Shown here: positions 1 through 64,000 of the stretch, one piece after another
How positions within the stretch are numbered: the stretch's first letter is position 1
How the letters are laid out: each line of letters starts with the position of its first letter
From: Polynucleobacter sp. UK-Gri1-W3
GTDB taxonomy: Bacteria > Pseudomonadota > Gammaproteobacteria > Burkholderiales > Burkholderiaceae
DNA length: 64,000 nt
Assembly (NCBI RefSeq): GCF_018881595.1
Contig: NZ_JACVQA010000008.1
Location: 228,061-292,060 of the forward strand
Direction: 5' to 3'
Notes under the pieces: generated by a model
What the model saw: only the letters and a program-made list of their open reading frames with translations
Databases searched by the model: none
Told to the model about the DNA's origin: nothing
Made by a program: the position numbers and the translations under genes

Positions 1-38
1 TGAACTGACCTGATTTTTAGTACCACTCCAAAAGAGAG
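1..38 (+). repeat. Left terminal inverted repeat of the IS
   Basis: The first seven bases TGAACTG are identical to the reverse complement of 1263-1269. Inside them the match continues imperfectly through a shared CCACT core and an AAAGAGAG block, with one single-base gap. Confidence 0.8.
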
Positions 39-75
39 GATTTTTGATAATCTCTCACTTAAAGGAGTGCTAAAT

Positions 76-357
76 ATGGCAAAAGGCCAACGTCTCAAAC
101 CCGAGCAAATCGTCACCTTATTGCGTCAAATCGATGTTCTTACAACGAATGGCAAAACCCTAGCCCAGGCCTGTAAAGAAGTGGGTACGGTTGAGCAAAG
201 CTATTACCGTTAGCGCAAGATCTACGGCGGTATGAAAGTCGATCAGGCAAAGAAGTACAAAGATCTGGAAGTGGAAAATACCCGCTTAAAGAAGCTCGTA
301 GCGGACTTATCGCTACGAGAGGTGATGCTCAAGGAAGTTATTAAGGGAAACTTCTAA
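76..357 (+). pseudogene. IS orfA (HTH/leucine-zipper transposase subunit) with in-frame amber stop
   Basis: ATG at 76 follows AAAGGAG (61-67) and opens a 93-codon frame ending TAA 355-357. It begins MAKGQRLKPEQIV, the usual N-terminus of IS407-type OrfA, and ends in a heptad-like segment (LEVENTRLKKLVADLSLRE). Codon 46 (211-213) is TAG inside YYR*RKIYGG, where family members have Trp (YYRWRKEYGG), so a single TGG to TAG change explains it. The stop separates the helix-turn-helix half from the zipper half. An in-frame ATG at 232 could restart translation of the zipper part only. The slippery site for OrfAB lies downstream of the stop, so fusion transposase needs amber suppression or reinitiation. 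Confidence 0.88.
345..351 (+). promoter_or_regulatory. Programmed -1 frameshift heptamer (G GGA AAC) joining orfA to orfB
   Basis: In the orfA frame the bases read G GGA AAC, a classical X XXY YYZ slippery heptamer six codons or fewer before the orfA stop. After a -1 slip reading continues CTT CTA AGC into the orfB frame, which is open from 345 (its previous stop is TAA 342-344). The geometry is exactly what OrfAB synthesis in IS3 elements needs. No downstream stimulatory structure was worked out. Confidence 0.7.
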
Positions 358-386
358 GCCCTACTAAACGCAAAACAGCTGCTCAG

Positions 387-1217
387 GTGTTGCTGCAGAA
401 ATACTCAACATCAGAGCGCTTAGCTTGTGAATTAGTAGGGCTCTCCAGAGCAGCGTATCGCTATATGCCACTGCCTAAAGATGATGAAGAGCCCCTACGA
501 GCTGAGGTCATCCGCATGGCGAGCACCTATGGCAGATATGGTTATCGATTGATTGCTGGGATGATGCGTAATAGCGGCTGGGGACAAGCGACTACTGCAA
601 GGGTTGCTCGCATCTGGCGAGAGGAAGGCCTGAAGATCCCACAAAAGCAAGCTCCTAGGGGCAGACTCTGGTTTAACGATTGCAGTTGTATGAGGCTGCG
701 AGCGACCCACCCCAATCATGTGTGGAGTTATGACTTTGTCTTTATCAGAGATGCTTATGGTGGCAAGATCCGCATGCTCACCCTGATTGATGAGTTCACC
801 AGGAAATGCTTAACGATCCACTGTGCCAGAAGAATTGGCTCGATCCAAGTGATTGAACAACTGGCCAACGCCATGATTACTCACGGCATCCCCGAGCACA
901 TCCGAAGTGATAATGGCCCAGAATTTATTGCTAAAGAGCTGCGTAGTTGGTTATCTGGCATTGGAGTAAAGACAGCCTACATTGAACCGGGCAGCCCTTG
1001 GGAGAATGGCTTTTGTGAAAGCTTTAACGGCACCTTTAGAGATAACCTTTTGGATGGGGAGATCTTTTATAGCCTAAAAGAAGCCCAGATCATCGTGGGG
1101 AAGTGGGTCAAGCACTATAACCATGTCAGGCCCCATAGCGCTTTAGGTTACAGGCCACCAGCACCCCAAACCCAAGTACCCAAACTATTGCAGAATCAAC
1201 CCATGTTGCTGCAATGA
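387..1217 (+). CDS. IS3-family transposase OrfB (DDE integrase core)
   Basis: The frame is open from 345; a separate start could be GTG 387, but in this family OrfB is normally made as the frameshift product OrfAB. An N-terminal HTH_21-type region (residues about 10-80, with YGRYGYRLI) precedes an rve integrase core. The catalytic triad is visible as SYDFVFI (first Asp), RSDNGPEF (second Asp) and PWENGFCESFNG (Glu), followed by the IS3 C-terminal HYNHVRPHSALGYRPPAP. OrfB itself looks intact; the defect of this copy is in orfA. It performs strand transfer at the element ends as a DNA-bound multimer. Confidence 0.92.
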   Translation: MLLQKYSTSERLACELVGLSRAAYRYMPLPKDDEEPLRAEVIRMASTYGRYGYRLIAGMMRNSGWGQATTARVARIWREEGLKIPQKQAPRGRLWFNDCSCMRLRATHPNHVWSYDFVFIRDAYGGKIRMLTLIDEFTRKCLTIHCARRIGSIQVIEQLANAMITHGIPEHIRSDNGPEFIAKELRSWLSGIGVKTAYIEPGSPWENGFCESFNGTFRDNLLDGEIFYSLKEAQIIVGKWVKHYNHVRPHSALGYRPPAPQTQVPKLLQNQPMLLQ

Positions 1218-1231
1218 TTTACTATAGAAAA

Positions 1232-1269
1232 ACTCTCTTTGGTAGTGGATCTAAATTGACAGCAGTTCA
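1232..1269 (-). repeat. Right terminal inverted repeat of the IS
   Basis: Reverse-complement partner of 1-38; it ends in CAGTTCA at 1263-1269. It marks the right boundary of the element, after which the sequence is unrelated to the IS. Confidence 0.8.
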
Positions 1270-1544
1270 CCTCGCCTATGATGCAATGACAAAAAAGTGG
1301 CCATGTTCTTTTAAATAAGATTGATTTCTTAGCTTTGGTCTACTCTGTCCTCTAGTATCAAGGATCAGCAAACCCCACCATATAGGATTTCTTTAACTGA
1401 CTCAATTAGGCCAAGAAGCACCTAATTGATCAAATTAACTCAGGCGTCTCCAATCGGCCATGATCCACCTACCCAAGATTACTTTGTTTGGCTACCTATG
1501 GGCTGTAAGTCTTCTGGTGGTCACACTAGTTGACTGTATTGCTA
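1270..1544. other. Gene-free spacer between the IS and the phasin gene
   Basis: No open frame with coding character is seen on either strand. It contains one clean hairpin, TCAATTAGG (1402-1410) and CCTAATTGA (1421-1429) around a 10-base loop, with no T-tract after it. The rest has no recognisable feature. Confidence 0.5.
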
Positions 1545-1570
1545 TTGACTTAATATCACTCCAATATAAG
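1545..1570 (+). promoter_or_regulatory. Possible sigma70 promoter for the phasin gene
   Basis: TTGACT at 1545-1550 resembles a -35 box. TATAAG at 1565-1570 (14-base spacer) or TAAGCT at 1567-1572 (16-base spacer) could be the -10. The spacing is short, so the call is tentative. It would give a 5' leader of about 40 bases holding the AGGAGG ribosome site. Confidence 0.35.
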
Positions 1571-1615
1571 CTCTCGTGACAAACGATTGGTTTTACTACC
1601 CCTTAGGAGGGTCTT

Positions 1616-2182
1616 ATGTATCAAGCAAATGAAAAATTAGTTCAAGCCCATCATAAATCAATGGAATCAGTTCATGCTTTAAGTCAACACGCTTTTGAGA
1701 ATAATCAAAGTTTGGCTCAAATTCACTATGATGTAACTAAAGAAATGCTTGCAATGGTTCAAGAAAAATCAGCAGAAATTCTCAAGCTAAAAGACCCTAA
1801 AGAAATTATGACCATGTTTAGTGCTCATGCTCTTCAAGAGGCATCCGCTGGTGTTGTTGCATATCAAGCTAAAGTGAATTCAGTATTGCGTAAAAGTCAT
1901 CATGAGTTAGTTGAAATGACTGATTCTGCAATTGAGCATGCTAAAGAGCGATTAAATGACTTGGTGGACGAAGCTTCTGCTAAAGCTCCCACGGGCTCTG
2001 AGGCATTTACAGCCTCTTTTAAGGCTGTATTTGAGGCTGCGCTCCAAGGCTTTGATCAAGTTCGCTCATCTGTACATACTGCTTATGCTAATTTAGAGAA
2101 GAGTGCAGATGGCGCATTAAATTCGAATGAACATGTTGTTCAGACAGCCACTAAAGCTCGCAAAGCAATCACCGCTTCTTAA
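1616..2182 (+). CDS. Phasin family protein
   Basis: 188 aa, almost entirely amphipathic helix: YQANEKLVQAHHKSMESV at the start and repeated Ala/Glu/Lys/His heptads, with no signal peptide or membrane segment. The N-terminal third (ending before the KDPKEIM segment) and the SxxxE/HxxL pattern fit the betaproteobacterial phasin family, which coats polyhydroxyalkanoate granules and influences their size and number. A strong AGGAGG at 1605-1610 sits five bases before the ATG. No PHA synthase or depolymerase is nearby. It is monocistronic, with its own terminator. Because it lies on the outer side of the tRNA-Arg scar it may belong to the integrated element rather than the core. Family call is good; granule role is inferred. 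Confidence 0.8.
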   Translation: MYQANEKLVQAHHKSMESVHALSQHAFENNQSLAQIHYDVTKEMLAMVQEKSAEILKLKDPKEIMTMFSAHALQEASAGVVAYQAKVNSVLRKSHHELVEMTDSAIEHAKERLNDLVDEASAKAPTGSEAFTASFKAVFEAALQGFDQVRSSVHTAYANLEKSADGALNSNEHVVQTATKARKAITAS

Positions 2183-2205
2183 TCTCAATATTGATAAATG
2201 AGATA

Positions 2206-2227
2206 GCCACCTTCGGGTGGTTTTTTT
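2206..2227 (+). terminator. Rho-independent terminator after the phasin gene
   Basis: Stem CCACC (2207-2211) and GGTGG (2216-2220) closed by a UUCG-type tetraloop TTCG, extendable by a G-T pair, followed by seven T (2221-2227). Confidence 0.9.
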
Positions 2228-2552
2228 ACTTTTGGGTGAACGACAGCAATGGGTCGGACTCAGTCATCCGTGATCAAGTAGGCCGACAGACCGCTTTGAG
2301 ACTGAAAGGAGTCCAACACACCTGTGATTTGTCGAAGAGATTAATGGCGAGATTGAAGCTGAAAATTATTCTTAAATCCGGCAATCACTTACTCGAAGGC
2401 AGTGAGAAAATTCGACTCTAAATTTGTGCAATAGAACATATGCCAAACCAATATAAACAAGGGGTTACAAGCGATCAGTACTCAATTCTATTGCACAATC
2501 TCAAGTCTGTAACTCATTGATTTATATAGATATTATGCCACTCCGATGTAGG
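2228..2552. other. Gene-poor end of the accessory region
   Basis: A frame of 76 codons crosses the terminator (2191-2421) but has no ribosome site and no recognisable protein, so no gene is called. Apart from the inverted repeat at 2424-2498 nothing specific is seen. The stretch sits directly against the tRNA-Arg fragment and is best read as the end of an integrated element or its decayed remains. Confidence 0.45.
2424..2498. repeat. 13-bp perfect inverted repeat flanking 49 bp
   Basis: TTGTGCAATAGAA (2424-2436) is exactly the reverse complement of TTCTATTGCACAA (2486-2498). The right arm lies 54 bases from the tRNA fragment. Arms this long next to an attachment site could bind an integrase or excisionase, or be the ends of a tiny mobile element. 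No T-tract follows, so a terminator is unlikely. Confidence 0.7.
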
Positions 2553-2599
2553 GGCTACGAACCAAGGGGTCGTGGGTTCAATTCCTGCCAGCCGCACCA
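2553..2599 (+). other. 3' fragment of a tRNA-Arg(ACG) gene; probable attachment-site scar
   Basis: From the anticodon arm onward this reads as the 3' portion of a tRNA. It has loop CTACGAA (2555-2561, anticodon ACG at 2557-2559), stem half CCAAG, variable loop GGGTC, T-stem GTGGG, T-loop TTCAATT, T-stem CCTGC, acceptor strand CAGCCGC, discriminator A and encoded CCA (2597-2599). Upstream of the anticodon loop the bases (GATGTAGGGG) neither pair with CCAAG beyond two positions nor resemble a D-arm or a GCGGCTG acceptor strand. The gene is therefore a truncated copy. Tyrosine integrases commonly recombine in the anticodon loop and leave this kind of displaced 3' end. Confidence 0.85.
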
Positions 2600-2608
2600 A
2601 CCTTTATA

Positions 2609-2643
2609 GGGCCTAGTTGAAAAACTGGGCCCTTTCTCTTTTT
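2609..2643 (+). terminator. Terminator of the ancestral tRNA-Arg gene
   Basis: Stem GGGCCTAGTT (2609-2618) pairs with AACTGGGCCC (2623-2632) over ten positions with one G-T pair, loop GAAA, followed by the T-rich TTTCTCTTTTT. Its position ten bases after the CCA fits the original tRNA transcript end. Confidence 0.8.
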
Positions 2644-2675
2644 AGGCTTTTCTCAGTGCTTTCATAGAGATACCT

Positions 2676-2681
2676 TATAGT
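2676..2681 (+). promoter_or_regulatory. Possible -10 box placing the start site at the ATG of the STAS-permease gene
   Basis: TATAGT ends six bases before ATG 2688, which would put the transcription start on or next to the start codon. No good -35 hexamer and no ribosome-binding site are seen. One of five such arrangements in the window. Confidence 0.4.
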
Positions 2682-2687
2682 CTGCAT

Positions 2688-3860
2688 ATGAGCACTTCTG
2701 ACGCCATTTCTACCGTTTCTGACGCTCCAGTGGCAGTTTGGTCACAGGTCGACGCCGATAGCGCCAAAGTGCTTATTAGCGGCAATGTCAACGTCTACTC
2801 CTTGGGCAATGTATGGACCCAAATCCGCAACTCTCAAGATGCATGGTTAAAACAGGGTGAAGGCAAAAGTAAGTCCCTTACTTTTGATGCAAGCAAAGTC
2901 ACTTTTTTAGATGGTGCAGGCATTGCATTTTTAATTGGAGTTCAAGAGGCCCAAACAACAGTCGGTGCAAAGTTCGAGCTTGTGGGCTTGGATCAGCGTT
3001 ATGAGCCTTTATTGAACGAATTCAACCCGATAAGTAATTTATTTCCCGTTCCCGCTGTTAAGCCCAAAAGAAGTTTTGTGGTGAGTACCGGAATGGCTGT
3101 TCAGAATTTAATTGATGATGCTGTTGGTCTCATTTCATTTACTGGACATCTTGCCTCTGATTTATTTTGGTCCATTCGCCACCCAAATCAAGTGCGCTGG
3201 GGTGATTTTGTGAATGCTGCAGTAGAGGCGGGTATTGCAGCACTACCCATTGTTGGCCTAGTAGCGTTTTTGATTGGTGTCATTCTTTCTTTCCAGGCGG
3301 CTATTGGTGTGCAGCAGTTTGGAGCCGTATCCTTCGTGGGTCCCTTGGCGGCCTTAGGAATTGTCCGGGAAATGGGCCCATTAATTACTGCCATTTTGTT
3401 GGCAGGACGTTCCTCAGCTGCCTTTGCTGCTGAAATTGGCACGATGACTGTTAATAGTGAAGTAGACGCACTTGTTTCTGGTGGTTTAAGTCCAATTCGT
3501 TTCTTAGTTGTGCCACGTGTTCTTGCAGGTATTTTGGTTGCGCCGATTTTGACTTTATTTGCTGATATCGTCAGTATTTTTTCTTCGATGTTGACGATGT
3601 TGATATATGGCGTCCCTTTTATTAATTTCTATAACGGCATGCTTTCAGCAGTAGATATTGAAGATATTGGGTCTGGATTAGTTAAAGCTACTCTTTTTGG
3701 AGTCGTTGTTTCTGCAGTCGGTTGCCTACGCGGCATGCAAACCGGAAATGGCGCGGCTGCGGTTGGTATTTCAGCTACGCGAGCTGTAGTAAGCAGTATC
3801 GTATTGATCGTGTTGGTCGACGGTATTTTTGCCTTCGTTTCCTACAAGACAGGTTTCTGA
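2688..3860 (+). CDS. MCE-type lipid ABC transporter permease with N-terminal STAS domain (MlaB-MlaE fusion)
   Basis: 390 aa. Residues about 18-115 form a STAS domain: LTFDASKVTFLDGAGIAFL matches the family's D-S-V-LD-AG strand-turn-helix, with Gly where SpoIIAA has the phosphorylated Ser. Residues about 130-390 are an MlaE-type permease with several hydrophobic spans and the typical LAGRSSAAFAAEIGTM element. In E. coli these two parts are separate MlaB and MlaE proteins. The gene leads a four-gene set with ATPase, MCE protein and lipoprotein, so it is the inner-membrane channel subunit of a phospholipid or other lipid trafficking system across the envelope. No clear Shine-Dalgarno precedes ATG 2688. 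Its stop overlaps the ATPase start (TGATG). Confidence 0.93.
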   Translation: MSTSDAISTVSDAPVAVWSQVDADSAKVLISGNVNVYSLGNVWTQIRNSQDAWLKQGEGKSKSLTFDASKVTFLDGAGIAFLIGVQEAQTTVGAKFELVGLDQRYEPLLNEFNPISNLFPVPAVKPKRSFVVSTGMAVQNLIDDAVGLISFTGHLASDLFWSIRHPNQVRWGDFVNAAVEAGIAALPIVGLVAFLIGVILSFQAAIGVQQFGAVSFVGPLAALGIVREMGPLITAILLAGRSSAAFAAEIGTMTVNSEVDALVSGGLSPIRFLVVPRVLAGILVAPILTLFADIVSIFSSMLTMLIYGVPFINFYNGMLSAVDIEDIGSGLVKATLFGVVVSAVGCLRGMQTGNGAAAVGISATRAVVSSIVLIVLVDGIFAFVSYKTGF

Positions 3861-4636
3861 TGGATACGCCAGAAAAATCCCCATACGCGATCGATGTTCA
3901 AAACCTCACCGTAGGTTATGGCTCCAATGTGCTTATGCAGAATCTGAATTTCTCAGTCAATTACGGTGAAATCTTTGTGATTCTGGGTGGTTCGGGTTGC
4001 GGTAAATCCAGCTTGTTAAAAAACTTATTCGGTCTTTACCAGCCTTTGTCTGGCAATGTTCTGATTGAAGGCCAAAATATTACGACCGCAATGGGGGCGC
4101 AGCGCCAGAAGATCATGACAAGCTTTGGCGTGATGTATCAACAGGGCGCCTTATTTGGTTCCATGAACTTGCTGGATAACGTTACCCTGTTTATGCAGGA
4201 ATATACCCAGCTGACACAAGTCCAAATGGATTTATTGGCCCGCTGCAAGCTTGATCTTGTTGGTCTATTGCCTTATGAGTCTTATATGCCAAGCGAAATA
4301 AGCGGCGGTATGCAAAAGAGGGCGGCGATCGCTCGGGCGATGGCACTTGATCCCAAAATACTATTCTTAGATGAGCCATCTGCTGGCTTAGATCCAATCA
4401 CCTCTGCTGATCTTGATAGCACCATTCAGGATTTATCAAAAAATCTCGGAATTACCTTTGTCATCGTTTCCCATGAGCTGGCGAGTATCTATGCTATCGC
4501 CGACAAGGTCATCATGCTTGATAAGGGCGCCAAAGGAATCATTGCCCAGGGTGACCCTAAAGTTTTGCGCGATACCAGTAAAGATCCACGAGTGCATCAA
4601 TTCTTCAATCGTATTATGAGCAAGGACGCAGCATGA
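3860..4636 (+). CDS. ATP-binding protein of MCE-type lipid ABC transporter (MlaF-like)
   Basis: 258 aa. Start ATG 3860 shares its A with the TGA of the permease gene; the frame extends upstream but only inside the permease gene. Walker A GGSGCGKS (residues 43-50), Q-loop MYQQGALF, signature SGGMQKR and Walker B LFLDEPSAGLDP followed by the H-loop VSHE are all present, so it is an active-looking ATPase. The short Q-loop segment and signature are those of the MlaF/Ttg2A branch. It powers the permease and MCE protein encoded next to it. Its last four bases overlap the MCE gene start (ATGA). Confidence 0.95.
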   Translation: MDTPEKSPYAIDVQNLTVGYGSNVLMQNLNFSVNYGEIFVILGGSGCGKSSLLKNLFGLYQPLSGNVLIEGQNITTAMGAQRQKIMTSFGVMYQQGALFGSMNLLDNVTLFMQEYTQLTQVQMDLLARCKLDLVGLLPYESYMPSEISGGMQKRAAIARAMALDPKILFLDEPSAGLDPITSADLDSTIQDLSKNLGITFVIVSHELASIYAIADKVIMLDKGAKGIIAQGDPKVLRDTSKDPRVHQFFNRIMSKDAA

Positions 4637-5559
4637 GTAATAACTCAAATCCCAATTATTTTCGCTTAGGCGTTTTTGTGCTTGCAGCAATTGGCGTACT
4701 GATTGCTGTGATTCTCATATTTGGTGGAGGCAAAATCTTCCAAAAATCGTTCATGGTTGAAACTTACATAAAACAGTCTGTAACCGGTTTAGATACTGGA
4801 GCAGCAGTTCGCTTTAGGGGAGTGAAGATTGGTCAGGTAACGATGATTGGCTTATCTGGGGATATTTATGAAAAGGACTTACCTTTTCATGATCGTCGCC
4901 AGTACGTTGTCGTGCGAATGCAAATTTTTGGTGATAAAGTTAATGAAGGCCAAATTAGTGAGTTTGTAAAAAATAATTTACGTGCACGCGTAAAGTCTAT
5001 GGGTATTACGGGCGTGAATTACATCGAGTTTGATTTCGTTGCGCATGCATCTGATACTCCCGCGCTTTCTTATTCCTGGAAGCCCGAGTACCCAGTAATC
5101 CCATCTATGCCAAACCAAGCGGATGAAATTATTTCTGGAATACAGAAATTAATTAGCGCACTTAATGATATGAACATCGATGGTACACAGAAAAAATTGG
5201 ATACATTGTTAGGTAATCTAAATGTACTCATGGCAGGTGATGGCAAGGGTAACGAGGGGGCGATTGAGTCTGTAAAACAGTTGAACCTCATCATGGCTCG
5301 TATTGCTAAGGCGACCGATGAGGAAGAGCTTGGGATTCTGATGCGTGAATTGGTGGCTGCCACCACCTCATTGCGTCAAACTATCACTAGTGTTCAAGGT
5401 GATACCGAGTTGACAATGACAAACATTAAGCAAGCTAGCGAAAATTTAAATGAATTTAGTCGCATTGCTAGCCAGTCGCCCTCAAGCCTGATTTGGAGCG
5501 ATCCACCAGCAAAAATTACGCCTAATAGCGCTGCTGGCCAGTCGGGAGCGAATAAATGA
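4633..5559 (+). CDS. MCE/MlaD family lipid-transport protein
   Basis: 308 aa. One N-terminal membrane anchor (residues about 13-30) is followed by a single MCE domain (about 38-125) with the typical SVTGLDTGAAVRFRGVKIG, then a long helical tail (about 170-280). It is longer than E. coli MlaD (183 aa) and resembles the single-MCE proteins with helical C-terminus that pair with a lipoprotein. It forms a periplasmic ring or tunnel attached to the permease and carries lipid between membranes. Start and stop both overlap neighbours by ATGA, so the operon is translationally coupled. Substrate is unknown. Confidence 0.92.
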   Translation: MSNNSNPNYFRLGVFVLAAIGVLIAVILIFGGGKIFQKSFMVETYIKQSVTGLDTGAAVRFRGVKIGQVTMIGLSGDIYEKDLPFHDRRQYVVVRMQIFGDKVNEGQISEFVKNNLRARVKSMGITGVNYIEFDFVAHASDTPALSYSWKPEYPVIPSMPNQADEIISGIQKLISALNDMNIDGTQKKLDTLLGNLNVLMAGDGKGNEGAIESVKQLNLIMARIAKATDEEELGILMRELVAATTSLRQTITSVQGDTELTMTNIKQASENLNEFSRIASQSPSSLIWSDPPAKITPNSAAGQSGANK

Positions 5560-6182
5560 TTAGGCGTATTTTATTTTTCATTGCCGTGTTGGGCTTGGTG
5601 TCTTGCTCATTACCCACTAGGCCACCAGTAGGGCCAACTGCCTGGATGGTGTCCCCGGAACGAACAGCGGCTCCTCGAGTAGCTCGGACTGATATATGGC
5701 TAAAGATGGGCTCTGTATCTGTTACGCCACCGTTTGACGGTAGATCTTTGGTTTACCGTACTGGGGATCAGCGCTACGAAAAAGATTTTTATAACGTCTA
5801 CACCACCATTCCGGCAGAAATGATTGGAAATGCTGAGCGTCAGTGGATGAATAAGGCAAATATTTTCTCTGCTACAGTAGGTCAAGGTAATAGCCTTTTC
5901 CCTTTCTATTTTTTACAGGCGACTGTTGAAGAGTTTTATGGGGACTATCGCAATAAACCTGAGGCTGTAGTTAGTGTTGAGTTTTTCCTAAGTGCCACTA
6001 GCGCTGGAAAAGCAAGCCCCTTGATTGGTGCGAATCGATATACGAAGCGCATCGCCCTTAAAGACAGCACACCAGAGGCTTTGGTATTGGGTCAGCAAGA
6101 AGCTTTGGCCCAGATCTTTAATGAATACGAGGCACAGCTCTACAAATATGCTGGCAATTTACCAAAACCTTTAGGACAGTAA
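5556..6182 (+). CDS. ABC-type transport auxiliary lipoprotein (PqiC/LetC-type component)
   Basis: 208 aa. A signal peptide ends in the lipobox LVSC (Cys17), so the mature protein is lipid-anchored, probably to the outer membrane. The remainder (ABC_trans_aux-like, residues about 30-200) carries the family pattern of WLKMGSVSVTPPFDGRSLVYR and later the YEKDFYN segment. Such proteins dock the MCE tunnel to the outer membrane. It starts inside the MCE stop (ATGA). Family identity rests on the pattern and the operon; direct motif evidence is moderate. Confidence 0.85.
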   Translation: MIRRILFFIAVLGLVSCSLPTRPPVGPTAWMVSPERTAAPRVARTDIWLKMGSVSVTPPFDGRSLVYRTGDQRYEKDFYNVYTTIPAEMIGNAERQWMNKANIFSATVGQGNSLFPFYFLQATVEEFYGDYRNKPEAVVSVEFFLSATSAGKASPLIGANRYTKRIALKDSTPEALVLGQQEALAQIFNEYEAQLYKYAGNLPKPLGQ

Positions 6183-6186
6183 TTTT

Positions 6187-7188
6187 ATGAAATTGTTTAT
6201 ATCTCAATTTGTGCTGAGAAAGATTGCCTCTACAACATTCCTCTCTTTGGCAGCTAGCTTTATTAGCATTGCAAGTGTCAGTGCGCAAAGCTTTCCAAAT
6301 AGACCTATTAGGTTGGTTGTGCCATTTGCGCCAGGAGGCAGTACCGATATTATTGCTCGTGCGGTAGGCGATGCTTTAGGGCGTCAATTAGGTCAACCAG
6401 TCATTGTTGAGAACAAGGCGGGTGGTGGAGGTTCTGTAGGCGCCCTAGAGGTCATGCGCGCACCTAAAGATGGTTACACCATAGGTATGGCTACGGTTTC
6501 CACAACAGCAGCAAACCCAGCTATTAATCCTAAAATTGGCTACGATCCCATAACGGATTTCACGGCTATTAGTAATATTGCAGCAACACCAAACATCATC
6601 GCAGTAAATCCTTCTTTCCCGGCTAAGGACTTTAAGACCTTCATGGAGGTATTAAAGGCTAATCCTGGCAAGTATTCTTATTCAAGCTCCGGTACGGGTG
6701 GCATTGGCCATCTCCAAACTGAGTTGTTTAAAAGCTTGACAGGTGTTTTTATCGTCCACATCCCGTATCGCGGTGCCGGTCCTGCATTGGCCGACACAGT
6801 AGGCGGACAAGTTTCCATGATCTTTGATAATTTGCCATCTTCGTTGCCCTTTATTAAGGATGGAAAATTAGTTCCAATCGTAATTGCTGCTCCAAAGCGT
6901 TTAGCGCAATTACCAAATGTGCCAACTTTTGCTGAAGTTGGCTTAGCGCCTGTCAATCGAATGGCCTATTACGGTCTGCTAGGTCCAGCTGGTATGCCTA
7001 AGGATATTGTGGATAAGTACACCGCGGCTTTGCAAAAGGTAGTTACTGATCCCGCTGTTAAAAAGCGTATTGAAGATACAGGCTCACTTATTAACGTGAA
7101 CGGCTCTGAGGCTTTTGCAAAAGAAATTAAGGCTGAGTACACCGTTTATAAAGAAGTAGTTGCTAAGCAAAAATTACAGTTAGATTAA
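6187..7188 (+). CDS. Bug family (tripartite tricarboxylate type) periplasmic substrate-binding protein
   Basis: 333 aa. A long signal peptide ends about SVSAQ (residue 34). The mature part begins with the Bug hallmark FPNRPIRLVVPFAPGGSTD, followed by VENKAGGGGSVGA and later HIPYRGAGPAL. These two-lobed proteins bind carboxylates or related small acids in the periplasm. No TctA/TctB membrane partners are in the window, as is usual for the expanded Bug sets of Burkholderiales. It starts four bases after the lipoprotein gene and precedes an SDR dehydrogenase, so it may share their transcript. Ligand cannot be read from sequence. Confidence 0.92.
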   Translation: MKLFISQFVLRKIASTTFLSLAASFISIASVSAQSFPNRPIRLVVPFAPGGSTDIIARAVGDALGRQLGQPVIVENKAGGGGSVGALEVMRAPKDGYTIGMATVSTTAANPAINPKIGYDPITDFTAISNIAATPNIIAVNPSFPAKDFKTFMEVLKANPGKYSYSSSGTGGIGHLQTELFKSLTGVFIVHIPYRGAGPALADTVGGQVSMIFDNLPSSLPFIKDGKLVPIVIAAPKRLAQLPNVPTFAEVGLAPVNRMAYYGLLGPAGMPKDIVDKYTAALQKVVTDPAVKKRIEDTGSLINVNGSEAFAKEIKAEYTVYKEVVAKQKLQLD

Positions 7189-7222
7189 TAAAGATAAATA
7201 ATTAGAGTCAATTGGAGACACA

Positions 7223-8008
7223 ATGGATTTAGGATTAAAAGGTAAAGTGGCCTTAGTAATTGCTTCTAGTCGCGGCTTGGGGCAAGCAATGGCAGTTTCA
7301 TTGGCTAAAGAAGGCGTCAAAGTTGCCGTCACCGGCCGCAATGCTGAAGGTTTGCAGCAATCTGTGCGGTTAATCGAAGCTGCTGGTGGACAAGCCCTTG
7401 CGCTCAATTGGGATCTTTCCGATGCATCCGTGATTGATGGATTGGTATCTAGGGTTGAAAAAGAATTAGGCCCCATTGATATTCTGATCAACAACACTGG
7501 TGGACCACCGCCAACACCAGCGGCCGGTCAAGACCCAGCACTCTGGCTAAAAAGCTTTAACGATATGGTGCTTTCACTTATTGCTATTACGGATCGCGTG
7601 TTGCCTGGCATGCGTCAGCGTAAATGGGGCCGCATTATTACTAGCACCACCTCAGGCGCTATTGCGCCTATTAAAAATTTAGCCATTTCTAATACCTTAC
7701 GTGCAGCACTGCTTGGTTGGTCCAAAACCTTGGCGGCGGAAGTGGCTGCAGAGGGAATCACCGTGAACGTCATCATGCCTGGTCGAGTTGCTACTGACCG
7801 CCTGCGTCAGTTAGACGAGGCACGTGCAAAACGTGAAGGTATTGACTATGAAGCGGTAGTTAAAGCAAGCCTTAGCCAGATACCAATGGGAAGATACGGT
7901 GATCCTAAGGAGTATGGAGATGCTGCAACATTCCTAGCCAGTCAAAACGCATCTTTCATTACAGGTACTGTCATGCGTGTTGATGGCGGCCAAATTCAGG
8001 CAATTTGA
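7223..8008 (+). CDS. SDR family oxidoreductase lacking the usual Tyr-x3-Lys pair
   Basis: 261 aa Rossmann protein. The nucleotide site is ASSRGLG (residues 14-20), in place of TGxxxGIG, and NNTGGPPP stands where NNAG is usual. Ser144 fits the catalytic Ser, but the expected YxxxK position reads SNTLR (156-160), so both catalytic Tyr and Lys are absent. The C-terminus (GTVMRVDGGQIQAI) is ordinary SDR. GGAG at 7213-7216 precedes ATG 7223. Relatives with the same substitution are common and annotated as SDR or 3-oxoacyl-ACP reductase; the actual reaction is unknown. The last four bases overlap the TTG start of the FtsX-like permease. Confidence 0.88.
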   Translation: MDLGLKGKVALVIASSRGLGQAMAVSLAKEGVKVAVTGRNAEGLQQSVRLIEAAGGQALALNWDLSDASVIDGLVSRVEKELGPIDILINNTGGPPPTPAAGQDPALWLKSFNDMVLSLIAITDRVLPGMRQRKWGRIITSTTSGAIAPIKNLAISNTLRAALLGWSKTLAAEVAAEGITVNVIMPGRVATDRLRQLDEARAKREGIDYEAVVKASLSQIPMGRYGDPKEYGDAATFLASQNASFITGTVMRVDGGQIQAI

Positions 8009-10491
8009 GTCAGTTCATTCTTCGTCTATTGGGGGCTTTGCGGCGCGACGTCCGTTCAAGCGAGTTGGCTTGGTTGCTAGTTGCTTTAACGCTCTCAGTT
8101 ACAGCGCTTTCTAGTGTTAGTTTTTTAGCGGACCGCATGCAAAGGGCATTTGCTTTTGATGCCCGCCAACTTCTAGCTTCAGATTTATTGATTGTTTCTG
8201 ATCAACCATTGCCTAATCTATTTTTAGATGAAGCAAAGAGCAAAAATTTACAGCTAGCCCAGACGGTTGTATTTCCGAGTATGGCAACTGTCGGGTCGCA
8301 TAGTAAATTAGCGTCACTAAAAGCGGTAAGTCCTCAATATCCTCTTCGTGGGGCTTTGCGGGTTCAAACAAATGACCTTGCCATGCCGCTCACCTCGGGC
8401 CCTGAATCAGGTTTTGTTTGGCTAGATCCGGCCATGTTGGCCAGCCTGCATGCGACAGTGGGGGAGTCTATTGCGCTAGGTAAAAAGACCTTTACTATCG
8501 GCGGCATCCTTGAGCGAGAGCTAGACCGCGGCGCTGGATTTATGAACTTTGCTCCCCGAGTCATGATGTCGCTTGCAGATTTAAGTGATACAGGTCTCAT
8601 TGGTCTTGGCAGCAGAGTGACATACCGTCTTCTTTTGGCTGGTACTGACGAGCAAATCAGTGCTTATGGTTCTTGGGCAAATCAATCTATTGAAAAAGAT
8701 GGCCTTAAAGGTATTCGGATCGAGACCCTAGAAAATGCACAGCCCATGATGCGCAAAACATTGGAACGTGCGGATCGATTCTTATCATTAATTGCTTTAT
8801 TAACTGCTATGGTGGCAGCAGTGGCTATAGCGTTGTCTGCGCATCGCTACACACGCAAGCAGTCAGATGCTTGCGCAGTGCTTAAATGTCTGGGCGCAAG
8901 CTCTGGCATGATTTTGAAACGTCAGGCTCAGTCCCTAATTGGGCTGGGGCTTATTGCAGCCATCTTGGGATCTCTTTTGGGGTACTTTGGGCAGTACATA
9001 TTGACACTCCTTTTAGGTAATTTAGTCTTAGCAGAATTACCACCAGTATCTTTTTGGCCTGTGTTGTGGAGTGTTCTTGTGGCTTGGTGCTTACTACTTG
9101 GTTTTGCAGGCCCTGCAATCTTTAGCTTAGTCAAAGTTTCACCAATCAGACTCATTAGAAAAGAATTTGACGGCATTAGTATTTCCAATTTTTGGACTGC
9201 TTTGTGTGGTTTGGGTGCTGGAGCATTCTTAATTATGTTTGCGGCACGCGATTGGAAATTGGCTTTGTGGACTTGCCTCAGTTTTAGCGCTGCCATTGCA
9301 ATCTTTGCATTTGTATCTTGGGGGGCACTACGCATTCTGAGTAGGATACGTACCCAGCGCTTTGCATTTGGCTTTGTTATCCTTTCTCAAGGGCGAAGGA
9401 CAGGGTTAGCGGTAGTGCAAATTACAGCTCTTGGCATAGCGCTGATGGCACTCATACTCGTTCTACTATTGCGATCAGACTTTTTAAGTGCGTGGCAGGG
9501 CAATATACCCACTGATGCACCCAATCGCTTCATGATTAATATTCAGGCCGATCAAAAACGGGGGCTTACACAGTCACTTGAGAATGCTGGTATTTCAAGT
9601 CCAGAGTTTTATCCGATGGTGCGTGGCCGCTTGATAGACATTAATGGTAAGGATGTAACGCCCAATGATTTTTCTGAGGAAAGCGCCAAGCGTTTAATTG
9701 ATCGTGAGTTTAATTTGTCCTACACAGATCAATTGCCACCTGGTAATCAGATTATTTCAGGCAAATGGATTGAGGGGGATGCACCTCAAATCTCGATGGA
9801 AACTGGGATAGCTAAAACCCTGAAACTGAAACTAGGTGATCAGCTCGGTTTCGAAGTTGCGGGAGAAAAAATTACCGCCCCCATTACTTCCTTGCGTAAA
9901 TTGGATTGGGGCTCTATGCGAGTGAACTTTTTTGTCATCATGCCGCCAGCTCAGTTGCAATCATTACCTCAGTCTTGGATTACTTCTTATTATCAGCCTC
10001 CCAAGCAAGAATCTTTAGATTTTCAATTAAGCCAAACGTATCCTAATTTGACTATCGTGGATGTCTCAGCATCTTTGCAACAAATACAGGAAGTCTTGAA
10101 TAAGCTTTCATCAGTATTAGGCTTGCTATTGGGCTTTACGATCGCTGCGGCAATGTTGGTATTAATGTCTGCAATTGCGGCCACCCAAGATGAGCGCTAT
10201 AAAAATGCTGCCTTATTAAAAGCATTGGGAGCTTCTCGTCTGACATTGGCAAAGATTGCGAATATCGAATTGGTTCTGATTGGCCTAATGGCGGGACTCT
10301 TGGCTGGTCTTGCTTCAGGTATTGCTGCTTGGGCTTTAGGCCGCTATGTGATGGAGATTGCCTTTAATGCTTTTGGCGAGGCACTCTTCATGGGGGTTGT
10401 ATTTGGAGTAGGCGCCTGTCTTGTCTCTGGATATCGCTTCCAAAGAAGGATTCAGAAAGCAACAGCGGTGGAATGTCTAAAGGAAGCCTAG
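8005..10491 (+). CDS. Large FtsX-like ABC transporter permease (YbbP-type)
   Basis: 828 aa, start TTG overlapping the SDR stop (TTGA). An N-terminal membrane span and MacB-type periplasmic domain are followed by an FtsX domain (about 255-375), more spans in the middle, a second periplasmic region, and a C-terminal FtsX domain (about 700-820) with the typical KNAALLKALGASRLTL. This two-FtsX architecture is that of YbbP/YknZ-like permeases that extract or move hydrophobic molecules at the inner membrane. Such permeases normally pair with a YbbA-type ATPase; none is adjacent here. Convergent with the RDD gene, 23 bases away. Substrate unknown. Confidence 0.85.
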   Translation: MSQFILRLLGALRRDVRSSELAWLLVALTLSVTALSSVSFLADRMQRAFAFDARQLLASDLLIVSDQPLPNLFLDEAKSKNLQLAQTVVFPSMATVGSHSKLASLKAVSPQYPLRGALRVQTNDLAMPLTSGPESGFVWLDPAMLASLHATVGESIALGKKTFTIGGILERELDRGAGFMNFAPRVMMSLADLSDTGLIGLGSRVTYRLLLAGTDEQISAYGSWANQSIEKDGLKGIRIETLENAQPMMRKTLERADRFLSLIALLTAMVAAVAIALSAHRYTRKQSDACAVLKCLGASSGMILKRQAQSLIGLGLIAAILGSLLGYFGQYILTLLLGNLVLAELPPVSFWPVLWSVLVAWCLLLGFAGPAIFSLVKVSPIRLIRKEFDGISISNFWTALCGLGAGAFLIMFAARDWKLALWTCLSFSAAIAIFAFVSWGALRILSRIRTQRFAFGFVILSQGRRTGLAVVQITALGIALMALILVLLLRSDFLSAWQGNIPTDAPNRFMINIQADQKRGLTQSLENAGISSPEFYPMVRGRLIDINGKDVTPNDFSEESAKRLIDREFNLSYTDQLPPGNQIISGKWIEGDAPQISMETGIAKTLKLKLGDQLGFEVAGEKITAPITSLRKLDWGSMRVNFFVIMPPAQLQSLPQSWITSYYQPPKQESLDFQLSQTYPNLTIVDVSASLQQIQEVLNKLSSVLGLLLGFTIAAAMLVLMSAIAATQDERYKNAALLKALGASRLTLAKIANIELVLIGLMAGLLAGLASGIAAWALGRYVMEIAFNAFGEALFMGVVFGVGACLVSGYRFQRRIQKATAVECLKEA

Positions 10492-10514
10492 CTTAAACAA
10501 CTGGGGCAGGCTTA

Positions 10515-11051
10515 TTAAGATATTTTCACGCGATTTTTTGGTAGCTCAACTAAGCGGGTTCCAGCTAAGCGGTCAGGAACGCTTTGTCGGTGCAAAACGT
10601 TCTGGCGATCTAAATAAATACTTAAGGGCCAAATGAGTAGGGCTACTGTAAAGAGCATTTCAATAATCTGCCACTTCTCAAGGTGAAAAGCCCATTGCAG
10701 TAGAACGCAAGGAATTAGCCAGAGAGAGCCATAAATGTAACGCAAAAAGGCTTGTCGTTTCGATAGGTCATAGCCACCTTTTCCAATAAGGCGAACGCGC
10801 CAAGTTTGCATAGCGAGCGTTTGACCAGACTTGGTCCAGTACCAGACAAAATAAATCCCTAGGACAGCGTAAAGATACAAAAAAGTAAGCCAGCTTGGCA
10901 GCGATATTCCAAATAGGAGTCCAAGACCAAGATTGGGGACTAAAAAGGTGAAAGCAATAACTCCAAGCAATACTAATTGCTCATAGAGGCAACATGACAC
11001 TCGCCGCCAAAAATGGGGTGAAGGCAATACATCTAGTTCAGCAGGCGTCAT
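10515..11051 (-). CDS. RDD family membrane protein
   Basis: 178 aa with three hydrophobic segments (about 24-50, 52-75, 125-148). The N-terminal PSPHFWRRVSCCLYEQLVLL and later AMQTWRVRLI fit the RDD domain, although the eponymous Arg-Asp-Asp is changed (RRVSCCLYE). It is the last gene of a four-gene minus-strand cluster after the sigma factor, DUF3619 and DUF3106 genes, eight bases after DUF3106. Function is not established. Confidence 0.82.
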   Translation of the reverse strand: MTPAELDVLPSPHFWRRVSCCLYEQLVLLGVIAFTFLVPNLGLGLLFGISLPSWLTFLYLYAVLGIYFVWYWTKSGQTLAMQTWRVRLIGKGGYDLSKRQAFLRYIYGSLWLIPCVLLQWAFHLEKWQIIEMLFTVALLIWPLSIYLDRQNVLHRQSVPDRLAGTRLVELPKNRVKIS

Positions 11052-11059
11052 GGAGCTGC

Positions 11060-11692
11060 TTAATTGGAGGATGAATTACTTGCAGGACTACTTTCTGTGC
11101 CAGATCCAGAGTTCTCTACTGGCGCAGTCATGCTTGGGGCTAAGACAGTATTTGGTAGAGCGGCTTTTGGTGAAATGGCGTGCTGCTGAAGTGTTGGAGC
11201 ATTGGCTGCAGTAGGTTTTTTCTTCGCCTCAGATTCAGCCAACCTCTTCTTTTGCTCATCGCTCAGCTTTTGGTACGCATACCATGCCTCTGCTTTTTTC
11301 TCGGCAGGAAATTTGAGGCTAGTAAGGTAATTTTCGCGAGCAACGCGACGATCTTTCTGGGAAAGATTTGACCAGCTCGTCATGCGCGACTGAAGACGCT
11401 CTTGATCTTGAGCGCTCATCTTAGGATAAATATTGGCAACCTGAATCCATTTTTTGCGACTATCCGGAAGCATGTAATCCCAATCGCTTTCCAGGGGCGC
11501 AAGAATTTGTTGTTGGGCTGGTTTGAGACCTTCCCAGGTGCCGTCAGGTTTTTTCTCAGGAATGGCTGTGGCCTTTCCATGAGTAGCGCTTGATGCCGAT
11601 TGTGCTTGCACTGTGCCAACTTGTGTTGCGCAAACAAGGATAAACAGCGCTAGGCTGCAAGCTTTTTGCGTTCTAGTTGTCGGCGACATCAA
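11060..11692 (-). CDS. DUF3106 family exported protein
   Basis: 210 aa. A signal peptide (to about residue 32, VQAQS) is followed by the DUF3106 core with repeated Trp/Leu motifs such as WEGLKPAQQQILAPL and RKKWIQVANIYPKMS, which read as short helices each ending with instructions of the form L-Q-R-M/W. The tail (about 155-210) is Ala/Pro/Ser-rich and probably disordered. Role unknown; family members sit beside ECF sigma operons in Burkholderiales. Probably periplasmic. Confidence 0.82.
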   Translation of the reverse strand: MMSPTTRTQKACSLALFILVCATQVGTVQAQSASSATHGKATAIPEKKPDGTWEGLKPAQQQILAPLESDWDYMLPDSRKKWIQVANIYPKMSAQDQERLQSRMTSWSNLSQKDRRVARENYLTSLKFPAEKKAEAWYAYQKLSDEQKKRLAESEAKKKPTAANAPTLQQHAISPKAALPNTVLAPSMTAPVENSGSGTESSPASNSSSN

Positions 11693-11703
11693 GCGAGTGA
11701 GAA

Positions 11704-12162
11704 TTATTTACTTTGAACGGAATCGGAGGAGCTATCAGATTCGGAAAGGGGGCCATTTTTTAGGAATGCCATAAATCCGTTATCGGCGTATGCATCTGGA
11801 GGTACGTCATCAGAGAGCAATGCCGCATCAACTTCTGCAATGTCATTGATGCGTGAGTCATCTTGCCATTGGGCAATGCCAATCAGACCAAAAACAAGAA
11901 CAACCAAAGGCGCAATCCAGCCTACTGTGTCCCATAATCCATTGGAGCTTGAAGTCCAGTTGCGAGCGGTTCCAGCTAAAACCTGCTTCTGAATGCGAAC
12001 TTTTTCAGGTTTCCTAACGGAAAGGGCCTTCATGCGCGCTGCATAAAGGCGATCCTTAATATTCTGAGGGATGCTCTGTGTACCTTGACGAAGCAGGGCA
12101 GCGCTAGCCTGGCCAAACTGGTCGACTTGGGTCTGGGTAAATTGATCATCAAAGTTTTTCAC
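11704..12162 (-). CDS. DUF3619 family protein, candidate anti-sigma or sigma-associated membrane protein
   Basis: 152 aa, GTG start overlapping the sigma factor stop (GTGA). A cytoplasmic N-terminal half (residues 1-75, rich in Gln/Arg) precedes one membrane span (GWIAPLVVLVFGLIGIAQW, about 83-101) and a short acidic periplasmic tail. One-span proteins translationally coupled to an ECF sigma factor often act as anti-sigma factors, but no zinc-binding HxxxCxxC motif is present. Anti-sigma function is inference from position and topology. Confidence 0.75.
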   Translation of the reverse strand: MKNFDDQFTQTQVDQFGQASAALLRQGTQSIPQNIKDRLYAARMKALSVRKPEKVRIQKQVLAGTARNWTSSSNGLWDTVGWIAPLVVLVFGLIGIAQWQDDSRINDIAEVDAALLSDDVPPDAYADNGFMAFLKNGPLSESDSSSDSVQSK

Positions 12163-12728
12163 AGCGTAATTCCTTTTAATTTCAATGCTTTAGCTAAAGT
12201 TTGAGTGGCTCTAGAACAATGGGTTTTGACGCTACCTTCACTGCAACCCATTGATTTGGCCGTCTCAGCAATGCTTAGCTCATCCCAATAACGCATCAGG
12301 AAGGCTTCTCGTTGACGTACGGGTAATTTAGATATTTCTGACTCTAAAGCCTGTAAAAGCTGACTCTTTTCAAGTTTAAAAGCCCCATCTTGGTATATTT
12401 CACTGTCATCTGGGGCTGCAAGGGACTCCAAGGGGTCAAAATCATCACTTTCATCACTCTTTTTGCCCATATTGGAAAAGAGGGTGACCCAGGTATTTCG
12501 GACTTTTTGCCTTCTAAACCAGTCGTGAATGCGATTTTGCAGAATTCTGGTGAATACTAGCGGGAGCTCTGCAGGGGGTCTATCCCCATATTTTTCGGCC
12601 AATTTAATCATGGCATCTTGAACAATATCTAACGCAGCATCATCATCACGCACGGCGTAGACCGCCTGCTTAAAAGCGCGCTGTTCGACACTACTCAGAA
12701 AGTCAGATAGTTCTTGGGCTGATGCCAT
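12159..12728 (-). CDS. ECF-type RNA polymerase sigma factor
   Basis: 189 aa. Region 2 lies at about 12-85 (YAVRDDDAALDIVQDAMIKL, then LQNRIHDWFRRQKVR) and region 4 at about 130-185 (LPVRQREAFLMRYWDELS and a helix-turn-helix of the form AETAKSMGCSEGSVKTH). An acidic linker (GKKSDESDDFDPLES) joins them. It directs polymerase to a limited regulon, probably for envelope or stress response. It heads the minus-strand cluster and is divergent from ilvB, 193 bases away. Target promoters cannot be named from this window. Confidence 0.9.
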   Translation of the reverse strand: MASAQELSDFLSSVEQRAFKQAVYAVRDDDAALDIVQDAMIKLAEKYGDRPPAELPLVFTRILQNRIHDWFRRQKVRNTWVTLFSNMGKKSDESDDFDPLESLAAPDDSEIYQDGAFKLEKSQLLQALESEISKLPVRQREAFLMRYWDELSIAETAKSMGCSEGSVKTHCSRATQTLAKALKLKGITL

Positions 12729-12757
12729 GCAATGGATTAGACCTGATTCTGTAAGAA

Positions 12758-12787
12758 TTGATCCATTTTAGGTGATTGCTATAGAAT
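12758..12787 (+). promoter_or_regulatory. Probable sigma70 promoter of ilvB
   Basis: TTGATC (12758-12763) and TAGAAT (12782-12787) are separated by 18 bases; the overlapping TATAGA (12780-12785) gives 16. It would make a leader of about 125 bases before ilvB. That leader contains no obvious Ile/Val/Leu-rich peptide. Confidence 0.55.
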
Positions 12788-12921
12788 ATAGGGCTTACTA
12801 CCTAGAATCTCATTCAAGAAGTGGTTTTTTCCGGTAGCAGCGCCGTTCGAACTCAGGCCATAAGCAGGAGATAGAACAGACCAATCAATTTTTTGCCGAA
12901 AATTGCAAAGGACGAAAGAAA

Positions 12922-14709
12922 ATGAATACAAGCAGCGCCGAATTCTTAGCTACTAAAGCTAACAAAGACTCAACAAATACAAACAATGATGCAGCACCTC
13001 CAGAAATGATTGGTGCTGAAATGCTCGTGCATGCATTGCACAAAGAGGGCGTTGAATTTGTCTGGGGTTACCCAGGCGGCTCCGTTCTCTTTATCTATGA
13101 TGAAATTTTTAAACAAGATAAGTTTGAACATATCTTGGTTCGCCATGAGCAAGCAGCAGTTCATGCTGCCGATGGCTACGCTCGCGCAACCGGTAAGGTT
13201 GGCGTTGCATTAGTCACCTCAGGCCCCGGCGTTACTAATGCCGTTACTGGTATCGCAACTGCGTATACAGACTCCATTCCATTGGTGATTATTAGCGGTA
13301 ACGTTCCAACATACGCTATTGGTGAAGATGCATTCCAAGAGGCTGATACGGTTGGTATTACTCGCCCAGTGGTTAAACACAACTTCCTGGTTAAGGATGT
13401 TAAAGATCTTCCTTTGGTGCTGAAGAAGGCTTTCCATATTGCGCAAACAGGTCGACCAGGCCCAGTATTGATTGATATTCCGAAGGATGTATCAGCGGCT
13501 AAAGGCCCATTTGTTTATCCAGAAACCCTGGAGATGCGTTCCTATAACCCTGTTGTTAAGGGTCATAGTGGTCAGACTCGTAAGGCGGTAGCTTTATTGC
13601 AAGAGGCTGAGCGTCCATATATCTACACCGGTGGTGGCGTCATTCTTTCAGATGCCGCCCCAGAGCTTAAAGAGTTCGCTGATTTACTTGGTTATCCAGT
13701 TACCAATACTCTGATGGGTTTGGGTGGATTTCCTGGAACAAGCCCTCAGTTCTTGGGCATGCTGGGTATGCACGGAACCTATGAAGCTAATATGGCGATG
13801 CAGCACAGTGATGTATTGATCGCGATTGGCGCTCGTTTTGATGACCGCGTGATTGGCAATACATCCCACTTTGCAAGCCATCCGCGCAAGATTATTCATA
13901 TCGACATTGATCCCTCAGTAATTTCAAAACGTGTGAAGGTAGATGTTCCAATCGTTGGCAATCTCAAAGAAGTATTAGTTGAGATGACTGCGCAATTAAA
14001 AGCTGCCGGTCCACGCAAGAATGGCGACAAAGTTGCTGCTTGGTGGGATCAAATTAATGAGTGGCGCAAAAAAGATTGCTTGAAGTACGACGAAGCCTCT
14101 CAAATTGTGAAGCCTCAATATGTCGTTCAAAAGTTGTGGGAGCTCACCGGTGGTGATGCATTCATCACATCTGACGTTGGTCAGCATCAAATGTGGGCTG
14201 CTCAGTTCTACAAGTTTGATCAGCCACGTCGTTGGATTAACTCCGGTGGTCTGGGTACCATGGGCGTAGGCTTGCCTTATGCCATGGGTATCAAGAAGGC
14301 TTTCCCTGATAAGGATGTATTTGCTATTACTGGTGAAGGCTCCATTCAGATGTGTATTCAGGAGCTTTCCACCTGCAAGCAATACAACACCCCAGTTAAA
14401 ATCGTGTCTTTGAATAACCGTTACTTAGGTATGGTCCGTCAATGGCAAGAGTTAACCTACAACAAACGTTATTCCAGTTCGTACATGGATTCCTTGCCTG
14501 ACTTTGTGAAGTTGGCAGAGGCCTATGGCCACGTGGGTATGCGTATTGAGAAAAAATCAGATGTTGAGGGCGCGCTCAAAGAGGCTATTCGTTTAAAAGA
14601 TCGTACGGTGTTTATGGATTTCCAGACAGACCCAGAAGAAAACGTTTGGCCTATGGTTCAAGCGGGTAAGGGTATTACTGAAATGCTTTTGGGTAGTGAG
14701 GATCTCTGA
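12922..14709 (+). CDS. ilvB: Acetolactate synthase, catalytic subunit
   Basis: 595 aa. Catalyses condensation of two pyruvates, or pyruvate with 2-oxobutyrate, the first common step of Val/Leu/Ile synthesis. ThDP-binding N-terminal domain with catalytic Glu76 in VRHEQAAVH, a central FAD-binding region, and C-terminal ThDP domain with GEGSIQM and NNRYLGMVRQW. GEG replaces the textbook GDG of the metal site, as in many betaproteobacterial enzymes. AAAGGA at 12907-12912 supports ATG 12922, giving about 28 extra N-terminal residues relative to the next Met. It overlaps ilvH by one base (TGATG), so the two subunits are coupled. Confidence 0.97.
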   Translation: MNTSSAEFLATKANKDSTNTNNDAAPPEMIGAEMLVHALHKEGVEFVWGYPGGSVLFIYDEIFKQDKFEHILVRHEQAAVHAADGYARATGKVGVALVTSGPGVTNAVTGIATAYTDSIPLVIISGNVPTYAIGEDAFQEADTVGITRPVVKHNFLVKDVKDLPLVLKKAFHIAQTGRPGPVLIDIPKDVSAAKGPFVYPETLEMRSYNPVVKGHSGQTRKAVALLQEAERPYIYTGGGVILSDAAPELKEFADLLGYPVTNTLMGLGGFPGTSPQFLGMLGMHGTYEANMAMQHSDVLIAIGARFDDRVIGNTSHFASHPRKIIHIDIDPSVISKRVKVDVPIVGNLKEVLVEMTAQLKAAGPRKNGDKVAAWWDQINEWRKKDCLKYDEASQIVKPQYVVQKLWELTGGDAFITSDVGQHQMWAAQFYKFDQPRRWINSGGLGTMGVGLPYAMGIKKAFPDKDVFAITGEGSIQMCIQELSTCKQYNTPVKIVSLNNRYLGMVRQWQELTYNKRYSSSYMDSLPDFVKLAEAYGHVGMRIEKKSDVEGALKEAIRLKDRTVFMDFQTDPEENVWPMVQAGKGITEMLLGSEDL

Positions 14710-15200
14710 TGCGACATATTATTTCTGTACTCATTGAGAACGAGCCGGGTGCTTTATCACGCGTTGTGGGATTATTTTCTGCACGCGGTTACAACATTGA
14801 TACTTTGAGTGTTGCACCTACGGAAGATCCATCCCTATCTCGTATGACTATCGTGACCTTTGGTTCTGATGATGTCATTGAGCAAATTACTAAACACTTA
14901 AACCGCCTGGTTGAGGTAGTTAAAGTATTTGATTTAAGCGAAGGACCTCATATTGAGCGTGAGCTCATGATGATTAAAGTACGCGCAGTAGGTAAAGAGC
15001 GCGAAGAGCTCAAACGCACTACTGATATCTTCCGCGGTCGCATCATTGATGTGACTGACAAGAGTTACACCATTGAGTTAACGGGTGATGGTACCAAGTT
15101 GGATGCCTTTATTGATTCGATCGATCGTGCATCGATTCTGGAAACTGTCCGTTCGGGCGGCTCTGGAATTGGTCGTGGCGAACGTATCCTTAAGGTTTAA
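14709..15200 (+). CDS. ilvH: Acetolactate synthase, regulatory subunit
   Basis: 163 aa, the same length as E. coli IlvH. The N-terminal ACT domain starts MRHIISVLIENEPGALSRV and contains the Gly-rich valine-binding turn (FSARGYNIDTL). The C-terminal ACT-like domain follows from about residue 85. It activates the catalytic subunit and gives feedback inhibition by branched-chain amino acids. Its start overlaps the ilvB stop, and ilvC follows after 50 bases. Confidence 0.96.
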   Translation: MRHIISVLIENEPGALSRVVGLFSARGYNIDTLSVAPTEDPSLSRMTIVTFGSDDVIEQITKHLNRLVEVVKVFDLSEGPHIERELMMIKVRAVGKEREELKRTTDIFRGRIIDVTDKSYTIELTGDGTKLDAFIDSIDRASILETVRSGGSGIGRGERILKV

Positions 15201-15208
15201 TTTTTTAA

Positions 15209-16267
<1,059 letters not shown>

Positions 16268-16326
16268 GCAGGTTTAAGAAGTACGCATCAAATTAATAGC
16301 AGTTCATTAAAAGGCTCAGAACAAAG

Positions 16327-16974
16327 ATGATGTATCCACACCCCATTATTGCGAAAGAAGGCTGGCCGTATTTAGCGTTAGTGGGGGCTTTGACTTTGCT
16401 GGTTCACTTTTTAGGTGGCATAGCTTGGTCTTGGCCTTTTTGGATCATTTTTATCTTTGTTCTGCAGTTCTTCCGTGACCCACAGCGTATTGCTGCAATG
16501 GGTCGTGATCTTGTTTTATCTCCAGCTGATGGTCGCATTGTTGTGGTTGAAAAAACTAATGATCCCTATGCTGGACGTGAAGCGCTCAAAATTAGCGTAT
16601 TCATGAATGTATTTAACGTCCACTCTAACCGTAGCGCAGTCAACGGCTTGGTTAAGGATATTCAGTATTTCCCTGGCAAATTTGTGAACGCTGATTTAGA
16701 TAAGGCATCAACAGAGAATGAACGTAATGCCGTTGTAATAGATGCTAATGGCCAAGTAGTCACTCTGGTGCAAGTAGCTGGCCTGATTGCGCGTCGTATT
16801 CTTTGTTATATCCATGTTGGCGATCGTCTTAAAGCGGGTGAGCGCTATGGGTTTATTCGCTTTGGATCACGCGTTGATGTGTATTTACCTTTGACTGCGG
16901 AGCCTTTGGTTTCTGTTGGTGATAAAGTATTTGCAACAAATACAGCCTTGGCTCGTTTGCCTGGCTTGGATTGA
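16327..16974 (+). CDS. psd: Phosphatidylserine decarboxylase proenzyme (short form)
   Basis: 215 aa. Makes phosphatidylethanolamine from phosphatidylserine at the inner membrane. Two hydrophobic segments (about 15-47) anchor the N-terminus. The self-cleavage site that creates the pyruvoyl group is RFGSRVD near residue 180 (Gly-Ser bond). The conserved SPADGRIV and [12 protein letters not shown] are present. The length matches the PSD-A family. The following pssA supplies its substrate, so the pair forms the PE pathway. Confidence 0.95.
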
Positions 16975-16999
16975 TTCGAATCTTTTACCGGGATACGCT

Positions 17000-17863
17000 T
17001 TGAGTACATTTCGCCGTCGTGGTCGTATTGATCGTAGCCGTCTATCTTCTCGTCACACTCCATCTACCGAGCGGCAGTGGGCAGAGGAATTGGGTGATGG
17101 GATTGATTACGAAGTAGAGGAGCTAGATCCTCATAAGCCACGCTTACGTAGCAAGGGCATTTACCTTTTACCTAATGCATTTACAACCGCAGCTTTGTTT
17201 TGTGGTTTCTTCGCCATCGTGAATGCGATGAATCACCAGTTCGAAATTGCAGCAATTGCTATCTTTGCTTCGTTGGTGCTTGATGGCATGGACGGTCGTG
17301 TAGCGCGTATGACCAATACGCAAAGTGCTTTTGGTGAACAATATGATTCACTCGCTGACATGGTTTCCTTTGGCGTTGCACCTGCTTTAGTTGCTTACGA
17401 ATGGGCTTTAAAAGATTTAGGTAAGTGGGGCTGGTTAGCTGCATTTACTTACTGTGCTGGTGCGGCTTTGCGTTTAGCGCGCTTTAACGTGAACACTAGT
17501 GTTGTTGATAAGAAGTTTTTTCAAGGTCTGCCTAGTCCAGCCGCAGGTGCGTTAATGGCCGGATTTATCTGGTTGGCTGACGACAACAAGATTCCAGTGC
17601 GCGATACCGCCATTCCTTGGATTACCTTCTTTATAGCGGTTTATGCTGGCCTTACGATGGTTTCCAATGCCCGTTTTTATAGTGGTAAAGCCCTTGATGT
17701 TCGCTACCGCGTGCCATTTGGGGTGATGGTATTGATGATTCTGACCTTTGTTTTGATCTCATCTAACCCACCCTTAACCTTATTTGGTTTATTCGTTGTT
17801 TACTCAATCTCCGGTTATGTCATTTGGGCCTGGGAAAGACTCGGTGGTAAGCGTTTTAGCTAA
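17000..17863 (+). CDS. pssA: CDP-diacylglycerol-serine O-phosphatidyltransferase
   Basis: Makes phosphatidylserine from CDP-diacylglycerol and serine. The CDP-alcohol phosphotransferase motif is complete: DGMDGRVARM, then GEQYDSLADM, matching DGxxARx8GxxxDxxxD. Several membrane spans follow. The frame is open from an ATG at 16916 inside psd, but TTG 17000, with CGGGA 7 bases before it and immediately after the psd stop, gives 287 aa beginning LSTFRRRGR and is preferred. The basic N-terminal stretch (residues 3-20) is typical of this subclass. Confidence 0.93.
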   Translation: MSTFRRRGRIDRSRLSSRHTPSTERQWAEELGDGIDYEVEELDPHKPRLRSKGIYLLPNAFTTAALFCGFFAIVNAMNHQFEIAAIAIFASLVLDGMDGRVARMTNTQSAFGEQYDSLADMVSFGVAPALVAYEWALKDLGKWGWLAAFTYCAGAALRLARFNVNTSVVDKKFFQGLPSPAAGALMAGFIWLADDNKIPVRDTAIPWITFFIAVYAGLTMVSNARFYSGKALDVRYRVPFGVMVLMILTFVLISSNPPLTLFGLFVVYSISGYVIWAWERLGGKRFS

Positions 17864-17879
17864 TTCACAAATTTTGGGG

Positions 17880-17885
17880 TATATT
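17880..17885 (+). promoter_or_regulatory. Possible -10 box of the leuA leader transcript
   Basis: TATATT ends six bases before ATG 17892 of the leader peptide, so the RNA would start at or next to its start codon. No convincing -35 hexamer is seen 16-18 bases upstream. Confidence 0.4.
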
Positions 17886-17891
17886 TAATCC

Positions 17892-17969
17892 ATGTTGATG
17901 AACTTTTCACCTTTAACTGGTCTTCTTCTACCAGCACTAAGCCTAAAGCTTGGGGCGGGTAAGGCCTGA
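17892..17969 (+). CDS. leuL: leuA leader peptide (LeuL-type, 25 aa)
   Basis: ATG 17892 to TGA 17967-17969 encodes a 25-residue peptide with eight leucines, including the run CTT CTT CTA at codons 11-13 and CTA, CTA, CTT at codons 16, 18 and 20. The peptide has no other function visible and lies directly before a terminator and leuA. Three CTA codons in 25 stand out. No Shine-Dalgarno precedes the ATG; a -10-like TATATT ends six bases upstream. Ribosome stalling at the Leu run is expected to control the antiterminator downstream. Assignment is from sequence and position; too short for similarity evidence. Confidence 0.8.
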   Translation: MLMNFSPLTGLLLPALSLKLGAGKA

Positions 17970-18038
17970 GTTAATGAGATAAAGAAAATCATTAGCCACC
18001 ACATACCAGCCCCAGCACATTGCTGGGGTTTTTGTTTT
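17951..18038 (+). promoter_or_regulatory. Transcription attenuator of leuA: antiterminator and terminator
   Basis: The terminator is CCCCAGCA (18010-18017) paired with TGCTGGGG (18021-18028), loop CAT, followed by TTTTTGTTTT. Its 5' arm can instead pair with TGGGGCGGGT (17951-17960), which matches ACCAGCCCCA (18005-18014) at nine of ten positions. The 5' element lies in the last codons of the leader peptide. A ribosome halted at Leu codons 11-13 would leave it free (antitermination); one that reaches the stop at 17967 would cover it (termination). A third hairpin CTGGT/ACCAG encloses the Leu codons themselves. Confidence 0.82.
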
Positions 18039-18091
18039 ATCAGATTGAATAAATTAATTAGTACAGAAGTATTTAAAACCGGAGAGTAGTG

Positions 18092-19639
18092 ATGAGCGAC
18101 AAAGTAATCATTTTTGACACCACCTTACGTGATGGTGAGCAATCCCCTGGTGCATCGATGACTAAGGATGAGAAGGTTCGTATTGCCCGTCAATTGGAGC
18201 GCCTCAAGGTAGATGTGATTGAAGCGGGTTTTGCCGCTAGCTCTGAGGGTGACTTTCAAGCAATCTCCGCGGTGGCTTCTGCAGTCAAAGACTCGATAGT
18301 TTGTTCATTGGCTAGAGCAAATGACAAAGACATCACGCGTGCTGCCGATGCGTTGAAGACAGCCAATGCTAAGCGTATTCATGCCTTCTTGGCAACGAGC
18401 CCATTGCACATGGCTGTGAAGTTACGTATGTCTCCAGAAGAAGTGTTAGAGCAAGCTAAGCGCTCGATTCGTTTTGCACGCAACTTGGCATCAGATATTG
18501 AGTTCTCTGCAGAAGATGGTTATCGCTCAGAAATGGATTTTTTGTGTAGAGTCGTTGAGGCTGTTATTGATGAGGGTGCCTCTACGATTAATATTCCAGA
18601 TACAGTAGGGTACGCAACGCCCGAGTTGTATGGTGAATTTATTAAAACTTTGCGCACCCGTGTACCTAACTCCGATAAAGCCGTTTGGTCAGTACATTGT
18701 CATAATGACTTGGGTATGGCAGTTGCAAACTCTTTGGCTGGTGTAAAGATCGGCGGAGCACGTCAAATTGAGTGCACGATTAATGGCTTAGGTGAGCGCG
18801 CCGGCAACACTGCATTAGAAGAAATTGTGATGTCCTTGCGTACACGTAAGGATTATTTTGATATGGTTTGCGGCATTGATGCAACTCAAATCGTTCCTGC
18901 ATCTAAATTGGTTTCTCAGATCACTGGCTTTGTAGTACAGCCGAATAAAGCTGTGGTTGGTGCAAATGCATTTGCTCATACTTCCGGCATTCATCAAGAC
19001 GGTATTTTGAAGAACCGCGATACCTATGAAATCATGCGCGCAGAAGATGTGGGTTGGTCAGCCAATAAGATTGTTTTGGGTAAATTATCCGGTCGTAACG
19101 CATTTAAACAACGCTTGCAAGAGTTGGGTATTACTGTTGAAGCTGAGGCTGATTTGAATGAGGCATTTGTCCGATTTAAAACGCTTGCCGATCAAAAGTC
19201 TGAGATTTTTGATGAAGATATTATCGCCATCATGTCTGATTCAGCGGCGGCTGAAGAGGGGGAGCATTACAAATTTATTTCATTAAGCCAACATTCAGAA
19301 ACTGGTGAGCGCCCTAAGTCACGTGTGACATTCCGCATGGGGGATAAAGAGATTAGCTCTGAAGCCGAAGGTAATGGTCCAGTAGATGCGAGCTTGAATG
19401 CAATCGAGGAAATTGCAAAAAGTGGAGCAGAGCAGTTACTCTATTCAGTAAATGCAATCACCTCAGGAACGCAATCTCAAGGAGAGGTTACTGTGCGCTT
19501 GGCAAAAGGTGGACGTATCGTCAATGGCGTAGGTACCGATCCAGACATCATTGCTGCTTCCGCAAAAGCATATTTATCTGCTTTGAATAAATTGCACGAC
19601 CCGAGTCAGGCAAAGCTTAATGCACAGATGACCCCTTAA
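18092..19639 (+). CDS. leuA: 2-isopropylmalate synthase
   Basis: 515 aa. First committed step of leucine synthesis: acetyl-CoA plus 2-oxoisovalerate (from the ilvBHC enzymes) to 2-isopropylmalate. The TIM-barrel catalytic domain has [15 protein letters not shown] and the metal-binding [13 protein letters not shown], then [16 protein letters not shown]-terminal leucine-sensing domain begins near residue 390. GGAGAG at 18081-18086 favours ATG 18092 over GTG 18089. It sits behind the attenuator, so expression should follow charged tRNA-Leu level in addition to allosteric inhibition. A 10-bp hairpin straddles its stop codon. Confidence 0.97.
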
Positions 19640-19654
19640 TCATTGGGTCATCTG
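19625..19654. terminator. Hairpin over the leuA stop codon, possible transcript end
   Basis: CAGATGACCC (19625-19634) and GGGTCATCTG (19645-19654) are perfectly complementary around a ten-base loop holding the TAA. No T-tract follows on either strand, so it may protect the 3' end or act with Rho rather than be an intrinsic terminator. leuA and the SYLF gene converge here. Confidence 0.5.
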
Positions 19655-19674
19655 TAGCGATTGTTATTGATGCT

Positions 19675-20268
19675 TTACTTATTTAAATCAGTATTCTTAT
19701 AGTACTTCGTACCTTTGCCGGTGATTTCAGCAGCAAGGCCGGAGTCGGTGAGTTGATACATTAATACGCCTGGAGAAACCACGGTCGCATCTTGTAATGC
19801 GCCGCCATCTTTCTCATATTTGGCTGCAGCTGTTACTTGCCCGCCAAATGTCCAGCCTGAGTTAATAAAGTCATTCATGGCTGCTTCAGTTTGAAAAACA
19901 AATATGTTCTGGAAAGATTTAATTCCCAGTCCAAGTCCAGCCTGTACTTCAGCCATACTCATGTAAACCGGCTTTTTATCTTTAGCTATCACAACACCGC
20001 TGCCCGTGCCACCGCCTGCGATCAGGATTTTCATGCCGAAGTTACTAAAGGTGGCATAGCCTACTGATTTTTCAATCAGCTCCTTGGCCTTAGGTTGAGC
20101 TTCGTAAAGCCGCTTCAAGGTGGCTTGATTCTTGGCTAAAACATCCTGACGTTGTTCAGCAATGGTTTTTTCTGGGCCAAAAAGAGAGCCAAACTGAGCA
20201 TAAGCAGGTTGCAACAGGCCAAATCCGAGGCAAAGAATGGCAATAGTGGAGTGACAAATGGGGCGCAT
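19675..20268 (-). CDS. SYLF (YSC84/DUF500) lipid-binding domain protein, exported
   Basis: 197 aa from ATG 20268, chosen because it opens a clean signal peptide (MRPICHSTIAILCLGF then PAYAQ); the frame runs 24 codons further up without a signal. The mature protein carries the SYLF pattern: KSVGYATFSNFGMKILIAGG, then GSGVVIAKDKKPVYM and a C-terminal Gly/Ala-rich strand region. SYLF domains bind phosphoinositides in eukaryotes; bacterial members are periplasmic with unclear role. Convergent with leuA, divergent from rpsO. Confidence 0.87.
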   Translation of the reverse strand: MRPICHSTIAILCLGFGLLQPAYAQFGSLFGPEKTIAEQRQDVLAKNQATLKRLYEAQPKAKELIEKSVGYATFSNFGMKILIAGGGTGSGVVIAKDKKPVYMSMAEVQAGLGLGIKSFQNIFVFQTEAAMNDFINSGWTFGGQVTAAAKYEKDGGALQDATVVSPGVLMYQLTDSGLAAEITGKGTKYYKNTDLNK

Positions 20269-20352
20269 AATATGTAAGTCTTTGTTTTTAAAGGGATTAT
20301 GGTAAATATGTATTAGATTTTGATAATACAGGATGTCCATTCAAGCTTGCGA

Positions 20353-20383
20353 TTACATAAACAGGCGCTGGCTCTGCTACAAT
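20353..20383 (+). promoter_or_regulatory. Tentative promoter of rpsO
   Basis: TACAAT (20378-20383) is a fair -10 box; TTACAT (20353-20358) is 19 bases upstream. It would give a leader of about 95 bases before rpsO, whose AAGGAG is at 20471-20476. Confidence 0.35.
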
Positions 20384-20484
20384 TCGAGGGCTTTGATTTG
20401 TAAAGCTTTTTTGTTTAGTTTGTTAATCATGCACGACACGGATTGGGTAAAAGCTCAAGTGTTCGCAAGTAAGGAGTATTAAAA

Positions 20485-20754
20485 ATGGCAGTTGCTGATA
20501 TTAAAACGGCGGAAATCGTCAAAGAAAACGCGCGCAGCGCAAACGATACGGGTAGCCCTGAAGTTCAAGTTTCATTGCTTACAGCCCGCATCAATGAATT
20601 AACCCCCCATTTCAAGGCTAACGCTAAAGATCATCACAGCCGTCGTGGTTTGTTGAAGATGGTTTCACGTCGCCGTCGCCTCTTGGATTACCTCAAAGGC
20701 AAAGATTTGGATCGCTATCGCGCATTGATTGAGAAATTAGGTCTCCGTAAGTAA
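20485..20754 (+). CDS. rpsO: 30S ribosomal protein S15
   Basis: 89 aa, the standard length. Primary 16S rRNA-binding protein of the small subunit platform. The conserved [37 protein letters not shown] and C-terminal GLRK are all present. AAGGAG lies eight bases before the ATG. It is followed by a hairpin-rich spacer and pnp, the ancestral rpsO-pnp order. Confidence 0.98.
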
Positions 20755-20770
20755 TTCTTATTGGTATGCA

Positions 20771-20832
20771 ATGCCATCTTTCTTAGGGTTGTTTCTTCAC
20801 GGAATCAGTCTTAAGCAGATGGCATGTTTTTT
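20771..20832 (+). terminator. Terminator or processing hairpin after rpsO
   Basis: ATGCCATCT (20771-20779) and AGATGGCAT (20817-20825) are perfectly complementary, with a 37-base loop, followed by G and six T (20827-20832). The long loop makes partial termination or RNase cleavage as likely as full termination. Confidence 0.65.
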
Positions 20833-20864
20833 GGGCGCTTCAAGATTATTTGTGTAGGGGATTG

Positions 20865-20974
20865 TGTCATTCCAATGAGCTTCTGAAGCTTGATTCAGAG
20901 TCTCCCTGGAATGGCATCCCTTGTGATCTTAAATCGCTCCAGTGTTGTCGTGACACTGCTTTATCCCACGACAA
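20865..20974 (+). promoter_or_regulatory. Structured pnp leader: long stem and two mutually exclusive hairpins
   Basis: Stem TGTCATTCCA (20865-20874) pairs with TGGAATGGCA (20907-20916) over ten positions with one G-T pair, and encloses AGCTT-CTG-AAGCT. Next, CAGTGT (20940-20945) can pair with ACACTG (20953-20958), or TTGTCGTG (20945-20952) can pair with CACGACAA (20967-20974); they overlap and exclude each other. In E. coli, a double-stranded pnp leader cut by RNase III mediates PNPase autocontrol. The same type of control here is inference. Confidence 0.6.
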
Positions 20975-21022
20975 GCGCATTTCTCATGTGAGCTTTGCGT
21001 GAACAATTTGGAGAAGATCAGA

Positions 21023-23176
21023 ATGACTATGTTTAAAAAAGCAGTAAAGAGTTTTCAATGGGGTAATCATCAGGTAACTATGGAAACGGGCGAGATTGCT
21101 CGTCAATCTGGTGGTGCCGTAATCGTTAACGTCGATGACACAGTAGTAATGGGTACAGTTGTCGCTTCTAAGTCTGCAAAGCCAGGCCAATCTTTTTTCC
21201 CATTGACTGTTGATTACTTAGAAAAAACTTACGCAGCCGGCAAGATCCCTGGTGGCTTCTTTCGCCGCGAAGGTCGTCCATCAGAAGGCGAGACATTAAT
21301 CTCCCGTTTGATCGACCGTCCATTACGTCCTTTATTCCCAGAAGGTTTCTTGAACGAAGTTCAAGTAGTTGTTCATGTGTTGTCTATCAACCCAGACGTT
21401 CCTTCTGATATTCCTGCTTTGATCGCTGCTTCTGCAGCATTGGCTATTTCAGGCATTCCATTTGCTGGCCCAGTTGGCGCAGCACGTGTTGGTTACGCTA
21501 ACGGTCAATATTTATTGAACCCAACTCGCACAGAGCAAGCTACAAGCGAACTTGATTTAATCGTTGCTGGTACACAAGCTGCAGTGTTGATGGTTGAATC
21601 TGAAGCGAATCAACTTTCTGAAGAAATTATGTTGGGCGCAGTTGTATATGGTCACGACCAAATGCAAACTGCAATTAACGCAATTAACGAATTAGTTTCT
21701 GAGGCTGGCAAGCCGGAGTGGGATTGGACTGCTGCGCCTAAGGATGAGCCATTCATCGCTAAGGTTACTGCTTTGGCTGAAGCACCATTGCGTGAGGCTT
21801 ATCAGATTCGTCAAAAAGGCGCTCGTTCAGACAAGCTCAAAGAAATTACTAAAGAAGTAATGGCTAAGTTGCAAGAAGAGGGTGATGTTGATGCTGTTGC
21901 TGTGAACGATATCCTGTTTGAAATCGAAGCGAAGATTGTTCGTAGCCAGATTTTGAACGGTGAGCCCCGCATCGATGGTCGCGATACACGTACTGTTCGC
22001 CCGATTGAAATTCGTAACGGCGTATTGCCACGTACACACGGTTCTGCATTGTTTACTCGTGGTGAAACGCAAGCTCTTGTTGTAGCTACTTTGGGTACTG
22101 CACGTGACGAGCAAATTATTGATGCGCTCGAAGGTGAGTACCGTGATCGCTTCATGTTCCACTACAACATGCCTCCATTCGCTACTGGCGAAACTGGCCG
22201 TGTAGGTAGCCCAAAGCGTCGTGAAATTGGTCACGGCCGTTTAGCTAAGCGCGCATTGATTCCAGTATTGCCAAGTGCAGAAGATTTTGCATACAGCATT
22301 CGTGTTGTTTCAGAAATCACTGAGTCCAATGGTTCATCTTCAATGGCTTCTGTTTGCGGCGGCTGTTTAGCAATGATGGACGCTGGTGTTCCAGTTAAAG
22401 CCCACGTTGCTGGCGTAGCAATGGGTTTGATCCTTGACGGCAATCGTTTTGCTGTGCTGACAGATATCTTGGGTGATGAAGATCACTTAGGCGATATGGA
22501 CTTTAAAGTAGCAGGTACTGCTAACGGTATCACTGCACTCCAGATGGACATTAAAGTTCAAGGTATTACAAAAGAAATTATGCAAGTTGCTTTAGCGCAA
22601 GCTAAAGAAGGTCGTTTGCATATTTTGAGCAAGATGCAAGAAGCAATGGGTTCAGTTCGTACAGAATTGTCCGCTCATGCCCCACGCATGGTTTCATTTA
22701 AGATTCACCCAGACAAGATTCGTGAAGTAATCGGTAAGGGTGGCGCAACTATTCAAGCCTTGACCAAGGAAACAGGTTGCAGCATTGATATCAAAGATGA
22801 TGGCACTGTGACAATCGCGTCTACTTCTGCTGAAGGTATGGCTGAAGCTAAAGCGCGCATCGAAGGCATCACTGCTGAAGCTGAAGTAGGTAAGATCTAC
22901 GAAGGCCCAGTTGTGAAGTTGCTCGAATTCGGCGCTTTGGTAAACATTCTTCCTGGTAAAGATGGCCTCTTGCACATCTCTGAGATCTCTAATGAGCGTG
23001 TAAAAGAAGTTAAAGATTATTTGGCAGAGGGCCAAGTGGTTCGCGTGAAATTGTTAGCTGCTGATGAGCGTGGTCGTTTACGTTTGTCATTGAAAGCTGC
23101 AATGGCTGATGAAGGTGGCGCGATTGCTCCTTTGGCGGGTGTTACTGATACTCCAGCTACAGACGAACAGGCTTAA
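21023..23176 (+). CDS. pnp: Polyribonucleotide nucleotidyltransferase (PNPase)
   Basis: 717 aa. Phosphorolytic 3'-5' exoribonuclease of mRNA decay, a trimer in the cytoplasm. Two RNase PH-like domains (about 10-220 and 310-540) flank a helical linker; the C-terminus has a KH domain with [15 protein letters not shown] (about 555-615) and an S1 domain (about 622-692) starting [22 protein letters not shown] at 21010-21013 supports ATG 21023 over GTG 20999. A leader rich in hairpins precedes it. qor follows after 24 bases. Confidence 0.97.
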
Positions 23177-23200
23177 GCCTAAAGATTGCAGGAGTCTCTT

Positions 23201-24199
23201 ATGCGCGTTATCGAGATCAAAGAATTTGGCGCCCCAGAAATGCTGGTGCCATCCACTCGTCCTGATCCAGTAGCTCCTGCTGCTGGGTCTGGCGAAATTT
23301 TGATCAAGGTTTTAGCTGCCGGAATTAATCGTCCAGATGTTTTACAGCGTAAAGGACATTACCCGGTTCCAGCGGGCGCATCGGATATTCCTGGTCTTGA
23401 AGTTGCCGGAAAAATCGTTGGTGGAGATTTGACTCATGCTGACAATGTATTTGGTTTAAAGGTGGGCGATAAAGTCTGTGCATTGGTTCAAGGTGGTGGT
23501 TACGCTGATCTGTGTACCGCCCCTGTTGCACAGTGCTTGCCATACCCAAAGGGTTTTACTGACCAAGAAGCAGCAGCTTTGCCTGAAACTTTCTACACCG
23601 TATGGAGCAATGTCTTCATGCGCGGCCAGTTAGTTGAAGGTGAAACATTATTGGTTCAAGGTGGCTCTAGTGGTATTGGGGTTACAGCGATTTTGATTGC
23701 TAAAGCCTTAGGTCATAAAGTATTTGTTACTGCTGGTACGGATGAAAAATGCGCTGCATGTGTCGCATTAGGTGCTGATCTCGCCATTAACTACAAGACA
23801 CAAGACTTTGTAGAAGAGGTGAAGAAGGCCACTGATGGCAAAGGCGTTAACGTCATTCTTGATATGGTGACTGGCGCTTATGTGCAAAAAGAAATTGATT
23901 GCTTGGCTGATGATGGCCGCATTGTGATTATTGCAATTCAGGGTGGATCAAAAGCAGAGGTAAGCACCAATCAGATTTTGCGTCGTCGCTTAACGATTAC
24001 CGGCTCTACACTACGTCCACGCCCAGTGTCATTTAAGAAGCAAATTACAAAACAGCTTTTTGAAAATGTTTGGCCTTTGCTCTACGCAGGCAAACTGAAG
24101 CCTGTCATCTATAAGACATTTACATTAGATCATGCAGCAGATGCTCATGCATTGATGGAGTCATCTGAGCATGTTGGCAAAATTGTTTTAACTGTATAG
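23201..24199 (+). CDS. NAD(P)H quinone oxidoreductase, zeta-crystallin/PIG3-like MDR protein
   Basis: 332 aa. A GroES-like N-terminal domain (about 1-125, with NRPDVLQRKGHYP) is followed by a Rossmann domain with QGGSSGIGVTAI. No catalytic or structural zinc cysteines are seen, as in quinone reductases of this branch. Start ATG 23201 follows GCAGGAG; the frame extends 15 bases further up to a TTG. It sits between pnp and tpiA, a conserved order in Burkholderiales. Natural substrate unknown; one-electron quinone reduction with NADPH is the family activity. Confidence 0.9.
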   Translation: MRVIEIKEFGAPEMLVPSTRPDPVAPAAGSGEILIKVLAAGINRPDVLQRKGHYPVPAGASDIPGLEVAGKIVGGDLTHADNVFGLKVGDKVCALVQGGGYADLCTAPVAQCLPYPKGFTDQEAAALPETFYTVWSNVFMRGQLVEGETLLVQGGSSGIGVTAILIAKALGHKVFVTAGTDEKCAACVALGADLAINYKTQDFVEEVKKATDGKGVNVILDMVTGAYVQKEIDCLADDGRIVIIAIQGGSKAEVSTNQILRRRLTITGSTLRPRPVSFKKQITKQLFENVWPLLYAGKLKPVIYKTFTLDHAADAHALMESSEHVGKIVLTV

Positions 24200-24217
24200 A
24201 AATATTCATTACCCCCT

Positions 24218-24976
24218 ATGCGACCACTCATCGTTATCGGCAACTGGAAAATGAATGGCAGTCTTGTAAGTAATCAAGACTGGATCAAAACCGTTGCTCG
24301 TGGCATGGAGAGTGGAATGCCATCAGGACGTAAATATGCGGTATGTCCTCCTTTTCCGTATTTAGCTCAATGTGCGCAGTTAATCAAAGAGCATTCATTG
24401 GCCTTTTTGAATCTGGGTGCTCAAGATGCTTCGGCCCATAGTTCAGGCGCCTATACCGGTGAAGTTTCGGCGTCCATGCTCAAAGAACTCGGATGCACGT
24501 ATGTCATCGTTGGTCACTCTGAGCGCCGTCAAATGCATCAAGAGGTGGATGAGTTAGTCGCTGCTAAAGCCCTTCAGGTGCTAGACAATGGCATGACTCC
24601 GGTGATTTGTGTTGGCGAGACTGCTGATGAGAGAAATTCAGGTAGGGCGGAAGAGATAGTTTGCGCTCAGATTGCAAAGCAAGTAGGGGTATTGCAAGAT
24701 CGTCTTGCGGACTGCTTAATTGCCTATGAGCCAGTTTGGGCCATCGGCACTGGTAAAGTTGCCAGCGTCCAGGTTGCGCAAGATATGCATCGTGCTATTC
24801 GCCTTCAATTGGCCGAATTTAATGAGGATGTAGCTTCTCACGTTGGAATTTTGTATGGTGGCAGTGTCAAACCTGACAATGCTGTTGAATTGTTTGCAAT
24901 GCCTGATATTGATGGTGGATTAGTTGGGGGTGCTTCATTAAGTCCCCAAGATTTTCTAGCTATTTGTCAGGCATAG
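24218..24976 (+). CDS. tpiA: Triosephosphate isomerase
   Basis: 252 aa TIM barrel. Interconverts dihydroxyacetone phosphate and glyceraldehyde 3-phosphate in glycolysis and gluconeogenesis. Catalytic Lys in GNWKMNGS (Lys11), His in VGHSERR (near residue 101), and Glu in AYEPVWAIGTG (near residue 173) are all present, as is the phosphate-binding GGSVK and GGLVGGASL. It is followed at 21 bases by secG. Confidence 0.97.
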   Translation: MRPLIVIGNWKMNGSLVSNQDWIKTVARGMESGMPSGRKYAVCPPFPYLAQCAQLIKEHSLAFLNLGAQDASAHSSGAYTGEVSASMLKELGCTYVIVGHSERRQMHQEVDELVAAKALQVLDNGMTPVICVGETADERNSGRAEEIVCAQIAKQVGVLQDRLADCLIAYEPVWAIGTGKVASVQVAQDMHRAIRLQLAEFNEDVASHVGILYGGSVKPDNAVELFAMPDIDGGLVGGASLSPQDFLAICQA

Positions 24977-24997
24977 ATTTTTATTTGGAGATGAGCT

Positions 24998-25342
24998 GTG
25001 GAATGGTTTAAGACTTTATTAATCGTGTTACAAGTAATTTCGGCTTTGGCTGTCATTCTTTTGGTTCTTTTGCAGCAGGGTAAAGGCGCCGATATGGGCG
25101 CAGCCTTTGGCTCCGGAGCTTCTGGAAGCCTATTTGGCGCCAGCGGTTCAGCAAACTTTCTGTCTCACGCTACTGCAGTATTTGCTGCTGCTTTCTTCAT
25201 TTGCACTTTAGGTATTACCTGGATTGGCAATAAGAAGGAAGTTAGCCCTGGAGTCCTCTCTGGCACGGTTGCACCCGCTGTAGCGCCGGCTGCTCCAACG
25301 GCGCCAGTTCAGGACCCAAGCAAGCCAGCGGTTCCGAAGTAA
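24998..25342 (+). CDS. secG: Preprotein translocase subunit SecG
   Basis: 114 aa, GTG start with TTTGGAG seven bases upstream. Two membrane spans (about 5-25 and 55-75) flank the Gly-rich loop (GKGADMGAAFGSGASGSLFG), the SecG hallmark. An Ala/Pro-rich cytoplasmic tail follows. It assists SecYE in protein export. The tpiA-secG-tRNA-Leu-nuoA order is widely conserved in betaproteobacteria. Confidence 0.95.
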   Translation: MEWFKTLLIVLQVISALAVILLVLLQQGKGADMGAAFGSGASGSLFGASGSANFLSHATAVFAAAFFICTLGITWIGNKKEVSPGVLSGTVAPAVAPAAPTAPVQDPSKPAVPK

Positions 25343-25440
25343 GTTCCTAAGTAAAAAAGTAGGCTTTTACAGATAAAGCTGCCTCAAAAGTGGGGTAGTG
25401 TAGTTGTGCAATGCAGTAGAATTAGGTGGTTTTACAAGAT

Positions 25441-25525
25441 GCCGACGTGGTGAAATTGGTAGACACGCTATCTTGAGGGGGTAGTGGCTTAGGCTGTGCG
25501 AGTTCGAGTCTCGCCGTCGGCACCA
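25441..25525 (+). tRNA. tRNA-Leu(GAG)
   Basis: Acceptor GCCGACG pairs with CGTCGGC (25515-25521), discriminator A and encoded CCA at 25523-25525. The anticodon stem is CTATC/GGTAG with loop TTGAGGG, so the anticodon is GAG (25475-25477), reading CUC and CUU. A long variable arm (class II), D-loop with TTGGT and T-loop TTCGAGT complete the fold. 85 bases. A TAGAAT at 25417-25422 could be the -10 box of its own promoter. It separates secG from the nuo operon and decodes the CTT codons used in the leuA leader. Confidence 0.97.
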
Positions 25526-25634
25526 GTAAAGAAGTATTGATATGTTTTTTTGCTCTAAATCAATGCTTTGTGTAGTGGAACAATGAATAATTTGCTTCTT
25601 ATAGGATTTATCAGACAAACGAATCAGGGCTATT

Positions 25635-25994
25635 TTGAATCTCGCTAATTACTTTCCTGTTCTGCTTTTTATCCTCGTAGGCGTTGGGGTGGGTTTAGTC
25701 CCCATGTTCCTCGGAAAAATTTTGGCTCCCTCGAAGCCTGACGTAGAAAAACTCTCTCCTTATGAGTGCGGTTTTGAAGCTTTCGAAGATGCACGTATGA
25801 AGTTCGACGTGCGTTATTACTTAGTCGCCATTCTCTTCATCCTGTTTGATCTTGAAACTGCATTCCTATTTCCATGGGGTGTGGCATTACGTGATATTGG
25901 ATGGCTTGGTTACGCCTCTATGGTGATATTCCTCTTGGAATTCATTGTTGGCTTTGTATATATCTGGAAAAAGGGCGCTCTCGACTGGGAGTGA
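25635..25994 (+). CDS. nuoA: NADH-quinone oxidoreductase subunit A
   Basis: 119 aa, TTG start with CAGGG about six bases upstream. Three membrane spans; the conserved loop [12 protein letters not shown] and the acidic [18 protein letters not shown] are present. It is a small membrane subunit at the junction with the peripheral arm of complex I and opens the fourteen-gene nuo operon. Confidence 0.96.
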
Positions 25995-25999
25995 TAGAT

Positions 26000-26482
26000 A
26001 TGGCATTAGAAGGCGTACTTAAAGAAGGTTTTGTGACCACTACTGCGGATCAGTTGATTAACTGGACGCGTAATGGTTCCTTATGGCCTATGACCTTTGG
26101 ACTGGCTTGTTGTGCCGTGGAGATGATGCATGCGGGCGCTTCCCGTTATGACTTAGACCGATTTGGTGTGGTCTTTCGCCCATCGCCACGCCAATCAGAT
26201 TTAATGATTGTTGCAGGTACTTTGTGCAATAAAATGGCACCAGCATTACGCAAGGTTTATGACCAAATGCCCGAGCCACGCTGGGTAATTTCTATGGGTT
26301 CCTGCGCTAATGGCGGTGGCTACTACCATAACTCTTATTCAGTAGTGCGCGGTTGTGACCGCATCGTTCCAGTTGATATTTATGTACCTGGTTGCCCTCC
26401 AACAGCAGAGGCGTTGATCTACGGAATCATTCAGTTGCAATCCAAGATCGCTCGCACCAGCACGATTGCGCGGAAGGCTTAA
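26000..26482 (+). CDS. nuoB: NADH-quinone oxidoreductase subunit B
   Basis: 160 aa. Carries the terminal [4Fe-4S] cluster N2, with cysteines in [21 protein letters not shown] and [10 protein letters not shown]. Start ATG 26000 with GGGAG eight bases upstream; the frame continues upstream only inside nuoA. Electrons pass from here to ubiquinone at the NuoB-NuoD interface. Confidence 0.97.
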
Positions 26483-26485
26483 GCT

Positions 26486-27085
26486 ATGTCAGATCGTTTG
26501 AATCAGTTAGCCGCCAACTTAGAAAAAGTTTTAGGTAAGCGCGCGAAGTCCATTGAAATTGCATTAGGTGAAGTGACTGTAGTTGTAAATGCAGATACTT
26601 ATTTTGAATCAGCTTTGTTGTTGCGTGATGATCCATCGCTTGCATTTGAGCAGTTAATAGATTTATGCGGTGTTGATTACCAGGACTTTCGTGATGGCGC
26701 ATGGAGTGGCCAACGCTTCGGGGTTATAAGCCACTTGTTATCTTTGCAGCACAACTGGCGTTTGCGTGTACGCGTATTTGCACCAGATGATAGCTACCCA
26801 TTGGTTGCTTCGATTACTCCAGTCTGGAATTGTGCTAACTGGTTTGAGCGTGAAGCATTTGACCTCTACGGTATTTTGTTTGACGGTCACGATGACTTGC
26901 GTCGTATCCTCACGGATTACGGCTTCATTGGGCATCCATTCAGAAAAGATTTCCCAATCAGCGGCAACGTCGAGATGCGTTATGACCCAGAGTTGAAACG
27001 TGTTGTCTATCAGCCCGTCACGATTGAGGCTCGAGAAATTACTCCACGCATTGTTCGTGAAGAGCAGTATGGAGGTCCGGTTTAA
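26486..27085 (+). CDS. nuoC: NADH-quinone oxidoreductase subunit C
   Basis: 199 aa, the 30-kDa subunit. The signature ERxxxDLxGI is read as [19 protein letters not shown], followed by RRILTDYGF and the C-terminal peptide [10 protein letters not shown]-like segment. Separate from nuoD, unlike the fused NuoCD of E. coli. It stabilises the peripheral arm and starts three bases after nuoB. Confidence 0.96.
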
Positions 27086-27088
27086 GTC

Positions 27089-28342
27089 ATGGCACAGATT
27101 AAGAACTACACACTCAACTTTGGTCCTCAGCATCCTGCGGCACATGGCGTATTACGTTTAGTGCTTGAGCTTGATGGCGAAGTGATTCAACGCGCAGACC
27201 CACATATTGGTCTATTGCATCGCGCCACAGAAAAATTAGCTGAAACACGTACATGGATTCAGAACGTCCCTTACATGGATCGTTTGGATTATGTATCCAT
27301 GATGTCCAATGAACATGCTTACGTCATGGCCATTGAAAAGTTATTGCAAGTAGATGTTCCACTGCGAGCTCAATACATCCGTGTGATGTATGACGAGTTA
27401 ACTCGTTTATTGAACCACTTACTCTGGATTGGCTGTCATGGTCTAGACGTTGGTGCAATGGCTGTTTTCTTGTACGCATTCCGCGATCGCGAAGATATCT
27501 TTGATATGTATGAAGCTGTATCAGGTGCCCGTATGCATGCTGCTTACTATCGACCTGGTGGCGTATATCGTGATTTGCCAGATCACATGGCTCAGTACAG
27601 CAAGAACAAAATTCGTAGTGACTCTGCTATCAAGCGCTTGAATGAAAACCGTAGCGGTACTTTATTGGATTTCATTGAGCAATTTACGAACGGCTTTGAT
27701 GCCAACGTAGACGAGTACTGCAACCTCTTAACTGATAACCGTATCTGGAAGCAACGTCTAGTCAATATTGGCATCGTCACTCCAGAGCGTGCATTGCAGC
27801 TCGGTTTCACTGGCCCTATGTTGCGTGGTTCAGGCATTGAATGGGATTTGCGTAAGAAGCAACCATATGAAGTCTATGACCGTTTGGATTTTGATATCCC
27901 GGTTGGCGTTAATGGCGATTCTTATGATCGTTATTTGGTGCGCATGGAAGAGATGCGTCAATCCAATCGCATCATCAAGCAGTGCGTCGCTTGGTTAAGG
28001 GCAAACCCAGGCCCTGTGATGAGTGACAACCATAAGGTTTCTCCGCCCAAGCGCGTGCATATGAAAACCAATATGGAAGAATTGATTCACCATTTCAAAC
28101 TCTTTACTGAAGGTATTCATGTGCCTGATGGCGAGGCTTATTCAGCTGTTGAGCATCCAAAAGGTGAGTTCGGAATTTACTTAATTTCAGATGGTGCTAA
28201 CAAACCCTACCGCATGAAGATTCGTGCGCCAGGATTCGTTCACCTGTCAGCAATGGATGAGATGTCACGTGGCCACATGTTGGCTGATGCGGTAACTATT
28301 ATTGGTACCCAAGATATTGTGTTCGGGGAGATTGACCGCTAA
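27089..28342 (+). CDS. nuoD: NADH-quinone oxidoreductase subunit D
   Basis: 417 aa, the 49-kDa subunit that forms the ubiquinone site with NuoB. The N-terminal [18 protein letters not shown] holds the quinone-binding His, then [12 protein letters not shown] and the C-terminal DIVFGEIDR. No nickel cysteines, as expected for this hydrogenase-derived subunit in complex I. Starts three bases after nuoC. Confidence 0.97.
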
Positions 28343-28365
28343 TTGAGCGTGCCAAGGATTATTTA

Positions 28366-28872
28366 ATGACTACAACTCTTCAACTTTCCGATAAAACACT
28401 GGCTGATATTCATCGCAATATCGCTAAGTACCCGCCAGAGCACAAGCAGTCTGCCGTGATGGCCTGTTTGATTGCAGCCCAAACAGAGGTAGGTTGGGTT
28501 TCTCCAGAAGTGATCGAAACGATTGCTCAAATTTTAGAGATGCCAAGTATTGCTGTTGATGAAGTGGCAACTTTTTACAACATGTACAACACCAAGAAAA
28601 TTGGTAAATACAAGCTGGTAATTTGCACCAATTTGCCATGCCAGTTAACCCATGGTGAAACAGCCGCAACCTATTTAAAAGAAACCCTAGGCATTGGTTA
28701 CAACGAAACAACGCCTTGTGGAACCTTCACTTTAAAAGAAGGCGAATGTATGGGTGCTTGCGGTGATTCACCAGTAATGCTTGTGAACGATAAGCGTATG
28801 TGTAGCTTTATGAGCAAAGAAAAGATTGATGCTTTGTTAAATGAATTACGTGCAGAAGGGAAAGCAGCATGA
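28366..28872 (+). CDS. nuoE: NADH-quinone oxidoreductase subunit E
   Basis: 168 aa, thioredoxin-like 24-kDa subunit. The [2Fe-2S] cluster N1a ligands are the cysteines of CTNLPCQL and of [16 protein letters not shown] seven bases before the ATG. Its stop overlaps the nuoF start (ATGA), so E and F of the NADH-oxidising module are coupled. Confidence 0.96.
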
Positions 28873-30167
28873 CCAGCTTGCACGATCGCCACATTAAGCC
28901 TTTAATTCTTGCTGGATTAAATGGCGACAACTGGCGTTTAAAAGATTACGAAAGTCGTGGTGGTTATCAACAGCTTCGTCGTTTAATTAACGATAAAGTA
29001 TCACCCGATAGCATCATCGCAGAATTAAAAGCTTCATCATTACGTGGCCGTGGTGGTGCAGGCTTTCCAACTGGCTTGAAGTGGAGCTTCATGCCACGCC
29101 AATTTCCAGGACAAAAATATTTAGTTTGTAATAGTGACGAAGGTGAGCCGGGTACATTTAAAGACCGTGACATCATGCGTTACAACCCACATGCCTTGAT
29201 TGAGGGCATGATTATTGGTGCTTACACCATGGGTATCACTACTGGCTACAACTACATCCACGGTGAAATCTGGGAAGTATATTCACGTTTTGAAGAAGCT
29301 CTTGAAGAAGCGCGTGCTGCGGGATATTTAGGCGATAAGATTTTAGGAAGTGATTTCTCCTTCCAGTTGCACGCTTCTCCAGGTTGGGGTGCATATATTT
29401 GTGGCGAAGAGACTGCATTACTTGAGTCATTAGAGGGCAAAAAAGGTCAACCCCGCTTTAAGCCGCCATTCCCCGCAAGCTTTGGCTTGTATGGCAAACC
29501 AACCACGATTAACAACACTGAAACATTTGCTGCTGTGCCATTTATTTTGGCAATTGGTGGTCAGGCCTATTTAGAGCTTGGTAAACCTAATAACGGCGGA
29601 ACAAAAATTTATTCTGTTTCGGGTGATGTTGTACATCCAGGTAATTACGAAATTCCGTTGGGCACTCCCTTTGCAGAGCTTCTAAAGCTAGCTGGTGGTA
29701 TGCGTGATGGCATAGCTTTGAAGGCGGTGATTCCTGGTGGATCTTCTGCACCAGTAATTCCTGGAGCGCAGATGATGGATCTGACTATGGATTACGACAG
29801 CATTGCTAAGGCCGGCTCTATGTTGGGTTCGGGTGCAGTGATTGTGATGAATGAAACACGTTGCATGGTGCGTGCCTTAGAGCGTTTATCTTATTTCTAT
29901 CACGAAGAATCATGTGGTCAGTGCACTCCATGTCGTGAAGGTACCGGCTGGTTGTGGCGCATTGTTCACCGTATTGAGCATGGCGAAGGGCAACCAGAGG
30001 ATTTGGATTTACTCAATGACGTAGCTGCCAATATTCAAGGTCGCACGATTTGCGCTTTAGGTGATGCAGCAGCAATGCCAGTTCGTGGCATGTTGAAGCA
30101 TTACATGGATGAATTTGTGTATCACGTAGAACATAAGCGCTGCTTAGATTCTGCGAAACCTTTATAA
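28869..30167 (+). CDS. nuoF: NADH-quinone oxidoreductase subunit F
   Basis: 432 aa. Binds NADH and FMN and cluster N3. The nucleotide site is [15 protein letters not shown], the FMN site [15 protein letters not shown], and the [4Fe-4S] ligands are in [11 protein letters not shown] with a later Cys in [10 protein letters not shown]. Entry point of electrons to complex I. Confidence 0.97.
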
Positions 30168-30193
30168 AGATTTAGAGCACGGGATATCTAAAA

Positions 30194-32512
30194 TTGAGCA
30201 TGGTAGAAATCGAATTAGATGGCAAGACTGTAGAAGTTCCGCAAGGTTCGATGGTGATGCACGCCGCGAACAAGATCGGCACCTACGTTCCTCACTTCTG
30301 CTATCACAAGAAGTTATCGATTGCAGCTAACTGCCGTATGTGCCTGGTTGAAGTCGAAAAAGCACCTAAACCATTGCCTGCCTGTGCAACTCCTGTTACT
30401 CAAGGCATGAAGGTATTTACACACTCCGCTAAGGCGGTTGAAGCCCAGCGTTCAGTAATGGAATTCCTGCTAATTAACCACCCATTGGATTGCCCAATTT
30501 GTGACCAAGGTGGCGAGTGCCAGTTGCAAGACTTAGCAGTTGGTTATGGCAAGTCTAATTCACGCTATGACGAAGAGAAGCGTGTTGTTTTTCATAAGAA
30601 TGTCGGTCCATTGATCTCTATGCAAGAGATGACCCGTTGTATCCATTGCACACGCTGCGTACGTTTTGGCCAAGAAGTGGCTGGCGTTATGGAGCTGGGC
30701 ATGGTCAACCGTGGCGAGCATTCAGAAATTACCACCTTTGTTGGCCAGACTGTAGATTCAGAGTTATCTGGAAACATGATTGATTTGTGTCCAGTTGGTG
30801 CATTAACCAGCAAGCCATTCCGCTATGCTGCGCGTACATGGGAACTGGGACGCAAGCGTTCAGTAAGTCCACACGATAGCTTAGGTGCAAATACTACGGT
30901 TCAGACTAAAGCCAATAAAGTAATGCGCGTAGTTGCATTGGAAAATGAATCAATTAATGAATGTTGGATTAGTGATCGTGACCGCTTCTCTTACGAGGGT
31001 TTAAATAGCTCTGATCGTGTAACAACGCCAATGGTGAAGCAGGGCGGTCAATGGCTAGAAACAGATTGGCAATCAGCATTAGACTATGTTGCACATTCCC
31101 TGAAAACGATTTCAGCTGAAAGTGGCCCGGAGTCCATTGGCGCGTTAGCGCACCCAATATCTAGCACAGAAGAATTACACCTCTTGCAAAAGATGGTTCG
31201 TGGTTTGGGTTCTATGCAGATTGAAACGCGTTTGCGCCAGACGGATGTGAATGCTGCTGCAGCTGCGCCTTGGTTGGGTATGCCAATTGCAAAGATTAAT
31301 GAATTAGATCGCGTATTAGTGATTGGTAGCTTCTTACGCAAAGATCAGCCTGTACTAGCAGCGCGTATCCGTACTGCCAATAAGCGTGGCTTACAAGTAA
31401 CTCGTATAGATGCCGGCGGTGATGACTGGTTAATTCCAAGTAGTGGTGTTGTTGCTGCACCAAGCGCATGGCTCAATGCATTAAGTGAAGTTGCTCTTGC
31501 CGTTGCTAAAGCTAAATCAGTAAGCGCGCCAGCTGGTACACCCAACTTATCTATTTCTCCTGCAGCGCAAAAAATTGCGGATAGTCTGCTCTCAGGTGAG
31601 TCAAAATCTGTATTGCTCGGTTCTGCTGCTATTGCACACCACCATGCTTCAGACTTGCATGTCATGGCGCAATTTATTGCTGAGCAGACTGGTGCTACCT
31701 TAGGATTCCTGCCAGTTGGCGGTAATGCAGTGGGCGCATCCTTGGTTAGCGCCAATGGTGCTGGTGTTGAGTCAGTTCTCTCTGGTGATCGTCGTGCAGT
31801 AATCTTGATGAACATCGAGCCTGATTCAGATCTGCCTAATCCAGTAGCTGCTCGTGAGGCATTGGCAAAAGCAAATACAGTAATTGCTTTAAGCGCCTAT
31901 AAGAGTGCTGACTTAATGGAAGTTGCTGATGTCATTCTCCCAATCTCTACATTCTCAGAATCAGTTTCTACCTTCGTCAATCTAGAGGGCAGAGTTCAAA
32001 CGGTTCAGCCTTCAGTCAAGCCTTTGGGTGATTCACGTCCATCATGGAAAGTATTGCGTGTTTTGGGCGGGCTGTTGAGCTTAGAGGGCTTCTTGTTTAA
32101 TGCACCCGAGGAAGTTTTAGGTGAGGCATTGGATGAGGGTTATTGCACTCGTTTGGATAACAAGACCTCTGGTACATCTATTAATGGCAATCAAGCCCCA
32201 TTGAATGGTCTTGAGCGTTTAGCTGATGTCAATATCTATGCTGGCGACCAAATCGTACGTCGCTCATCAGCACTGCAATTAACTCGCGATGCTAAGCGCG
32301 GCAATCAGGTCGGCTTGAGTAAAAGTATATTTGCTGAGTTGAGTCTTAAAGAGGGTGATGCCGTTCGAGTTACTCAAGGAACTCAATCCGTTGATATGCC
32401 GGCAACACTAGAAGTAAATTTAGCGCCAAGTGCTGTCAGAATCTCTGCTGGAACTATGGCTAGTGCGAAATTAGGATCTATGTTTGGTCTAGTCACTGTT
32501 AGTAAGGCATAA
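30194..32512 (+). CDS. nuoG: NADH-quinone oxidoreductase subunit G
   Basis: 772 aa. N-terminal [2Fe-2S] ferredoxin domain ([15 protein letters not shown], then PACATPV), a His/Cys cluster site, [12 protein letters not shown], and a second four-Cys site ([12 protein letters not shown]), followed by a molybdopterin-oxidoreductase-like domain without active cofactor. TTG 30194 has GGGA nine bases upstream; ATG 30200, two codons later, is the alternative and gives the more usual MVEIELDG start. Links NuoF to the rest of the peripheral arm. Confidence 0.95.
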
Positions 32513-32520
32513 GGTTAGAG

Positions 32521-33594
32521 ATGGATAATTTCTTGAACCTCGTTACCACTCAAGGCGAAGCCATTTTTGGTTCTTTATGGCCGTTGGTTTGGGCTTTAGT
32601 ACGCATCGTCATCATCGTGTTGCCAATGTTTGGTTGCGTAGCCTACTTAACCCTCTGGGAAAGAAAGCTAATTGGCTGGATGCACATTCGCCTTGGACCA
32701 AATCGCGTGGGGCCTTTAGGTTTACTGCAACCGATTGCTGATGCATTAAAGCTTTTGATGAAGGAGATCATTGCTCCTGCACAAGCTAGCAAGGTTCTCT
32801 ACTTCATTGCACCAATTATGGTGATCATGCCTGCATTTGCTGCATGGGCTGTTATTCCATTCCAAGCGAAGATGGTTTTGGCTGATGTGAACGCTGGACT
32901 TTTGTACATCATGGCAATTTCATCCATCGGCGTTTATGGTGTGATCTTGGCTGGTTGGTCTTCAAACTCAAAATATCCATTCCTTGGCGCTATGCGTGCA
33001 TCAGCACAAATGATCTCTTATGAGATTGCGATGGGCTTTGCATTGGTTACTGTCTTATTGACATCCGGCTCATTAAATCTGAGCACGATTGTTGCCTCGC
33101 AAGAGCAGGGTTACTTTGCCAACATGGGCTTGAACTTCCTTTCTTGGAATTGGCTCCCATTGTTGCCAATGTTCTTGATCTACTTTATCTCCGGTGTTGC
33201 TGAAACAAACCGCCATCCATTTGACGTTGTTGAGGGTGAGTCTGAGATTGTTGCTGGACACATGGTTGAGTACTCAGGCATGTCTTTTGCTATGTTCTTC
33301 TTAGCTGAATACGCCAATATGATTTTGATTGCAGCCGTTGCTTCAATCATGTTCTTGGGCGGTTGGTTGCCAATTGTTGATTTACCAATCTTGCGCGATA
33401 TTCCAGGATTCTTCTGGTTATTTGGCAAGACTTTCTTCCTGTTGTCCTGCGTAATCTGGTTGCGTGCTACATTGCCTCGCTACCGCTATGACCAAATCAT
33501 GCGTTTAGGTTGGAAGATCTTTATTCCCATCTCAGTGTTCTGGGTGGTTGTTATCGGCGCGTGGGTTGTATCCCCATGGAATATTTGGAAATAA
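32521..33594 (+). CDS. nuoH: NADH-quinone oxidoreductase subunit H
   Basis: 357 aa, eight or so membrane spans. The conserved [21 protein letters not shown] and the acidic quinone-channel loop [16 protein letters not shown] are present. It anchors the peripheral arm and frames the quinone cavity with NuoB and NuoD. Confidence 0.97.
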
Positions 33595-33605
33595 GTTGAT
33601 TAATC

Positions 33606-34097
33606 ATGTTTAAGAAAATTTCCCAATTCCTCGATAGCTTGATGCTTAAAGACATCTTGACTGGTATGTCCATTACTGGACGCTACCTCTTTAAGCCTAA
33701 GATCACGGTTCAGTATCCTGAAGAGAAAACTCCATTGTCGAATCGCTTCCGCGGTTTACATGCACTACGTCGTTATGAGAACGGTGAAGAGCGTTGCATT
33801 GGCTGCAAACTGTGTGAAGCGGTCTGCCCAGCATACGCAATTACCATTGAAACTGCTGAGCGCGATGATGGCACTCGCCGTACTAGCCGTTATGACATCG
33901 ACCTTACAAAATGTATTTTCTGTGGCTTCTGTGAAGAGGCGTGTCCCGTAGATGCCATTGTAGAAACCAATATTTTTGAATACTTTGGCGATAAGCGTGG
34001 TGATCTGTATTTCACTAAAGACATGCTTTTGGCTGTAGGCGATAAGTACGAAAAAGATATTGCCGCTAACCGTGCAGCTGATGCACCTTACCGTTAA
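33606..34097 (+). CDS. nuoI: NADH-quinone oxidoreductase subunit I
   Basis: 163 aa. Two [4Fe-4S] ferredoxin motifs, [12 protein letters not shown] and [12 protein letters not shown] (clusters N6a and N6b), relay electrons to NuoB. An amphipathic N-terminal helix lies on the membrane. Twelve bases after nuoH. Confidence 0.97.
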
Positions 34098-34117
34098 TCG
34101 AATCGAGCTGAACTAAT

Positions 34118-34765
34118 ATGACATTCGATCCATCTACTTTATTTGCTGTTTTCTTTTACGGCTTTGCAGGCCTGTTAGTTATCTCTGCAGTACGAGTGAT
34201 CACAGCTCGTAATCCAGTTCATGCAGCACTATTTCTGGTGTTGGCATTCTTTTGTGCATCCGGACTCTGGATGTTGCTCAAGGCTGAATTTTTGAGCTTA
34301 GCTCTAATTCTGGTTTATGTAGGCGCTGTAATGGTGTTGTTCCTATTCGTGGTCATGATGTTGGATCTAGACATAGAGCATTTACGCAGAGATTTTAAAA
34401 AGTATTTGCCGGTAGCCTTTTTGATGGGCGCAGTGATTGTTCTTGAACTATCGATTGTGATTATTCGTAGCTTCATTGGTACCAATGTACCCGTGCAGCC
34501 TATGCCTGAAGAAATGATGGCAAATAATACTCAAGCCTTAGGCATGTTGATCTTTGTTGATTATGTTTATGCGTTTGAAGTTGCTGGCGTGATTTTGTTA
34601 GTGGCAATTATTGCTGCTGTTGCTTTGACATTGCGCAATCGCAAAGACTCTAAAGCGCAAAACATCCATGAGCAGGTTAATGTGGTTGCCGCAGATCGTA
34701 TGCGTATTGTGAAGATGGGTTCTGACATGGCGGCAAAACAAGATGTAAGAGGAGAGAAGAAATGA
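34118..34765 (+). CDS. nuoJ: NADH-quinone oxidoreductase subunit J
   Basis: 215 aa with five membrane spans. The conserved [16 protein letters not shown] of the third helix, with its characteristic pi-bulge region, identifies it. A charged C-terminal tail of about 40 residues is cytoplasmic. Its stop overlaps nuoK (ATGA). Confidence 0.95.
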
Positions 34766-35070
34766 GTATCACTCTCGCTCATTACTTGGTTCTTGGTGCG
34801 ATTTTGTTCGCAGCCAGTGTTATCGGTATTTTCTTAAACCGTAAGAATGTCATCGTATTGCTCATGGCTATTGAGTTGATGCTTCTCTCGGTCAATATGA
34901 ACTTTGTTGCCTTCTCCCATTATTTGGGTGACATGGCAGGTCAAGTATTCGTATTCTTTATTTTGACTGTGGCAGCTGCTGAGGCGGCTATCGGCTTGGC
35001 AATTTTGGTGGTGCTCTTCCGTAAGGTCGACACCATTAATGCCGAAGATCTTGACCACCTAAAAGGCTAG
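34762..35070 (+). CDS. nuoK: NADH-quinone oxidoreductase subunit K
   Basis: 102 aa, three spans, with the two membrane Glu residues of the proton path visible in [15 protein letters not shown] and [16 protein letters not shown]. Coupled to nuoJ by a four-base overlap. Confidence 0.96.
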
Positions 35071-35072
35071 TC

Positions 35073-37133
35073 ATGCAATTGACCTTAAATATTCCCGTAC
35101 TTTGCGCTATTCCACTGGCGCCATTAGTTGGCTCCATCATTGCTGGTTTCCTTGGTACAAAGCTAGGTGGTAACCGCATTGGTCATGGCGCAAGTCAGTT
35201 TGTGACTATCTTGGGCGTAACAATTGCTTTCGTGCTTTCTTGCAATGTTTTAGTCCAAGTAATGGACGGTTTCTATTTCAACGGTACTGTGTATCGTTGG
35301 ATGCAGTTGGGTGAGCTCAATTTAGATATTGGCTTCTTAATTGATCCTTTAACTGCAACCATGATGTGTGTAGTGACCTTTGTGTCATTGATGGTTCATA
35401 TCTACACCATTGGATACATGAATGGTGAAGAGGGTTACAACCGCTTCTTCTCCTATATCTCTTTGTTTACTTTTGCCATGTTGATGTTGGTAATGAGTAA
35501 TAACCTATTGCAGCTCTTCTTCGGCTGGGAAGCAGTGGGTGTGGTTTCTTATTTGTTGATTGGCTTCTACTTTGAGCGCCAGTCTGCAGTATTTGCCAAT
35601 ATGAAGGCTTTCTTGGTAAACCGCGTAGGTGACTTTGGCTTCATCCTTGGCATTGGCATCTTGCTAGCGAGCACAGGTTCGATGCAATATGACGTGATCT
35701 TTTCGCAGAACTCAGCATTGGCTGCTCAAACTCTCCCAGGAACAAGCTGGAACTTGATGACAGTAGCTTGTATCTGTTTATTCATTGGTGCCATGGGTAA
35801 ATCCGCACAATTCCCACTGCATGTTTGGTTGCCTGATTCAATGGAAGGTCCAACCCCTATCTCTGCATTGATTCACGCGGCGACCATGGTTACCGCAGGC
35901 ATCTTCATGGTGTCACGTATGTCACCATTGTTTGAGCTTTCAGATACAGCGTTGAGCTTTATTTTAGTCATTGGAGCTATCACGGCACTCTTCATGGGTT
36001 TCCTCGGAATTGTGCAAAACGATATCAAGCGAGTTGTTGCGTATTCCACTTTGTCTCAGCTTGGGTATATGACAGTAGCTTTGGGCGTTTCTGCATACCC
36101 AGTTGCCATCTTCCATTTGATGACCCATGCATTCTTTAAAGCACTATTGTTCCTCGCTGCAGGTAGTGTGATTCTTGGTATGCACCACGAACAAGACATG
36201 CGCAAGATGGGCGGCCTCTGGAAATACATGCCAATTACTTGCCTCATGATGTTATTGGGTAATCTTGCTCTAGTTGGCACACCATTCTTCTCAGGCTTCT
36301 ACTCAAAAGATTCCATTATTGAAGCGGTTGCTGCCAGCCATATTCCAGGCTCTGGATTTGCTTACTTTGCCGTTATGGCAAGCGTATTTGTTACTGCTTT
36401 GTATTCATTCCGCTTGTACTTTTATGTATTTCATGGAAAAGCCCGTTGGGGTCATGATGATGCGCATGCACATGAGCACCACAATGATCATGCAGAGCAG
36501 GGTGATGATCACGCTCACCATGGTTTGGCACCGGGCCAAAAACCGCATGAATCTCCATTTGTTGTTACATTACCTTTGATTCTCCTTGCCATTCCATCCG
36601 TAATCATTGGTTTTTACACAATTTCTCCATTGTTATTTGGAACATACTTCGGTGACTCCATCTTTATTGATTTGGCGCGCCATCCTGTAATGAAGGAATT
36701 GGAAGATGAATTCCATGGCCCAATTGCGATGGCCATTCATGCATTCACATCCCCGGTACTGTTGTTAGTAGTTCTCGGTGTATTGACTGCAGCCATTGGA
36801 TATTTATGGGCTCCTAAGTTGCCTGGCAAAGTTGCCCAGACATTCGCGCCTATCAAGAAATTATTTGATAACAAGTACTACCTTGATGAAATCAACCAGG
36901 CTGTATTTGCTAAGGGCCTTATTTGGATCGGTAGCTTTTTGTGGCACCGTGGCGATCAAAAGATCATCGATGGTTTCTTTGTTAATGGCAGTGCGCATGC
37001 AGTAGGGCGCTTTGCTGGAGTTATCCGTCATTTGCAATCCGGTTATCTATATCACTATGCCTTCGCTATGATCGCAGGCTTAGCGGTATTGCTTGCTTGG
37101 GTTTTGTACGCTTACCTGCCTTTTGTTCGCTAG
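35073..37133 (+). CDS. nuoL: NADH-quinone oxidoreductase subunit L
   Basis: 686 aa, antiporter-like proton pump subunit with about 14 spans and the long lateral helix at the C-terminus. The conserved GWEAVGVVSYLLIGFYF and VWLPDSMEGPTPISALIHAATMV are present. A cytosolic or periplasmic loop at residues 461-484 is dominated by His, Asp and Ala (HDDAHAHEHHNDH and so on), longer than in E. coli. Function of that loop unknown; metal binding is possible. Confidence 0.96.
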   Translation: MQLTLNIPVLCAIPLAPLVGSIIAGFLGTKLGGNRIGHGASQFVTILGVTIAFVLSCNVLVQVMDGFYFNGTVYRWMQLGELNLDIGFLIDPLTATMMCVVTFVSLMVHIYTIGYMNGEEGYNRFFSYISLFTFAMLMLVMSNNLLQLFFGWEAVGVVSYLLIGFYFERQSAVFANMKAFLVNRVGDFGFILGIGILLASTGSMQYDVIFSQNSALAAQTLPGTSWNLMTVACICLFIGAMGKSAQFPLHVWLPDSMEGPTPISALIHAATMVTAGIFMVSRMSPLFELSDTALSFILVIGAITALFMGFLGIVQNDIKRVVAYSTLSQLGYMTVALGVSAYPVAIFHLMTHAFFKALLFLAAGSVILGMHHEQDMRKMGGLWKYMPITCLMMLLGNLALVGTPFFSGFYSKDSIIEAVAASHIPGSGFAYFAVMASVFVTALYSFRLYFYVFHGKARWGHDDAHAHEHHNDHAEQGDDHAHHGLAPGQKPHESPFVVTLPLILLAIPSVIIGFYTISPLLFGTYFGDSIFIDLARHPVMKELEDEFHGPIAMAIHAFTSPVLLLVVLGVLTAAIGYLWAPKLPGKVAQTFAPIKKLFDNKYYLDEINQAVFAKGLIWIGSFLWHRGDQKIIDGFFVNGSAHAVGRFAGVIRHLQSGYLYHYAFAMIAGLAVLLAWVLYAYLPFVR

Positions 37134-37157
37134 GCCTTTGTTACTTAAGTAGCCACT

Positions 37158-38624
37158 ATGATCCTTTCTTACGCCATTTGGACCCCGATTGTCTTTGGAC
37201 TCATTATTTTGTTTTATGGGTCTGAGAAGCCTTCTGCCGGCGTTCGCTGGTTAGCTTTGGTTGGTGCGGTACTCGGATTTATTGCAACTCTTCCATTGGT
37301 GATTCATTTTGATGTCGCCAATCCAGGGATGCAGTTTGTTGAAAAAGTCAGCTGGATCCCGCGCTACGACATCAACTATCACCTAGGTATTGATGGTATC
37401 TCCGTTTGGTTTATTGTGCTGACCGCGTTTATTAACATTATTGTAGTCATCGCAGCATGGGAAGTTATTCAAACCAAAGTGTCGCAATACTTTGCATCCT
37501 TCATGATTCTTTCTGGATTAATGATTGGTGTATTTAGTGCGCTTGATGCCTTATTGTTTTATGTCTTCTTTGAGGCAACACTGATTCCGATGTACATCAT
37601 TATTGGTGTATGGGGTGGTCATAATCGTATTTACGCAGCATTTAAATTCTTCTTGTATACATTGCTAGGATCTTTGCTGACTTTAGTTGCGATGCTGTAT
37701 CTTTATAACGTAACAAATACTTTTGATATCTTGGCTTGGCAAAATGCGCACTTAGATATTGTTGAGCAAATTATGTTGTTTGCGGCGTTCTTTATTGCAT
37801 TTGCTGTGAAGGTCCCAATGTGGCCATTACATACTTGGTTGCCAGACGTCCACGTTGAGGCGCCAACAGGCGGTTCAGTTGTCTTGGCTGCAATCATGCT
37901 AAAGCTTGGCGCTTACGGATTTCTGCGTTTCTCATTGCCAATTGCACCAGATGCAAGCCAGTATTTAGGCCCATTTGTTATTTTCTTATCCTTAGTTGCT
38001 GTCATTTATGTTGGCGCGGTTGCTTTAGTCCAAAAAGACATGAAAAAGCTGGTTGCGTACTCATCAGTAGCGCATATGGGCTTTGTAACCTTGGGCTTCT
38101 TCCTCTTTAGCCCATTGGGTATCGAGGGTGGCATCGTGCAAATGATTTCTCATGGTTTTGTTGCTGGTGCTATGTTCCTTTCTATTGGTGTGCTTTATGA
38201 CCGCATGCATACCCGTCAGATTGCTGATTACGGCGGCGTAGTACACCGTATGCCAGCCTTTACTGCTTTTGCAGTATTGATGGCGATGGCTAACTGCGGC
38301 TTACCGGCAACCTCTGGTTTTGTTGGTGAGTTCATGGTGATATTGGCTGCTGTTGATTATGATTTTGTCATTGGTATCCTCGCAGCAACTGCATTGATAT
38401 TGGGTGCTGCCTATTCTTTGTGGATGGTAAAGCGGGTATTTTTTGGCACCATCAATAATGCTCATGTAGAGGAGTTAAAAGACTTGAACGGTCGTGAATA
38501 TTTCCTAATGGCAGTACTTTCTATCTGCGTGATCGGTATGGGGGTTTATCCAAAGCCGTTTACTGACATCATTCATCCAGCTGTGATTAATCTGCTTCAG
38601 CATGTTGCTGTTAGCAAACTCTGA
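37158..38624 (+). CDS. nuoM: NADH-quinone oxidoreductase subunit M
   Basis: 488 aa, antiporter-like subunit with the key Glu in FFEATLIPMYIIIGVWGG, membrane Lys residues, and WPLHTWLPDVHVEAPTGGSV. One of the three proton-pumping modules. Follows nuoL by 24 bases. Confidence 0.96.
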   Translation: MILSYAIWTPIVFGLIILFYGSEKPSAGVRWLALVGAVLGFIATLPLVIHFDVANPGMQFVEKVSWIPRYDINYHLGIDGISVWFIVLTAFINIIVVIAAWEVIQTKVSQYFASFMILSGLMIGVFSALDALLFYVFFEATLIPMYIIIGVWGGHNRIYAAFKFFLYTLLGSLLTLVAMLYLYNVTNTFDILAWQNAHLDIVEQIMLFAAFFIAFAVKVPMWPLHTWLPDVHVEAPTGGSVVLAAIMLKLGAYGFLRFSLPIAPDASQYLGPFVIFLSLVAVIYVGAVALVQKDMKKLVAYSSVAHMGFVTLGFFLFSPLGIEGGIVQMISHGFVAGAMFLSIGVLYDRMHTRQIADYGGVVHRMPAFTAFAVLMAMANCGLPATSGFVGEFMVILAAVDYDFVIGILAATALILGAAYSLWMVKRVFFGTINNAHVEELKDLNGREYFLMAVLSICVIGMGVYPKPFTDIIHPAVINLLQHVAVSKL

Positions 38625-38634
38625 GTAGGCACAA

Positions 38635-40134
38635 ATGCAAGCATTCGATCTATACGCCATCCTGCCAGAACTTGTTTTACTCGTAGCAACCTGCTTATTG
38701 CTTGTTGTTAGCGTGTATGTTCCGGAGAGGGTGGCATCTACCCCTGGTGTAGAGCAAGACATCTTCCATACTCCACGCGGAGTTGGCTTTGTGTATTTCT
38801 TCTCTCTAATCCTGTTGGCATATCTCATTTTCATGTTCATTGGTCGTATGGGTGATCCAGCTTTGGTAGCAATGAATGGTTTATTTCAGTCTGATCCATT
38901 TTCAAATCTACTCAAAGCTTGTTCTTGTATCGCTGTATTCGTGAGCCTTGTTTATTCCAAACAATATTTAAAGGATCGCTCCTTATTCCGCCCAGACTTT
39001 ATTGTTTTGGCTTTACTCGCTTTGCTTGGTCAGTTTGTGTTGATCTCAGGCGCTAATTTATTAACTCTTTACCTGGGTCTAGAGCTGATGGCTTTGCCAA
39101 CTTATGCTTTGGTTGCTATGCGCCACAGCAGCGAGAAGAGTGTTGAGGCTGGTATTAAGTATTTCATCTTAGGTGCATTAGCCTCTGGTTTCTTGCTTTA
39201 CGGTATGTCGATGTTGTACGGCGTAACAGGATCGCTAGATTTGATCGAAATCTTTAAAACTGTTGCCGATCCTCGTGTGAATCATTTGGTCATGGCTTTT
39301 GGATTGGTTTTCATTGTTGCTGGCTTGGCATTTAAATTAGGCGTTGTGCCGTTTCATATGTGGGTGCCAGATGTTTATCAAGGAGCACCAACTGCGGTGA
39401 CATTGATGATTGCTGCAGCTCCAAAACTGGCTGCCTTTGCGTTGTTATTCCGTTTATTGGTTAATACCTTGTTGCCATTGCTTGGTGACTGGCAGCCCAT
39501 GCTGGTATTGCTAGCTGTGTTATCTCTCGTTGTTGGTAACGTCACTGCGATTGCACAAACTAATCTCAAGCGTATGCTGGCATATTCAGCTATTGCGCAG
39601 ATGGGCTTTGTGCTCTTAGGCATGTTATCCGTATTTGATGATCATGCGTTTAGTGCAGCCATGTTCTACGCTATTACTTATGTTTTAACTACGCTGGGTA
39701 CTTTCGGTTTATTGATGGTTCTATCACGCAAAGGTTATGACTGCGAAACCTTGGATGGTCTTAAGGGTTTAAATAAGAAACACCCCTGGTTTGCATTTAT
39801 CGGCCTAGTGATGATGTTCTCCTTGGCTGGTATTCCACCTACAGTAGGCTTTGCTGCCAAGTTGGGTGTATTGGAGGCTTTGGTTGATGCGGAGCATACA
39901 TTCTTAGCAGTGATCGCTGTATTGGCCTCTTTGGTTGGAGCCTTCTACTACCTAAGAGTTGTGAAGGTGATGTACTTTGATGAGCCTGAGCATGAGATTA
40001 CTGTTTCTGGTTCTGGCTTTGCCAAAGGAATTCTCAGCCTCAATAGTATTCTGGTTCTTGTTATCGGCATTGTTCCTGCTGGTCTGATGAGCCTATGCCT
40101 GGATGCGATGCGCAGGACTCTTTTGGGTTCCTAA
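38635..40134 (+). CDS. nuoN: NADH-quinone oxidoreductase subunit N
   Basis: 499 aa, third antiporter-like subunit and last gene of the operon. Key sites: [16 protein letters not shown], then [17 protein letters not shown]. Ten bases after nuoM, followed by a strong terminator. Confidence 0.96.
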
Positions 40135-40150
40135 GCTAATTACTTAAGTG

Positions 40151-40182
40151 ATAAAGGCTCCGTAAGGGGCCTTTATTGTTTT
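40151..40182 (+). terminator. Terminator of the nuo operon
   Basis: ATAAAGGCTCC (40151-40161) pairs with GGGGCCTTTAT (40166-40176) over eleven positions with one G-T pair, loop GTAA, followed by TGTTTT. Confidence 0.9.
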
Positions 40183-40255
40183 GTAGCAGTCAAAATGTCA
40201 TCTGGACTACTTAAGATGTTTTAATAAAACCTATATAAATTACTTATTAAAAACG

Positions 40256-40855
40256 ATGACTGAAAAATCATTTAAAGATCTACCGGCCGGTGATAAACAT
40301 TTGCGTGAAGAGCGTCTATCGGGTGAAGACATTTACGGCGGCATCTTCTTAAAGATGAAGCGAGATAGAGTTTCCTTGCCCGATGGAGAGGAGGCTATAC
40401 GCGAGTACTTAACGCATCCAGGTGCGGTAGCAATTGTTGCCATTTTGGATGATGGCAGGATACTTCTTGAAAGACAGTATCGCTATCCGATTGCAAAAGC
40501 TTGCATTGAAATTCCGGCAGGCAAGTTAGATCCGAGTGAGGATCATTTAGTTTGCGCGCAACGCGAACTTGAGGAAGAAACTGGATATACTGCAAAAAAA
40601 TGGAGCTATATAAGACGCATCCATCCAGTCATCTCGTATTCAACAGAATTCATTGACATCTATTTGGCTGAAGAACTTGTGCCTGGGAAAAGCCATCTGG
40701 ATGATGAAGAGTTTTTGGATGTATTTGCTGCACCATTGGAGCAATTAATTGACTGGGTTGAGAGTGGCGAGATTACAGACGTTAAGACCACTATTTCCGC
40801 CTATTGGCTAGACCGTTACCGTAGGGGCTTAGTAAAGCCGATCTCAATCAAATAG
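40256..40855 (+). CDS. NUDIX hydrolase, ADP-ribose pyrophosphatase type
   Basis: 199 aa. The NUDIX box is complete at residues 89-111: Gly89, Glu95, then RELEEETGY (103-111), matching GX5EX7REUXEEXGU. The upstream ILLERQYRYPIAKACIEIPAGK is typical of ADP-ribose/ADP-sugar pyrophosphatases (NudF group), cleaving ADP-ribose to AMP and ribose 5-phosphate. No clear Shine-Dalgarno; a TATAAA at 40234-40239 would give a leader of only about ten bases. Stands alone between two terminator-bounded units. Confidence 0.92.
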   Translation: MTEKSFKDLPAGDKHLREERLSGEDIYGGIFLKMKRDRVSLPDGEEAIREYLTHPGAVAIVAILDDGRILLERQYRYPIAKACIEIPAGKLDPSEDHLVCAQRELEEETGYTAKKWSYIRRIHPVISYSTEFIDIYLAEELVPGKSHLDDEEFLDVFAAPLEQLIDWVESGEITDVKTTISAYWLDRYRRGLVKPISIK

Positions 40856-40886
40856 GCAATCTTTAAACCCGATTAAAATGGGGGTA

Positions 40887-40914
40887 TTGAATTTATCGTT
40901 TCTGCCCATATATA
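40887..40914 (+). promoter_or_regulatory. Promoter of the DUF1178 gene, predicting a leaderless mRNA
   Basis: TTGAAT (40887-40892) and TATATA (40909-40914) with a 16-base spacer. The -10 hexamer ends six bases (CGTTTT) before ATG 40921, so transcription should begin at the start codon. There is no ribosome-binding site in that space. Confidence 0.6.
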
Positions 40915-40920
40915 CGTTTT

Positions 40921-41406
40921 ATGAAAGTTTATAACTTAGCTTGCCCCTTAGACCATCGATTTGAAGGCTGGTTTGCCTCCGAAGAGGATTGCCTTGCTCA
41001 GCAAGACAATGGAATGCTTGCATGTCCTGTATGCGACAGTACAGAAATCACCCGCATGCCTTCAGCTCCGCATATTGGTAAATCCTCCTCGACGGAGTTG
41101 GCATTACCCACGGCTCAAGCTGAAAATTTAAGTGGCGGTGTTGTTGCCCTTACTGGAAGTGATCATTCTCAGTTAGAGGCGCAAGTTCAGGCCGCCTTTT
41201 TAAAAGGTATGCGTGAAATAATGGGTCGCTCAGAAGATGTAGGCAATTCTTTTGCTGATGAAGCTCGTAAGATTCACTATAAAGAATCTCCAGAGAGAAG
41301 TATTCGGGGTCAGACCACCATAGATGAAGCAGAGTCTTTAAGAGAAGAGGGCATTGATATCTTGTCTATGCCCATGATTCCTGCTTTGAAAAACACGCTC
41401 CAATAA
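40921..41406 (+). CDS. DUF1178 family protein
   Basis: 161 aa, function unknown. The N-terminus has a zinc-ribbon-like pair: NLACPLDHRFEGWF, an intervening Cys, then ACPVCDSTEITRMPSAP, as in the family. A variable middle is followed by a conserved C-terminal region with MGRSEDVGNSFADEARKIHY and an ERSIRGQT segment. Cytoplasmic, no membrane segment. Appears to be translated from a leaderless transcript. Confidence 0.9.
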   Translation: MKVYNLACPLDHRFEGWFASEEDCLAQQDNGMLACPVCDSTEITRMPSAPHIGKSSSTELALPTAQAENLSGGVVALTGSDHSQLEAQVQAAFLKGMREIMGRSEDVGNSFADEARKIHYKESPERSIRGQTTIDEAESLREEGIDILSMPMIPALKNTLQ

Positions 41407-41430
41407 TTATCCTCGTTAAATTCAGTAAAT

Positions 41431-41458
41431 AAAAAAGCGATCCGAAGATCGCTTTTTT
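41431..41458. terminator. Bidirectional terminator between DUF1178 and mmsA genes
   Basis: AAAAAAGCGATC (41431-41442) and GATCGCTTTTTT (41447-41458), twelve perfect pairs around CGAA. A/T runs on both sides serve the two converging genes. Confidence 0.93.
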
Positions 41459-41476
41459 GCTGTTTACATCCAGTTA

Positions 41477-42997
41477 TTACTTGGAAGTAGGCATTACAAA
41501 CTCTGCACCTTTAGCAATACTTTCAGGCCAGCGCTGCATAACACTCTTTTGCTTTGTATAGAAGCGAACACCTTCTTTGCCATATGCATGCATATCACCA
41601 AAGATTGACTTCTTCCAGCCACCAAAACCATGCCATGCCATTGGCACCGGAATAGGTACGTTAATGCCAACCATTCCCACCTGAACGCGGCGGGCAAATT
41701 CACGGGCGATATTGCCATCACTTGTAAAGCAGGCAACACCATTGCCGAACTCACAAGAGTTAACCAAATTAAGGGCTTCGGTAAAGTTGGCTACACGCAA
41801 GCAAGATAAAACTGGTCCGAAGATTTCTTCTAAATAGATCTTCATATCTGGGGTGACATTGTCAAACAATGTGCCGCCGATAAAGAAGCCGTTTTCATAG
41901 CCAGGAACTTGATGTCCGCGACCATCAACGAGTAGTTTTGCGCCTGAAGCTACACCACTCTCAATATAACCAGTAATGCGCTCAAGGGCTGCTTTAGAAA
42001 CGATTGGGCCCATCTCGGCATCGAGTTCCATACCGTTTTTAACTTTTAGAGTCTTGGTGCGCTCAATCAACTTAGGCATGATTTTTTCTGCCACATCACC
42101 AACCAATACCGCTACAGAAATTGCCATACAACGTTCACCAGCAGAGCCATAAGCCGCACCAACCAAAGCATCAATTGCTTTATCGATATCGGCATCAGGC
42201 ATGATGACCATATGGTTTTTGGCGCCACCTAAAGCTTGCGAACGTTTACCAAAATGAGCGCAACGCTCATAGATATAATTGGCAATTGGAGTTGATCCTA
42301 CAAAGCTTACCGCTTTAACGTCTGGATTTTCAATTAAGGCATCAACAGCCTCTTTGTCGCCTTGAACTACGTTAAATACGCCATCAGGAAGGCCAGCCTC
42401 TTTAAGGAGCTTGGCCATAAATAAAGATGCGGAAGGATCTGTAGGGCTAGGCTTGAGAATGAAAGTGTTACCGCAAGCAATCGCAACCGGGAACATCCAC
42501 ATAGGAACCATTACTGGGAAATTAAATGGAGTAATTCCGGTAACCACGCCTAGAGGCTGACGCATTACCCAGTTATCAATACCTGTAGAGACTTGTTCAG
42601 TGTAGTCACCTTTAAGTAGCTCAGGAATACCAGTAGCAAATTCAACGATCTCAATACCGCGTGTAACTTCGCCTTGGGCATCCGTAAACACCTTGCCGTG
42701 CTCCGCCGTAATGATGGCAGCCAATTCATCGCGATTGGCATTTAAGAGCTCTAAATACTTAAACATGATGCGCGAACGACGCAGAGGGCTTGTTTGGCTC
42801 CAGGTCTCAAAAGCTTTTTCAGCGACTGCAACAGCGGCATCGACTTCCTTGCGACTAGCAAGGGCAACACGGCGGGCTACTGAGCCTTTAGTTGGGTTGT
42901 AAACATCAGCAAAACGACCGTCTTTAGGGGTAACAATACTGCCGTCAACAAAATGGCCGATATCTTCTTTTGATTCAAAGGCTTGAGGTGCGTTCAT
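41477..42997 (-). CDS. mmsA: Methylmalonate-semialdehyde dehydrogenase (CoA-acylating)
   Basis: 506 aa. Oxidises methylmalonate semialdehyde or malonate semialdehyde to propionyl-CoA or acetyl-CoA in valine and inositol breakdown. ALDH fold: [18 protein letters not shown] near residue 140, NAD-binding region [15 protein letters not shown] and the catalytic Cys in [12 protein letters not shown]. Cys in place of the general-base Glu context is typical of ALDH6. The frame extends 25 codons upstream, but ATG 42997 ([10 protein letters not shown]) is the family-like start, with AAGAGA about six bases upstream. Its propionyl-CoA product relates it to prpE in this window. Confidence 0.93.
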
Positions 42998-43153
42998 AGT
43001 CTCTTGTAGTAAGTATTTGGGTAATAAAAGGTCGCTTGGCTGGATAGCCTGCACGACTACACTGTCTCGCATATTCTGCTTTTTGAGTATTCTATCGCTT
43101 TACGGCTATTTTCGTATTTTTTTGACCCATTTTTGGGCTTTTAGAGGTATTTC

Positions 43154-44275
43154 ATGAGTCTTTTATTTTCAAGCTACACCCTTGGCTCCCCACGGGGGCC
43201 TTTGGAGCTGGCCAATCGCATTGTGGTGGCCCCTATGTGCCAATATTCAGCAAATAATGGCGAGGCAACTGACTGGCATTTGATGCACTGGGGTAATTTA
43301 CTCAATAGTGGTGCCTCCTTATTCATTATTGAAGCTACCGGGGTAAGTCCGGAAGCCCGTATTACGCCAGCCTGTTTGGGGCTTTGGGATGACCGTACAG
43401 AGGCGGCACTAAAAGATAAATTAAGTCGTGCACGTGCTTTAGCCCCTGCAGTACCTGTTTTTATTCAGCTAGCTCATGCCGGTCGCAAAGCTTCCAGTGC
43501 CACCCCTTGGGATGGCGGTCAATTGCTTGCGCAAGATAAGGGCGGTTGGGAAACCTTAGCTCCTTCAGCGATTCCGCAATTGGACGGCGAGCGGCCTCCC
43601 CATGAATTAACTAAAGCCGAATTGAAAAACCTGATCGATGATTTCGTTGCAGCAGCAAAGAGAGCGGATCGTATTGGAATAGACGGTATTGAGTTGCATG
43701 GTGCTCATGGTTATTTGTTGCATCAATTTTTATCCCCAATCTCCAATCGACGTACTGATGAATACGGTGGATCATTTGAAAATCGAATTCGCTTTCCTTT
43801 AGAGCTTTTTGCAGCCGTGCGAGCTGCCTATCAAGGCGTGCTTGGTATCCGCATTTCGGCAAGTGATTGGATAGAGGGTGGATGGACTCCAGAAGAAACG
43901 GCTAATTTCGCAAAAAAACTCAAACCATTAGGGTGTGATTTTGTACACATCTCTTCTGGTGGTATCTCGCCTAAACAGAAGATTGCGATTGGACCAAATT
44001 ATCAAGTGCCATTTGCAAAGATTGTGAAAGAGCAATCTGGCTTGCCAACAATGACGGTAGGTTTGATCACAGAACCTCAGCAAGCAGAAGATATTTTGCA
44101 GGCTGGTGATGCGGACCTTATTGCTCTAGCGAGAGCATTTTTATACAAACCACGTTGGGGCTGGGAAGCTGCGGCAGCATTGAAGGGCACTGTTACTGCA
44201 AATGAACGTTATTGGCGTTGCTTGCCGCGAGAGGCTCAGGCAGTCTTTGGTGATGTAAAAGTAGGGCAGCGATAA
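43154..44275 (+). CDS. Old-yellow-enzyme family NADH:flavin oxidoreductase (YqjM/NamA-like)
   Basis: 373 aa FMN barrel. The active-site Cys29 in VVAPMCQYSA marks the YqjM branch, and the substrate His pair is in ELHGAHGYLLHQFL with SPISNRRTDEYGGS following. These enzymes reduce activated C=C bonds of enones using NADPH. TAGAGGTATTTC before the ATG contains an AGAGG ribosome site. Divergent from mmsA (156 bases apart), with a Bug protein gene 31 bases downstream. Confidence 0.92.
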   Translation: MSLLFSSYTLGSPRGPLELANRIVVAPMCQYSANNGEATDWHLMHWGNLLNSGASLFIIEATGVSPEARITPACLGLWDDRTEAALKDKLSRARALAPAVPVFIQLAHAGRKASSATPWDGGQLLAQDKGGWETLAPSAIPQLDGERPPHELTKAELKNLIDDFVAAAKRADRIGIDGIELHGAHGYLLHQFLSPISNRRTDEYGGSFENRIRFPLELFAAVRAAYQGVLGIRISASDWIEGGWTPEETANFAKKLKPLGCDFVHISSGGISPKQKIAIGPNYQVPFAKIVKEQSGLPTMTVGLITEPQQAEDILQAGDADLIALARAFLYKPRWGWEAAAALKGTVTANERYWRCLPREAQAVFGDVKVGQR

Positions 44276-44305
44276 ACTTTAAAAAATAATAGCTTGGAGA
44301 CAGTA

Positions 44306-45292
44306 ATGAAAAAAATTTCAGTTATTCGATGTGCGCTTACCGTTTTGAGTATGGCTATAGGTATTGGTATGGCAGGTATAGTTTTTGCTCAAGCATTTCC
44401 TGATCGACCTATTACACTGGTGGTGCCAAATCCTCCTGGCGGTCTAGTGGATACCTCTGCCCGTCTATTAAGTGAGCCTCTAACGCGTGTCATCGGTCAA
44501 CCAGTGATTGTTGATAACAAGCCAGGAGCAAGCGGTAACACCGCTTATCAATATGTTGCTAAAGCAAAACCTGACGGCTATACATTGTTAATTTCCTACT
44601 CTGGATATCACGTTGGTAACCCATCTCTATTTGACAAATTGCCTTGGGATCCTATTAAAGACTTTTCACCGATAGCTTTGCTAACAGTTTCAACTAATGT
44701 CATCGCAGTGCATCCATCAGTACCAGTAAATAATCTCAAAGAATTTATTGCGTACGCAAAAGCAAATCCAGGTAAATTAAATTACGCATCACAGGGCAAT
44801 GGCTCTGTATCCCATATCGGTACAGAAATTTTCAAGCAAACTACCGGTGTAGATATGGTCCATGTTCCCTATAAAGGTTCTGGTCCGGCTATTCAGGATG
44901 TTTTGGCCGGCCAAGTACAGGTCTTTATCAGCACTCCACCTTCATTAATGCAGCATGTTCAAAGTGGCAAGCTAAAAGGCCTGGCTGTAACAGGTAAATA
45001 CCGCCACCCTGGTATGCCCAATGTACCAACCACGGCTGAGGCTGGTCTACCATCGTTTCAGTTAGAGTCCTGGGTTGCTTTGTACGCTCCGGCAGGGACG
45101 CCAGCCCCTGTTGTTGCCAAGCTAACAAATTCTGTTAAGCAAAGCTTGGCGTTGCCTGAAATCAAGGAACGCGCTGATGCTGCTGGAGTTGAGCTTCGGT
45201 ACTTGGGTCCAACTCAAACAGATGCTTTGGTGAAGAAAGAGTTACCTTTCTGGAATAAAGCAATTAAGGCATCAAATATTACCCTTGACTGA
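44306..45292 (+). CDS. Bug family periplasmic substrate-binding protein (second copy)
   Basis: 328 aa from ATG 44306, chosen for GGAGA at 44296-44300; TTG 44294 is the longer option. A signal peptide ends about VFAQA. The mature part opens FPDRPITLVVPNPPGGLVD, then VDNKPGASGNTAYQ and HVPYKGSGPA, clear Bug family marks. It differs substantially from the first Bug protein at 6187 (PNPPGGLVD against PFAPGGSTD). No TctA or TctB is nearby. The flanking OYE and amidase suggest it could feed their pathway, but the ligand is unknown. Confidence 0.92.
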   Translation: MKKISVIRCALTVLSMAIGIGMAGIVFAQAFPDRPITLVVPNPPGGLVDTSARLLSEPLTRVIGQPVIVDNKPGASGNTAYQYVAKAKPDGYTLLISYSGYHVGNPSLFDKLPWDPIKDFSPIALLTVSTNVIAVHPSVPVNNLKEFIAYAKANPGKLNYASQGNGSVSHIGTEIFKQTTGVDMVHVPYKGSGPAIQDVLAGQVQVFISTPPSLMQHVQSGKLKGLAVTGKYRHPGMPNVPTTAEAGLPSFQLESWVALYAPAGTPAPVVAKLTNSVKQSLALPEIKERADAAGVELRYLGPTQTDALVKKELPFWNKAIKASNITLD

Positions 45293-45299
45293 GTAGTGT

Positions 45300-46610
45300 T
45301 TAAGCCTGATCTCGCAATGTGGGGTCAGGCAATGCCAGTGCAAATGCTCGTGCAGCACTGAGTAAGAAGTGATCTTTTCCCGGCCCAGCAATTAACTGAA
45401 TACCAACAGGCAATCCATTAGGTCCGCTGGTGACATTGATGTTGATGCATGGTAAGCCTAATAAAGTCCATTCACGGCAGAAAATAGGATCTCCCGTTCC
45501 GTCTTTGATGTTGGGGGCTTCTCCAGTAGCGCTAGGTGCTATTAAGATATCAATTTCATTGCTGAACAAGTCTTCTACAGATGCTTTTGCCATACTGGCA
45601 TGCCGCAGGTCTTTTGTATATTGCTCGTAACCAATTTCCGCGCCTTCGCTAAGTTGCTTACTTAGCTGTGGACTTAATTTCTTTGCAAAGTGAACGCGTT
45701 CAAATAACAAACTACGCGACATCTCAGAGAGCATGATTCGACTTTGAGCTTGTGTCAGTCCATCAAAATCTTTGGATAACTTAATGTCTCCAACCGTGCC
45801 TTTGGAAATAGCTTCTGCTGCATGCCGTGCTACTGCAAGCGCTGTAGCTGTCTCTTTTTGTGCCGCTGACCAGTTCGATGTTTTGCAAATTGCAATACGA
45901 GGTTTGTTGTGCAGGGCTTCAATTTTTGCAAGACGATGATCTCCGCTCATAGCGGCAACACCTAGGCCTACATCTTCAATAGTTCTGCCAAAGCAGCCTA
46001 AAGTATCTAAAGTTACAGAAAGACTTTTTACGCCAGCAATACTGACTTTGCCTAGACTGGGCTTAAATCCCACCACGCCGCAAAATGAGGCAGGACGGAT
46101 GATTGACCCAGCGGTCTGACTGCCTGTAGCTAGCGGCACCATAAAGTCCGCAACTGCTGCAGCTGAGCCACTTGAAGAGCCTCCAGGGGTATGTTTTGAC
46201 TGATGGGGATTGGTGGTGACACCGCTCTTAAATGAAGCAAATTCGGTTGTGACGGTCTTTCCCAAAATAATGCCGCCAGCCTGACGTATCAAGGCTACGG
46301 AAACGGCATCTGTAATGGGATAGTGATCGGCGTAGATAGGGGAGCCATAGGAGGTAGGTAGATCAAAGGTGTCATATAGATCCTTTACGCCGATAGGTAA
46401 GCCATGCAGAATGCCCTGAAATGCCCCTTTATCAAGCTGTTTGGCACGTGATAGGGCATTTTCCTTACCAAGGCTAGTCCAAGCTCGTACAGCGCTCTCC
46501 TTTTGCCCAATGCGGTCTAAGCAGCTAAGCAATAAATCGGTAGCCCGAATTTCTCTCTTGGAGAGGGCTTTAATGGCTTGGGAGGCGCTAAGGCTTTCTA
46601 GGTCTTTCAT
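45300..46610 (-). CDS. Amidase (amidase signature family)
   Basis: 436 aa. The Ser-cisSer-Lys triad is visible: Lys76 in PIGVKDLYD, the Gly/Ser-rich PGGSSSGSAAAV, and nucleophile Ser169 in TAGSIIRPAS. Family enzymes hydrolyse amides such as aromatic, aliphatic or carbamoyl substrates, or act in tRNA amidotransferases; GatA is less likely because this protein is shorter and lacks a gatB or gatC neighbour. It converges with the Bug gene (7 bases apart). A promoter with its -10 six bases before the ATG indicates a leaderless message. Confidence 0.9.
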   Translation of the reverse strand: MKDLESLSASQAIKALSKREIRATDLLLSCLDRIGQKESAVRAWTSLGKENALSRAKQLDKGAFQGILHGLPIGVKDLYDTFDLPTSYGSPIYADHYPITDAVSVALIRQAGGIILGKTVTTEFASFKSGVTTNPHQSKHTPGGSSSGSAAAVADFMVPLATGSQTAGSIIRPASFCGVVGFKPSLGKVSIAGVKSLSVTLDTLGCFGRTIEDVGLGVAAMSGDHRLAKIEALHNKPRIAICKTSNWSAAQKETATALAVARHAAEAISKGTVGDIKLSKDFDGLTQAQSRIMLSEMSRSLLFERVHFAKKLSPQLSKQLSEGAEIGYEQYTKDLRHASMAKASVEDLFSNEIDILIAPSATGEAPNIKDGTGDPIFCREWTLLGLPCININVTSGPNGLPVGIQLIAGPGKDHFLLSAARAFALALPDPTLRDQA

Positions 46611-46616
46611 TTTTCC

Positions 46617-46645
46617 ATTCTACTTATGGTGGCGTATGATCGCAA
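46617..46645 (-). promoter_or_regulatory. Promoter of the amidase gene, predicting a leaderless mRNA
   Basis: On the minus strand TTGCGA (46645-46640) and TAGAAT (46622-46617) are 17 bases apart. The -10 ends six bases (GGAAAA) before the ATG at 46610, so the start site should fall on the start codon. Confidence 0.6.
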
Positions 46646-46688
46646 TTTACAGTTTTTTGTTCCAGAATTTCGATAGAAGATACGCTAG

Positions 46689-47351
46689 ATGAAGCAACAT
46701 ACAGTACGTGAAGCATGGCTAGAAGACGCAGTAAGACACCTAGAGCCCGTTTTTTCTAAGGCAGGTTATGCCATTCCCCCTGTCAGGGTTTCATGCGGTT
46801 TTCCAGCCTCTAGTAGCCCTAGAACAACCCTTGGCCAATGTTGGCCACGTGAACGCTCAGGCGGCGGGGTTAATGAGATATTTATCTCTCCTAAATTGGA
46901 TGAGCCCGTGCAACTACTTGACACCCTCGTTCATGAGCTCTGTCATGCGGTAGACGACTGTTTTAGTGGTCATGGCGAGGATTTCAAGGGAATAGCCCAA
47001 ACAGTGGGTTTGGAAGGTCCGGCCCGAATGGCGCATGCCACCGAGGAGTTAGTAGTGAAGCTAATGATGATCAGCCAGGAGCTTGGCCCATATCCCCATC
47101 AAGCGATTGTTTTTCCACCCCCAAGGCCCAGTAACGCCAGTAGAAGCAAGGCAAAATGCGGCCAATGTGGATACGAGGTGACCTTGCTCAAAAAATGGGC
47201 TAGCTATGGTGCACCAATTTGCCCTAAGGACAATATTCGGATGTTGGAGGATGTGCCTGAGACTATCGAGAATACAAGCGATTACGATAGTGAATCCGTT
47301 GAAAAAGGTAGTAAGAAGGCTCCTGACGAAATCCGTCGCGCAATTAGCTAG
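46689..47351 (+). CDS. SprT-like zinc metalloprotein domain protein
   Basis: 220 aa. HELCH (82-86) is the HExxH zinc motif, within LLDTLVHELCHAVDD, as in SprT/Spartan-like domains. A C-terminal zinc ribbon is formed by the pair CGQCGYE (about 157-163) and a later Cys in APICPKD. The basic and acidic C-terminal tail is variable. Spartan-type proteases cut DNA-protein crosslinks; for bacterial SprT-like proteins that is inference. Divergent from the amidase gene. Confidence 0.88.
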   Translation: MKQHTVREAWLEDAVRHLEPVFSKAGYAIPPVRVSCGFPASSSPRTTLGQCWPRERSGGGVNEIFISPKLDEPVQLLDTLVHELCHAVDDCFSGHGEDFKGIAQTVGLEGPARMAHATEELVVKLMMISQELGPYPHQAIVFPPPRPSNASRSKAKCGQCGYEVTLLKKWASYGAPICPKDNIRMLEDVPETIENTSDYDSESVEKGSKKAPDEIRRAIS

Positions 47352-47401
47352 ACATTTGTAAAATTATTTTTTCAACAAAAATATAAAGAGACGCATAACT
47401 T

Positions 47402-48493
47402 ATGAACGCAAAGAAAATTTTTAAGAACCCAAAGATTGCTGTTATTCCAGGTGATGGCATTGGTAAAGAAGTGATGCCAGAGGGCGTTCGCGCTTTAGAG
47501 GCTGCCAATCGTAAATTTAATTTGGGTATGCAGTTCGATCATTTTGACTTTGCAAGTTGTGATTACTACCTTAAGCACGGCAAGATGATGCCGGATGATT
47601 GGTTTGATACGCTCATGAAGTACGACGCCATTTTCTTTGGCGCCGTAGGTATGCCAGATATCCTGCCTGACCATGTTTCTTTATGGGGTAGCTTGATTCA
47701 ATTCCGCCGCGGCTTTGATCAATACGTCAATTTACGTCCAGTACGTTTACTTCCTGGGGTGCCTTGTCCATTAGCTAATCGCAAGCCTGGCGATATTGAC
47801 TTCTTCGTGGTGCGCGAGAATACCGAAGGTGAATACTCTAGTGTTGGTGGAAAAATGTTCCCTGATACTGACCGTGAAATCGTGATTCAAGAGTCTATTT
47901 TTACAAGACAGGGCGTTGATCGAATTTTGCAATATGCATTTGATTTAGCGCAAAGCCGCCCTAAGAAACATTTAACCTCGGCAACAAAGTCAAACGGCAT
48001 TGCCATCACCATGCCTTACTGGGATGAACGTGTTGAAGCGATGTCTAAGAAATTTGCTGACGTGAGAGCAGATAAGTACCACATTGATATCTTGGCAGCT
48101 CATTTCGTAATGAATCCTGATCGCTTCGACGTTGTTGTAGCAAGTAATTTATTCGGAGACATTTTGTCTGACTTGGGTCCTGCATGTACCGGTACGATTG
48201 CTGTAGCGCCATCAGGCAGCATTAATCCCGAGGGCAAATTCCCATCATTATTTGAGCCAGTACATGGTTCAGCGCCAGATATCTTTGGCAAAATGATCGC
48301 TAATCCGATTGGGCAAATATGGAGTGGTGCGATGATGCTTGATCATCTCGGTTATCCAGAGGCTGGTAAAGCGATCTTTACTGCAATTGAAAAAGTATTG
48401 TCGTCTGGCCCAGGGCATGCGCCATTAACGCCGGATCTAGGTGGCACTGCAAAAACGGATGATCTAGGTAAGGCAATTGCTGCAGCCATCTAA
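47402..48493 (+). CDS. ttuC: Tartrate/D-malate dehydrogenase-like enzyme (isopropylmalate dehydrogenase family)
   Basis: 363 aa beta-decarboxylating dehydrogenase. The family signature NLFGDILSDLGPACTGTIAVAPSGSINP-type region is present near residues 247-275 (read here as NLFGDILSDLGPACTG), and the substrate Lys/Tyr site in ENTEGEYSSVGG. The long insertion after QFDHFDFASCDYYLKHG and HVSLWGSL fit tartrate dehydrogenase (TtuC) rather than LeuB. It would act on tartrate, D-malate or related 2-hydroxyacids with NAD. A TATAAA at 47382-47387 would give a short leader. Its terminator lies within the dnaQ coding sequence. Confidence 0.88.
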   Translation: MNAKKIFKNPKIAVIPGDGIGKEVMPEGVRALEAANRKFNLGMQFDHFDFASCDYYLKHGKMMPDDWFDTLMKYDAIFFGAVGMPDILPDHVSLWGSLIQFRRGFDQYVNLRPVRLLPGVPCPLANRKPGDIDFFVVRENTEGEYSSVGGKMFPDTDREIVIQESIFTRQGVDRILQYAFDLAQSRPKKHLTSATKSNGIAITMPYWDERVEAMSKKFADVRADKYHIDILAAHFVMNPDRFDVVVASNLFGDILSDLGPACTGTIAVAPSGSINPEGKFPSLFEPVHGSAPDIFGKMIANPIGQIWSGAMMLDHLGYPEAGKAIFTAIEKVLSSGPGHAPLTPDLGGTAKTDDLGKAIAAAI

Positions 48494-48510
48494 TGAACTG
48501 CTAATTCTTT

Positions 48511-49221
48511 TTACCCAGCAACACTTAAAGGACTCCATACGGGGTCCTTTTTACTTGCCTTAGCGATTTCGGCCAAGATTTTTTCATGACACTGCAAGTC
48601 ATCATCCGAAGCAGTTAATACCTTGAGGCTAGTTGGCAATGCTTTGGTGTGTCCAGTAGAGTCTGTGCCAACCGTATAGTCAATGAGATCAATAGATAAA
48701 TCTTCCTGACCTCTGGTCATTGATACATAGACTTCAGCTAATAATTGGGCATCCAATAAAGCGCCGTGCAAAGTTCGGTGTTTATTACTGATAGAAAAAC
48801 GTTCGCATAGTGCATCCAAAGAATTTCTCTTGCCCGGAAACATTTGGCGCGCATCTAGTAAGGTATCGGTAACCTTTGCTGCGAGGTTGCGAAAGGGTGG
48901 ACGCTTGAGCAACGCAAATTCATTATCCAAAAATCCTAAGTCAAATGCTGCGTTATGAATGACAATTTCAGCGCCATCTACAAACTCAATCAGCTGCTCA
49001 ACGATATTGGCAAAAACTGGTTTATCAGATAAAAATTCTCTAGATAATCCGTGTACTGCATAAGCGCCTGCATCAATGTCACGCTCTGGATTAATGTAGT
49101 AATGAAAGGTTCTATCGGTTAAGCGGCGACCAACCATTTCGACGCAACCAATTTCAATAATGCGGTCGCCCGTGGCTGGATTTAGACCAGTAGTTTCAGT
49201 ATCGAGAATGACTTGACGCAT
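48511..49221 (-). CDS. dnaQ: DNA polymerase III epsilon subunit (proofreading exonuclease)
   Basis: 236 aa. 3'-5' exonuclease of the replicative polymerase. Exo I motif ILDTETTG (Asp7, Glu9), Exo II in VIHNAAFDLGFL, and Exo IIIe in HRTLHGALLDAQLLAEVY are intact. The C-terminal half contains the polymerase-binding tail. Its ATG overlaps the stop of the RND permease gene (TAATG), so translation is coupled to that operon. In E. coli and many relatives dnaQ lies next to rnhA; here an RND pump separates them. Confidence 0.94.
   Translation of the reverse strand: MRQVILDTETTGLNPATGDRIIEIGCVEMVGRRLTDRTFHYYINPERDIDAGAYAVHGLSREFLSDKPVFANIVEQLIEFVDGAEIVIHNAAFDLGFLDNEFALLKRPPFRNLAAKVTDTLLDARQMFPGKRNSLDALCERFSISNKHRTLHGALLDAQLLAEVYVSMTRGQEDLSIDLIDYTVGTDSTGHTKALPTSLKVLTASDDDLQCHEKILAEIAKASKKDPVWSPLSVAG
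48527..48552 (+). terminator. Terminator of the ttuC-like gene, inside dnaQ
   Basis: AAAGGACTCC (48527-48536) pairs with GGGGTCCTTT (48541-48550) over ten positions with one G-T pair, loop ATAC, followed by five T. The stem lies inside the last codons of the convergent dnaQ gene. Confidence 0.85.
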
Positions 49222-52200
49222 TAGGTTCCCTCAAGAACGGAAGGTGGAATTTCCATCGGACCATTACCGGCGTATTTATCGAGATAAAGGTAGATTACTG
49301 GAGTAATGATCAGCGTGACGAATTGTGAAAAGATCAACCCGCCAGCAACGCTAATACCTAATGGTTGACGTAACTCTGCACCAGCACCAAGTCCGAATGC
49401 AATGGGTAGTGCTCCCATTAAAGCGGCAATGGTTGTCATCATAATAGGACGGAAACGCAAAATGCATGCTTCACGAATGGCTTTTTCAGGAGACATGCCA
49501 TGGTTGCGTTGAGCATCTAAAGCAAAGTCAATCATTAAAATCGCATTTTTCTTAACAATGCCGATTAATAATAGGATGCCGATCGAGGCGACGATGGTTA
49601 GCTCAAAACCAAAGATGCGCAAAGCAAGGATGGCGCCAATGGCAGCAGATGGCAAGCCGGCCAAAATAGTCAGTGGATGAATGTAACTCTCGTAAAGCAC
49701 GCCAAGTAATATATAAATTACACCCAGAGCCGAAAGAATTAGGATCAACTGACCTGATTGGTTGCTTTTAAATACTGCTGCATCCCCGCCGTAACTCGTA
49801 ATGATGGAAGCGGGTAAGCTAATTTCTTTTGTATATTCCTCTATCTTCTTAGTTGCGTCACCAAGAAAAACATCGGGAGCCAAATTAAATGACAGGGTTA
49901 CAGCCGGAATTTGGCCTTGATGGTTCACGGCGGTTGGACCAATTGCACGAGTGAAGCTAGCTACGCTAGATAGTGGAATAAGTTTATCCGTTGCGCGACC
50001 TCTCACAAAAATCTTATTGAGATCAGCCTCGTATTGACGATCTTCTTCAGCAGCTTCTAGGATGACGTAATAGGTATTAACCGGTGTGTAGATAGTGGAT
50101 ACCTGCTTCTCACCATAGGCAGAGTAGAGAGCTGTACGAATATCGGCAATCGTAACGCCGGCACTAGCGGCTTTTTCACGATCAATATTGATCTCAACGT
50201 TAAGTCCTTTTAACTGTGAGTCGCTTGTTACGTCGCGAAAAAGGGGGTCAGCTCGCATCTTTTGCATCAGCTTATCCGCCCATTCATTCACACCCTCGAA
50301 GCCAACGCTTTGCAATGTAAATTGGTAGCGACTTTTACTATTTTTGCCGCCTAGCTGTAAGTTTTGAACGGGACGCATATAGACCTGAAGCCCAGGGATC
50401 TCTTTGAATTTATTTCTTAAGCCCTCCATCACCTGAGCCATCTTAGCGCGATCACCCTTAGGCTTTAGGATGATAAAAATCCTGCCAGTGTTGTAGCCTG
50501 AGCTTGCGCCACCGCCGATGACTGAAATAGAGCTATCCACATTCGGATCGTTATTCACCAGCTCTGCAGCTCTATCTTGAAGGGCCAACATCGCTTTAAA
50601 GGAAATATCTTCAGAAGCCTCAGTGGTTGCTTGAATTTGCCCAATATCTTCTTCAGGAAAGAAACCCTTTGGACTATAGACAAACATCAACACAGTAATA
50701 ACAAAGGTGGAAAGGGCGCCCCATAACACCTTTTTGCGATTATTGAGGGCAAGATCAAGATAGTGAATATAGGTTTTCAGTGCCCAATCAAAGATGCGAT
50801 CAAACTTCTTATTGATAGCGTATTCCTTGGCATGCCGACCTGGTTTTGGCAGGAAGCGACTACAAAGCATTGGGACAACCGTAAGCGATACAACTGCTGA
50901 CACCAGAATAGAAAGTGAAACGACTACCGCAAATTCTCTAAAGAGAAGACCAATAGGGCCGGCCATAAAGAAGAGCGGGATAAATACAGCCACTAAAGAA
51001 ATGGAAATGGAGATGATCGTAAAGCCAACTTCTTTACTGCCTTTAAGGGATGCCTTCAGAGGGTCCATGCCTTCTTCAACATAGCGCATGATATTTTCAA
51101 GCACCACAATTGCATCATCAACCACCAAGCCCACAGCAAGCGTAATGCCTAGAAGGGAGATGTTGTCTAAGCTATACCCCAAAAAATAGAGCAAAAAGAA
51201 CGCCCCGATCAGGGAGATTGGAAGACTAATAGAAGGAATAATCGTCGCTGAAACATGTTTCAGGAATAAGAAAATCACCATGACAACCAACAAGATTGTT
51301 AAAGCCAATGTGAGATTAACGTCATGTATCGCTTCCAGAATAGAAAGCGAGCGGTCATTCAACAATTGCATGCGGACCGATTCAGGCATCTGTTTTTGCA
51401 ATTGCGGCAACAGTGCCTTAACTGAGTTCACTACATCGACCGTATTTGCACTTGGTTGACGCAAAACTGCAATCGCAATAGAGCGTTCACCATTTGAGCT
51501 AGCTAATGTCTTAACGTCCTCATAACTTTCAATGACGTCGGCAACATCCTTAAGATAGATCGGAAGACCATTTTTTTGACTAACAATTAAATTGGCAAAC
51601 TCTTCAGGCCTTACTAGCTGAGGATTGGCATAAATAGTAATTGCCTGACGGGGCCCATCTAAAACTCCAACAGGACTATTGGAATTTGCTTTGTTAATCG
51701 CAACCGCGAGATCGTCAATTGTGAGATTGCGGTTAGCAAGGGCATCTGGATGAACGCGCACGCGAACGGCATAGCGCTTTGCACCATATACGAGAACTTG
51801 CGCTACACCACTAATAGTTGATAGGTTTGGTGAAAGTAAATTTTCTGCGTATTGATTGAGGTCTGAGAGGCTAATGGATGGCGAACTCATTCTCACGACT
51901 AGAACAGGGGTATCTGCTGGATTAATCTTTCGGTAGGACGGTGGTACCGTCATTTCAATCGGCAAGCGCTTTTGGGCTCTCAACAAGGCTGCTTGTACAT
52001 CAACTGCTGCTTTATCAATATCGCGGTCGTTATTGAATTCCAGTGTAATGCTGGTGCTTCCCAAGGAATTGGTGGAGCTGATAACAGTGATGCCATCAAT
52101 CGTCGAAAATTCTTTTTCAAGCGGCAGGGCCACCGAGGCTGCCATATTTTCCGGTGATGCACCTGGCAAAGATGCGCTTACCGAAATAACGGGTGTATTA

Positions 52201-52319
52201 AAACTGGGTAGCGCAGCTACCGGAATTTTCATGTAGGCAACAGCACCTGCGATGACTGTTGCTATCGAGAGCAACACCGTCATTACAGGGCGCCGAATAC
52301 ATAATTCGGAGAGTGTCAT
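49221..52319 (-). CDS. RND efflux transporter permease (HAE1, MdtB/MdtC-like)
   Basis: 1032 aa, full length. Twelve expected spans, two large periplasmic porter regions and the proton-relay segment LAVGLVVDDAIVVLEN (Asp pair in the fourth span). The tail ALMGALPIAFGLGAGAELRQPLG and MIDFALDA are typical of HAE1. It exports drugs or cellular compounds using proton motive force, as a trimer. Start overlaps the adaptor stop (ATGA); its own stop overlaps dnaQ. No outer-membrane TolC-type gene is close by. Confidence 0.94.
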   Translation of the reverse strand: MTLSELCIRRPVMTVLLSIATVIAGAVAYMKIPVAALPSFNTPVISVSASLPGASPENMAASVALPLEKEFSTIDGITVISSTNSLGSTSITLEFNNDRDIDKAAVDVQAALLRAQKRLPIEMTVPPSYRKINPADTPVLVVRMSSPSISLSDLNQYAENLLSPNLSTISGVAQVLVYGAKRYAVRVRVHPDALANRNLTIDDLAVAINKANSNSPVGVLDGPRQAITIYANPQLVRPEEFANLIVSQKNGLPIYLKDVADVIESYEDVKTLASSNGERSIAIAVLRQPSANTVDVVNSVKALLPQLQKQMPESVRMQLLNDRSLSILEAIHDVNLTLALTILLVVMVIFLFLKHVSATIIPSISLPISLIGAFFLLYFLGYSLDNISLLGITLAVGLVVDDAIVVLENIMRYVEEGMDPLKASLKGSKEVGFTIISISISLVAVFIPLFFMAGPIGLLFREFAVVVSLSILVSAVVSLTVVPMLCSRFLPKPGRHAKEYAINKKFDRIFDWALKTYIHYLDLALNNRKKVLWGALSTFVITVLMFVYSPKGFFPEEDIGQIQATTEASEDISFKAMLALQDRAAELVNNDPNVDSSISVIGGGASSGYNTGRIFIILKPKGDRAKMAQVMEGLRNKFKEIPGLQVYMRPVQNLQLGGKNSKSRYQFTLQSVGFEGVNEWADKLMQKMRADPLFRDVTSDSQLKGLNVEINIDREKAASAGVTIADIRTALYSAYGEKQVSTIYTPVNTYYVILEAAEEDRQYEADLNKIFVRGRATDKLIPLSSVASFTRAIGPTAVNHQGQIPAVTLSFNLAPDVFLGDATKKIEEYTKEISLPASIITSYGGDAAVFKSNQSGQLILILSALGVIYILLGVLYESYIHPLTILAGLPSAAIGAILALRIFGFELTIVASIGILLLIGIVKKNAILMIDFALDAQRNHGMSPEKAIREACILRFRPIMMTTIAALMGALPIAFGLGAGAELRQPLGISVAGGLIFSQFVTLIITPVIYLYLDKYAGNGPMEIPPSVLEGT

Positions 52320-53626
52320 TTTTTTTCTGGGGCGGTTGTAGTTGTTGAGGCGGCGCTTGTTTGTGGGGCAGCAGATTTATCTTCCCGGACTTTGCTTCCC
52401 GGACGCAAATTCTGCTTACCTTCAACCACCACTCTATCGCCGGCTTCTATACCGGTAACGACTGACGATCCTTGATAGTCATAAACGACTTTCACTGGTT
52501 TGGCGACTGCTTTGCCATCTTTATCGATGACATAGACGAGTTTTCCGCGGGGATTAATTACTACTGCTTGTGATGGAATAGCTAACGCATCCTTCAGAGT
52601 ATTGGCTACAAGAGATACTCGAGCAAATTCACCTGGCAAGAGTGTTTTTGAGTCATTTGGAATTTGTGCTTTTACGCGCACTGCTGCAATCGAAGGATCA
52701 ACTTGGTTATCAACAACCAGTACTTTTCCTTCGTAAGCTCTTTTGCCGCTGTCGCCTACAGTTACTGTAACGCTCATCGCATCACCATCCAATTGATTCT
52801 CTAAGATGATGGGAATATCTTTTTCTGGAATTACAAATTGAACATTAATTGGATTCAATTGAGTAATGGTCACCATAGATCCAACACTTGAGGTTGCAGT
52901 TGAGCTGGTCGCGGTGGAAACAATATTGCTGGCTTGAACTAATGAACCAGGGAACACATTGACGATACCCGCACGACCATCAATGGGAGACTTAATGTAA
53001 TCAAAAGAAAGCTGCACCTCTGCCGCTCGTGCTGCCGCTTGTGCTGATTTAGCGTTAGCCAATGTAGTTTCTAGAGCGGCTGTAGAAATAAAGTTTTTAG
53101 AGACTAATTCTTTGGCACGCAAATATTGCTTTTGAGCATCATCTGCAAGGGCTTTAAGCTTCTCGTAGTTCGCTTTGTCATTGCGGTCATCTAGGGTGAA
53201 CAGTAGGTCACCGGCTTTAACCTCTTGACCATCTTTAACTTCAATCTTGGCTACGGTATTGGTAACCATTGGACGAATATCAACAATACTGTTGGAGACG
53301 ATCGTGCCAGTGGCCTCAATGATGAGAGGAATATCTTTCTTCTCAACTACAACGGAGGTAATGGTTACTGGACCGCCTGATTTTTCAGAAGCGGGGAAGA
53401 AATAATCGTAAGCCTTAGAACCAGTGTAAAGAACAATCAGCACCAATAAGATGCGCCACTTAAATTTCACTACAAATGATTTAACGGTTGGGTAGTCCAA
53501 CTGCTTAAGCTTATTAAATCGAGGAGAGTGTTGCTGCCATAGTGCACATAGGCGGGCTTTGCCGCTACTTTTGAATTGCACGAGTTTTGCAACGGCCTTG
53601 TCGAGTGAAGATTCTATTTTTGACAC
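52316..53626 (-). CDS. RND efflux periplasmic adaptor (membrane-fusion protein)
   Basis: 436 aa, GTG start with ACGAGA nearby. A long basic N-terminus, one membrane span (about 55-72), then the lipoyl and hairpin regions (IRPMVTNTVAKIEVKDGQEV, DDRNDKANYEKLKAL) and beta-barrel (LLPGEFARVSLVANTL). MdtA-like. A Thr/Ser/Ala-rich tail is probably disordered. It links the permease to an outer-membrane channel. First gene of the pump-dnaQ operon. Confidence 0.92.
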   Translation of the reverse strand: MSKIESSLDKAVAKLVQFKSSGKARLCALWQQHSPRFNKLKQLDYPTVKSFVVKFKWRILLVLIVLYTGSKAYDYFFPASEKSGGPVTITSVVVEKKDIPLIIEATGTIVSNSIVDIRPMVTNTVAKIEVKDGQEVKAGDLLFTLDDRNDKANYEKLKALADDAQKQYLRAKELVSKNFISTAALETTLANAKSAQAAARAAEVQLSFDYIKSPIDGRAGIVNVFPGSLVQASNIVSTATSSTATSSVGSMVTITQLNPINVQFVIPEKDIPIILENQLDGDAMSVTVTVGDSGKRAYEGKVLVVDNQVDPSIAAVRVKAQIPNDSKTLLPGEFARVSLVANTLKDALAIPSQAVVINPRGKLVYVIDKDGKAVAKPVKVVYDYQGSSVVTGIEAGDRVVVEGKQNLRPGSKVREDKSAAPQTSAASTTTTAPEKK

Positions 53627-53703
53627 AGTCTCGTTTTTCTTGGTTTTATGTTGGTTTTAGATGTTTCTAAGCTATTTAGGGCTGAACCATTCTCTCATAA
53701 GAT

Positions 53704-53738
53704 GGCTAAAAAGGAGGGCATCGACGTGCGTGCGCCCT
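53704..53738 (-). terminator. Possible terminator after rnhA
   Basis: On the minus strand AGGGC (53738-53734) and GCCCT (53719-53715) pair, followed by CCTTTTTAG. The five-pair GC stem has a 14-base loop, and its first arm covers the rnhA stop codon. Confidence 0.5.
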
Positions 53739-54210
53739 ATGGCAAAAACTCCTCAACACCCTTATTTGCCAACTGGTCGGCCAGCTCATTGCCGGGGTGT
53801 CCGTTATGACCTCTAACCCAATGCCAGGAGATTTCATGGTCTGGGAGGAGGGCGTCTAGCTCTTGCCAAAGATCGGCATTTTTAACCGGATCTTTGCTGG
53901 CCGTTTTCCAACCCCTTTTTTTCCAGCCCTCAAGCCATTCGGTTACGCCTTTTTGAACATATTGGGAGTCAGTCCAGAGCTCTACGGTACTACGCTGTTT
54001 TAGGGCTTTTAAGGCAAAAATGACCGCGCAAATCTCCATACGGTTGTTGGTGGTGAGCTTTTCACCCCCATGAATATGCTTTTCGTGACCTCCAGATCGC
54101 AAAACAGCCCCCCAACCCCCAGGCCCAGGATTGCCTTTACAGGCCCCGTCGGTATAAATCACGATGTGGGGGTGGTTTGGTTGGTTAATGTGGGCTTTTG
54201 AATGCGACAT
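53737..54210 (-). CDS. rnhA: Ribonuclease HI
   Basis: 157 aa. Cuts RNA in RNA-DNA hybrids. Catalytic carboxylates: Asp21 in [16 protein letters not shown], Glu59 in NRMEICAV, Asp80 in LWTDSQYV and the C-terminal Asp in GNELADQLA, with His in WVRGHNGH. An N-terminal extension of about a dozen residues precedes the fold. Part of the mltD-gloB-methyltransferase-rnhA-dnaQ neighbourhood. Confidence 0.97.
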
Positions 54211-54240
54211 GGTGATAATTTACTTGGTTGCTTGGTGTAG

Positions 54241-55065
54241 TTACTTAGGGTTTAGAGTTGCTACTTTTGAGGTTTTTTGAATATTGCTTCGCTCAGCGGC
54301 AGGAGTTAATTGCTGAATAGCTGGAATTCTCACTAATGAAGCGGGACCAATGAGGCGCATGCCTTTTTGCCTTTTTATAGCCGAAACTAAAAAAACTGCA
54401 CCAAATATAGGCCACCAACGATTTCCCATCTTTTCGAGAAAGTTCATTCTCCCCATGACAGATTCGCCTTGCAATGGGAATTTATAACAACCAAAGTGGC
54501 CGCGATCTAAAGAAAAGTTGAGTAACTCGAGCCAGTCTTTAATGCGAATAAGACTGATGAATTGACCATCCCTGGGAAGGTAGGGATTGCCTATCAATCT
54601 ACTGAGGTACTGTCTTGCGCCCCATAGACTTGCAGGATTAAAACCAGAAATGATTAAGCGGCCCTCAGGTCTAAGCACTCGATCTACTTCACGCAATATT
54701 TGATGTGGGTCAGCAGCAAACTCTAAAACGTGGGGCAAGACAATTAAATCTAGGCTCTCATTTGCAAACGGAAGTTCAGTGGGGTTGCCTTCAATCAAGT
54801 GCCAGTTGTAACGAGCGGCGTTAGTAAGGCTATCGTTTGAATGAATCAAGATGGCGTGCAAAGGCATCCGATTTTCAACTAAGGTGTTTATTTGAGGTAG
54901 CCCAATTTGGACAGCATGAAAGCCAAAGACGTCAGCCACAATTTGGTCAAAACAGTGCTGCTCCCAGGCCAGAACATAGCGTCCAGGGGGTGATTGAAGC
55001 CATTTTTCCCATGAGCTCCAGGGAGGTGCAGGCATCTGAGAGGGGATGGGTGGGGTTGGTATCAT
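54241..55065 (-). CDS. Class I SAM-dependent methyltransferase-like protein (YafS-like)
   Basis: 274 aa. The Methyltransf_11 pattern is clear downstream: SLDLIVLPHVLEFAADPHQI and VLRPEGRLIISGF, but the SAM-binding motif I is degenerate (HAVQIGLPQI in place of a Gly-rich LDxGxGxG). E. coli yafS occupies the same place beside gloB and has similar features. Start is ATG 55065; ATG 55035, ten codons in, is possible. No ribosome site is seen for either. It is divergent from gloB with six bases between the ATGs. Substrate unknown; it may be catalytically weak. Confidence 0.85.
   Translation of the reverse strand: MIPTPPIPSQMPAPPWSSWEKWLQSPPGRYVLAWEQHCFDQIVADVFGFHAVQIGLPQINTLVENRMPLHAILIHSNDSLTNAARYNWHLIEGNPTELPFANESLDLIVLPHVLEFAADPHQILREVDRVLRPEGRLIISGFNPASLWGARQYLSRLIGNPYLPRDGQFISLIRIKDWLELLNFSLDRGHFGCYKFPLQGESVMGRMNFLEKMGNRWWPIFGAVFLVSAIKRQKGMRLIGPASLVRIPAIQQLTPAAERSNIQKTSKVATLNPK
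55060..55065 (+). promoter_or_regulatory. Possible -10 box of gloB overlapping the divergent start codon
   Basis: TATCAT ends six bases before ATG 55072 of gloB. The CAT of this hexamer is also the start codon of the opposite methyltransferase gene. No good -35 is seen. Confidence 0.4.
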
Positions 55066-55071
55066 CGGTGT

Positions 55072-55881
55072 ATGGATAAGAATACTTTATTGCAGGTCTG
55101 GCCAATACCGGCTTTTGATGATAACTATATTTGGTGCATCCACGATGGCATTTCTGCTTTAGTAGTTGATCCAGGCGATTCTGCGCCAGTCCTTGAATAT
55201 TTAAAGTCAAGCAAATTGACTCTCAAGGGAATTTTAATAACCCATCACCACGCCGATCACACTGGCGGCATTCTCAATCTGTTGCAAAACCTGGGGACTG
55301 ATATTCCCGTATGGGGTCCAGTAGGGGACAACATCCCCGGTAGAACTGTTGTTGTTATGCAGGATGACAAGGTAGAAATTCCTGAGCCTCGTATAAGTTT
55401 TAAAGTGTTTGAAGTGCCTGGGCACACCTTAAGTCACATTTCCTATTTTGCAAATATGCAGGCTAATGTTGTTGAACCTATACTTTTTTGTGGCGACACT
55501 CTTTTTGCATCGGGCTGTGGCAGATTATTTGAGGGCACTCCAACACAAATGTCAGAGTCGCTCGGAAAGTTTGCGGCATTACCAAAAAATACCTTGGTTT
55601 ACTGCACTCATGAATACACCTTGTCGAATATTCGTTTTGCCCTAGCGGTAGAACCAAATAATCTCAACCTGATTTCATGGTCGGAGCAAGCCAAATCCCT
55701 TCGTGAGCAAGGTCTACCAACCCTCCCAACAACCATTGGTCAGGAGCTTCAAGTCAACCCCTTTATGCGTTGCGATCAACCAGAAGTTATTGCAATGGCT
55801 AAAGAGGTTTCAGGTCAAACTACTTTGCCGAGTCCTGCACATGTACTAGCGGTTATTCGCGCCTGGAAAGATCGTTTCTGA
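55072..55881 (+). CDS. gloB: Hydroxyacylglutathione hydrolase (glyoxalase II)
   Basis: 269 aa metallo-beta-lactamase fold. The binuclear metal site is ITHHHADHTGG (His58, His60, Asp62, His63), with further ligands in VPGHTLSHISY and FCGDTLFASGCGRLFEG, then THEYTLSNI. Hydrolyses S-lactoylglutathione in methylglyoxal detoxification. Its stop overlaps the transglycosylase start (TGATG). Confidence 0.96.
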   Translation: MDKNTLLQVWPIPAFDDNYIWCIHDGISALVVDPGDSAPVLEYLKSSKLTLKGILITHHHADHTGGILNLLQNLGTDIPVWGPVGDNIPGRTVVVMQDDKVEIPEPRISFKVFEVPGHTLSHISYFANMQANVVEPILFCGDTLFASGCGRLFEGTPTQMSESLGKFAALPKNTLVYCTHEYTLSNIRFALAVEPNNLNLISWSEQAKSLREQGLPTLPTTIGQELQVNPFMRCDQPEVIAMAKEVSGQTTLPSPAHVLAVIRAWKDRF

Positions 55882-57317
55882 TGCGAATGATGTATGCAGC
55901 AATATTCATTGCTGCCTTCTTAAGCGGATGTGCGAGCACTGGAGATTGGTCTTCGGACACTCCAACGAAAGCAAATACAAAGGCTTCCAGGGCTACAAGA
56001 GTTAATCTCAAAAATCAATCCGTTAGCAAGGTTTATGCACCTTCTGACAATCTATGGATTCGTATACGTGATGGTTTTCAAATGGAGCCACTGAATACTC
56101 CGCTGGAAATAGAGCAGGTACGCTGGTTGGCTGCCAGACCAGATTACGTCAATCGCTCCATGACGCGCTCTTCTCGCTACTTGTTTTACATTGTTCAGGA
56201 AGTAAATGCCCGCAATATGCCAACAGAAATTGCACTGCTGCCATTTGTTGAGAGTGCTTTTGTAACGAATGCTAAATCTAGTGCTAAGGCAGTTGGACTA
56301 TGGCAATTTATGCCCGCTACAGGAAAAGACTTTCGCTTAACTCAAAATGTTTTTAGGGATGAGCGTCGAGATATTGTGCAGTCGACTGATGCAGCATTAG
56401 ATTACTTGCAGCGCCTTAATAACCAATTTGGCAGCTGGGAGCTTGCGCTCGCTGCCTATAACTGGGGTGCTGGAAATATTTCCAAGGCTCAAAAGCGTAA
56501 TATTGCTGCAGGCTTGCCAACGGATTATGAGAGTTTGACCTTGCCGCGCGAGACCCGTAATTACGTTCCTAAGTTGATGGCTTATCGACAAATTGTTTTG
56601 GATCCTCAGGCTTACGGAATTGTTTTGCCTGAACTTGAAAATCACCCATACTTTGTTGCGGTGGATGTTGGTAGTGATATTGATGTGGCATTGGTAATTA
56701 AGTTAGCCGAAATACCTACAGATGAATTTCATAGCCTAAATCCATCTTTTAATAAGCCCGTAATTTTGAGTAATGCTAATCAGCAAATTCTGTTGCCGTT
56801 CGCCCATGCAGAAATCTTTCAAGACAATCTAAAGCAATACACCAAGCCACTATCTTCATGGACGGCCGTGCAGGTTGCTAAAACAGAAAGCGTTGACCAG
56901 GCAGCAAAAACCTTAGGTGTCGATGTCGAAACGTTAAGAGAGGTAAATGGCATACCTAGGGGCATGCGCATTCGGTCAGGCTCAACGGTTTTGATACCTA
57001 AAACAAGTCGCCGACCAGGGGATGTATCGTCTGCCATGGCTGAAAACGCAAGTCTGAGTCTGGAAAAACCAGCACCACCCACGCCAAAGTGTCCAAAGCC
57101 TGTTAAGGGGGCTAAAGGTACTAAACCTGCTAAGTGTGCTCCAGCGAGTGCCTCAAAAACTGCCGAAAAGGGCGCTTCTAAGGGTAATTCTTCAGACAAA
57201 AATGCTGCATCTCAGCATAAATCCGCATCGACAGGGCTTGCAAAATCTGCGAGAAATGGTAGTTCAGCCACCTCTAGCGCTAATAGCAGCAGTAAAGGGG
57301 CGAACAAAGGCCAGTAA
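55881..57317 (+). CDS. mltD: Lytic transglycosylase MltD-like lipoprotein with LysM domain
   Basis: 478 aa. Signal peptide with lipobox LSGC (Cys17), so lipid-anchored. SLT domain at about 110-240, with catalytic Glu124 in PFVESAFVTN and the GLWQFMPATGKDF and ALAAYNWGAGN motifs. One LysM-type repeat at about 325-375. The last hundred residues are a low-complexity Lys/Ser/Ala/Pro tail. It cleaves peptidoglycan to 1,6-anhydromuropeptides. Shares the gloB transcript. Confidence 0.93.
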   Translation: MRMMYAAIFIAAFLSGCASTGDWSSDTPTKANTKASRATRVNLKNQSVSKVYAPSDNLWIRIRDGFQMEPLNTPLEIEQVRWLAARPDYVNRSMTRSSRYLFYIVQEVNARNMPTEIALLPFVESAFVTNAKSSAKAVGLWQFMPATGKDFRLTQNVFRDERRDIVQSTDAALDYLQRLNNQFGSWELALAAYNWGAGNISKAQKRNIAAGLPTDYESLTLPRETRNYVPKLMAYRQIVLDPQAYGIVLPELENHPYFVAVDVGSDIDVALVIKLAEIPTDEFHSLNPSFNKPVILSNANQQILLPFAHAEIFQDNLKQYTKPLSSWTAVQVAKTESVDQAAKTLGVDVETLREVNGIPRGMRIRSGSTVLIPKTSRRPGDVSSAMAENASLSLEKPAPPTPKCPKPVKGAKGTKPAKCAPASASKTAEKGASKGNSSDKNAASQHKSASTGLAKSARNGSSATSSANSSSKGANKGQ

Positions 57318-57349
57318 TTCAAGTAACTTTTTAAGAAATCAGGTTGACC

Positions 57350-59233
57350 ATGTCCTATAAAGCACACCACGAACGCTCAATTAAAGACCCAGACGGGTTT
57401 TGGGGTGAGCAAGCGCAATTGATTCATTGGGAAAAGCCCTTCGACAAAGTTCTAAATTACGATAACCCACCATTTGCAAAATGGTTTGAGGGTGGTTTGA
57501 CGAATCTTTGCTACAACGCAGTTGACCGCCACCTAAAAGATCGCCCCGATCAAATCGCCTTAGTAGCGGTATCCACGGAAACCAATCAAGAGAAGGCCTA
57601 TACATTTAAAGAGTTATACGAAGAAGTAAATCGTATGGCGGCAATTTATAAAGCAGCAGGCGTTAAAAAGGGTGATCGCGTACTCATCTACATGCCGATG
57701 ATTGCTGAAGCTTGTTTTGCCATGCTCGCTTGCGCACGCATTGGCGCTATTCACTCTGTAGTGTTTGGCGGATTTGCATCGCACAGCCTAGCATCTCGTA
57801 TCGATGATGCAAAACCAAAACTGATCGTGACTGCCGAAGCTGGCGCCCGTGGTGGCAAGGCTGTTCCTTATAAGCCGTTATTGGACGAGGCAATCACTCT
57901 AGCTGAATACAAACCAGAAAAAGTATTGATCGTGAATCGCGGTCTAACCGAATTTACAACAGTAGCGGGCCGTGATTTGGATTACGCAAGCGAGCGTCAA
58001 AAACATCTGAACGACGTAGTGCCGGTTGAGTGGGTCGATGCAACTCACCCTTCTTATATTTTGTATACCTCTGGTACAACTGGTAAGCCCAAAGGTGTTC
58101 AACGTGATACCGGTGGTTATGCTGTGGCGCTAGCAGCTTCCATGAAACACATCTTTACTGGTAATCCTGGTGAGACGATGTTTTGTACATCAGACATTGG
58201 TTGGGTTGTAGGTCACAGCTATATTATTTATGCGCCCTTGCTTTCCGGTATGGCAACCATCATGTATGAAGGTACGCCATTGCGTCCTGACGCAGGTATT
58301 TGGTGGGAGCTAGTTGATAAGTACAAAGTATCTGTGATGTTCTCTGCGCCTACTGCTGTGCGAGTGCTCAAGAAACAAGATCCTGCCTTCTTAACAAAGT
58401 ATGACCTTTCTAAATTACGCGCCTTGTTTTTGGCAGGTGAGCCCCTGGATGAACCTACTGCAAGCTGGATTCATGGGGCAATTAATAAACCAATCGTGGA
58501 TAACTACTGGCAGACAGAGACTGGCTGGCCAATGCTAGCTATTCAACGTGGTGTTGAAGTGATGCCGCATAAGTTTGGTTCACCAGGCGTACCTTCATTT
58601 GGTTACAACATGAAGTTACTTGACGATGCTACTTCTGAAGAGCTAGGCCCAGATCAGAAGGGTGTCATTGCCATCGAAGGTCCATTACCTCCAGGCTGCA
58701 TGCAAACGGTTTGGGGTGATGACAAGCGCTTCATCAGCACCTATTGGGAAACCATTCCTGGCAAGCTGATTTATTCAACCTTTGACTGGGGTATTAAAGA
58801 CAAAGATGGTTACTTCTTTATCTTGGGGCGCACCGATGATGTGATTAACGTTGCTGGACATCGCCTTGGAACACGCGAAATTGAAGAAAGCATTTCTAGT
58901 CATCCGAATGTTTCAGAGGTTGCTGTAGTTGGCATTGAGGACAAACTCAAAGGTCAGGCTGCGATTGCATTTGTGATTCCTAAAGATTCATCCAATACCG
59001 CAACTTTAGAAGCGGAATGCATGAAGACAGTGGATACCACCCTGGGGGCAATTGCGCGTCCCGGGCGTGTTTACATCGTCACGGCCTTACCTAAGACACG
59101 CTCGGGCAAGATTGTGCGTCGTGCACTTCAGGCGGTTGCCGAAGGTCGTGATTCTGGTGACATCAGCACAATGGACGATCAGTCTGTTCTGGCTCAAATT
59201 AGGACCATCATTGAGCAAAGAGCAAAAGCTTAA
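57350..59233 (+). CDS. prpE: Propionyl-CoA synthetase
   Basis: 627 aa acyl-adenylate ligase. The AMP-binding loop YTSGTTGKPKGVQRDTGGYA and the C-terminal lysine motif KTRSGKIVRR (catalytic Lys) are intact, and the sequence reads WGIKDKDGYFFILGRTDDVI at the hinge. The TSDIGWVVGHSYI core is the propionate-specific branch of acetyl-CoA synthetases. ATG 57350 has CAGG six bases upstream. Activates propionate for the 2-methylcitrate route; the rest of that pathway is not in view. Confidence 0.93.
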   Translation: MSYKAHHERSIKDPDGFWGEQAQLIHWEKPFDKVLNYDNPPFAKWFEGGLTNLCYNAVDRHLKDRPDQIALVAVSTETNQEKAYTFKELYEEVNRMAAIYKAAGVKKGDRVLIYMPMIAEACFAMLACARIGAIHSVVFGGFASHSLASRIDDAKPKLIVTAEAGARGGKAVPYKPLLDEAITLAEYKPEKVLIVNRGLTEFTTVAGRDLDYASERQKHLNDVVPVEWVDATHPSYILYTSGTTGKPKGVQRDTGGYAVALAASMKHIFTGNPGETMFCTSDIGWVVGHSYIIYAPLLSGMATIMYEGTPLRPDAGIWWELVDKYKVSVMFSAPTAVRVLKKQDPAFLTKYDLSKLRALFLAGEPLDEPTASWIHGAINKPIVDNYWQTETGWPMLAIQRGVEVMPHKFGSPGVPSFGYNMKLLDDATSEELGPDQKGVIAIEGPLPPGCMQTVWGDDKRFISTYWETIPGKLIYSTFDWGIKDKDGYFFILGRTDDVINVAGHRLGTREIEESISSHPNVSEVAVVGIEDKLKGQAAIAFVIPKDSSNTATLEAECMKTVDTTLGAIARPGRVYIVTALPKTRSGKIVRRALQAVAEGRDSGDISTMDDQSVLAQIRTIIEQRAKA

Positions 59234-59251
59234 AAACTGCTTATTAAGGAT

Positions 59252-59289
59252 AAAAAGCTCCTCCAGTTATTAGGCTGGAGGAGCTTTTT
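59252..59289 (+). terminator. Terminator after prpE
   Basis: AAAAAGCTCCTCCAG (59252-59266) and CTGGAGGAGCTTTTT (59275-59289) pair perfectly over fifteen positions around TTATTAGG, ending in a T-tract. Confidence 0.95.
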
Positions 59290-59338
59290 CCTTGTAAAGC
59301 CCCATTTGGCAGGATATCCAAGGGTTTACGAGCAAAAA

Positions 59339-59347
59339 TGGTATGAT
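59339..59347 (+). promoter_or_regulatory. Extended -10 promoter of carA
   Basis: TG at 59339-59340, one base, then TATGAT at 59342-59347: an extended -10 motif. No clear -35 is found. It would yield a leader of about 115 bases before carA, in which no further signal was recognised. Confidence 0.5.
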
Positions 59348-59469
59348 TGCAGTGTTCGAAACTTATTAATTACCCTAGCGCTTAAAGACACTCACCTCCC
59401 GCAAAAACATCCTCGGGTTGGTCTATTTGAGGGTTTTGAGCGTCGGATGGAGCAGGGACTGGAGATGGT

Positions 59470-60666
59470 TTGTCACCCTTGCTTCCTTCTTTTCCCCCAG
59501 CCGTGTTGGCATTAGCCGACGGTACCTTATTTCCCGGATTTAGTATTGGCGCCCCAGGCGAAAATACCGGCGAAGTCGTTTTCAATACCGCATTAACTGG
59601 ATACCAAGAGATCATTACCGATCCTAGTTACTCACGTCAAATTGTGACATTGACCTATCCACACATTGGTAATGTTGGTGTGAATGCCCAAGATGCTGAG
59701 TCTGACCAGATTCATGCTGCAGGCCTAGTTATTAAGGATCTGCCAAAGCGCGTATCCAACTTCCGCTCAGAAGGTTCTTTAGATGACTATCTCACTAAAG
59801 CCGGCATATTGGGCATTGCAGGAATAGATACCCGTAAGCTCACCAGAATTCTCCGAGATAAGGGCGCTCAATCGGGTGCCATTGTTGCTGGCAAAGTTGG
59901 TGATAGCTATGAAACTTTAGGCAACAAAGCCCTTGAGCTGGCCAAAGCCTTTCCTGGAATGTCAGGCTTAGATCTTGCAAAGGTAGTTACTACTAAGAAG
60001 TCTTATGAGTGGCGTGAAGCTGAATGGGACCTGCATGGTCCAGATGGTAAACCAGCATACAGAACATTAGATACTAGCAAGCCAATGAAAAAGGTAGTTG
60101 CTTATGACTTTGGCGTAAAGCGCAATATTCTGCGCATGCTCACTGAGCGTGGCTGTCATCTGACAGTCGTACCAGCGCAAACTACCGCAGCAGAAGTGCT
60201 GGCAATGAATCCCGATGGTGTATTCTTTTCAAATGGCCCTGGCGATCCTGGTCCATGTGACTATGCCATTGCTGCTGCAAAAGAAATTATTGAAAAAGGT
60301 GTTCCGACATTTGGCATTTGTTTAGGTCATCAAATCATGGGCTCAGCTGCTGGTGCCAAAACTTTGAAGATGAAGTTTGGTCACCATGGCGCCAATCATC
60401 CAGTGAAGGATTTGGATACCGGTCGTGTTGCGATCACATCACAGAATCATGGCTTTGCTGTTGATGCCAATACTCTTCCAGACAATATTCGCGTTACTCA
60501 TGTTTCTTTATTTGATGGATCTTTGCAAGGTTTAGCTTGGAAAGATAAGCCTGCGCTGTGTTTCCAAGGACACCCTGAGGCCTCTCCTGGTCCCCATGAT
60601 ATTGCCTATTTATTTGATCGATTTGTGGAGCTCATGAATGCTGCCAGTAAGAAGGAGGGCAAATAA
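59470..60666 (+). CDS. carA: Carbamoyl-phosphate synthase small (glutaminase) subunit
   Basis: 398 aa, TTG start with GGAG at 59461-59464. The N-terminal CPSase domain ([21 protein letters not shown]) is followed by class I glutamine amidotransferase from about residue 205, with the nucleophile Cys in [11 protein letters not shown] and the His/Glu pair in [13 protein letters not shown]. It supplies ammonia to CarB for pyrimidine and arginine synthesis. The carB ATG overlaps its stop (TAATG). Confidence 0.96.
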
Positions 60667-63600
60667 TGCCTAAGCGTAGCGACATAAAGAGCATTCTGAT
60701 TATTGGTGCTGGTCCAATTGTGATTGGCCAAGCTTGTGAGTTTGACTATTCCGGAGCACAAGCCTGTAAGGCCCTGCGAGACGAAGGCTACAAAGTTATT
60801 TTGGTAAACAGCAATCCCGCAACCATCATGACCGACCCCGAGATGGCTGATGTGACTTACATCGAGCCTATTACTTGGGAAGTCGTAGAACGCATTATTG
60901 CCACCGAAAAGCCTGATGCAATTTTGCCAACTATGGGTGGTCAAACTGCCCTTAATTGCGCATTAGATCTTCATCGTCATGGCGTATTAGAAAAATACGG
61001 CTGCGAATTAATTGGTGCCTCACCAGAAGCAATTGATAAAGCAGAAGATCGTCAGAAGTTTAAAGAGGCGATGACCAAAATTGGTCTGGGCTCTGCAAAG
61101 TCAGGGATTGCGCACTCAATGGACGAGGCGCATGAAGTTCAGCAACAAATCATGAAGGAGACTGGTAGTTCCGGTTTCCCAGTAGTCATTCGTCCATCAT
61201 TCACTATGGGTGGATCAGGTGGTGGTATTGCTTATAACCGCGAAGAGTTCGAGGAAATTTGTAAGCGTGGTCTTGATTTATCGCCAACACGTGAGCTCTT
61301 GATTGAAGAGTCTCTCCTTGGTTGGAAAGAGTTCGAGATGGAAGTCGTGCGTGATCGCAGTGACAATTGCATCATTGTTTGCTCGATTGAAAACTTAGAT
61401 CCAATGGGCGTTCATACTGGTGACTCCATTACCGTAGCACCTGCGCAAACTTTGACGGATAAAGAATATCAAATCATGCGTAATGCATCGATAGCGGTTC
61501 TAAGGGAGATCGGTGTAGATACTGGTGGCTCAAACGTTCAGTTCTCGATTAATCCAGTTGATGGTCGCATGATTGTTATTGAGATGAATCCACGGGTTTC
61601 ACGCTCATCGGCATTGGCCTCTAAAGCTACGGGATTTCCGATTGCGAAGATTGCCGCTAAATTGGCTGTTGGCTACACGCTCGATGAACTCAAGAATGAC
61701 ATTACTGGTGGTGCTACACCAGCTTCTTTTGAGCCTTCCATCGATTACGTTGTTACGAAGATTCCACGCTTTGCATTTGAAAAATTCCCGCAAGCTGATT
61801 CTCGTTTAACAACCCAGATGAAGTCTGTTGGTGAAGTGATGGCGATTGGCAGAACCTTCCAAGAGTCTTTTCAAAAGGCGCTACGTGGTTTAGAGGTTGG
61901 TGTTGATGGTCTTGACGAGTTTTCTACAGACCTGGATGACATCATCAATGAAATCAATGAACCGGGCCCCGATCGGATATGGTATTTGGCGGATGCATTC
62001 CGCATGGGAATGGGTCTTGATGAGATTTACGCTGAAACTAAGGTTGATCCTTGGTTCTTAGAGCAAATTGAAGAACTCATCACGATTGAAACCGAACTTA
62101 AGCAGCGTAAGATTGATAGCCTAACAGCGCCCGAATTGCGTTTTGTAAAGCAAAAAGGTTTTTCTGATCGTCGCTTAGCTAAGTTACTTAAAGTTGATGC
62201 GGCTTCTGTTCGCGCCGCACGTCATCGCTTAAAGGTAGTTCCTGTTTATAAGCGTGTGGATACCTGTGCTGCAGAATTCTCAACAAACACCGCCTACTTG
62301 TATTCAACATATGAAGCGGAGCATGGTGAGTGCGAGTCACAACCGACTAATAAAGAGAAGATTATGGTTTTGGGCGGAGGTCCGAACCGAATTGGTCAAG
62401 GTATTGAGTTTGACTATTGCTGTGTACATGCTGCCTTAGCAATGCGTGATGATGGTTATGAAACGATTATGGTCAACTGCAATCCTGAAACAGTTTCTAC
62501 TGACTACGACACTTCTGATCGCCTGTACTTTGAGCCATTAACACTCGAAGATGTATTAGAAATCGTTGCCAAAGAAAAGCCAAAAGGCGTCATCGTTCAG
62601 TATGGCGGTCAAACTCCTTTGAAATTAGCTCTTGATCTTGAGCGTAATGGTGTCCCAATCATTGGCACTTCACCTGACATGATCGATGCTGCAGAAGATC
62701 GCGAACGCTTCCAAAAGCTACTTCAGGATCTTGGTTTGCGTCAGCCACCTAACCGTACGGCACGTACTGAAGAAGAGGCTCTCAAGCTTGCTGAAGAAAT
62801 TGGCTATCCATTAGTAGTTCGTCCTTCTTATGTTTTAGGTGGTCGCGCAATGGAAATCGTTCATGATGGCCGTGATCTAGAGCGCTACATGCGTGAAGCC
62901 GTGAAAGTTTCACATGATTCTCCAGTTTTGTTAGATCGCTTTTTAAATGATGCCATCGAGTGCGACGTGGATTGCATTAGTGATGGTGAAGCCGTTTTCA
63001 TTGGCGGCGTCATGGAACATATAGAACAGGCTGGTGTGCACTCTGGCGACTCAGCTTGTTCTTTGCCGCCATATTCATTATCAGAAGAAACAGTTGACGA
63101 AATTAAACGTCAGACTGCTGCAATGGCCAAAGGGCTTAATGTTGTTGGCTTAATGAACGTGCAATTTGCGATTCAAAATGTTGACGGCAAAGACGTAATT
63201 TACGTTCTAGAAGTCAATCCACGCGCATCACGAACTGTTCCATTTGTTTCCAAGGCAACTGGCTTGCAGCTTGCCAAGATTGCAGCTCGTTGCATGGTTG
63301 GTCAAACTTTAGCTCAGCAAGGTATTCAGACGGAAGTCAAGCCTCCATACTTCTCTGTTAAAGAGGCGGTCTTCCCGTTCAATAAATTCCCAGGAATTGA
63401 TCCAATTCTTGGGCCAGAGATGCGTTCTACTGGTGAAGTGATGGGTGTGGGCAAGACTTTTGGAGAAGCCTTGTTTAAGTCTCAATTGGGTGCTGGCATT
63501 AAGTTGCCCAAGAGCGGAACTGTTCTTCTCACGGTTAAAGACAGCGATAAACCAAAAGCAATTGAAGTTGCAAAGTTATTGCATCAACTCGGTTTCCCGA

Positions 63601-63929
63601 TGGTTGCTACCAAAGGTACTGCCGCTGCAATTGAGGCAGCTGGTTTACCAGTTAAGGTGGTGAACAAGGTCAAAGATGGTCGTCCGCATATTGTGGATTT
63701 CATCAAAAATGGGGAGATTTCATTGGTATTTACGACCGTGGATGAGACTCGGACTGCGATTGCAGACTCAAGATCCATTCGAACTAGCGCACAAGCTAAT
63801 GGCGTGACGTATTACACGACGATTAGCGCAGCACGTGCGGTTATGGATGGGTTGCTGGCGTCACAAAATGGCAAGCTTGAGTCGCTTGAGGTCTATTCAT
63901 TACAAAACTTACATCGGGCGCTTATTTAA
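60666..63929 (+). CDS. carB: Carbamoyl-phosphate synthase large subunit
   Basis: 1087 aa, complete. Two homologous halves, each with an ATP-grasp fold (N-half with [17 protein letters not shown]-half with [17 protein letters not shown]), then an MGS-like allosteric domain from about residue 945. Makes carbamoyl phosphate from bicarbonate, ammonia and two ATP. Coupled to carA. Confidence 0.97.
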
Positions 63930-63987
63930 TCTAAAATTAACTTTTATACGCGTAATTTTGCGCACGAATTTAAGTTAGGTTAGTAGC

Positions 63988-64000
63988 ATGAGCACAATTC
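63988..64000 (+). CDS. Start of a gene cut by the window edge, possibly greA
   Basis: ATG 63988 opens MSTI before the window ends. TTAGGTTAG upstream contains an AGG-type ribosome site. carB is followed by the transcription-factor gene greA, whose protein often begins MSTIP, in Burkholderiales. Identity rests on position alone. Confidence 0.4.

Follow-up and report, generated by a model that had tools for sequence, protein, structure and literature searches.

A tRNA-Arg(ACG) fragment in Polynucleobacter probably marks a freshwater family of cargo cassettes, most of which seem to borrow an integrase

Near the left edge of the DNA analyzed here the 3' part of a tRNA gene stands in front of the gene for an MlaE-family permease, which raises the question of how it came to be there and what kind of DNA lies to its left. 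The window, by which we mean the whole stretch of 64,000 nucleotides, corresponds to C8:228061-292060 of our own Polynucleobacter genome (G000), with C8 denoting the contig; coordinates without a prefix refer to the window. The features immediately concerned are

2555 to 2599, plus strand: putative att core, a tRNA-Arg(ACG) 3' fragment from anticodon loop to CCA, read as the right attachment junction of element B
2600 to 2643, plus strand: original tRNA-Arg terminator, with a hairpin stem at 2609-2632 and then a T-rich run
2688 to 3860, plus strand: MlaE-family permease gene (mlaE), the chromosomal flank, which adjoins tRNA-Arg in relatives

The 45 bp at 2555-2599 are identical to the 3' portion of an intact tRNA-Arg(ACG), from the first base of the anticodon loop to CCA and including the complete T-arm. 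An earlier note on this DNA had described a fragment of 47 bases between anticodon loop and CCA with an intact T-arm, and the start at 2553 that it gave takes in two extra bases (GG) which likewise match the intact tRNA. The terminator that it placed behind the fragment is borne out by a terminator-like hairpin with a computed folding energy of -20.0 kcal/mol, and a similar hairpin is found 3' of the intact tRNA in relatives, among the matches listed. ARAGORN calls no tRNA at 2555-2599, the sole tRNA of the window being a tRNA-Leu at 25441. An Rfam scan of positions 1200-2800 returned sub-threshold matches only, the best of which, to the sRNA BjrC68 of Bradyrhizobiaceae, covers fragment and terminator (2557-2642) and was set aside at 25 bits against a gathering threshold of 39 (E 0.0008).

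The genome has three exact copies of the 45-bp core, each of them on the plus strand of C8 (190513, 220213 and 230615, the last being window position 2555), and only that at C8:190513 sits in an intact tRNA-Arg(ACG), at C8:190481-190557. Since the core is exact at three places, one of them an intact tRNA-Arg(ACG), the fragment is not a chance resemblance. This intact gene is 40.1 kb away from the window fragment, on its left, and adjoins the gene for a 366-aa tyrosine integrase, so that the search proposed in the earlier note, for an upstream tRNA-Arg(ACG) with the same 3' sequence beside an integrase, was successful. Comparison with strains that lack the insert, which had also been proposed, was made on the best 30 of 183 mlaE matches, comprising our own locus and those of 29 relatives; mlaE itself was found in 183 of the 186 genomes of the genus. 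A single intact tRNA-Arg(ACG) lies directly before mlaE in 26 of the 29 relatives' loci. When our own 1 kb left flank (the greB side, with the 5' half of the tRNA) was joined to our own 1 kb right flank, the resulting query aligned contiguously in 26 of the 29, that is, to an empty site with one intact tRNA-Arg. At L017, L024 and L027 the alignment begins at query positions 995-997, i.e., at the core, and these loci therefore seem to carry inserts. The 29 relatives' loci contain neither a truncated fragment without an insertion nor a non-matching tRNA-Arg elsewhere, the two outcomes that had been named as counter-evidence.

Since partial tRNA genes also have other origins, the fragment might be the relic of a tRNA duplication or of a chromosomal rearrangement in which no mobile element took part. 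Given the empty site in 26 of 29 relatives, the adjacent integrase and the paired 13-mers at fixed places that are described below, we attach next to no probability to this explanation, and the empty-site alignment led us to reject it. In 20 fragment contexts from our own and related genomes (one G098 junction is possibly counted twice) identity with the tRNA extends just 0-6 nt 5' of the core and so ends within the anticodon stem-loop. It is quite probable that the fragment is the attR of a cassette, B, lying in tandem behind a mobilizable element, A, in tRNA-Arg(ACG), with an integrase that would recombine in the anticodon loop. As such the core finding, an attR of a tRNA-targeted island, is ordinary. 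The longest frame of the greB-like gene (L007:9962-10558) runs backwards through tRNA-Arg and is a likely source of misannotated N-termini.

The earlier note assigned everything to the left of the fragment to one island, with its integrase end and the restored tRNA outside the window. The island and the location of integrase and tRNA hold, but the island is not a single one: a second tRNA fragment, at C8:220213, divides it into two tandem segments, A and B, and the integrase beside the restored tRNA belongs to segment A, not to B. The features of the two segments are

C8:190513-220213: element A, 29.7 kb, with cores at both ends
C8:190632-191732, minus strand: integrase A, 366 aa (PF00589, 28 bits against a cut-off of 27.1)
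C8:220213-230615: element B, 10.4 kb, with cores and 13-mer pairs at both ends
1 to 2554, plus strand: last 2.55 kb of cassette B, which starts at C8:220213
1 to 1269, plus strand: IS3-like insertion sequence in cassette B, with rve domains in orfB
1616 to 2182, plus strand: phasin gene (Pfam Phasin_2), within cassette B
2207 to 2599, plus strand: conserved right end of cassette B (C8:230267-230671 compared with the right end of the G022 cassette, 92.6% identity over 407 positions)
2424 to 2436, plus strand: arm-like 13-mer TTGTGCAATAGAA, first of an inverted pair at the right end of B
2486 to 2498, minus strand: arm-like 13-mer TTGTGCAATAGAA, partner of the copy at 2424-2436 in that pair

Like an IME, element A has its own integrase at an att site (75 bp past the CCA of the tRNA), direct repeats of the target at both ends and mobilization genes, which encode a TrwC relaxase and a TrwB-like coupling protein. 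Subunits of a type I restriction-modification system were recognized by eye among its ORFs, and no mating-pore genes were recognized by eye in the ORF lists, family scans having covered part of the ORFs. Integrase A gave no match to solved structures at E 0.1 and is assigned to no NCBIfam family. The ends of element A (L007, L008, L009) differ, with 13-mers of type I on the left and of type II on the right. Because these end motifs disagree, A may have a mosaic origin or result from the merger of two elements with loss of an internal att site, and may not excise as drawn.

B carries cargo for metal efflux. It encodes a CadR/PbrR regulator, a heavy-metal P-type ATPase and an HMA protein, and it also contains a 207-aa tyrosine recombinase, the IS3-like element and the phasin. 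The ends of the IS3-like element, 1 and 1269, were placed by eye from short inverted repeats; its orfA (76-357) is interrupted by an in-frame TAG and its orfB (387-1217) is open. B also contains 326 consecutive N (C8:227735-228060), beside the IS and directly left of the window, so that the length of the element is uncertain. There is no integrase at either end of B and no relaxase or coupling protein among its larger ORFs, the ones that were scanned. With att sites at both ends and transfer genes absent among the scanned ORFs, B resembles in these two respects a cis-mobilizable element (CIME), a class for which PMC5704250 lists Pavlovic 2004 and Bellanger 2011 among its references. B is not free of recombinases, since the 207-aa protein (L009:7513-8136) is encoded in its middle, in an intact frame and with a Phage_integrase domain, and one could imagine that B is moved by this protein of its own and not by an integrase of the A kind. 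We regard this as very improbable and rejected it: the gene is 3.3 kb from the nearer core, in a block without counterpart in a G022 cassette whose ends are the same, and recombinases comparable in size and score, possibly of one family, are found away from cores (our own C1:64004 and in G015, G047, G081 and G101).

What would bring an integrase to B is suggested by the short repeats at its ends. The 13-mer TTGTGCAATAGAA is present six times in the genome in exact form, each time next to one of the three cores, and its reversed control is absent; two direct copies 19 bp apart lie 3' of core 1 and likewise of core 2, and an inverted pair lies before core 3. Over the 186 genomes the double form of TTGTGCAATAGAA occurs at five places in three genomes, each time immediately 3' of a core, and the same geometry is seen with other motifs at other elements, for example TTGCATAATAGAA, TTGTACTACTGAA and TTGTATCATAGAA. 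We compared 77 core contexts, which are fetched loci enriched in multi-core genomes and not a random sample. A direct pair follows 11 of the 58 intact tRNAs and 5 of the 19 fragments, as against 2 of 15400 shuffled flanks, and an inverted pair precedes 15 of the 18 fragments with enough upstream sequence and none of the 58 intact tRNAs (shuffled flanks, 6 of 3040). For 13 elements both ends are available, and left and right motifs agree in nine (by inspection, including G091 with a looser match and G068 with a diverged right core), disagree in two and are too decayed in two. No permutation out of 20000 did as well, in a calculation that counts related elements as independent and uses a crude motif extraction (first minimum) that lowers the score of some true matches. 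The two that disagree are A, with type I on the left and type II on the right, and a short cassette of G022, with type III on the left and type I on the right. From their arrangement we read the paired 13-mers as putative integrase arm sites.

Cassettes with these ends are found in several genomes. G022 has a 3.5-kb cassette that matches B at 91.5% identity over the left 3.2 kb and at 92.6% over the right 0.4 kb, as compared with 72.1% identity for the mlaE regions of the two genomes, which argues for exchange of cassettes between species. A G096 cassette is 95.0% identical to B over its left 401 bp, yet carries quite different genes. Searching the contigs of 84,980 species with a right-end pattern gave 12 stretches, 11 from Polynucleobacter (4 of them P. 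meluiroseus) and one from a Burkholderiaceae MAG, the pattern being one that fits some right-end types only and the set one from which our own genome is possibly absent.

In order to establish how often such elements have an integrase we considered both the enzyme and the cassettes. Matches to integrase A are present in 22 of 186 genomes, at 24 places. The four with at least 49% identity, namely our own and those of G015 (81%), G009 (64%, truncated and with one internal stop) and G091 (49%), all lie beside a core, and no core was found at any of the other 20 loci. Counting an element as closed when both cores are on one contig and strand, there are at least 12 closed elements, from 8 of the 21 genomes with two or more cores, among genomes up to G133. 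A Phage_integrase scan of the 12 detects a member at an att end in two (A and G091), only the internal 207-aa protein in B and none in nine (two in G002, three in G022 and one each in G040, G047, G081 and G096); a more diverged enzyme could be missed, because integrase A itself barely exceeds the family cut-off (28 against 27.1 bits). When integrase A and other recombinases of the genus were compared by tblastn with 10 cassette sequences besides B, two of which are halves of one element and one of which is open-ended, all matches had E values of at least 0.15. Pfam scans covered 54 of the 61 cassette ORFs of at least 60 aa outside B, leaving out 7 short ones (at most 108 aa), and the families are catabolic, redox, metal, sulphur and regulatory, with no integrase family in the 54 among the matches listed (25 of 30 families, for 36 ORFs). 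Examples of cargo are a GntR regulator with TctC and mandelate-racemase proteins, a photolyase, ApbE with an FMN-binding protein, APS kinase with a sulfotransferase, and a sulfatase. These elements probably form a freshwater family of cargo cassettes, most of which seem to be without an end integrase and to borrow one.

Left ends can be divided into a cassette type, with 15 examples in 11 of 186 genomes by exact search, and an integrase type, with 10 examples in 7 of 186. In the next 0.5-1.5 kb, as far as sequence was available, none of the 15 cassette-type ends and 3 of the 10 integrase-type ends have a relative of integrase A. A 34-nt terminator segment is identical in three integrase-bearing ends (A, G015 and G009) despite their different arms. 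Between cassettes this segment is 0.93 alike when the arms differ and 0.94 when they are the same, and between cassettes and integrase ends it is 0.79 alike with arms the same or different, as computed without duplicates (wider sets give 0.94, 0.95, 0.79 and 0.76). Type I arms are common to the element of integrase A and the B, G022 and G096 cassettes, and type III arms to the G015 integrase element and cassettes of G002 and G022. Since the likeness of the terminator segment ignores the arms, and types I and III span both lineages, the arm motif cuts across the end lineages. Over the 80 nt past the arms likeness is 0.94 within an arm type, 0.66 between cassette types and 0.57 to integrase ends, and right ends are not split into two lineages, that of A grouping with type II cassettes; as we read them, both results speak against a clean two-lineage split. 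Integrase A and its G015 relative, 81% identical overall, are identical at 41 of residues 1-65 and at 151 of the 166 residues from 201 to 366, and the lower N-terminal identity would be expected of an arm-binding part that changes with the arm motif. G022 (L078, L079, L080) has five cores at which cassette-type and integrase-type ends alternate, and its contigs C3 and C4 gave no Phage_integrase match.

The best reading, in our view, is that integrase-free cargo cassettes are stacked at tRNA-Arg and moved by the integrases of neighbouring or visiting elements, in a CIME-like accretion; that the cassettes are mobile is something we infer from sequence comparisons. In the mechanism that we propose a tyrosine integrase, either that of A or that of a like element arriving later, would bind the 13-mers and recombine in the anticodon loop, and each incoming element would supply the 3' half and terminator that make the tRNA whole again, while the old 3' half would stay at the far end of the element. 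Because B is without an integrase at its ends, its movement would either be joint with A (att1 x att3) or depend on an integrase acting in trans on B alone. Other cells might then be reached through the relaxase and coupling protein of A together with the mating pore of a helper, or through DNA uptake.

One account of how B came to be without an end integrase is that it is a decayed mobilizable element in which the integrase beside att2 was deleted, a relic that is mobile by chance along with its neighbour, as in a classical CIME. Tandems of this kind are usually explained by decay and subsequent accretion, as described in PMC5704250; integrase-type left ends without a detected integrase exist too (7 of 10), and the right ends, that of A included, show no two-lineage split. 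We nevertheless consider decay rather unlikely, since all 15 cassette-type left ends, from 11 genomes, are without a relative of integrase A nearby, the terminator segment is 0.93 alike across arm types as opposed to 0.79 to integrase-bearing ends even with the same arms, the arm pairs are intact in most cassettes, and a shorter cassette in G022, without an integrase, shares the ends of B. With some reserve, and at a little under an even chance, we entertain for Polynucleobacter a dedicated and long-lived lineage of integrase-free cassettes at tRNA-Arg whose arms are matched to a circulating tyrosine integrase. Such cassettes would switch arm motif while keeping the rest of the left end, and would be to tyrosine integrases roughly what MITEs are to transposases. 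Type III cassettes are found in G002 and G022, where no relative of integrase A was detected, and the integrase element with the same 13-mer is in G015.

CIMEs were defined in streptococci as cis-mobilizable elements that undergo tandem accretion with ICEs or IMEs (PMC5704250). As described there, the likeness to the stacked cassettes at tRNA-Arg lies in cargo bounded by attL and attR, without an end integrase or relaxase, beside a related mobilizable element at a tRNA gene. The cassettes differ in that they share ends across several species and cargoes, in that their paired 13-mers match integrase elements of another end lineage, and in that they are not clearly decayed forms of an integrase element; with regard to descent from an ICE or IME, the left ends of the cassettes are of another lineage than the integrase-bearing ones, and the right ends are not separate. 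In Dehalococcoides, by the account in PMC3146451, many islands lie in tandem at one RNA gene, ssrA, which is single-copy and essential, and are separated by copies of its 3' end, much as here; 15 islands are without an integration module, and the authors suggest that these are CIMEs. Those islands use a serine recombinase, whereas the Polynucleobacter elements have a tyrosine integrase, and arm-site matching is absent from that account as far as it is described (PMC3146451). The additive flexible island fGI-2 of 'Ca. Methylopumilus', at tRNA-Lys, consists of islands of variable size marked by repeats of the tRNA 3' end, and resembles the present case in its streamlined freshwater host and its metal, stress and photolyase genes; arm sites and integrase partners do not enter its account, as far as described (PMC10872708). 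Tycheposons, which sit at tRNA genes, carry cargo and have a tyrosine recombinase, as outlined in PMC10872708 and PMC11389934, are likened by us to the elements described here, for which the tRNA target is tRNA-Arg(ACG) and most closed elements are, in contrast, without a detected integrase.

Compared with an integron cassette array, the junctions here are tRNA-derived cores. Literature on Polynucleobacter and on non-autonomous arm-site islands contains, among the matches listed, no title describing such cassettes. Hoetzinger 2017 reportedly deals with Polynucleobacter islands and may bear on them. The added interest lies in a cassette family with conserved ends and with arm sites that match the integrases of other elements. 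Adaptive gene exchange in small-genome freshwater bacteria is only partly known, and here one tRNA gene appears to be a docking site for stacked packages of genes for metabolism, stress and metals, in most of which no integrase was detected. Should the arm-site matching be true, it predicts which integrase moves which cassette, and the integrase pair that is 81% identical and has different arm motifs would be a natural test of how arm specificity evolves.

In G068 type II cassette ends lie away from mlaE (C1:587600-590600, L093:5600-8600), beside a diverged core and a tRNA-Met. The fetched stretch, L093, contains no intact tRNA-Arg, and these ends perhaps mark a secondary site.
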